In this document: positions 1 through 38,767 of the stretch, in pieces
Position numbering within the stretch: the stretch's first letter is position 1
Layout: the number at the start of each line of letters is the position of its first letter
Source: an uncultured Mycoplasmatota bacterium
GTDB taxonomy: Bacteria; Bacillota_I; Bacilli_A; RF39; UBA660
Direction of reading: 5' to 3'
Length of the DNA stretch: 38,767 bases
NCBI GenBank assembly: GCA_946630615.1
Contig: CAMOYX010000003.1
Coordinates: forward strand, 1-38,767
The notes under the pieces: model-generated
Told to the model about the DNA's origin: nothing
The model's input: only the letters and a program-made list of their open reading frames with translations
The model's database searches: none
Translations under genes and position numbers: made by a program

Positions 1-397
<397 letters not shown>

Positions 398-513
398 AAT
401 CTATATTAAATATAGTTTAAAATCGAATTGATCTAAGCTTCTAAAAATTGACTTTTTTACTCAGTTTTCAAAGATCTATTTATCTTGCGTTTGAATTCCT
501 CAAGCGCACATAT

Positions 514-542
514 AAGATATCAAATTTTTTAAATCAAGTCAA
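514..542 (-). promoter_or_regulatory. rRNA promoter P2 (sigma-A-like)
   Basis: Minus strand TTGACT (542-537), 17-nt spacer, TATCTT (519-514), upstream of the 16S leader that contains GATCTTTGAAAACTGAG. Confidence 0.7.
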
Positions 543-656
543 CAACTTTTTTTAACTTTTTTTCAAAAAATTTAATTTCTTTTCAAAACATTTACAAGTA
601 GCAATTAAGCTTAATTCTTATTAATGTTTTGTGTACTTTTCGCAAGTACGAGTACA

Positions 657-685
657 ATACTACACTAAAAAAATAAGTAATGCAA
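657..685 (-). promoter_or_regulatory. rRNA promoter P1 (sigma-A-like)
   Basis: Minus strand TTGCAT (685-680), 17-nt spacer, TAGTAT (662-657). Confidence 0.6.
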
Positions 686-778
686 GCATAAATTTCAATT
701 TTTTTTAATTTTTTTTATTTTTTTCGTTTTTTTAGCATTTATGCACTAAAAAAGAGCCTTACATGGCTCATTTTTGGC

Positions 779-1318
779 TTAAAATTGACTATTTTGTAGT
801 TCTTTATACCTATTAGCTAGTGATTCTATATAGTCTTTATTGAATGGATACTCATTATTTTTCTTAATTTCTATTAATTTTTTTAAAGAAAGATTAACAA
901 TTTCATCCAATTCTTTACTATAATGCATTACCTTTTTATGATAATTATATTCATTTCGGTCTAAAATTCTGTATCCTCCATCAGGATAAACTCGTAAATC
1001 AAGATCATAATCAATATATTTTATTACTCCACCATCAATTAAATATGGAGTTGCAATATTACAATAATAGAATAAACCCGCTTTTTTTAATTGAGCAATT
1101 ACATTAAACCATTTATCTTTATAAAAAAATAAAATTGCTGGTTCTTTTGTTAAATGACTAGAACCATCATGTTCTGTTAATCTAGTATGATCATTATATA
1201 CTATAAGTTTATCTTCATCATAATATATTACTGTAGCTTCATCGCTAACTCTATCAAGGTATCCATTATGTTTATAACATTCAATTTTAAGCTTGTCTCC
1301 AATTTTAAAATTTTCCAT
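779..1318 (-). CDS. DUF402 family protein (nucleoside tri/diphosphate phosphatase-like)
   Basis: DUF402-like core IKYIDYDLDLRVYPDGGYRILDRNEY. Confidence 0.75.
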   Translation of the reverse strand: MENFKIGDKLKIECYKHNGYLDRVSDEATVIYYDEDKLIVYNDHTRLTEHDGSSHLTKEPAILFFYKDKWFNVIAQLKKAGLFYYCNIATPYLIDGGVIKYIDYDLDLRVYPDGGYRILDRNEYNYHKKVMHYSKELDEIVNLSLKKLIEIKKNNEYPFNKDYIESLANRYKELQNSQF

Positions 1319-1395
1319 AATGTCCTTTCTCGTTAAACATTATACATAATCTTTAAATAAATTTAAAGAAAAAAGGAAAACTATTTGTCTTCCTC

Positions 1396-2610
1396 TTAAC
1401 TCTCTAATATCTCTATAGCTTTTAAAACTTGAGTATCTACTTCATCTTCAGTAGTTAATGTAACTTCATAATCCGGTGTAATACCTTTTTGATCTATATT
1501 CTTACCACTTGGACTATACCAGTAGCTTGAAGTATATTTAACCATACTTCCATCTGATAAAGTACTAGTGTCTTGTACTCTTCCTTTACCATAAGTTTTT
1601 TCTCCAACTACTATAGCTCCGTAAGATTCTTTTAATGCAAGTGTAAGCATCTCAGATGCTGATGCAGTAGCACCATTAGTAAGTATTACCAATTTAAAGT
1701 CTTGCTTCTCATCTGAATCATCATACTTAGTAATCTTATTACCGTTTTTATCTTCTAATGTATATATAGCTTTACCTTTTTCAATAAACATAGAAGCAAT
1801 TCCATTAACAGAGTTTAAATATCCTCCTCCATTAAATCTTAAATCTAATATTAAAGATTCCATACCTTCACTCTTTAAATCATTTAAGGAGTTTCTAATC
1901 TCATCTGAAGATGTTTTAGTAAATGAATCCAAATATATATATCCAATCTTCTTATCACCTGTAGTCTTTAATATTCCACTTTTAAGTGGTGTAGATATAT
2001 CTCCAATTCCTACACTAAATTTAATTATCTCTTCTCCTCTTTTTACAACTATTTCATTTGTGCTCTTAGTTTTATCTATATAACTTATTGTTTTAGAAGA
2101 ATTTTCATTAGTTACATCATTACCATTTACTTCTACTATAACATCTCCTACTTCTATTCCAGCCTCTTTTGCAGGTCCTTCATATACTTTAACTATTTTG
2201 TTATCTAAAGATATAGAAACACCAATCCCCTTAAATGTGCCATTTAAACTATTTTGTAAAGCACTAGATTCATCTTTATCTAAATAAGCTGTATAATCCT
2301 CATTTAAGTAGCTTAGCATTGCTTTAATAGCTTGATCTACCATTCCTTGCTTATCATATTCTTTTCCATAGTATTTTTCTTCTATACTATTATAAACATC
2401 TAATAATTCTTTAATAGAAGAATCATTTAAAGCATTTCCATATAGTATCTTAGATTTATTATAAAAAATAATTCCAACAGTAAGTCCGCTTATAATAGCT
2501 GTAATTAAAACAATTATAATTACACTTAATAAACTAAAACCTTTAAGTTTATTCTTTTTATTATCTATAATTTCTGTATCTATATTATTATTTAGCATTC
2601 TTATTATCAC
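1396..2610 (-). CDS. S41 family C-terminal processing peptidase with N-terminal TM and PDZ domain
   Basis: PDZ GIEVGDVIVEVNG; protease motifs LDLRFNGGGYL, TNGATASASEML, GEKTYGKGRVQ. Confidence 0.93.
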   Translation of the reverse strand: MIIRMLNNNIDTEIIDNKKNKLKGFSLLSVIIIVLITAIISGLTVGIIFYNKSKILYGNALNDSSIKELLDVYNSIEEKYYGKEYDKQGMVDQAIKAMLSYLNEDYTAYLDKDESSALQNSLNGTFKGIGVSISLDNKIVKVYEGPAKEAGIEVGDVIVEVNGNDVTNENSSKTISYIDKTKSTNEIVVKRGEEIIKFSVGIGDISTPLKSGILKTTGDKKIGYIYLDSFTKTSSDEIRNSLNDLKSEGMESLILDLRFNGGGYLNSVNGIASMFIEKGKAIYTLEDKNGNKITKYDDSDEKQDFKLVILTNGATASASEMLTLALKESYGAIVVGEKTYGKGRVQDTSTLSDGSMVKYTSSYWYSPSGKNIDQKGITPDYEVTLTTEDEVDTQVLKAIEILES

Positions 2611-2663
2611 CTTACGATAAAAATGTTAACACAATTATTTGCATTTTAAAAGAGTGATTAAAA

Positions 2664-3173
2664 TCACTCTTTTATTCCTAATTCTTTTTTAATAGCTTCT
2701 TTACCCTCTAAGTATTTAACTATTTTACCTTTTCTTATTTTAATTAAAGTACCATCTTTAATTCTTAATTCACTACTCTTAGTTGCATTCTTATTAGATT
2801 CTTCATCATCTTTAACATAATAATCCTTATTTAAACTATTAGCTAAATCTAAATTATATATCTTAATATAGCCTTCATCTTCTTCATCATGATGTTCTGA
2901 AGCAAAGTAATTTAGATATGTTCCAAGAGCACCTGCATTAACTCCCTCACTATCATAGCAAAGTACATAGTATTCAGTTTCTTCCCTATTAAATAATGTT
3001 CCTGCAATAGCTATTTCATCATTTATATAACCACTAGTATATGTATAATCTTTTACTAAATTAGAAGTAAAAGTATTACCTAGTACTAAAGCTATAACAA
3101 TAACTAAAATTATTACTCCTAGTATAATAACAAATCTCTTTACGTATGATTCTATTTCGCTTGTATTATTCAT
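2664..3173 (-). CDS. hypothetical membrane-anchored protein
   Basis: ORF with one N-terminal TM helix; an inverted repeat terminator follows (about 2646-2672). Confidence 0.6.
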   Translation of the reverse strand: MNNTSEIESYVKRFVIILGVIILVIVIALVLGNTFTSNLVKDYTYTSGYINDEIAIAGTLFNREETEYYVLCYDSEGVNAGALGTYLNYFASEHHDEEDEGYIKIYNLDLANSLNKDYYVKDDEESNKNATKSSELRIKDGTLIKIRKGKIVKYLEGKEAIKKELGIKE

Positions 3174-3236
3174 TATTAATCACCTACGAACAATATTATA
3201 AATTAACTATTAAAATAATGCAAAAAGAAAAAGTGG

Positions 3237-4616
3237 TTAATTATTAGTAATAACCACTTTTACTTTACTTGTTGCAACATATGTAATTCTTGGATCATTA
3301 TTTTCAATATTAACATCAACTTCATAAGTACCAGCTTGGTAATCAGTTAAGTTAATATATGCATTAATTGAATTCTCATCAATAGAATTGATTACAGATT
3401 CAACACCCTTAACTTGAATTGCAATAGCGTCTTCATTAACTCTATTAACAGTTAATCCACTAGCTAAATTATTAGCCTTAATATTTTTAATATTAACAGT
3501 TCTTTGAGCTTCTTCATTAAATGTTACAACAATCTTAACATCACTTTCAGAAATGCTTCTAACACCAGTAGGTTTCTTAATTGTTGCATTGTATGTAGTA
3601 GCACCAGTAGTACCCTTACCAGTAACATCAATTGTTACAGGTACTGATGTAATTGATTCAATATCAGTCTTTTCACCATAGATATCTACAGTGTAATCAC
3701 TCTTGCCATTAATAGTAATTGAAGATATTGCCTTACCTTGTACTAACTCACCAGTTGTAGATACAACAATTGGTACAGTCTTCATATAAGTACTAAATGT
3801 AATTGATGCAGACATTGTATTTGGTACAATTTCAACATTATTTAATACATTACCATTTGAATCATATGCAACTAATGGTAAGTTATCAACTTCATAAGTA
3901 ATAGCTTCTTTAAATTTATCACTTGATAAATCTACTAAAGCTTTAACTGTAGCAATCTTAGCTAAAGCATCTTCACTACCTTTAACAACAACTGTATTAT
4001 CATCTAAAGATACGTTAGATACAGAGAACTTTTCATTTAAAGCATCTTCATTTAATAACTCATAAGAAATACTCTTTTCAACAGATACTTTCTTTTTAAT
4101 AACAACTGTTACATAAGCAGGATCTAATTTATAAGATATATTATCGACTGTTTGATTATATGTTAAAGCAACTTTTCTTGGAGTAGAACTTGCATCATAG
4201 TTAGATAAATCTAAAGTAACTTCATGTTCACCTAATTGTTTAGCTAAGTATAAACTACTCTTCTTACCAGTTAAAATAATATCTACTTTATCGATTAAAC
4301 CTTCTACAACATAATTTTCTTTATTATAAATAACATTTACAGGTTCATTAGATAATACCTCAGCTTCAGTTTCAACTAAGTTAATTACTTGACTATCTAC
4401 TAAAAAGAAAAATCCTAAAGCAAGTATTAAACTTACATATACTAAAACTATTGGTCTATTTAAGAACTTTTCTAAATGAATTGGATTATTCTTTAATTTT
4501 TCTCTTAAGAAATAAATAATTCTAGAAACAGGAGTAATAATTATCTTATCTAATAAACGATATAATAAAACGAAAGGTCTACCTAATACTTTTAAAAATT
4601 TCTTCATGCTATTCAC
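3237..4616 (-). CDS. cdaR: YbbR-like domain protein (CdaR, regulator of c-di-AMP synthase)
   Basis: N-terminal TM, repeated YbbR-like beta domains, directly upstream of and overlapping cdaA. Confidence 0.85.
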   Translation of the reverse strand: MNSMKKFLKVLGRPFVLLYRLLDKIIITPVSRIIYFLREKLKNNPIHLEKFLNRPIVLVYVSLILALGFFFLVDSQVINLVETEAEVLSNEPVNVIYNKENYVVEGLIDKVDIILTGKKSSLYLAKQLGEHEVTLDLSNYDASSTPRKVALTYNQTVDNISYKLDPAYVTVVIKKKVSVEKSISYELLNEDALNEKFSVSNVSLDDNTVVVKGSEDALAKIATVKALVDLSSDKFKEAITYEVDNLPLVAYDSNGNVLNNVEIVPNTMSASITFSTYMKTVPIVVSTTGELVQGKAISSITINGKSDYTVDIYGEKTDIESITSVPVTIDVTGKGTTGATTYNATIKKPTGVRSISESDVKIVVTFNEEAQRTVNIKNIKANNLASGLTVNRVNEDAIAIQVKGVESVINSIDENSINAYINLTDYQAGTYEVDVNIENNDPRITYVATSKVKVVITNN

Positions 4617-5433
4617 CTAACCCTTCATCATTACTTCTATTATCATCAAAGTCATAGAATACTTCAGTCTTAGGTTTTAATTCTTGTGTTAGTTTATCTC
4701 TAAACTCATCTAATGATAAGTTATATTTTAATTCTCCACCACAAGCAATACTAATCTTACCAGTTTCTTCAGAAACTACTAAAGCAAGTGCATCACTTTC
4801 TTCAGCAATACCAAGTGCTGCTCTATGTCTAGTACCTAACTTCTTAGATACATTTGGATTCATACTAGTTCTAAATACTGCACCAGCACATGTTATTCTA
4901 TCTCCTTGGATAATTACACCACCATCATGTAATGGTGAGTTAGGGAAGAATAAATTAGATAATAATTCACTTGAAATATCTGCATAAATCTTAGTTGCTC
5001 TTCCGATATATTCTTGAAGTGAAACATCTCTTTCAATAACTATTAAAGCACCTATACGGTTCATCTTTAAGTATTCAATAGATTTCATTACTTCATCTAC
5101 TAGTTTTTCTCTTTCATCCCCAGTTAAAGTCTTATGTCTACCAAGTAATTGACTTCTACCAATACTTTCTAACATATTTCTAATTTCTGGTTGGAATATA
5201 ACAATAATTGCAAGAGGACCCCATTGAACTACATACTCTAGTAATACTCCTACAGTATATAAATTTAATATCTTACTTAAAATTTCAATTATTACAATTA
5301 ATAATACACCCTTAACAATTAAAATCATCTTTACATTATTTCTAATATTCTTTAAAACAAAATAGAATAATGCCCAGACAATTCCAATGTCTAAGATCTT
5401 TGTGAATAAACCCCAAATGGTACTTAACGTCAC
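4609..5433 (-). CDS. cdaA: diadenylate cyclase CdaA (c-di-AMP synthase)
   Basis: DAC motifs SPLHDGGVII and GTRHRAALGIAE; three N-terminal TM segments. Confidence 0.96.
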   Translation of the reverse strand: MTLSTIWGLFTKILDIGIVWALFYFVLKNIRNNVKMILIVKGVLLIVIIEILSKILNLYTVGVLLEYVVQWGPLAIIVIFQPEIRNMLESIGRSQLLGRHKTLTGDEREKLVDEVMKSIEYLKMNRIGALIVIERDVSLQEYIGRATKIYADISSELLSNLFFPNSPLHDGGVIIQGDRITCAGAVFRTSMNPNVSKKLGTRHRAALGIAEESDALALVVSEETGKISIACGGELKYNLSLDEFRDKLTQELKPKTEVFYDFDDNRSNDEGLGE

Positions 5434-5495
5434 ATTAACACTTCCTTCTATTCTATACTAAAATTATAACAAAGATTGTTAATTCATTCTAGTAA

Positions 5496-5843
5496 CTATT
5501 TCTTTAATACATCCATGCCATTATCAAACAAAGATGTAACTTCTCCAGATTCTGCTTTAGTTGTATCAGTAATAATATTACTACCAACTGAGAAAGTTAC
5601 ATTAGGACTATCATTATTCATGCTAGTCTTATTAATAGCTCCATTTAAAGATTGATTTGTTTGAGCCTTAGCAAGTAATTCATCAATTGAATAATCATCT
5701 TCACTTCTATGAATAATTTTACTTATTCCTTTTTCTTGTTCTTTTTGATCAACAAAATAACCTACAATAGCAAATATTAATATTAATGCTATCAAAGTAA
5801 ATATAAATGTATTATTTGCTAAGAATGTCATGAATACTTCCAT
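5496..5843 (-). CDS. hypothetical single-pass membrane protein
   Basis: 115-aa ORF with N-terminal TM helix. Confidence 0.55.
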   Translation of the reverse strand: MEVFMTFLANNTFIFTLIALILIFAIVGYFVDQKEQEKGISKIIHRSEDDYSIDELLAKAQTNQSLNGAINKTSMNNDSPNVTFSVGSNIITDTTKAESGEVTSLFDNGMDVLKK

Positions 5844-5856
5844 AAATCCTCCTACC

Positions 5857-6285
5857 TTAGAATCTTACGCCTTCTCTTCGTTCTAAGTCTCTCTTTTTAA
5901 TAGCTTCTCTCTTATCATAAAGCTTCTTACCCTTACAAACTGCTATTTCAAGTTTAGCTTTGTTATCCTTAATATACATTCTAATTGGAATAACACTTAT
6001 CTGTGTAAGAGTCTTTTCTTTTATAAGCTTTCTTATTTCACTTTTATGAAGAAGTAGCTTTCTTGCTCTTCTTTCATCGTGATTAAATTGATTAGCTTCC
6101 TTATATTTAGCAATAAACATATTAGTAACAAAAGCTTCTTCTCCCTTGAATGTTACAAAAGCATCCCCTAGATCTACAGATCCTTTTCTAACACTTTTAA
6201 TTTCACTTCCGTTTAATACTATTCCTGCTTCAATACTTTTTCCTACTTCGTAGTTAAAAAACGCCTTTTTGTTTCTTATTTCCAT
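5857..6285 (-). CDS. smpB: SsrA-binding protein SmpB
   Basis: NKKAFFNYEVGKSIEAGIVLNGSEIKSVRKG and KKLYDKREAIKKRD; start chosen at the ATG after GGGGATGAT. Confidence 0.95.
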   Translation of the reverse strand: MEIRNKKAFFNYEVGKSIEAGIVLNGSEIKSVRKGSVDLGDAFVTFKGEEAFVTNMFIAKYKEANQFNHDERRARKLLLHKSEIRKLIKEKTLTQISVIPIRMYIKDNKAKLEIAVCKGKKLYDKREAIKKRDLERREGVRF

Positions 6286-8395
6286 GCTTTTTATCATCCC
6301 CTGTATTAACTAGTTCAAAGTCTATCATAGCTCTTTCTTTAGATGCAGCAACACATTTAACTCTGACTTTATCACCTATACGATAAATCTTCTTAGTACT
6401 ATTACCTACTAAAGAAAGTATCTCAGGAACATAATTATAATAGTCACCTTTAATTGTGCTTATATGAACTAATCCTTCAACTAAATTTGGAAGTTCTACA
6501 AAGAATCCAAAATTAGTGACAGTATCTATTATACCATCATATTCTTCTCCAATGTGACTTTCCATATATTCAGCCATTTTCATATCATCTACTGCTCTTT
6601 CAGCTTCTTGAGCATTAACTTCTTTTTCAGATGAATGAATTGCTACATTTACTAGTTGCTTAGATAGATAATCAATAGTACTCATTGAATAATCTTTATC
6701 TACTAGATAAGTCTTAATAAGTCTATGAACAGTTAAATCAGGATATCTTCTGATTGGACTAGTAAAATGTGTATAAGCACGTGATGCAAGTCCAAAGTGT
6801 CCAATATTATCACATGCATATTCAGCTTTCTTCATACTTCTTAACATCATAGATGATAATACTTTAAATTCAGGTACTTCATCAAGTTCATCTAATACAG
6901 CTTGCATAGTTAAACTTGTTATATTATGCATTGGTGTCTTAAGTTCATAGCCCATTGCTTTAAGTAAATGTACAAAATCATCTATCTTTTCTTGATTTGG
7001 TTTACCATGGACTCTGTAGATAAATGGTACATCCATATTATAGAAGTGTGAAGCTATAGTTTCGTTTGCAGCTATCATGAAGTCTTCTATTAATTTCTCT
7101 CCATCTTCTCTATCATATTTAACAATATCTATTGCTTTACCATCACTATCTTGAATAATCTTAGCTTCATCAAGATTAAAATCAATATAACCTCTTCCCA
7201 TCTTTTCTTTACGTAAGATGTGAGCTAGTTCATTCATTTCTTTTAACTTATCTGCAAATGGTTCATATCCAGGAGCCACTATATCTCTCATAATAATATT
7301 GTTAACATCTGAATAATTCATTTTCTTACATGACTTAATATAACTTGGATAAATAGAATAATCTATTACTTTACCCGCTTTATTAATCTTCATAGTACAA
7401 GACATTGTAAGTCTAATTACACCTTCATTAAGTGAACAAATACCATTACTTAATTGATGAGGTATCATAGGAATTACAGTATCTGCTAAATAATTAGATG
7501 TACCTCTTTCAAATGCTGCATCTCCTAAACTAGTATTTGGTTTAACATAATTAGAAACATCTGCAATATGTACTCCAAGTATGTAATTTCCATCTTCATC
7601 TCTATCTAAACTTATCGCATCATCTATATCTTTAGTGTCTTTACCATCTATTGTAAAGATCATCTCATTCGTTAAGTCTTTTCTACCTTTTAGTTCTTCT
7701 TCTGATACTTCACTTGGAATACTCTTTAACTCTTCTATTACTTCTTCACTAAATTCAGGTTCTATTTTATATCTTAAAGCTACACTTAAAATATCAATTC
7801 CTGGATCATTTTTATGACCTATAACTTGTTTAATAGATGCTTGATATTTCTTCTTTCCAAGTTGCTTATCAAGCTTAATTAATACTTTATGACCTTCAAC
7901 ACACTTATCCAATGCATTATCGTCAAACTTTAATTCTATATCTAACTTTTCATCATCTAGTTTAACGGCTAAACCTTTCTTAGTTGATATTACTTCTCCA
8001 ACTAAAGTTGATAAATCTCTTTTAATGATTCTATTAACTCTTCCTTCAGGTTTTACACCTTTCTTAATAACTTCACAAAGAACAATATCACCTGATAAAG
8101 CTCCATTGCTCATATCACTAGCAATATATAAGTCTTCTTCATTAGGTAGTATTACAAAGCCAAATCCTTTTCTATTTGCTTCATACTTACCAACCTTCAT
8201 TCCTGGCATATTCTTAATTAATATATATTTATCTTTCTTAGTTCTAAATACTATACCTTCTTCAACTAATGCTTCTAATTCTTCTAATAATTTAGTTAAA
8301 TCACTAGTTTCCTTAAGATTCATTTCATTAAAAATAGACATAGCTTCTAAGGCATCATATTTTCCTTCTAAGAATTCTAAAATAGAATCACGCAT
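6254..8395 (-). CDS. rnr: ribonuclease R
   Basis: RNB motifs FTIDGKDTKDIDDAIS, ASRAYTHFTSPIRRYPDL and a C-terminal S1 domain; overlaps smpB. Confidence 0.96.
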   Translation of the reverse strand: MRDSILEFLEGKYDALEAMSIFNEMNLKETSDLTKLLEELEALVEEGIVFRTKKDKYILIKNMPGMKVGKYEANRKGFGFVILPNEEDLYIASDMSNGALSGDIVLCEVIKKGVKPEGRVNRIIKRDLSTLVGEVISTKKGLAVKLDDEKLDIELKFDDNALDKCVEGHKVLIKLDKQLGKKKYQASIKQVIGHKNDPGIDILSVALRYKIEPEFSEEVIEELKSIPSEVSEEELKGRKDLTNEMIFTIDGKDTKDIDDAISLDRDEDGNYILGVHIADVSNYVKPNTSLGDAAFERGTSNYLADTVIPMIPHQLSNGICSLNEGVIRLTMSCTMKINKAGKVIDYSIYPSYIKSCKKMNYSDVNNIIMRDIVAPGYEPFADKLKEMNELAHILRKEKMGRGYIDFNLDEAKIIQDSDGKAIDIVKYDREDGEKLIEDFMIAANETIASHFYNMDVPFIYRVHGKPNQEKIDDFVHLLKAMGYELKTPMHNITSLTMQAVLDELDEVPEFKVLSSMMLRSMKKAEYACDNIGHFGLASRAYTHFTSPIRRYPDLTVHRLIKTYLVDKDYSMSTIDYLSKQLVNVAIHSSEKEVNAQEAERAVDDMKMAEYMESHIGEEYDGIIDTVTNFGFFVELPNLVEGLVHISTIKGDYYNYVPEILSLVGNSTKKIYRIGDKVRVKCVAASKERAMIDFELVNTGDDKKHGNKKQKGVF

Positions 8396-8489
8396 AATTG
8401 TCAACTCCTAGTCTCAATTAATTATATCTTAGATTTATAAAACTAACAATAAAACATTAAAAAAACTTGCTTATAAAAGCAAGTTTTAC

Positions 8490-8717
8490 TTACATTAAGA
8501 ATAATGCTAATGAAATACCAAAAAATAATAACCCTAAGAATAAAGTTAAACGAGTAATAAATAATTGGCTTCCTCTTTCTTTAACCTTACCAAATAAAGC
8601 TTCAGTATTACCAGCAACTATTTGACCAGCATCACTAGCCTTATTACTTTGTAATAATACAAGTGTTATTAATAAAATAGAAATTACTATTAAAATGATC
8701 TCTAATATATTTTCCAT
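8490..8717 (-). CDS. secG: preprotein translocase subunit SecG
   Basis: 75-aa two-TM protein with LLQSNKASDAG, located next to rnr. Confidence 0.85.
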   Translation of the reverse strand: MENILEIILIVISILLITLVLLQSNKASDAGQIVAGNTEALFGKVKERGSQLFITRLTLFLGLLFFGISLALFLM

Positions 8718-8771
8718 GAGTACCCTCCAATACGTTAATAATCTACCATAAATAGGTAGTTATATCAAGAA

Positions 8772-9344
8772 TTAAATATATCGTTTAATAACTCCATATA
8801 CTTCTTCTCTACCTTTTTTAGTAGAAGATGAAAAGTGAATAAAATCATCTATATTTAAAGTTTCTTTTATAATCTTATCTTGTTTAGCTCTTAAAGACGC
8901 TCCAACTTTATCAAACTTAGTAGCTATAACAGTAACATTAACGTTATAGTATCTTAAGAAATTAAGCATCATTACATCATCATCACTTGGTTTATGTCTG
9001 TAGTCTATTAGTAAGAATACATGATCAAGACTAGTTCTATTCTTTAAATATTCTTCTATCATCATACCAATCTTTTTATCAGTTTCTTTAGATAATTTAG
9101 TATAACCATAGCCAGGAACATCTACTAAGTAAAAAGCATTATTAACTTTATAAAAGTTTAAAGTAACTGTTTTACCTGGTTTAGATGATGTATGAGCAAA
9201 GTTTTTCTTTTGTATTAAAACATTAATTAAACTAGACTTACCAACATTACTTTTACCTACTAATAAAAATTCAGATAAATTATCAGTAGGATATTGACTA
9301 AGTCTTACTGCTACACTTTCTAGGTTAATTGAATCAATTTTCAT
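8772..9344 (-). CDS. engB: ribosome biogenesis GTPase YihA/YsxC (EngB)
   Basis: GKSNVGKSSLIN, DVPGYGYTK, ATKFDK. Confidence 0.95.
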   Translation of the reverse strand: MKIDSINLESVAVRLSQYPTDNLSEFLLVGKSNVGKSSLINVLIQKKNFAHTSSKPGKTVTLNFYKVNNAFYLVDVPGYGYTKLSKETDKKIGMMIEEYLKNRTSLDHVFLLIDYRHKPSDDDVMMLNFLRYYNVNVTVIATKFDKVGASLRAKQDKIIKETLNIDDFIHFSSSTKKGREEVYGVIKRYI

Positions 9345-9424
9345 ATAAAATCACCACGTGCCTAAATTATAGATTAAATAAGTAATAATTGCAAATAATG
9401 AAAAAAGAAGAATATAAATTCTTC

Positions 9425-11230
9425 TTATCTCTTTAATCTAAATCTTTCTTTAGGATCTAATATAGCTTTACGTAATCTAATATTATCTGGAGTTACCTCA
9501 ACATATTCATCATCTTGAATAAACTCTAAAGCTTCTTCTAAACTAAACTTCTTTGGAGAAACTAAGTTAATAGCTTCATCAGATGATTTAGAACGTGTAT
9601 TAGACATTTCTTTATTCTTACATGGATTTACATCTAAATCATTATCTCTACTATGTAGACCAATAATCATACCTACATATACATCAACAGCAGGACCAAC
9701 AAATAAAGTACCTCTGTCTTGTAAGTTATATAATGAATAACCTAAAGTCTTACCAGTTTCCATAGAAACAAGTACACCATTTTTTCTACCAGCAATTGGT
9801 CCAACATATGGTTTGTATTCATCAAAGTCTCTTACCATAATACCTTCACCACGAGTATTAGTAATGAATGCACTACGATAACCAATTAATCCTCTAGTAG
9901 GAGCAGAAAACTCTAAATGTGCTTGTCCTTCACTATTAGTAGAAACATTTGTTAAAATACCTTTTCTTTCTTGTAAATCATTAATAATAGTTCCTTGATA
10001 ATCTTGAGGACAGTTAATAATTACAGTTTCAAATGGTTCGTATTTCTTTCCATCTCTTTCTTCAAGTAATACTTCTGGCTTAGAAACACATAGTTCAAAA
10101 CCTTCTCTTCTCATGTTTTCAAGTAAGATAGATAAGTGTAATTCACCTCTACCAGATACTTTAAATCCATCAGAGCCAGGTAATTCTTCAACTCTTAAAC
10201 CAACATTAACTTCAAGTTCTCTTTCTAATCTTTCTTTAATATGTCTACTTGTTAAGTATTTACCAGATTGACCAGCAAATGGTCCATTATTAACTAAGAA
10301 GTTCATAGATAGTGTTGGTCTTTCAATATGAATAGGTTCCATTGCTTCTACATGATTTGGATCACATATAGTGTCACCAATCATGATATCTGGACAACCA
10401 GCAAAGATAACTATGTCTCCATAGTAAGCTTCTTTCTTTTCTACTCTCTTAATTCCTTCAGTAACAAATAATTTAGAAATTCTAAATTGCTCTACTTTAT
10501 CAGAACCATTTCTGCATAAAGAAACCATTTCACCAGACTTAACAACACCCTTAGTAATACGAGCAACACCAAGTCTACCTAAGAAGTTATCATAGTCTAA
10601 GTTAGATACTTGCATTTGTAATGGATCTTTAGCATCACCTTTAAATGCTTCAACTTGTTCTAAAACTGTATCAAGTAAAGCATTAACGTTATCAGTTTGT
10701 ACATTTGGATCAAATGTAGCCCAACCATCTCTTGCAACACCATAAATAATTGGGAAGTCTAATTGTTCATCATTAGCATTTAATTCCATGAAAAGATTAA
10801 ATGTTAAATCAACAACTTCTTCTGGTCTTGCATCTCTCTTATCAATCTTATTAATAAATAGAATTGGTTTTAAATTTTGCTCTAAAGCTTTTCTTAAAAC
10901 AAACTTAGTTTGAGGCATTGGTCCTTCTGCAGAGTCAACAATTAAAATAACAGTATCAGCTGTTTTAATAACTCTTTCTACTTCAGAAGAGAAATCAGCA
11001 TGACCTGGAGTATCGATTATATTAATCTTATAATCTTTATATCTAATAGAACAGTTCTTAGAATAAATAGTAATACCTCTTTCTCTTTCAATTGAGTTAG
11101 AGTCCATTACTTGGTCTACTAATTCTTCATGTGAACTAAAAGTACCATTTTGTCTTAATAAAGCATCTACTAAAGTACTCTTACCAGCGTCTACGTGAGC
11201 TACAACAGCTACATTAATAATTTTATCCAT
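9425..11230 (-). CDS. typA: translational GTPase TypA/BipA
   Basis: AHVDAGKSTLVDALL, RERGITI, DTPGHADFSSEVER, NKIDK. Confidence 0.97.
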   Translation of the reverse strand: MDKIINVAVVAHVDAGKSTLVDALLRQNGTFSSHEELVDQVMDSNSIERERGITIYSKNCSIRYKDYKINIIDTPGHADFSSEVERVIKTADTVILIVDSAEGPMPQTKFVLRKALEQNLKPILFINKIDKRDARPEEVVDLTFNLFMELNANDEQLDFPIIYGVARDGWATFDPNVQTDNVNALLDTVLEQVEAFKGDAKDPLQMQVSNLDYDNFLGRLGVARITKGVVKSGEMVSLCRNGSDKVEQFRISKLFVTEGIKRVEKKEAYYGDIVIFAGCPDIMIGDTICDPNHVEAMEPIHIERPTLSMNFLVNNGPFAGQSGKYLTSRHIKERLERELEVNVGLRVEELPGSDGFKVSGRGELHLSILLENMRREGFELCVSKPEVLLEERDGKKYEPFETVIINCPQDYQGTIINDLQERKGILTNVSTNSEGQAHLEFSAPTRGLIGYRSAFITNTRGEGIMVRDFDEYKPYVGPIAGRKNGVLVSMETGKTLGYSLYNLQDRGTLFVGPAVDVYVGMIIGLHSRDNDLDVNPCKNKEMSNTRSKSSDEAINLVSPKKFSLEEALEFIQDDEYVEVTPDNIRLRKAILDPKERFRLKR

Positions 11231-11288
11231 AATCTCATCCCTTTCGGATATCTAGAAGATAATACAACAATAAAAATAAAAAGACAAG

Positions 11289-11315
11289 AAAAAAGTAGTT
11301 ACCAAAGTAACTACT
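11289..11315 (-). terminator. rho-independent terminator of the large ncRNA
   Basis: Minus strand AGTAGTTAC-TTTG-GTAACTACT followed by TTTTTT. Confidence 0.85.
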
Positions 11316-11370
11316 ATTCTCTATGTATACTAAAATATGCTTAAATGAAAAAGATGTACATTAAGCATTA

Positions 11371-11398
11371 ACAAGGGAAACACTAAAGCGTCTCAACC
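11371..11398 (-). repeat. apical hairpin module copy 2 of the ncRNA
   Basis: GGTTGAGACGCTTTAGTGTTTCCCTTGT; 26/28 identical to copy 1, differences only in the loop. Confidence 0.9.
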
Positions 11399-11791
11399 TA
11401 ATATACTCAATATACATCCCATCATGTGAGATAAACTCACGAGTTTTTTTACTAACGTATTCATAACACTACTAAGCTTTCATGATGTAACTCAATAGCA
11501 ATTATAAAAGCCACACAGACAAACCCCACGCGCGTACTTTCCTATGGCCGTCCGATAACCCCGTCGGGTCCGACGCACCACAAGACAGTAATTAATCAGT
11601 TTGCTGCATTCATTAGTAACGTGTGGCTCTAAACTTTTTAAAACTATACCACAGCTATATCTACTAAAAGTTATGGAATAATACCATAATCCCAAAACAA
11701 TAAATCGTTTAGGAATCATAGTAAACTCTACATAACGAGTGATATAACTATAATACAATTCCTAAGCAGACCAGAACTAAAATTAGCAAAT

Positions 11792-11819
11792 ACAAGGGAA
11801 ACACCGAAGCGTCTCAACC
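11792..11819 (-). repeat. apical hairpin module copy 1 of the ncRNA
   Basis: GGTTGAGACGCTTCGGTGTTTCCCTTGT; stem GAGACGC/GTGTTTC with a UUCG tetraloop. Confidence 0.9.
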
Positions 11820-11874
11820 AAGTACCAAAACGTTAACCTTAGTACCATGTCTATCCTATATTAGAACCATCTTA

Positions 11875-11903
11875 AATATACCAAACATATATTCATAAAT
11901 CAA
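11875..11903 (-). promoter_or_regulatory. sigma-A-like promoter of the ncRNA
   Basis: TTGATT (11903-11898), 17-nt spacer, TATATT (11880-11875). Confidence 0.65.
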
Positions 11904-11973
11904 TACTAAATTTTAATTTTTTTTCACTTTACATATTTAATTTACATTTTTAAAAAAATAAGAGTATAAACTC

Positions 11974-12555
11974 TTATTCTTTTTCATCTTTTAAAGTAAA
12001 ACTTTCAAGCTCTACATGTGTAGGCATTATAGCTTTCATCTCTTTAATTCTCTTTCTCTTAGATGCTTTCTTACCGCTTCTCTTAATTAAAATCATAAAA
12101 CTAATAATAGCAACTATAGCATATAAAATATTTAGAATAATAACTAAAGCATTTGCAATATCTAAATTAATTTCAGTAATAACTGGTGTTAATAAACTAT
12201 TTACAAACTCAAATGGTATTTTTAAAAGAATTACTATAAATACAATAATTAGTATGTCTAACACGTTAAAGAAATTAGTTTTAAAATCATTTCCTGTAAA
12301 TGTTGATAAGAATTCCTCTAATCCTAAGTAAATATTTTTAAATTCATTGTAAAAGAATCCTCTTTTACTATTTAATTTATTAACATCTATACCATGCTTA
12401 CTATATATTTCTTTAATAGTATTTTTATAATCTATATCAAGCTTACCATCACTTTTTTCATACTTATTAGATAAAATGTTAAGTTCTTCATTTATTACCT
12501 TATCATCTAATATATATAATTCTCTTTTAATCTTTTCAAATACTTCTTCTTTCAT
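11974..12555 (-). CDS. hypothetical membrane protein
   Basis: ORF with two TM helices; terminator AATAAGAGT..ACTCTTATT at the stop codon. Confidence 0.6.
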   Translation of the reverse strand: MKEEVFEKIKRELYILDDKVINEELNILSNKYEKSDGKLDIDYKNTIKEIYSKHGIDVNKLNSKRGFFYNEFKNIYLGLEEFLSTFTGNDFKTNFFNVLDILIIVFIVILLKIPFEFVNSLLTPVITEINLDIANALVIILNILYAIVAIISFMILIKRSGKKASKRKRIKEMKAIMPTHVELESFTLKDEKE

Positions 12556-14255
12556 CTTCCTTGCCTTCCTATCGATATCTTCTTATACGATTCAATCTTA
12601 GAACGTTTAACATCACTTACAATAGTAACATCCTTATCTTTTGTTGTTACAGTCTCATAATGAACAACTCTTATAATATCACTATTATCTTCTTTAATTT
12701 CATTTTGATTCATATCTAAAATAAACATAGGAGTCTTATCTTCAAAGATTAAGTTCTCATCATTAATAAAATCTCTTCTTACCTCTTCATTCAAAAAATA
12801 AGTAACAGAATTTTTATTAACACTAGCAATATAGGTAATTAAATCAGTTGAATACTTATAAGAAGGTGCATGTGATACTTTACTAGAAAGAAGTAAATAT
12901 CTTTCATCCTTTAATACCTTAGGTCCTTTAAAAAACATATTCATCTTAATATTTAATATATCAATATTTAAATCTTTTAATCTATGTTCAATAACTCTAA
13001 CAGATTCTAATAATTCATCATTACTATGTAAATTTAAATCTTTTAAATATTTAAGTCTAAACATTACATTATTACTACTATTAATTATTTCTCTTAAATT
13101 ATCTAAATCTTTTGAACTAGGATTATTATTTAATATATATTTAGATACAAATCTATATTCAACTAATAAATCTCTATCTTCTTTATCTAAATGATTATAT
13201 TTGTTTTCTTTATCTTCTAATTCATCTAAATAAGATAATTCTCTTTTATTAGCAATATCTACTTCATCTCTATCATTAATCTTTAAATTATCAAATTCTA
13301 TAAAATAATCAGCTATAGTCCTAACATCTAAATCCGGTATAATTTCATATTTATCATGAATTCTCTTCTCTTCATTAAGATAGAATGTATCAAAGCTTAC
13401 TATTTTATTAATATTACTTCTACGTTTAATTTCTAATAATTCCATATCAATATTACGTCTTTTCTTAAATGGAATCTTACTACTTAACTCATTATTAACA
13501 AAATCAATCTCTTTATTTATTTCTTCAATTTCTAAAGGCATCTTAATTAATTCATATTTATTATTTAAATAATCACTATCAAGTTCTAGATCTTTTAAAT
13601 AATTAACTAACATACCTATATCAAGTTCAATAGCTTCTCTGTCATTTGCATCCCTAATTGCAGCTTTTAGCTTACTAAACTCTTCATCAAAATTCATTTC
13701 TAATGAAACTAAATCAGTAAAAAATATTTTATTATTGGTTTTATAATATTTATTCTTTAAATCATTTAGTTTTATAGATTTATCATAGTATTTATTAGTA
13801 ATAGTAACTAAATTATTATAAGTATCTACTTGGTTATGTAATTTAGTTAAAACTATTAAACATAATAAATTTAAAGTTCTCTTAATCTTTTTTAAATATT
13901 CATCACTATTATCTATATTATTCTTAAACATATTAATTTGTCTTTTAATCTCTATAAAATTAGTTTCTTCATTTAAAGATAAATTAATTCTAGGATTAGG
14001 AATTTTATAATCATCTAATATTAGATTTAAATGATACTTTGAATTATATTTCTTATAAAAATAATATTTATTTAAAAAATCTTCTAAATCATTATTATCG
14101 TTTGGAATAAAAATTCTGGATAAAGAACCATATACAGGATCCTTAAAAGAATAACTAACTCCAACGCCTAAAACACCATCATAAACATATGGTTCTCTTT
14201 TAGTAGAATAATAGCCAAATTTAATTAAAGTTTTATGTACTTCTTCTCTAGTCAT
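12552..14255 (-). CDS. hypothetical charged/coiled-coil protein
   Basis: Long ORF; start refined to MTREEVHKTL downstream of GGGGAG. Overlaps the next ORF by 4 nt. Confidence 0.65.
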   Translation of the reverse strand: MTREEVHKTLIKFGYYSTKREPYVYDGVLGVGVSYSFKDPVYGSLSRIFIPNDNNDLEDFLNKYYFYKKYNSKYHLNLILDDYKIPNPRINLSLNEETNFIEIKRQINMFKNNIDNSDEYLKKIKRTLNLLCLIVLTKLHNQVDTYNNLVTITNKYYDKSIKLNDLKNKYYKTNNKIFFTDLVSLEMNFDEEFSKLKAAIRDANDREAIELDIGMLVNYLKDLELDSDYLNNKYELIKMPLEIEEINKEIDFVNNELSSKIPFKKRRNIDMELLEIKRRSNINKIVSFDTFYLNEEKRIHDKYEIIPDLDVRTIADYFIEFDNLKINDRDEVDIANKRELSYLDELEDKENKYNHLDKEDRDLLVEYRFVSKYILNNNPSSKDLDNLREIINSSNNVMFRLKYLKDLNLHSNDELLESVRVIEHRLKDLNIDILNIKMNMFFKGPKVLKDERYLLLSSKVSHAPSYKYSTDLITYIASVNKNSVTYFLNEEVRRDFINDENLIFEDKTPMFILDMNQNEIKEDNSDIIRVVHYETVTTKDKDVTIVSDVKRSKIESYKKISIGRQGR

Positions 14256-14341
14256 ATAGCTCCCCATTTTCCAAAATAAGTATAACATAACAAAAAAACT
14301 TATACTAGATATGTTATAATACAAAAAAGGAGAAAAAATAA

Positions 14342-14878
14342 ATGAATAATAAAAATATAAATGGCTTAATAACTGACATAGGCCTACTAATACTAGGTAT
14401 AGTAATGGCTATAAATGCTAGTGCTCTACTAAATTTTATATTTAATTTAATAGGTATAGTATTCATAGTAATAGGAATAGTAAATATCATAAGAAATAAT
14501 AATAACAATATAGAAAAAAATATTGCTACCATAATCATGGGAGCAATAATACTTCTAGCATCTAACTTCTTTGTAAGTGCCATAAATGTAATAACAGGTA
14601 TTATATTAACCTTTATAGGTATAACAAAGCTAGTTAATTCTAAATATTACACAGTAATTAAAAGCAAATATATACTACAAATTGTTGGATCAATATTATT
14701 AATAATTCTAGGTTTATACTCAATATTTGCAGATAATATTATATTAAATATAATTGGAATACTTTTAATTATATATTCAGTACTTGATATAGCTAACTAT
14801 TACAATAAATTTAATAATAAACCAAATAACAAAAAATTAAATAGCAAAGTAATAGATGCAACATATAAAGAGAAATAA
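14342..14878 (+). CDS. multi-TM membrane protein (DUF308/HdeD-like)
   Basis: About six TM helices with Gly-Ile-rich repeats, RBS AAAGGAG; apparently the only plus-strand gene. Confidence 0.7.
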   Translation: MNNKNINGLITDIGLLILGIVMAINASALLNFIFNLIGIVFIVIGIVNIIRNNNNNIEKNIATIIMGAIILLASNFFVSAINVITGIILTFIGITKLVNSKYYTVIKSKYILQIVGSILLIILGLYSIFADNIILNIIGILLIIYSVLDIANYYNKFNNKPNNKKLNSKVIDATYKEK

Positions 14879-14879
14879 A

Positions 14880-14905
14880 AAAAGTTCACTTAAAGTGAAC
14901 TTTTA
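14880..14905. terminator. bidirectional terminator between convergent genes
   Basis: AAAAAGTTCACTTAAAGTGAACTTTTAT palindrome between the plus-strand gene and the minus-strand 14903 gene. Confidence 0.8.
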
Positions 14906-15640
14906 TTTTGTTTTCTTTGTAGAAGATTTCTTTTTTGTAGTTTTCTTTGCAGGAGTTTTCTTTGTAGTAGATGATTTACTACTAGTCTTTTTTGTTGTTT
15001 TATCTTCTTTTTTTGAAGTCTTTGGTTTTTCCACCTTTACTTCTTCAACTTCTACTTTAGTTTCTTCTACTTCCCTAGCTTCTTCTTTTTTCTTTAATTC
15101 TTTAACACTAGGTACTCCTGAGTCACCTTTTCTTGCAAATGTAACTGTAGCAATAACAAGTACTAGAATAATAAATCCAACAGCAACAATTCCTATAATA
15201 TCTTTATTGTTATTAGATTCTTCTACTTGACTTTCAGGTAATATAGAAGCCACTTTAGATACAAACTCATCATTTTTATAAGTATCATCAATTGCTTTTT
15301 TAATATCTTCATTATAAGATTCAGCATAACCATTCCATGTTTCATCACCAATTATAATATATGGAACACCATTAACTGTATCTCCCATAGCATCTGCAGC
15401 TTTTTCCATTAACTCTGCATTCTTGCTATTATTCCAAACCTCATAACTTTGTACTTTAAATTTATCTTTATAGTTATCATCTTCTGATAAAGTACCTAAG
15501 AAACTTAAAGCCTTCTTACAATAAGTACAAGTCTCTCCTCTAAAAACATAAACAGTAACTTCTTTAGCATTACATACATTTGGTAATAAAACTAAAGAAA
15601 AAATAGCTATAAATAAACTTAATAATAAATTCTTTTTCAT
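14903..15640 (-). CDS. membrane-anchored thioredoxin/glutaredoxin-like protein with lysine-rich tail
   Basis: Signal/TM, VYVFRGETCTYCKKALSFLG, second TM, then a K/T/S-rich tail. Confidence 0.75.
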   Translation of the reverse strand: MKKNLLLSLFIAIFSLVLLPNVCNAKEVTVYVFRGETCTYCKKALSFLGTLSEDDNYKDKFKVQSYEVWNNSKNAELMEKAADAMGDTVNGVPYIIIGDETWNGYAESYNEDIKKAIDDTYKNDEFVSKVASILPESQVEESNNNKDIIGIVAVGFIILVLVIATVTFARKGDSGVPSVKELKKKEEAREVEETKVEVEEVKVEKPKTSKKEDKTTKKTSSKSSTTKKTPAKKTTKKKSSTKKTK

Positions 15641-15674
15641 ATAAATTTCTCCTCATGTGAAATTATAACAAATT

Positions 15675-15803
15675 CTAATTTAAAATACTATTACTTTCAA
15701 TAATACCAGCATCTATATTTTTATACATAGTAATTCCTAGCATTATTATAATGAAAATACCTAGAATAAAAAACAAAGATAACTTAAAAAAATCTCTCAA
15801 CAT
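15675..15803 (-). CDS. small (42 aa) single-pass membrane protein
   Basis: ORF MLRDFFKLSLFFILGIFIIIMLGITMYKNIDAGIIESNSILN, below the supplied track's apparent size limit. Confidence 0.5.
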   Translation of the reverse strand: MLRDFFKLSLFFILGIFIIIMLGITMYKNIDAGIIESNSILN

Positions 15804-15863
15804 AAATCACCTATTTATATATATAAACCATAAATATGATTATTATGTGAAAGATTTATGAAA

Positions 15864-16769
15864 CTAAAATAAGCTCATTTGATAATTAGTAGGAATTTCT
15901 TTTTTATAATCTCTTATTATGTCGTCCATATCAGTTAATATACCAACTTCATTACATCTATTAACAAATATTTCCATTAATCTTCGATATTGTAAGCTTG
16001 AAGCAAAATTTCTATTACCATATACAGATTCATAGTCTTTAGATAATCCAGGATATAAGATATCTAAAGCATTATAATAATATGATCTTTGATTAGTCTT
16101 TAAAGTAATACCCATCTTAGTATAAATAAACTTAGCATCCACTTCTTTTGACTTAGCAATAATATTATAAATATTATCTTCACTATCAGTTAAGAATGGT
16201 AATACAGGCATCATTAATACACCAGCGTATATACCAGCATTTCTAAGTTCCTTTAGTACAGCAAATCTCTTAGTAGAAGATATACAATTAGGTTCTATCT
16301 TCTTAGCTAATTCATTATCAAATGTTGTAATGCTAATCTTAACTATTACATTATTCTTTTTACTAATCTCAGAAAGTAAGTCTAAATCTCTTAATATTAA
16401 ATCACTCTTAGTATCTATTGAAACCCCAAAGCCATATTTATTTATCAACTCTAAAGCTCCACGTGTTAATTTTAAATGTTCTTCTTCAGGGTTATAAGGA
16501 TCAGATAAATTACCAAAAGACACAACACCTTTTAACTTTTTATTCTTTAGCTCTTCCTCAAGTATTTCTAAAGCATTTTCTTTTGTTCTTACCTCATCGA
16601 AATTCTCTATCCTATATGATTCACAACGAGAAGAACAGTAAATACATCCTAAAGAGCAACCCTTATACAAGTTCATGTGGTAGTCGATTCCAAACCATCT
16701 ACTTCCCTCATTACTTCTTGTCATAATTGTTCTAGTTTTAATCTTTTCCAAATCCCCACCACCAATCAA
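15864..16769 (-). CDS. radical SAM protein (SPL/Rv2578c-like)
   Basis: CX3CX2C in LYKGCSLGCIYCSSRCESY; GNLSDPYNPEE. The true start may be a downstream TTG. Confidence 0.88.
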   Translation of the reverse strand: MIGGGDLEKIKTRTIMTRSNEGSRWFGIDYHMNLYKGCSLGCIYCSSRCESYRIENFDEVRTKENALEILEEELKNKKLKGVVSFGNLSDPYNPEEEHLKLTRGALELINKYGFGVSIDTKSDLILRDLDLLSEISKKNNVIVKISITTFDNELAKKIEPNCISSTKRFAVLKELRNAGIYAGVLMMPVLPFLTDSEDNIYNIIAKSKEVDAKFIYTKMGITLKTNQRSYYYNALDILYPGLSKDYESVYGNRNFASSLQYRRLMEIFVNRCNEVGILTDMDDIIRDYKKEIPTNYQMSLF

Positions 16770-16820
16770 TCAATTGTATTATAGCATTTTTCTATCATTA
16801 GTCAAAAAAAGAGAGTTAAG

Positions 16821-17549
16821 TTAACCTAAAAACTTGACTCTTTTTATTAAATTATTTGAAACCTCAACCACATTATAATCTCCATCAGCTAAAGGTATTC
16901 TTATAAATAATTCATATTTAATATTCTTATCATTCTTATAATAAGTCATCTCTTCATAATTAATAGATAAGGCATAACCTGGATATCCCTTTAAAAAAAT
17001 AGCATATCTAATCGCACCATCTACTTGAAAATATATATTAAAGAAAAAGAATAAAAGAACGACAATTAATAAACCATATAAATAATTAACTTTAGTATTT
17101 TTCTTACGCTTAACTATTTTAAAAACTAAATAAATAATTAATAATAAAAGAGTTATAAATGTTAAATAAACAAATGCATCTCCAAATATAATTCTAATAA
17201 ATACTATTAAAGTAAAATATAAAAGAATCTTTATTAAATAATATAAAGCTTTAATTTGAATCTTTCTTTTAATAGCTTTATGTAAAACATTAATTAAATA
17301 AAAACTATAAAAAGAATATAGTAAAATCCATAATATAAATAAGAACGTATTACTAGATAATAAATAATCCATATACACGATAGTTGAATAATTTAAACTA
17401 AATTTATTCTTTAAGATGAGTAAACTAACTATCATAGTAACAAAATTAATTAATGTAAGAACTATACTCATCTTATTAATCTTTTTACGATAAAGTAAAA
17501 AAGACTCTAAAAACACAAGTATAAATAGAATAAGAAAAACAAAAAACAT
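16821..17549 (-). CDS. hypothetical multi-TM membrane protein
   Basis: Hydrophobic ORF with a terminator after the stop. Confidence 0.6.
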   Translation of the reverse strand: MFFVFLILFILVFLESFLLYRKKINKMSIVLTLINFVTMIVSLLILKNKFSLNYSTIVYMDYLLSSNTFLFILWILLYSFYSFYLINVLHKAIKRKIQIKALYYLIKILLYFTLIVFIRIIFGDAFVYLTFITLLLLIIYLVFKIVKRKKNTKVNYLYGLLIVVLLFFFFNIYFQVDGAIRYAIFLKGYPGYALSINYEEMTYYKNDKNIKYELFIRIPLADGDYNVVEVSNNLIKRVKFLG

Positions 17550-17602
17550 TCTATCACCTTCAAAAGAATTATAAATTATTAAATATAAAAAAGAAAGATT
17601 TA

Positions 17603-18256
17603 CTAATCTTTCTTTTTAGCAATTAATCTTAATAACTTAACAAATAAGTTAATAAAATCTAAATATAAACTAAATGCTCCAAATATTGCTAAGTTTTCTT
17701 CAGGAATACTATTTTCTCTTTCAAGTCTTAATACATTTTGTACATCATATCCAATATATAAAACAAATACTAAAACTCCAAGTACAGATATTAATAAAGA
17801 AAATGAATCACTTCTTAAGAATAATATATTAATAACTGCCATTAATACCATACCTAATAAACCAACTAATAAGTAAGGTCCAAATTTAGTTAAATCTAAA
17901 TTAGTCTTCTCTGCAAAATAAGCAAAACTAATAAATAATAATGCTGTAGCAGCAAATACTAATATAACATTAGATAAATCATAATATTGGAATATAGCAG
18001 TAAAAGAAATTCCTGTTAATAAAGAATATAAGAAATACAATACTTTTAAAGTAGAAGCACTCATCTTTCTTATACCAATAGTTAATGAAATAGCAGCAGC
18101 TACTTCAGCTATAACCAAACCTATAACTAAAAATTTATTCTCTAAAAATAAATTATTAACACTTGGAACAACACTTAATGTAAATGCTGTAACAAATGTA
18201 ATAAATAAACCTAATGCTAAAAGTTTAAAACTTTTAGCTAATGTATTACTTCCCAT
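17603..18256 (-). CDS. Bax inhibitor-1/YccA family membrane protein
   Basis: Seven TM; C-terminal IGYDVQNV...AIFGAFSLYLDFINLFVKLLRL. Confidence 0.92.
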   Translation of the reverse strand: MGSNTLAKSFKLLALGLFITFVTAFTLSVVPSVNNLFLENKFLVIGLVIAEVAAAISLTIGIRKMSASTLKVLYFLYSLLTGISFTAIFQYYDLSNVILVFAATALLFISFAYFAEKTNLDLTKFGPYLLVGLLGMVLMAVINILFLRSDSFSLLISVLGVLVFVLYIGYDVQNVLRLERENSIPEENLAIFGAFSLYLDFINLFVKLLRLIAKKKD

Positions 18257-18264
18257 ATATCCTC

Positions 18265-19371
18265 CTATACATTAAATCTAAAGTAAACTATATCTCCATC
18301 TTGCATTAAATAATCTTTACCTTCTAAGTTAAGTTTACCAGCTTCTTGAACTTTCTTTTCATCACCAAGTTCTTCTAAATCATTAAACTTAATAATCTCA
18401 GCTCTAATAAATCCTCTTTCAATATCAGAGTGAATAAGTCCAGCACATTCTTTAGCACACATTCCTTTTCTAAAAGTCCAAGCTCTACATTCATCACTTC
18501 CTGCAGTAAAAAATGTTTGTAACCCAAGTAAATCATAAGTAGCAAATATTAACTTATCTAAACCAGAATAATTAATACCAAGACTTTCTAAGAATTCTTT
18601 CTTTTCACTTTCTTCCATCTCAGCCATTTCAGATTCCATCTTAGCACACATAACAATTACAGATGATTCTTCAGCACTAGCAAGGCTTCTTACTTCTTCA
18701 ACATATTTATTTGTTTGCAATACAGCATCATCTTCATTAACGTTAGCAACATAGATAATTGGCTTCGCTGTTAAAAATGAAAATCCTCTCATATAGATTA
18801 ATTCTTCTTCAGTAAAGCTATCCATTATAGTTCTAATAGCTTTGCCATTAGTTAAAGCATCATGACATTTAGATAAACAACTATATTCCAACTTAGCTTG
18901 TTTATCATTTCCTTGTTTAGCTTTTTTTTCAATCTTACTTAGTCTTTGATCAACTATCTCTAAATCAGCAAGTGATAACTCAACATTAATTATTTCTATA
19001 TCTCTTTTTGGATCTACTTCTCCAGCAACATGTATTACATCCTTATCATCAAAGCATCTTACTACTTCAACAATAGCGTCAGTCTCACGAATATTAGCTA
19101 AGAACTTATTTCCAAGTCCTTCACCTTTACTTGCTCCACTTACTAAACCAGCTATATCAGTAAATTCAAAACTTGTAGGCACAGTTCTTTTAGGTATATA
19201 CATATCCTCTAAGAACTGTAACCTAGAATCAGGAACAGTAACAACTCCAACATTTGGATCTATAGTTGCAAATGGATAATTTGCAGCTAATATATGTTTT
19301 TTAGTAATTGCATTAAACAAAGTTGACTTACCAACATTAGGTAGTCCAACTATTCCAGCTTTTAAACTCAT
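18265..19371 (-). CDS. ychF: redox-regulated ATPase YchF
   Basis: GIVGLPNVGKSTLFNAITK, NYPFATIDPNVGVV, TGS domain at the C-terminus. Confidence 0.97.
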   Translation of the reverse strand: MSLKAGIVGLPNVGKSTLFNAITKKHILAANYPFATIDPNVGVVTVPDSRLQFLEDMYIPKRTVPTSFEFTDIAGLVSGASKGEGLGNKFLANIRETDAIVEVVRCFDDKDVIHVAGEVDPKRDIEIINVELSLADLEIVDQRLSKIEKKAKQGNDKQAKLEYSCLSKCHDALTNGKAIRTIMDSFTEEELIYMRGFSFLTAKPIIYVANVNEDDAVLQTNKYVEEVRSLASAEESSVIVMCAKMESEMAEMEESEKKEFLESLGINYSGLDKLIFATYDLLGLQTFFTAGSDECRAWTFRKGMCAKECAGLIHSDIERGFIRAEIIKFNDLEELGDEKKVQEAGKLNLEGKDYLMQDGDIVYFRFNV

Positions 19372-19383
19372 TTATTTTCCCCC

Positions 19384-20910
19384 TTACAATGTAGTAGAAC
19401 CATTTATACCTAAAGGTAATCCTACAACAAACCAAACTAATAATATTATTAATAAAATAGCAAACGCAGCAAACACATATGGTAATTGATACTTAATAGC
19501 TTCTTTTAATGTTACATACTCACCATCTTTTGCATTCTTATTAAGTAAAGCTAAATAGATTATAAAGTATGCCATGAATGGTGTAATACCCATTGTAACT
19601 GATTCACCAAATCTAAATATAATTTGAGCATATTCAGGTGATAAACCTGCTTGCATAAATACAGGTACTACAACAGGTGACATTATAGCCCACTTAGAAA
19701 CAGATGTAGGAACAAAAATTGTTGCTATAACTGAAACTATAAATAATAAGATAATTAATGGAAAACCAGTAAAATTTAATGTTCTAAATAAACTAGTTAA
19801 ACTAGCTACAATTACTTCACCAATTCCAGTTTTTCTAAATACACTTATTAATAAAGAACCTACAAATATAAATACTAAAGTATTACCAATTCCATCAAGT
19901 GAATAACCAAGTGCAGAAACTGCATCTTTACTTCCTTTAATAGTTCTTGCCCCAAGTCCATAAAAGAAACCCAAAATTACAAAGAACATAGTAACTATAA
20001 AGATAAATCCTTGAGAGAAGAAACTATCTAAGCTAAATAACTTATCAACATATAATACTTGGCTATGATCTAATAATCTACCTGATAAAGGCAAACCAGG
20101 AATTATATTCCATAAGATAATTAAGAAATATATTAAACCAGCAAAACCAGCAAATAACATACCTCTAATTTCTTTTCTAGTAATTTTCTCTTCCTCTTCA
20201 TCTTTTATCTCATATTTAGATAACCTAGGAGCAACTACTCTTTCAGTTATTGCAGTAACTAATATTGTTATAAGTATTAATGCTACAAACATTATAAATA
20301 CTCCAGATATAGAAGCCATTCTATAATTTATGTCTATAGCTCTTGCTGCTTGTAAACTATAAGATAATAAAGAACTATCTGTAGCTGTAAATATAGCAGA
20401 AATACCTGAACCTATAGTTAAACCAGCAAATGATGCTACTATACCTATTAAAGGATTACGTTTACCATACTTAAATAATAATCCTGATAAAGGTAACATT
20501 ATAATATAAGATAAGTCACCAATTAAACTTCCAACTACACTTAGAAATACTATTATAAATGTAACTGTATTTTTCTTCATTTTCTTTGTTAACAAAGTAA
20601 ATGATGTTTTTAAGAATCCTGATTTTTCCATTAAACCAAAGCCTAATAGAATAATTATCAAACTACTTAATGGTGTAAAACCTACAAAATTTGAAACAGT
20701 AGTTGAGAATATATCTCTTAACCCTTGATAACTAAATAAATTAGTTACTGAAAGAAGCTTTGTTGAAAACTCAAAAGTAGTATGATCTACGTTATATACA
20801 ATTTGACTAACATCTAAAAAATGTAAAATCAAGCTTAATAAACCTACTACTAAAGTAATTATTAATATATTAACAACAGGATGTAAATTCAAAAAACTAT
20901 TCTTTTTCAC
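19384..20910 (-). CDS. AbgT family transporter
   Basis: 12-TM protein; PVVNILIITLVVGLLS and SVTMGITPFMAYF. Confidence 0.88.
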   Translation of the reverse strand: MKKNSFLNLHPVVNILIITLVVGLLSLILHFLDVSQIVYNVDHTTFEFSTKLLSVTNLFSYQGLRDIFSTTVSNFVGFTPLSSLIIILLGFGLMEKSGFLKTSFTLLTKKMKKNTVTFIIVFLSVVGSLIGDLSYIIMLPLSGLLFKYGKRNPLIGIVASFAGLTIGSGISAIFTATDSSLLSYSLQAARAIDINYRMASISGVFIMFVALILITILVTAITERVVAPRLSKYEIKDEEEEKITRKEIRGMLFAGFAGLIYFLIILWNIIPGLPLSGRLLDHSQVLYVDKLFSLDSFFSQGFIFIVTMFFVILGFFYGLGARTIKGSKDAVSALGYSLDGIGNTLVFIFVGSLLISVFRKTGIGEVIVASLTSLFRTLNFTGFPLIILLFIVSVIATIFVPTSVSKWAIMSPVVVPVFMQAGLSPEYAQIIFRFGESVTMGITPFMAYFIIYLALLNKNAKDGEYVTLKEAIKYQLPYVFAAFAILLIILLVWFVVGLPLGINGSTTL

Positions 20911-21100
20911 TTTCTACACCTACTACCTTCTTTAATTTGCGTAAGAACTCTCTTCTTTCCATCATTATTTCATGTCCACAATTCTCGCATTTAATCTTAA
21001 TGTCTACTCCAACTCTAGTTACAGTCCAAAGATTTGTTTGACATGCATGAGGCTTACGCATTATTACTTTATCCCCTAATGATACTTTCTTATTTTCCAT
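20897..21100 (-). CDS. DUF951 domain-containing protein
   Basis: LGDKVIMRKPHACQTNLWTVTRVGVDIKIKCENCGHEIMM; start refined to MENKKVSLG. Confidence 0.88.
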   Translation of the reverse strand: MENKKVSLGDKVIMRKPHACQTNLWTVTRVGVDIKIKCENCGHEIMMERREFLRKLKKVVGVESEKE

Positions 21101-21887
21101 TGTGTACCTCAATTTGATTATAAGGAATCTTAATGTTGTTATTATCATATGTTTCTTTAATAATTCTTAAAGCTTTTCTTCTTATAACATATTGATCTTT
21201 TCCTCTACATTGAATAAGTATAGAGTAATTAATAGAAGAATCATTTAGACTATCTATTCCTAAATAAGAAGATGCTATAACACCATCAAGTTTATTAACT
21301 TCTTCTAAAATTTCCTTAATAACACTTTCTACCTTCTCCGCTTTTTCTTCATAAGCTGTTGGAATGTCTATTTTAACACTAGGGCTTGATTGGGACAAGT
21401 TTATAACCTTATTAACATTTCTATTAGCAAATATTAAAGTCATACCTTCAAAGTTCTTAACCTTAGTACTCTTTAAAGATATCTCAACTACTTCACCTAG
21501 GAAATCATCTAATTTAATATAATCTCCAACTACATAGAAATTATCCATGATAATTGAAATACCTGCCATTATGTCTTGAACAGTATTTTGAAATGCTAAA
21601 CCAATAACAGCACCAGCAATTCCTAAAGAAGCAATAATACCATTAGTATCTACTCCATACACATTAAGTATCATTACTATAGCAATAGCAAATATAAAGA
21701 ACTTAATAACATTTTCAGCTAACTGTAATATAGTAGCTCCTTTTTTTACTCTAAAACCCTGTTTATCCTTAATAAATATTCTATGTAATATAGACTTAGC
21801 AAGTTTTAAAAATATAATACTAACAACAATTATAAAAATAGGTTTAATTATTTTTTCATTGTTTAAAAAAGAAAGAACCTTTTCCAT
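21090..21887 (-). CDS. MscS family mechanosensitive ion channel
   Basis: GIAGAVIGLAFQNTVQDIMAGISIIMDNFYVVGDYI. Confidence 0.93.
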   Translation of the reverse strand: MEKVLSFLNNEKIIKPIFIIVVSIIFLKLAKSILHRIFIKDKQGFRVKKGATILQLAENVIKFFIFAIAIVMILNVYGVDTNGIIASLGIAGAVIGLAFQNTVQDIMAGISIIMDNFYVVGDYIKLDDFLGEVVEISLKSTKVKNFEGMTLIFANRNVNKVINLSQSSPSVKIDIPTAYEEKAEKVESVIKEILEEVNKLDGVIASSYLGIDSLNDSSINYSILIQCRGKDQYVIRRKALRIIKETYDNNNIKIPYNQIEVHNGK

Positions 21888-21888
21888 A

Positions 21889-22791
21889 CTACTCGATTCC
21901 TTCTACTTTTATACCTAATGTCTCTAAAATACGTTCTAAGTCTTCATCCGAATCAAATGGAATTTCTAATTTCTTAGCTTTAATTTTTACTTTAGTACCT
22001 ACTTTTTCTCTCATTAGTCTTTCATATATATTAATTTTTAAAGGTCTTTGTACTTTAGTCTTAGTTACTTTTTCTTCACTATTCTCATTCATTTCTCTAA
22101 TGATATCTTCTAAAGCATGAGCAGATATACCATTGTTAATAACTTTTTCAGCTAGTTCAATACATAGCTTCTTATCAGTTATCTTAGATAAGCTTCTTGC
22201 ATGAGCCATAGATAGTTTTCTATCAACAGTATATTCTTTAACTATTTCAGGTAATTTTAAAAGTCCTACCATGTTAACAACATAACTCTTGCTCTTACCA
22301 AACTTCTTAGCAAATTCATCATAAGATAAATGAGATAATTCCATAATTTTTTGATATGCTTCTGCTTCTTCTATTGGGTTTAAGTCTTCTCTTTGAATAT
22401 TTTCAAGTAAAGCTATTTCCATCATTTCAGCATCATCAAAGTCTCTTATAACACATGGAACACTCTTAAGTCCTGCTAGTTTAGCAGCTCTTAATCTTCT
22501 TTCACCTGCAACAAGTTCATAACCTTTAATACTTTTCTTAACAATAATTGGTTCAATAACTCCATGTTCTTTAATAGAATCAGCTAATTCTTGTAAAGAA
22601 TCATCATTAAATGTTTTTCTTGGTTGAAATGGATTACTTCTAACCTCATCAACATTTACTTCATTTAAAGGAGATTTCTTACCTTCTCCAGTACTCTCAA
22701 TAATATTAGCTTCTAACTTATCAAAGTTAATTACTTCATTTGAGAATAATTGTTCTAAACCTTTTCCTAAAGCTTTTCTCTTAGTTTCCAT
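21889..22791 (-). CDS. parB: ParB/Spo0J family partition protein
   Basis: NPFQPRKTF, ELVAGERRLRAAKLAG, LLENIQREDLNPIEEA. Confidence 0.95.
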   Translation of the reverse strand: METKRKALGKGLEQLFSNEVINFDKLEANIIESTGEGKKSPLNEVNVDEVRSNPFQPRKTFNDDSLQELADSIKEHGVIEPIIVKKSIKGYELVAGERRLRAAKLAGLKSVPCVIRDFDDAEMMEIALLENIQREDLNPIEEAEAYQKIMELSHLSYDEFAKKFGKSKSYVVNMVGLLKLPEIVKEYTVDRKLSMAHARSLSKITDKKLCIELAEKVINNGISAHALEDIIREMNENSEEKVTKTKVQRPLKINIYERLMREKVGTKVKIKAKKLEIPFDSDEDLERILETLGIKVEGIE

Positions 22792-23566
22792 CTCTTCTAA
22801 TCACCTCTTTTGCTAAATTTTCATAAGCCAAAGTTGCTCTACTAAGTGGATCATAATCACTAATTGGTTTTCCATGACTTGGTGCTTCTACAAGTCTTAC
22901 TAATCTTGGAATGATTGTATTAAATACTCTATCCTTAAAGCACTTTCTAACATCTTCTATTATTTCTAATCCTATATTTGTTCTACCATCTAACATTGTA
23001 AGTAATACACCTTCAACTCTTAGATTTGGATTAACATTTTCTTGTACTTTAATAACAGTTGATAATAGTAAGCTTATACCTTCTAAAGCATAGTACTCAC
23101 ATTGAACAGGAATTATAACAGAATCACTTGCAGCTAAAGCGTTCATTACAGTAGAACCTAAAGATGGTTGGCAATCAACAATAATATAATCATATTTATC
23201 TCTTACTTGATCTAAAGCATTCTTTAATTGTTCATTTTGTTTAAATGTTTGATCTGTCATAGATCTTCTTGCAAATTCTAAATCTATACCTGCTAAATTT
23301 ATAGTTGTTGGAATAATTGATAAATTCTTAAATTTAGTTTTAATAATCGCATCTTTAACATCAGATTGACCAGTTATAACATCATATATATCTTTATCAA
23401 AATCATTATATTTTAAACCAAGACCATTAGAAGCATTTCCTTGAGGGTCAAAGTCAACTAAAAGAGTTTTCTTTCCCAATTTTCCAAGAGCAGCTGCTAA
23501 GTTAATCGCAGTAGTTGTTTTACCAACACCACCTTTTTGATTAACTAATGAAATTACTTTTGCCAT
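22781..23566 (-). CDS. parA: ParA/Soj ATPase
   Basis: NQKGGVGKTTTAINLAAAL, LLVDFDPQGNAS. Confidence 0.95.
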   Translation of the reverse strand: MAKVISLVNQKGGVGKTTTAINLAAALGKLGKKTLLVDFDPQGNASNGLGLKYNDFDKDIYDVITGQSDVKDAIIKTKFKNLSIIPTTINLAGIDLEFARRSMTDQTFKQNEQLKNALDQVRDKYDYIIVDCQPSLGSTVMNALAASDSVIIPVQCEYYALEGISLLLSTVIKVQENVNPNLRVEGVLLTMLDGRTNIGLEIIEDVRKCFKDRVFNTIIPRLVRLVEAPSHGKPISDYDPLSRATLAYENLAKEVIRRDGN

Positions 23567-23655
23567 AAATTCTATCACCCTTTAAAATTTCTAGTCTAAC
23601 TAATTTTAACATAGTAATCATTATTTGTCTTTAATTTTTAAGGTAATACATAATA

Positions 23656-23687
23656 AAAAAATACGTTTATCATTAGATAAACGTATT
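23656..23687 (-). terminator. terminator downstream of ftsH
   Basis: ATACGTTTATC-TAAT-GATAAACGTAT followed by T7 on the minus strand. Confidence 0.85.
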
Positions 23688-23694
23688 AATTTAA

Positions 23695-25704
23695 TTAATC
23701 TTCTTTAGATTCTTTCTCTAAAGCTTCATCAACTAGTTTAGAAAGTTCATCTTTATCTAGTTTTTGATAATCTTTTATACCTAAATCTTTAGCTTGTTCT
23801 CTTAACTTAGTTAAAGTTGGTTCAACTGTTTTTTTGCTTTCTGCTTCAGATGTAGTAACTTTACCAGTTCTTACAAGTTCATCAATTTGCTCTTTAGTAA
23901 TTGTTTCTCTTTCAATTAATGTATTAGCAATTGACATAACTAAATCTTTATTTTCTTTTAAGATCTTCTTAGCATTAGCATAACATTGATTAACAATCTT
24001 TCTAGTTTCCTCATCGATTTCTAAAGCAACTTGATCTGAGTAATTCTTAGATTTATTTAAATCTCTTCCTAAGAATACATTGTCACTTTCTTCCATCTCA
24101 TAACGCATTGGACCTAAGTCTGACATACCATATTCAGTAACCATAGATCTTGCAAGTCTAGTAGAATGTTTGAAATCATCACTAGCGCCAGTAGTAATAT
24201 CATCTAAGAATAATTCCTCAGCTGCTCTACCACCTAAGCTACTTGTAATGCTTGCAAGCATCTCTCTCTTAGTGTATCTTGCTACATTATCATCTTTTGG
24301 AGTATACGCTGTGTAACCACCAGCATTTCCTCTTGGGATAATAGTAATCTTTTGAACTTCCATAGCGTCTCTTAATTTAAGACCTATAACAGCATGTCCA
24401 GATTCATGAACAGCAGTTAACCATTTAACTTCTTCAGATACTTTTCTGCTCTTCTTAGCAGGTCCCATCATTACTCTATCAGTAGCTTCATCAATATCAT
24501 CAAGAGTAATAGCATTTTCATTTTTTCTAACAGCAAGTAATGCTGCTTCATTCATTAAGTTTTCTAAGTCAGCTCCAGAAAATCCCGAAGTTCTCTTAGA
24601 AATTGCTTTTAAGTTAACATCAGGAGCTAATATCTTATTCTTAGCGTGAACTCCTAATATAGCTTCTCTTTCTTCTGAATCTGGTAGGGATACAGTAACT
24701 TGTCTATCAAATCTACCTGGTCTTAATAAAGCTGGGTCTAATACATCAGGTCTATTTGTAGCAGCAATTACAATTATACCTTCATTGTGTCCAAATCCAT
24801 CCATTTCAGTAAGTAATTGGTTAAGTGTTTGTTCTCTTTCGTCATGTCCACCACCAATACCAGAACCTCTTTGTCTACCTACAGCATCAATTTCATCTAT
24901 AAATATTAAACAAGGAGCATTTCTCTTGGCTTCTTTAAACATGTCTCTAACTCTAGATGCACCAACACCTACAAATAATTCTACAAAATCAGATCCTGAA
25001 ATATAGTAGAAAGGTACATTTGCTTCACCAGCTACAGCCTTTGCAAGTAAAGTTTTACCAGTTCCTGGAGGACCTACAAGTAAAACTCCCTTAGGAATTC
25101 TTGCACCTAACTTTTGGAATTTCTTAGGACTCTTTAAGAAGTCAATCATTTCTTTAACTTCTTCTTTTTCTTCTTTTAATCCAGCAACATCAGTAAATCT
25201 AACTTTACCACCTTCAGGTGCTAACTTAGCTCTTGATTTACCAAAGTCCATAGATCCACCGCCACCTTTAGCCATCTTAGTAAAGATGAAGTAAGTAGCA
25301 ATTAATATTAAGAATAATGGAACTACATTAACTAAAATATAAATCCAGCTAACTGATCCCGGATCAGGATTTGTTTCATATACTTTTAAGTTATTTGATT
25401 CAGCATATGATGTAACTGTCTTTAATTCAGCTTCCACTACTTTAGCGCTAAATTTTTCATTATCTTTATAACTACTTAATTTACCCTCAACATAATAAAC
25501 TGATTTATCAGAACTTGGAGTAATAGTTATCTCTGTTATAGTCTTATTTTGAATTTCACTAATTAATTCACCAGTTGTTATATCATGTGTAACAGTGCTG
25601 CCTAAATTAACAACAAACATTACAGCTAAAACAACTACAGTTAAGACTAAATAAGGAAACACATTCTTCATTAAGTTTTGATTATTGTTTCTCTTAATTT
25701 TCAT
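23695..25704 (-). CDS. ftsH: ATP-dependent zinc metalloprotease FtsH
   Basis: [24 protein letters not shown], two N-terminal TM. Confidence 0.98.
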
Positions 25705-27041
25705 TTGCTCATTCCTTTCTTTTTATACTTGTATATTATATCATATACGCCGTCTTTTTCTATATCATATTTAGATTTCTTAATACCTAATACCCATAAA
25801 ACTTCGCCTTTACTATCAATTAGTATTGGCACACTGTCTTTCATACTATTTGGTACTTTAGCATCTATTAAAATATCATTAACCTTCTTAGATCCATTTA
25901 AGTTTTTTACTTTAATTCGCATACCATCATATCTATTAACAACATATAAAGGCAAAGTAATATCTTTACTATTCAAATGAATCTCATAATTAGATTTATC
26001 TTCGTAAGTTTTAAGTTTAATCAAATAATTATCATCATATAAATATGTGTTATCACTTACAGGAATCTTAAACAAATTAGATACTCCTGTATTCTTAGTA
26101 ATCTTAAAGAATCCTCTTTCTTTCTCTAAAGTATACCCTCTAGGTAGATTTAAAGATGCAGTCTTCTTATCATTTGTTAATAAATTAATAATATTATTAA
26201 TATGTGTATCATTAATTAAATATAATTCACTTTGATAAACATTCTTTAAATAATATCTCAAGAAATACTTTTGCATTGTTAAAGATAAACCTAAGAAAGC
26301 ATAAATGCTAACTATACCATCTTCAATATAATCTTTATAAACACATGAGGTTATCTTAGCAAGCTCTACACTTGCATCATATACCTCTTTAGAATAATTG
26401 CTAAACTTTTCATAATACTTAGGATTTAATTCTTCTAAGATAGGTAATATCTTAGCTCTAATCTTATTTCTAGGAATTGTAGTATCAAAGTTAGTTTGAT
26501 CAACAACATAAGGAATATTATTTTCTTTGTTATATTCTAAAATCATTTTCTTAGTACATGTTAAAAGAGGTCTAACAAATCTAATTCCATCCCACACTTG
26601 ATCTTTTCGGATACCTGCATATCCTTCTAACGTACTACCTCTTAAAATTCTCATAAGTATAGTTTCTACTTGGTCATCCGCGTGATGAGCAGTAAAAATA
26701 TAAGTTCCATTATATTTCTCATACATATCTCTAAAGAACTTATAACGTTTATTTCTTCCTTCTTCTTCACTAAACTTATTATTTTTATAATCAGTAATTT
26801 GAAAGTATTCTAAAGTAACATCTTTATCTCTTAAATAATCTTTAATAAATAAGTATTCACTTTCATTTTCTTTTCTAGTTCCATGATTAACATGTAAAGC
26901 AATCACTTTAATATCCTTTTTTTCTTTTTCCTTTATAAGTAGATCTAACAAAGCCATAGAATCAGGTCCGCCAGATAAAGCTAAAAGACAAACATCATTA
27001 TCTTTAATTAAATTGTCTAAATATAATTTTGTTTCTTTCAT
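25701..27041 (-). CDS. tilS: tRNA(Ile)-lysidine synthase TilS
   Basis: LALSGGPDSMALLDLL, HVNHGTR, TAHHADDQVETILMRILRG. Confidence 0.95.
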   Translation of the reverse strand: MKETKLYLDNLIKDNDVCLLALSGGPDSMALLDLLIKEKEKKDIKVIALHVNHGTRKENESEYLFIKDYLRDKDVTLEYFQITDYKNNKFSEEEGRNKRYKFFRDMYEKYNGTYIFTAHHADDQVETILMRILRGSTLEGYAGIRKDQVWDGIRFVRPLLTCTKKMILEYNKENNIPYVVDQTNFDTTIPRNKIRAKILPILEELNPKYYEKFSNYSKEVYDASVELAKITSCVYKDYIEDGIVSIYAFLGLSLTMQKYFLRYYLKNVYQSELYLINDTHINNIINLLTNDKKTASLNLPRGYTLEKERGFFKITKNTGVSNLFKIPVSDNTYLYDDNYLIKLKTYEDKSNYEIHLNSKDITLPLYVVNRYDGMRIKVKNLNGSKKVNDILIDAKVPNSMKDSVPILIDSKGEVLWVLGIKKSKYDIEKDGVYDIIYKYKKKGMSK

Positions 27042-27096
27042 ATGGCCTCCAAGTAAACATATTATATAAATAATAAAATATTAATGCAACTAAAAA

Positions 27097-27123
27097 TTAG
27101 CACTTATAATTTATAAGTGCTAA
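27097..27123 (-). terminator. terminator downstream of prfB
   Basis: TTAGCACTTATaaattATAAGTGCTAA followed by a T run. Confidence 0.8.
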
Positions 27124-27127
27124 TAAA

Positions 27128-28208
27128 CTAACTTTTAAGCAAAGAATCTAATAATTCTGAAATATCTCCATCTAATATTCTGTCTGCATTACTTGTTTCA
27201 TATCCACTTCTAAGATCTTTAACAAGTTTATATGGATATAATACATAATTTCTTATTTGACTACCAAAATTAATAGAGACATTTTCACCTTTAATCTTAT
27301 TAAGTTCAGCTTCTTTCTTTTCTATTTCCATTTCATATAATTTACTTTTAAGCATCTTAATAGCTTCTTCTTTGTTTCTCAACTGACTTCTCTCATTTTG
27401 GCAAGTAACAACTATCTTACTTGGAATATGAGTTATACGAACAGCTGAGTTAGATGTATTTACTGATTGTCCACCAGCACCAGATGAGTGATATACATCA
27501 ATCTTTAAATCACTTTCTTTAACTTCTATATCTATATCTTTATTAAATATTGGAGTTACTAAAACTGATGCAAAGGAAGTATGTCTTCTACCAGCAGAGT
27601 CAAATGGAGAAATTCTAACTAATCTATGTACACCCTTTTCTCTTTTTAAATAACCATATGCATATTCAAAAGATACTTTTAATGTAACTGATTTAATACC
27701 AGCTTCATCCCCAGCTTCTTTATCTATTATTTCATACTTATATCCGTTATGAGTGAAGTATAGTTCATACATTCTTAAAAGCATACTAGCCCAATCACAG
27801 GATTCTGTTCCACCAGCACCTGGGTGTATTTCTAAGTAACAATCTAAATTATCAAATGGTCCAGATAGCAAAGTTTCTTTTGATAGTTCATCGACCTTAC
27901 TTTGTAATAATGGTAGCTCATTTTTAATAGCCTCTAGATCACTATCATCTAACATATTAAGAAGTTCCAAGTTATCACTTATTTGAGAATCCAATTCACT
28001 GCATCTATTAACTATCTTTTTTAATGAAGTTAATTCTTTATTAACTTGGTTTGCGTTATCAATGTCATCCCAAAATCCTTCTTCCATAGTAACTTTAGTT
28101 AGTTCATCAATTTTAACTTTCTTACTATCTAAGTCAAAGACTCCTCCATAGATCTTTAGAAATATCTTTTAATTCATTTAATTGTAATTCTAATTCTCTT
28201 CTATCCAT
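27128..28208 (-). CDS. prfB: peptide chain release factor 2, programmed +1 frameshift
   Basis: N-terminal frame MDRRELELQLNELKDISKDLWRSL-TGA at CTTTGAC (28139-28133), after GGAGG; +1 continuation DLDSKKVKIDELTKVTMEEGFWDD. GGQ motif SSGAGGQSVNTSNSAVR. Confidence 0.95.
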
Positions 28209-28283
28209 AAAATGCCTCGTTTCAAAAACAAAGTATATTAAAGAAAGTATTCTTTGTCAAAAGTATTATACCAAAAAAGAAGA

Positions 28284-29888
28284 CTAACGTCTTCTTTCAT
28301 GTGTTTTATAATAATTTTTCTTTTTTCTATACATCTTAGAATCAGCAGCTTTAAACATATCTTTTAATAAAGGATTATCAAAATGGTTAGACATTACATA
28401 CCCAACAGAGTAAGATATTTTTCCATTATGTCTACTTTTGTTTGCTTTAGCTACCTCTTTATCAATCTTAGATAATATCTTTTTAAAGGTATCTTCATTG
28501 CAATTATAAATAACTGAAATAAATTCATCCCCACCAAATCTACCAACAAAAGAGTTCCTTGGTAAGTTTGCACGTAAAATATTTGAAAAATCAACCAACA
28601 GTCTGTCGCCAGCTAAATGTCCAAAATCATCATTAATTCCTTTTAAACCATTTAAGTCAAACTCAACAAATACAGTATCAGGAGGTAAAGCATTTGGATT
28701 ACTTATTAACTTTTGACACACATTGTTGTTTGATATACCAGTTAAGACATCTATATTAGATTGAAATATCAGTCTCTTTACTGATGTAAACATAATCGTT
28801 AAAGCAACTATAAAGCATGATAATAATGCACCAGTACAATTAATTGAGTTACCAAACATATAGTAAACAGCAATATCATATGCAACTCCAAAAATAATAG
28901 CTGAGCAGCATAAAGCAGAAAGATTAATAGTTTTAGTATCTTGATAATCTCTAACAAAAGTATAAATAAACGCAATAATTGATAAAACTATATAAATATG
29001 GCTTACAGATAAAAAGTATCTTAATTCAAGAGAAGTAAATGTATCAATTATAATTATTAATAAAGATAACATAACCCCTAAAAAAGCAGTATGCTTTAAT
29101 ACATCCCTATGCTTTGTACTTACATTCATATATGCATACATTAGTAAAGGAATAGGAATTATAAATAATGATAAAAGTGAAATATAATAAGAAACTAACG
29201 TTTCACCAGCAAATATAAACGGAGTATACCAAGTATCAGTTATTCTCCATAAACCTGTTAAAATCATAAATATTCCTAAGAACTCTAAACCAGATTGATA
29301 CTTATAATAAAAGAAGTAGTACGCAGAAAATATTATTATAATAATACCTACAAACATAACAAGTACACTTCCGACTGTTGATGCATTGTTAATATCTTGA
29401 ATACCTCTAAATACTTCTATTGATGAACCATAGTAGAATCTAACTTGAGCAGATTTAAAAGATTCATAAACTGGTTTAATAATAACTTTTAAATCTTTAC
29501 CAACATCATCATCTAAAATTGGAATCATTATGTAATTAGAGCCAACAGTAGAAGTGTAAGTATTTTTACTAGTTAAACTATAAACCAACTGATCATCAAT
29601 AAATGCTTCTACATAAGAATTAGATACATAAAATCCAATTACTGATGCATTATTTACTTGTTCTTTATCTAATTTAAGGATAAACTCTCTAGCAAAATTT
29701 AAAGGTGAATCCTCACATTCGTATTCTTTATAATCATAATCTGTTATCTTACTAGAAGAAATAAAACTTCTGCGAGAATATTCAACATTAGAATTAAAGA
29801 TAACAAATCTTAATAAATATACAAAAGAAACAGCCATCAAAACATAAAATAAAATTTTTAGTGTTCTTATATTGAGAATATTTCTCAC
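28284..29888 (-). CDS. diguanylate cyclase with 7TM sensor region
   Basis: GGDEF domain GRFGGDEFISVIYN, seven-TM-like region; start refined to GTG after AGGAGG. Confidence 0.9.
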   Translation of the reverse strand: MRNILNIRTLKILFYVLMAVSFVYLLRFVIFNSNVEYSRRSFISSSKITDYDYKEYECEDSPLNFAREFILKLDKEQVNNASVIGFYVSNSYVEAFIDDQLVYSLTSKNTYTSTVGSNYIMIPILDDDVGKDLKVIIKPVYESFKSAQVRFYYGSSIEVFRGIQDINNASTVGSVLVMFVGIIIIIFSAYYFFYYKYQSGLEFLGIFMILTGLWRITDTWYTPFIFAGETLVSYYISLLSLFIIPIPLLMYAYMNVSTKHRDVLKHTAFLGVMLSLLIIIIDTFTSLELRYFLSVSHIYIVLSIIAFIYTFVRDYQDTKTINLSALCCSAIIFGVAYDIAVYYMFGNSINCTGALLSCFIVALTIMFTSVKRLIFQSNIDVLTGISNNNVCQKLISNPNALPPDTVFVEFDLNGLKGINDDFGHLAGDRLLVDFSNILRANLPRNSFVGRFGGDEFISVIYNCNEDTFKKILSKIDKEVAKANKSRHNGKISYSVGYVMSNHFDNPLLKDMFKAADSKMYRKKKNYYKTHERRR

Positions 29889-29959
29889 AGCAAATCCTCC
29901 TAAATAATTATATATTATATATCTTTTACATAAAAAAACAATCATGTAAATGATTATTT

Positions 29960-30640
29960 TTAAATACACTCACTAGTTCCTAAAGGAACTCGATAATTAA
30001 CTAATTCCCCATTACTTAGATATGCATTTATGTTAAGGTAAAAAGTATCATTATCATACTCACTACACTTGTTGTCAAAACCCTTTTCAATAAATTTAAC
30101 ATTCTCTAATATTTTCTTTAATGTATTTGATTCTCCTTCATAAGTATAAGAATCAAGTAAAGTATCATGTTCGTATAAATTAACATATACCTTACTATAC
30201 TTTGAATTATCATCTGTATTATATGAAATACTACTTATATAAATATAAGAATTATCTTTGTTATAAGATATATTACCTGTAATAGCAAAATTACTACAAG
30301 TAGCTTCTAATTCTCTAAAATGCAATTTATCTTCTCCTCTATTAATAGCAAGTATTGCTATTAATATAACAATAATAGATAAAATAGCACCTACAATATA
30401 AGTAATATTTCTTTTCTTATTATCTTTCTTAGATATCTCACCACGATATATATCATCTATAGATACATTAAAATCATGACTCATTTGTATTAATAATTGA
30501 CCATCAGGAATATTCTTTCCATTCTCCCACTTACTAACAGACTGAAAAGTAACATGATATTTATCTGCAAAATCCTTTTGAGTCATATTATTATCAATTC
30601 TAAGTTTCTTGATAAATTGTCCTATCTTCTCTTGGTCCAT
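29960..30640 (-). CDS. XRE-family HTH transcriptional regulator with C-terminal TM and extracytoplasmic domain
   Basis: IGQFIKKLRIDNNMTQKDFADKYHVTFQSVSKWENGKNIPD followed by one TM. Confidence 0.88.
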   Translation of the reverse strand: MDQEKIGQFIKKLRIDNNMTQKDFADKYHVTFQSVSKWENGKNIPDGQLLIQMSHDFNVSIDDIYRGEISKKDNKKRNITYIVGAILSIIVILIAILAINRGEDKLHFRELEATCSNFAITGNISYNKDNSYIYISSISYNTDDNSKYSKVYVNLYEHDTLLDSYTYEGESNTLKKILENVKFIEKGFDNKCSEYDNDTFYLNINAYLSNGELVNYRVPLGTSECI

Positions 30641-30708
30641 AAAATCACCATGAATTGATTATAGCATAGAATAATTATTCGAATGTTATAAATATGTGAA
30701 ATATAAAG

Positions 30709-31443
30709 CTATTTATTAACTTTTTTTAATGCTTTACCATTTGAATTAGTAGATAAAGTTACAGTTACAATTTCAACTAACGAGGCACTATCAAATATTT
30801 CATAATCCATTGGTAAAGAATTATCATCTAAAATAATACTATCGTCAAAATCAATTTTATACATTTCTCCATTACATGAAACACAATCTAAAATGTCAGC
30901 AGGATTTTCATATAATCTATACAATACAAACTTGTGTTTATCATTATCTACTATTGAATAATAAATACTTCCATTAATCCTATTAATCAATAAATCGCCT
31001 GTTACAAGTGTATTTAAATCTTTAGATAAACTGTTTTCAATTGATTTAGAAGTACCCTTACCATATTTAGATGAAACTAAACCAAATTTATCTTCTTGTG
31101 ATGATCTTACATATTCTCTATGAAATAGATTTAGTAAATAATCATCATCTGCAAATAAGGATTTTTTGCTTTTAATCATTTCCTTTTTAACTTCAACTAT
31201 ATAATTAAGAGAATAATTCTCTTCAGATGATAAACCAAAACAATTTTTTCTAGCATCACCATAAATTTTTAATCCACATACTAAATAATCACTAGAATAT
31301 CTTAAGACAATTCCTTTTTTTAAAGTCCCATCTACATCCATAAATTCAACAACATCACCAAACTTGTATTCATAAATCCAATCTTCAGAATTAAGAGACT
31401 TCTTCTTCGCTAATAATTGTTTTAAACCCTCTAATACATTCAT
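30709..31443 (-). CDS. hypothetical protein
   Basis: ORF; start refined to MNVLEGLKQL after TATGGAGG. Confidence 0.55.
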   Translation of the reverse strand: MNVLEGLKQLLAKKKSLNSEDWIYEYKFGDVVEFMDVDGTLKKGIVLRYSSDYLVCGLKIYGDARKNCFGLSSEENYSLNYIVEVKKEMIKSKKSLFADDDYLLNLFHREYVRSSQEDKFGLVSSKYGKGTSKSIENSLSKDLNTLVTGDLLINRINGSIYYSIVDNDKHKFVLYRLYENPADILDCVSCNGEMYKIDFDDSIILDDNSLPMDYEIFDSASLVEIVTVTLSTNSNGKALKKVNK

Positions 31444-31538
31444 ACATAAACCTCCATAAAGATAAGTCGTATTATAACACAAAGATAAAAATATACATTA
31501 AAAAAGTGAAATTTTTATACTTTCACTTAAATTAAAAC

Positions 31539-32024
31539 TCACTTATTAATAACAAAATTAATATTAATAACTTCATCCTGATTCTTAAATCTTATTATAT
31601 ATTGTCCATTACCCTCAAAAAGCATATAAATATACTTAACAAAACTATTATTTGGTTTTAGTACCTCACTATAATCAACCGAAGTATTAGAAAAATATTT
31701 AGATACATTATTTAATTCATTTTCATTAGGTCCATATAAATAATAAGCATTAGGATTAAAATAATAATCTGAATTCTTATTATTAATAATAGTAATTGGA
31801 ATTGATATAACAATTCTACCATTATAAATAGTATCTTCATTAACAATAGTAGAATAAGAATAATCACTTCCTACATTCATACTAACATTATCAAACATAA
31901 AATCAGTACCAAGTGATATATTGCTAACATTAGTTTTAACAGCACTTACTATTTCCTTAGTAACAAAAAATACACACAAAGCAATTATAGAAACAATAAG
32001 TATTGCATATATGTTCTTTATCAT
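31539..32024 (-). CDS. membrane-anchored extracytoplasmic protein (DUF4352-like)
   Basis: N-terminal TM plus a predicted beta domain; family assignment tentative. Confidence 0.5.
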   Translation of the reverse strand: MIKNIYAILIVSIIALCVFFVTKEIVSAVKTNVSNISLGTDFMFDNVSMNVGSDYSYSTIVNEDTIYNGRIVISIPITIINNKNSDYYFNPNAYYLYGPNENELNNVSKYFSNTSVDYSEVLKPNNSFVKYIYMLFEGNGQYIIRFKNQDEVININFVINK

Positions 32025-32040
32025 AAACTTCTACCTTTCA

Positions 32041-32079
32041 AAAAATAAAAAGGGAATAGTATGACTTATTCCCTTTTTA
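32041..32079 (-). terminator. rho-independent terminator between the uORF and the 31539..32024 gene
   Basis: AAAAAGGGAATA-AGTCATAC-TATTCCCTTTTT. Confidence 0.85.
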
Positions 32080-32156
32080 TCAAAAAATTGTAAGAATAAT
32101 ATGAATTTGTTTTTTACTTGATCAAATTCTTTCAAGTGTAGGAAACAAACCTACAT

Positions 32157-32224
32157 GTCAATAATAATTTAAAGATAGTAATTTAGGATAGGATCAGTGG
32201 ACTACTATGATAATTATTATTGAC
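32157..32224 (-). promoter_or_regulatory. long RNA stem-loop overlapping the uORF
   Basis: Perfect 13-bp inverted repeat GTCAATAATAATT (32157-32169) / AATTATTATTGAC (32212-32224), with inner ATAGTA/TACTAT pairing. Confidence 0.7.
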
Positions 32225-32230
32225 TATCAT
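32183..32230 (-). CDS. 15-aa leader peptide candidate (uORF)
   Basis: AAAGGAGTAGAAGTTT-ATG...TAA encoding MIVNNNYHSSPLILS. Confidence 0.5.
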   Translation of the reverse strand: MIVNNNYHSSPLILS

Positions 32231-32353
32231 AAACTTCTACTCCTTTCTTGATATGTATTATAACATTACTTGTTATCAATAAAAGTGAAATTTATGTGAA
32301 AACTATTTTAATCAAAAAAAGAAAGCAAATAAATTACTTGCTTTCTGACAGTA

Positions 32354-32563
32354 TTATTTCTTTTTATTTTTCCTAGCATCTTGAAAATAAGTTATAGCAG
32401 TAGCTATTAATGATAAACATAAAGCCCATGCTATATTAACCCCCGGATTAAATACAAAGTCTGTTCTTGTAATTAGACTCCAAACCCAATCAAGTAATGT
32501 CCAAATACAAAACGTTGTAATAATGGACACCACAAAATAAATTACATAATTCTTAAACTTCAT
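32354..32563 (-). CDS. small two-TM membrane protein
   Basis: 69-aa ORF with a terminator after the stop. Confidence 0.6.
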   Translation of the reverse strand: MKFKNYVIYFVVSIITTFCIWTLLDWVWSLITRTDFVFNPGVNIAWALCLSLIATAITYFQDARKNKKK

Positions 32564-32644
32564 AAACTTCTACTTTTTTCCTTTCTTAGTCGTATTATAC
32601 ACTATATCCTAATTAAAGCAAAAGAAAAATAAGACATAATTGTC

Positions 32645-33340
32645 TTATTTTAATTTAAAGAATTCATCAAACATTGCTTTTTGATCATTCTTAATTTCAT
32701 CAGTTAATTCTGCATCATGTTTAGTTTGTTTATCAGAAATACCTTCAATTAACTTTTCTGCTTTACCATCTTTAACAAAGATATAGTTTGGAGCGAAAAT
32801 TCTCTTTTCACCAGTACTTACTTTAACAGTCTTACCAGCATCATCTGTATAAGATAAATTATAATCAGATAAAACATTTCCTAATTTATCTAATAATTTA
32901 TAATATGCATCTGTTCCTTTAGCTGATAATTCTGGTTCATTCTTATCATTTAATTTATAAGTATCTCTTAAAATTTCTTCATGGAAGTCTTCCCAAATCT
33001 TAACATAATAAATCTTATCTACTTTGTTTTCAATTGCAGACTTAGTAGCCTCTTCAATTACACTTCTACACCAAGGACAATGTTCATCTCCAAAGTAAAC
33101 AAAGAATGTTTCATTACTATCAATCTTAGTTAATAAATCTTCTGGAGTAATATAAACAAATGGATTTTTTTCATCTACAGTTATTGTTCTATATTCGAAC
33201 TTACCATTATTTACTCCATTAATCTTTTCATACTCTTCTTTAAACTTAAGAGCATCTTCATTTTTCTTTTCACATCCAGTTAAAGAAATTATACTTGCTA
33301 ATGCTAAGAAACCTGTTAGCACTTTTTTCATTACTTTCAT
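32645..33340 (-). CDS. thioredoxin-like lipoprotein
   Basis: Lipobox LTGC; redox motif GDEHCPWCRSV. Confidence 0.8.
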   Translation of the reverse strand: MKVMKKVLTGFLALASIISLTGCEKKNEDALKFKEEYEKINGVNNGKFEYRTITVDEKNPFVYITPEDLLTKIDSNETFFVYFGDEHCPWCRSVIEEATKSAIENKVDKIYYVKIWEDFHEEILRDTYKLNDKNEPELSAKGTDAYYKLLDKLGNVLSDYNLSYTDDAGKTVKVSTGEKRIFAPNYIFVKDGKAEKLIEGISDKQTKHDAELTDEIKNDQKAMFDEFFKLK

Positions 33341-33409
33341 AATTTACCTCTTTTCTATGTTTCAAGTTTATAAAAAATAATAAAAAAAGTAACTAACTTT
33401 AAAGTTGAG

Positions 33410-34453
33410 TTACTTATTTATTAATTTTTTTATTTTATCTTGCTTAAATATTCTTCTATCTCTAAAAGAATAATAATGGGAAACCTTCACCATTCTTTCA
33501 AAAGAATAATCCTCATCTAAACATCTTTTTTCAATTCTACTAATAACACCAGGAGTTAATACTTCTTTTGGAATATTAACCATATAACCACAACAAGGAC
33601 ATAAATGATAATATCTATGTTCACTATCATATGGATTAACAAATATTTCATCTTCTTTTATATAAAAACTATTACCACAAGGTGATGTGTTTCCTGCTTT
33701 AATAATCTTACTATCACTACCATTACATTCAATTTCTAAATTCCAAGGTAATTCATCATGAAACTCTAAATATATATCTTGTTTCTGATCTTCAGTTAAT
33801 ATACATCCATTGTAATCATACCTGGCAGCATCACTAGATACATAATTTATAAAATTACTTGTTTCTAGTGCTTGATATTCATTATATCTTTTTTTCTTTC
33901 TTTTCTTCTTTTCTTCTACCATACACCATGTATTATTATTACTTATATATGAAATAGAATCTTCATTTTTATATTTATCTAATAATTGATATTGTTCTAA
34001 AGCTAATATTTTTTTATTTCTTATAAATAACATTCCCGATTGCAATTCAATAAAGCTTTTAACTTCTTTTAATAACTTAGTTAAATTAGGAATTATATTA
34101 TTATTCTCTCTACTTAATAATTCTAAATTATTCTTACATTCCAATAAAAAATCAGAATCTTTTTTCTTTTCTTCTAATTCTAAATATAGCTTACTTTCGT
34201 TATATGGAATATCACTTAATAAAAAAGATTCAACATCAGATAATACTTTTTTATCTATTAATCTAATAAATACAGATAGACCATCATCAGTACTTAAAGC
34301 CAATCTAGAATTAAACTCTGATATTCTTCTAATAAATCTATCTTTTTCTTCTCTAGTTTCTTTATATATGAAAGGAGCTAAAATATACTTAGCATTAATA
34401 TATAAATACTTATATCTATTAATAAATTCTTGTTCAATATCTTTATATTGCAT
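33410..34453 (-). CDS. hypothetical protein with Cys-rich (zinc-ribbon-like) motif
   Basis: ORF with LCPCCGYMVNIP. Confidence 0.55.
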   Translation of the reverse strand: MQYKDIEQEFINRYKYLYINAKYILAPFIYKETREEKDRFIRRISEFNSRLALSTDDGLSVFIRLIDKKVLSDVESFLLSDIPYNESKLYLELEEKKKDSDFLLECKNNLELLSRENNNIIPNLTKLLKEVKSFIELQSGMLFIRNKKILALEQYQLLDKYKNEDSISYISNNNTWCMVEEKKKRKKKRYNEYQALETSNFINYVSSDAARYDYNGCILTEDQKQDIYLEFHDELPWNLEIECNGSDSKIIKAGNTSPCGNSFYIKEDEIFVNPYDSEHRYYHLCPCCGYMVNIPKEVLTPGVISRIEKRCLDEDYSFERMVKVSHYYSFRDRRIFKQDKIKKLINK

Positions 34454-34597
34454 GAAATATCTCCTAACAGAATAATAATAAATTAATAAAGTGAAAGAAT
34501 AGTTAAATTACTCTGAAAAATTTTCTTAATCACTTAATATAATTATAATATAAACTTATATTAATTTAGAGTATTGACTTTTAAAAAAAGGTAAAAA

Positions 34598-34900
34598 CTA
34601 TTTGTTTTTACCTTTATATAATTCAAATCTATATTTTTGTTTAACATTAGGATATTTCTCGTGATCCACTTCAGACATAAACATATCTTTAGGTCTAGCT
34701 GCAAAGTCTACTCCTTTAGTACATTCAGTTTCATATAGTGGTTTATATATAATTAATTCTTCACCATTTTCAGTATGTCTAGCACTTCCTATAATCTCAT
34801 ATAAATATAACTTAGCATTATTAAGTAATGCTTTCTCATCTTGTAGTTCTCTTTTAAAATGTTGTACTATATCTCCTTGATTAAATTCTCTATTATTCAT
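34598..34900 (-). CDS. DUF1653 domain-containing protein
   Basis: [10 protein letters not shown]...[24 protein letters not shown]. Confidence 0.88.
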
Positions 34901-34976
34901 TATTAACACCTCTTAATTATATTTAATAAATATATATAAATATCTTATACTATTTACACAAAAAAGCATAGTATAA

Positions 34977-35459
34977 CTATGCTTTCTTTGTTCTTCTTTT
35001 AATATTTGGATTATATTTAATTTCTTCATTTATAATAGCATTTAATCTTTTTACAAAAGATGCATTATGCTTTGATGCATATTCTTTCCATAAAGGATGA
35101 GTAGGTCCAAACTTTTCTTCGTAAGAAGGTACTCCATCAATAACAATATTATCATCAATAAAAGGAATAGATCTTAATAAATTAAAGTTATTCTCTATAT
35201 CAGCTTCATCAAAACCTCCACAGCTAAGTAACATTAATGTACGATTAAACTTATTTATACTTTTATCACAACAATCACTATATAAAGTATATAAATGAGT
35301 ACCTCTAATATTTAATGAGTCACACAGTAACACATTCATAATACCTCTATCACTTTTCATCATTTGTGCAAGTATAGCAATAGCACCAGGATTACCTTCA
35401 GACATTACATAAATCATATCTTCTATAGTTGAATTACCTCTTAACTTCTCATTACCCAT
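34977..35459 (-). CDS. hypothetical protein
   Basis: 160-aa ORF with RBS GGGAGGTG; terminator overlaps the stop. Confidence 0.6.
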   Translation of the reverse strand: MGNEKLRGNSTIEDMIYVMSEGNPGAIAILAQMMKSDRGIMNVLLCDSLNIRGTHLYTLYSDCCDKSINKFNRTLMLLSCGGFDEADIENNFNLLRSIPFIDDNIVIDGVPSYEEKFGPTHPLWKEYASKHNASFVKRLNAIINEEIKYNPNIKRRTKKA

Positions 35460-35524
35460 AATACACCTCCCTGTTTAGGGCTTAGTATAACATATTTTAA
35501 ATTAAATAAAAGCAAAATATAAAA

Positions 35525-35560
35525 ACTCGCTAGATCTCATTAATAAGACTATGCGAGTTT
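35525..35560 (-). terminator. terminator downstream of the SEC-C remnant
   Basis: AAACTCGC...GCGAGTTTTT on the minus strand. Confidence 0.7.
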
Positions 35561-35566
35561 AATTAA

Positions 35567-35752
35567 TTATTTAGCACAATATTGTTTATATTTCTTGCCA
35601 TTACCACATTACTTGTAATTTATGGCTTTTATAAGTTCTTGAGAGCATTTTGTAGCACTTTTGGCTATTGAATACACTTGGTAGCTACCGAGAGCATCTG
35701 GAAATTAACTATCAGGGTATCTAAAATACTTTTTAAAGATTTTCCATAATAG
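35567..35752 (-). pseudogene. remnant of a SEC-C motif protein C-terminus
   Basis: One frame reads AKLLWKIFKKYFRYPDS*FPDALGSYQVYSIAKSATKCSQELIKAINYK*CGNGKKYKQYCAK*, resembling the SEC-C ending CPCGSGKKYKKCC but with two in-frame TAA stops. Confidence 0.6.
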
Positions 35753-35753
35753 T

Positions 35754-36860
35754 TTAGCAACTACCTATCTTATCAATTTTTTCTATAAATTCATTTGAAA
35801 ATTTATACCATTTAAATATTGCTTTCTTTTTCTCCATATATTTTTCTAATTCTTCATCTGTATAATTTGGATTATTGTCTTTAAATCTACTTATAGTCCT
35901 ATTGTAACAAGTATCAATAGAAGTTCTAATTATAATTATTTTTCCCTTTAAAAGATTAATATCTTTAATGCAATGAAACTGTGCGCTATCAATAACAATT
36001 GTTTTATCATATTTTTTACAATACTTTAATATCTCAGTATATATTAGATCAAAATCATCTCCACAATAGGGTAACTCTTTATATTTACTTCTAAAATATT
36101 TTCCTAATTCTTTATTGATACCAGTACTATTTTCAAATCTATGTTCAGATAATATTTCATCAGTATCAACTATTAAATATTCACTACTATTAAAATGTTT
36201 TTTAGCATAAGTAGTTTTACCTGATCCACTTTGACCTGTTAAGTTAATAACTTTATCATTAGTTAAATCTTTTATATATGGTTCTTTATCTACAAATCTA
36301 CTAATTAACATATCTGATTTTATCTCATATAAAAACTCATCTATTTCTTTGACAAGCCCATTTATATTTTTTCTATCATTTTTTCCTCCATGAGAAATAA
36401 AATCATTCCACTCTTCTAATACATTATCAATATTATTTTTATTAACTCTATCTTTAATTATTGCATAAGCTGTTTTTTTATAATTCATAATACTTACAAC
36501 ACCAAGTGCTTTATAATACGATTTTTCTGGGATATTAGAGATTTTATAAAAATGAAGAGCTAATTCATCATCAATTTTTCTTGGATTACGTATAATTATT
36601 TTATTAGTTCTAAATATTGTTGTAGCACCCTCTATTTTTATGTTTTCAGCATCATCTGGAATTTCAACATCATAAATTGTATCTCCTCTATGTAACCATC
36701 TTAAAATACAATCTTCTGTTGTATAATTAAATCCTCCAAAATCCCTTCCTTTTTCTGCAGTAGGATTCCATTTTTCGGCAATGTTAACTTCATCTAGTTT
36801 ATATTCAAACCCACCAGCATTTGATTTTAATCCATCCATTACTCTAACGTATTTGATCAT
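35754..36860 (-). CDS. fusion: N-terminal uncharacterised domain plus C-terminal P-loop kinase
   Basis: N-terminal KSNAGGFEYKL...FGGFNYTTEDCILRWLHRGDTIYDVEIP; C-terminal Walker A LTGQSGSGKTTYAKKHF and VDTDEI. Confidence 0.7.
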   Translation of the reverse strand: MIKYVRVMDGLKSNAGGFEYKLDEVNIAEKWNPTAEKGRDFGGFNYTTEDCILRWLHRGDTIYDVEIPDDAENIKIEGATTIFRTNKIIIRNPRKIDDELALHFYKISNIPEKSYYKALGVVSIMNYKKTAYAIIKDRVNKNNIDNVLEEWNDFISHGGKNDRKNINGLVKEIDEFLYEIKSDMLISRFVDKEPYIKDLTNDKVINLTGQSGSGKTTYAKKHFNSSEYLIVDTDEILSEHRFENSTGINKELGKYFRSKYKELPYCGDDFDLIYTEILKYCKKYDKTIVIDSAQFHCIKDINLLKGKIIIIRTSIDTCYNRTISRFKDNNPNYTDEELEKYMEKKKAIFKWYKFSNEFIEKIDKIGSC

Positions 36861-36973
36861 AATATCAACTCCTATAATAATTATAATATATTCTTTAATC
36901 TCTATTTAAAAACACCCGTAAAAAGGTATCTAAATTGATTCAAAACATATAAACCCACAATTTTTTAGCAAGT

Positions 36974-37834
36974 TTATCTATTACCTACAATTACTTTACC
37001 ATCTAGATTACAAATATATGCCTCAGGAATTAGTGCTTTAATTTCTTTTAAAATTTCATTATCTTTTTCATATTTTCTGCCTAATAATATTCCTTCTATT
37101 AAATTTGATGGTAAGCCAAATAAAATTGCTGATTCCCTATCTGTAAAAAAATCGTCTTTATATTTTCTTTGTTTAATAAATTTTTCATAATAATCTTGAT
37201 TAACAAATGGTTTAACGTCATCATCATTTATATTATTCGGATTTAAAATATCTCCTTTTAACAATTCTAAAGAGTGATTATTATTACCGCTAAATATTAT
37301 ACCGATTTGTACCCTATCTTGAACTAAACTTGGCATAAATCTTGCTTCCTTAGTTTGTTCTAAAGTCCACATATGGCAATCTATTTTTGATACTGTATCT
37401 AAAATATTATTCATCTCGTTATATGGAATAACTGCTGTTTGATTCTTTTTGGTATCAACCCCATTCTCAAAAATTCCACTATACATTATAGTTCCACCTG
37501 AATAAAAATTAATATAATCTTTTAAATAATAATCTTTTTTTAAGTTCCATACACCAACACTACTTGGATATTTAGAAAGTCTTCCATCTATAAACCAACT
37601 TGATATTAATCCATCTTTTAATATTTCTTTTAGACCATCAAGGTTTTTATATGTTCCATGTAATAAAGTTCCTTTTTTTAATTTTACTGTATCTCCAAAA
37701 TTATATTTAGCTTTATCTATAACACTATTTTTAACTTCATAATATTTTTTAATTTGCTCTACTAATTTTTTCTTTCCTTTTTCATCAAGCAGCATATTTT
37801 CATTAACTATATTTATATATTCTTCTTTAGTCAT
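36974..37834 (-). CDS. putative ADP-ribosyltransferase-like protein
   Basis: LLHGTYKNLDGLKEILKDGLISS and C-terminal LPSNLIEGILLGRKYEKDNEILKEIKALIPEAYICNLDGKVI suggest an ART-like fold. Confidence 0.45.
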   Translation of the reverse strand: MTKEEYINIVNENMLLDEKGKKKLVEQIKKYYEVKNSVIDKAKYNFGDTVKLKKGTLLHGTYKNLDGLKEILKDGLISSWFIDGRLSKYPSSVGVWNLKKDYYLKDYINFYSGGTIMYSGIFENGVDTKKNQTAVIPYNEMNNILDTVSKIDCHMWTLEQTKEARFMPSLVQDRVQIGIIFSGNNNHSLELLKGDILNPNNINDDDVKPFVNQDYYEKFIKQRKYKDDFFTDRESAILFGLPSNLIEGILLGRKYEKDNEILKEIKALIPEAYICNLDGKVIVGNR

Positions 37835-37933
37835 TAATTATCACTCCTATATTAATTATGTCATACTTATTATCATTCAAAAGCCATTTAAAAAGGTGTC
37901 TAATTTTTGAAAATATAAAAATATTACATTTAT

Positions 37934-38758
37934 TTATTCATCAAATTCTTTGCTATGTTCCTTAAAAAAACTACTATATACTTTTACATTATCAAGTTCT
38001 GTCCACTTTTTCGCTTTAACTGGAACAATATCTAAATCATATATTTTTGCTCCATTTAGCGCTAATAGAAATGGTGAATGTGTTGCAATTATAAATTGGC
38101 AATTATAATATCTCGCAGACTCCTCAATGAATGTTTTTAATTTTAATTGATTCTCAGCGGATAAACTATTTTCAGGTTCATCTATTATATATAGTGCATT
38201 ATCTTCAATTTCATTTTGCCAAAAATCTAATGCTGTTTCTCCATTTGATTCTTGTATAATATTATTATTTCTTAATCTAGTTCTAACATATTTTGATACA
38301 GTCATTCTATTAGAATCCACTTTATTTTTTAAATCTTCATATTGACTTAGACTTGAGTTATATCTTTCTGAAGATGCATTTTTATAGTCATAGTACTCGT
38401 TTATCAAATCTTCTTTTCTTCTATTAACATTTGAATTAATAGCTCTTAAATCTAACAAACAGTCAAATACATCGTCACTCGAAATGTATTTAATACTTTT
38501 ACATTCACTTAGATGTATCAATTCACAATGTTCTCTACATTTTCCTACATACTGATCAAAAAATTCACCTTTTTTATCAATATTTCTTTTAGAAGCATTA
38601 ATTGAATCACTAATTATATTTAAAAGAGTTGTTTTGCCAGAACCATTTCCTCCATAAAAAATAGTTATTGGCTCAAATTCTATATTTTCAAATTTTTTGT
38701 TAGGAAAAATTTTTAAAGGATAGAAATTGTTATGAATATCCATCTTATGCATAATCAT
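37934..38758 (-). CDS. ABC-type/AAA ATPase (OLD/RecF-like)
   Basis: Walker A FYGGNGSGKTTLLN, Walker B ALYIIDEPENSLS, H-loop IATHSPFLLAL. Confidence 0.88.
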   Translation of the reverse strand: MIMHKMDIHNNFYPLKIFPNKKFENIEFEPITIFYGGNGSGKTTLLNIISDSINASKRNIDKKGEFFDQYVGKCREHCELIHLSECKSIKYISSDDVFDCLLDLRAINSNVNRRKEDLINEYYDYKNASSERYNSSLSQYEDLKNKVDSNRMTVSKYVRTRLRNNNIIQESNGETALDFWQNEIEDNALYIIDEPENSLSAENQLKLKTFIEESARYYNCQFIIATHSPFLLALNGAKIYDLDIVPVKAKKWTELDNVKVYSSFFKEHSKEFDE

Positions 38759-38767
38759 TGAATATTC

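Follow-up and report, generated by a model that had tools for sequence, protein, structure and literature searches.

A predicted orphan gene for a large structured noncoding RNA upstream of typA in an uncultured Mycoplasmatota bacterium

The window, that is, the whole 38,767-nt stretch of DNA analysed here (contig CAMOYX010000003.1 of an uncultured Mycoplasmatota bacterium), looks chromosomal, as it bears genes for a diadenylate cyclase, rnr, smpB, secG, typA, ychF, parAB, ftsH, tilS, release-factor genes, and a 16S end. The typA/bipA gene (9425–11230; Pfam BipA_C at 6e-47 and GTP_EFTU at 1e-55) is preceded by a gene for a 193-aa protein (11974–12555) that belongs to no recognised family and whose homologues also precede typA in relatives. 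Between the two lies a unit proposed to encode a noncoding RNA of about 582 nt (11868–11287), with the upstream gene, the RNA unit, and typA all on the minus strand. The 193-aa protein is one of two adjacent no-family proteins (193 and 590 aa; 11974–14324) that are syntenic before typA in several members of the genus, at about 24–37% identity.

The coordinates given by the first-pass annotation (11289–11868) prove right, and the strand, which it had left out, is the minus one. The 5′ end of the unit is placed by a −10 box and the 3′ end by a terminator. The upstream gene is directly followed by a terminator hairpin of its own (11972–11948; AATAAGAGTTTATACTCTTATT and then a T-run, −9.8 kcal/mol). 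Next comes a promoter-like element, TTGATT-N17-TATATT, with a TG before the −10 box (extended −10) at 11903–11875, predicting a start near 11868, where the first long helix begins. The unit ends in a strong intrinsic terminator composed of a 6-bp and a 9-bp stem and a T-run (11322–11287). Of the promoter and terminator claimed for the RNA, the terminator is supported, terminator-like sites in the region exceeding chance (6 against 0.2 expected). The promoter is a well-placed candidate that is weak when taken alone, promoter-like sites in the same consensus scan being no more frequent than expected (4 against 4.8). An internal 88-aa ORF matches no coding family, and a coding reading of the unit was set aside.

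The predicted fold of this RNA is unusually stable. A 641-nt segment folds with a minimum free energy of −211.8 kcal/mol (z −9.2 against shuffles), while the 582-nt unit itself reaches z −10.7 on the minus strand, and −12.5 in a second estimate with other shuffles. The ensemble diversity is 58 for the unit, compared with 174 ± 39 in shuffles, and the most extreme 200-nt minus-strand segment of the whole stretch falls inside it. The high structural density and long helices described in the first-pass annotation are therefore confirmed, as is its GC-rich core, with 64% GC at 11520–11580 against 27% for the window. Whether 641 or 582 nt are folded, the terminator and five arms recur: arm A (11858–11763); arm B, a long hairpin whose basal helix measures 22 bp (11762–11640); arm C, the GC-rich core hairpin (11585–11540); arm D, an 8- plus 11-bp hairpin with the loop ACAUCAUGAA (11508–11460); and arm E (11420–11351). 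The helices closing the multiloops differ between the two folds and are hence uncertain.

Arms A and E end in a near-identical sequence, TNGGTTGAGACGCTTYRGTGTTTCCCTTGT, which forms a hairpin motif present in two copies (11819–11790 and 11398–11369; direct repeat D1). The motif comprises GG, a UU bulge, a 7-bp stem with two G-U pairs, a UUYR loop, CC, and UU. The copies agree at 27–28 of 30 columns (9–38 of alignment A1), compared with 14 of 27 among the other aligned columns, and a search of the genome that tolerated up to two mismatches recovered only these two copies. Since the G-U pairs are kept in both copies, this conservation suggests that the sequence matters and not pairing alone. Judging from their similarity, the twin hairpins are most likely docking sites, which might receive a protein that is dimeric or repeated, or let the RNA assemble with further copies of itself. 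Loop–loop complementarity in a kissing-loop search did not exceed that of shuffles, so self-assembly in particular receives no support.

Relatives of the RNA were sought within the genus, among several hundred genomes beyond it, and in phage, plasmid, and viral collections. In blastn searches, the organism's own genome, the genus genomes, and a class sample gave only short AT-rich matches, and the phage and plasmid collections gave none. The hairpin motif pattern had no match in the genus; its five matches in GTDB species genomes were inspected and judged to be due to chance, and exact patterns run against IMG/VR returned a few hairpin-like matches (the best being L097), about the number expected by chance and lying among ORFs. 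A covariance model of the hairpin yielded weak matches in family, class, and phylum samples, whose alignments were judged to be chance hairpins, while a model of the GC-rich domain, run over the family, matched the window alone. These searches reach close relatives and RNAs sharing the hairpins; a relative in which both have changed would be missed. The first-pass annotation had itself named a lack of conserved sequence in relatives as counting against its proposal, and none was found in the genomes searched. Its suggestion of a new class is conceivable, yet a class needs relatives, and these genomes supplied none.

The distance between the upstream gene and typA is 743 nt here, as compared with 77–354 nt in relatives with the same upstream gene. 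Because the gap of close relatives is so much shorter at this site, we propose either that this species acquired the RNA or that the others lost it. A rival reading is that the RNA, like ROOL and GOLLD, is accessory to a prophage or other mobile element, was left or landed before typA, and serves that element and not the host. Such an origin would fit the presence of the RNA in one species only, the short gap in syntenic relatives, and a GC content exceeding that of the genome; moreover, a different structured tandem element stands before typA in another member of the genus (G024), suggesting that insertions may be tolerated at this site. Against it, no phage, integrase, transposase, reverse transcriptase, or tRNA gene was seen in the window, and the phage, plasmid, and viral collections (the viral set searched by patterns only) held no match. 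On this balance, we consider a mobile-element RNA unlikely, if still worth keeping in mind.

That the unit is an inverted-repeat DNA or an assembly oddity and not an RNA gene at all would suit an orphan sequence with long, near-perfect arms. However, the two strands of a simple inverted repeat in DNA would fold to much the same extent, whereas the unit reaches z −10.7 on the minus strand and only −2.1 on the plus strand. As many as 48 of its 220 pairs (22%) are G-U, and only 172 pairs are possible on the opposite strand. The G-U content and the better minus-strand fold assign the structure to the putatively transcribed strand, and we infer from the predicted folds that the strand specificity probably reflects selection on an RNA. 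The flanks are also syntenic with those of relatives, and an artefact of this kind is improbable.

The order and direction of structured RNA, terminator, and gene might suggest that the RNA acts in cis on typA, as a leader or attenuator whose terminator is the switch. The promoter of typA itself argues against this. Among 30 typA loci compared, the window's included, TTGNNN-N17-TRTATTAT or a close variant precedes the start codon; 23 of the 30 passed a strict scan, and visual inspection shows the same pattern in the rest, whose −10 box is mostly of the TAATAT type. In the window, this genus-conserved element is TTGTCT-N17-TATTAT at 11287–11259, downstream of the terminator of the RNA. The second promoter of the first-pass annotation is thus much better supported than the sequence alone could show, as other members of the genus carry the element about equally far ahead of typA; its spacer is 17 nt and not 18. 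Since the typA promoter is genus-wide and lies after the terminator, the RNA is most likely not a leader of typA but an independent unit, as had been proposed. Other species also manage without such an RNA before typA, and the leader reading retains little probability.

A search with 4227 Rfam families at the gathering level recovered from the window only the 16S fragment and left the RNA unit unmatched. Focused Rfam scans for ROOL, GOLLD, OLE, tmRNA, and RNase P yielded no match at E ≤ 10. As a positive control, the RNA of L. salivarius pMP118 was put through a scan of this type and matched ROOL (RF03087) at 2e-28. Consequently, the RNA is not a detectable member of any of these five families. 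The Rfam search called for in the first-pass annotation therefore speaks against the kinship with ROOL, GOLLD, or OLE that it had entertained, and bears out its view that the RNA is neither tmRNA nor RNase P. The gene smpB is indeed in the window (5857–6297), 5 kb from the RNA, as the first-pass annotation had remarked of the smpB context. A divergent tmRNA or RNase P is nevertheless very improbable: a tRNA-like end and a tag frame are lacking; Rfam gives no match at a threshold as lax as E ≤ 10; ARAGORN detects no tRNA or tmRNA in the window; and although a tmRNA above the cut-off is absent from the organism's own genome, relatives keep an ordinary one (present in 32 of 37 genus members), and the 87% completeness of this genome is enough to explain the missing gene.

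Comparison with large RNAs of known families shows both likenesses and differences. The 520-nt RNA of L. salivarius, present in 34 of 45 genomes of that species (PMC5643018), matches RF03087, and the RNA described here resembles ROOL in its length (the RF03087 model has 574 positions), its independent unit, its multi-branched fold, and its patchy distribution. However, it lies away from phage genes and tRNAs, no phage, prophage, or tRNA-island context of the ROOL type being recognised in the window, and its long arms are far more stable (z −12.5 versus −1.3 for ROOL). With OLE, which forms an RNA dimer (PMC12286853), it shares a size of about 600 nt and a chromosomal location; in contrast to oapA, which is found only in ole carriers (PMC9723947), the gene of the neighbouring protein precedes typA in relatives devoid of the RNA. 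GOLLD is likewise a large, complex RNA of unknown function, but its members often exceed 800 nt (PMC12286853), so the RNA here is shorter, and it lacks a phage or tRNA context. ROOL and GOLLD form cages (PMC12286853), and a homo-octameric cage is characteristic of ROOL; for the present RNA, an ornate cage would be only an analogy.

The locus is most likely to hold a real, independent, orphan gene for a large structured noncoding RNA, a candidate scaffold with two docking hairpins. The unit is bounded by the terminator of the upstream gene, a promoter-like start, its own terminator, and the separate conserved typA promoter; it ends in its own terminator, is structured, and is noncoding, as expected of an independent noncoding RNA gene. 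We hold this reading of a predicted transcript with modest confidence, the odds being somewhat in its favour. The RNA would be transcribed and stable, and would work as a folded scaffold. A further step, which we offer as a tentative and doubtful possibility, is that it represents a new, ornate class of large bacterial RNAs, unrelated to ROOL, GOLLD, or OLE, in which the two docking hairpins would bring together a pair of partners or a pair of RNA molecules of this kind. Few bacterial RNAs so large and complex are known beyond the housekeeping ones, and those that have been studied form unexpected assemblies. If the proposal is true, this RNA would offer a new and compact object of study: it is unclassified, belongs to a small genome of which 0.8 Mb is assembled, and carries repeated docking-like hairpins.

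Several other structured stretches were observed. The element upstream of typA in G024 (L042), of the same genus, is a tandem repeat with a period of about 430 nt, bearing TTGAAA-N17-TACAAT and a GGTGTTTC-T terminator; its 250-nt segments have z of about −3 to −4 against shuffles, and it has no convincing Rfam match. In the window itself, the minus strand of 32001–32300, within the mostly intergenic stretch 32025–32353, gives z −4.8 and −3.9 in 200-nt segments, with no Rfam match at the gathering level. Strong predicted structure is also found on the minus strand at 501–700 and 18001–18300 (z −4.7 and −5.1, respectively, for 200-nt segments).
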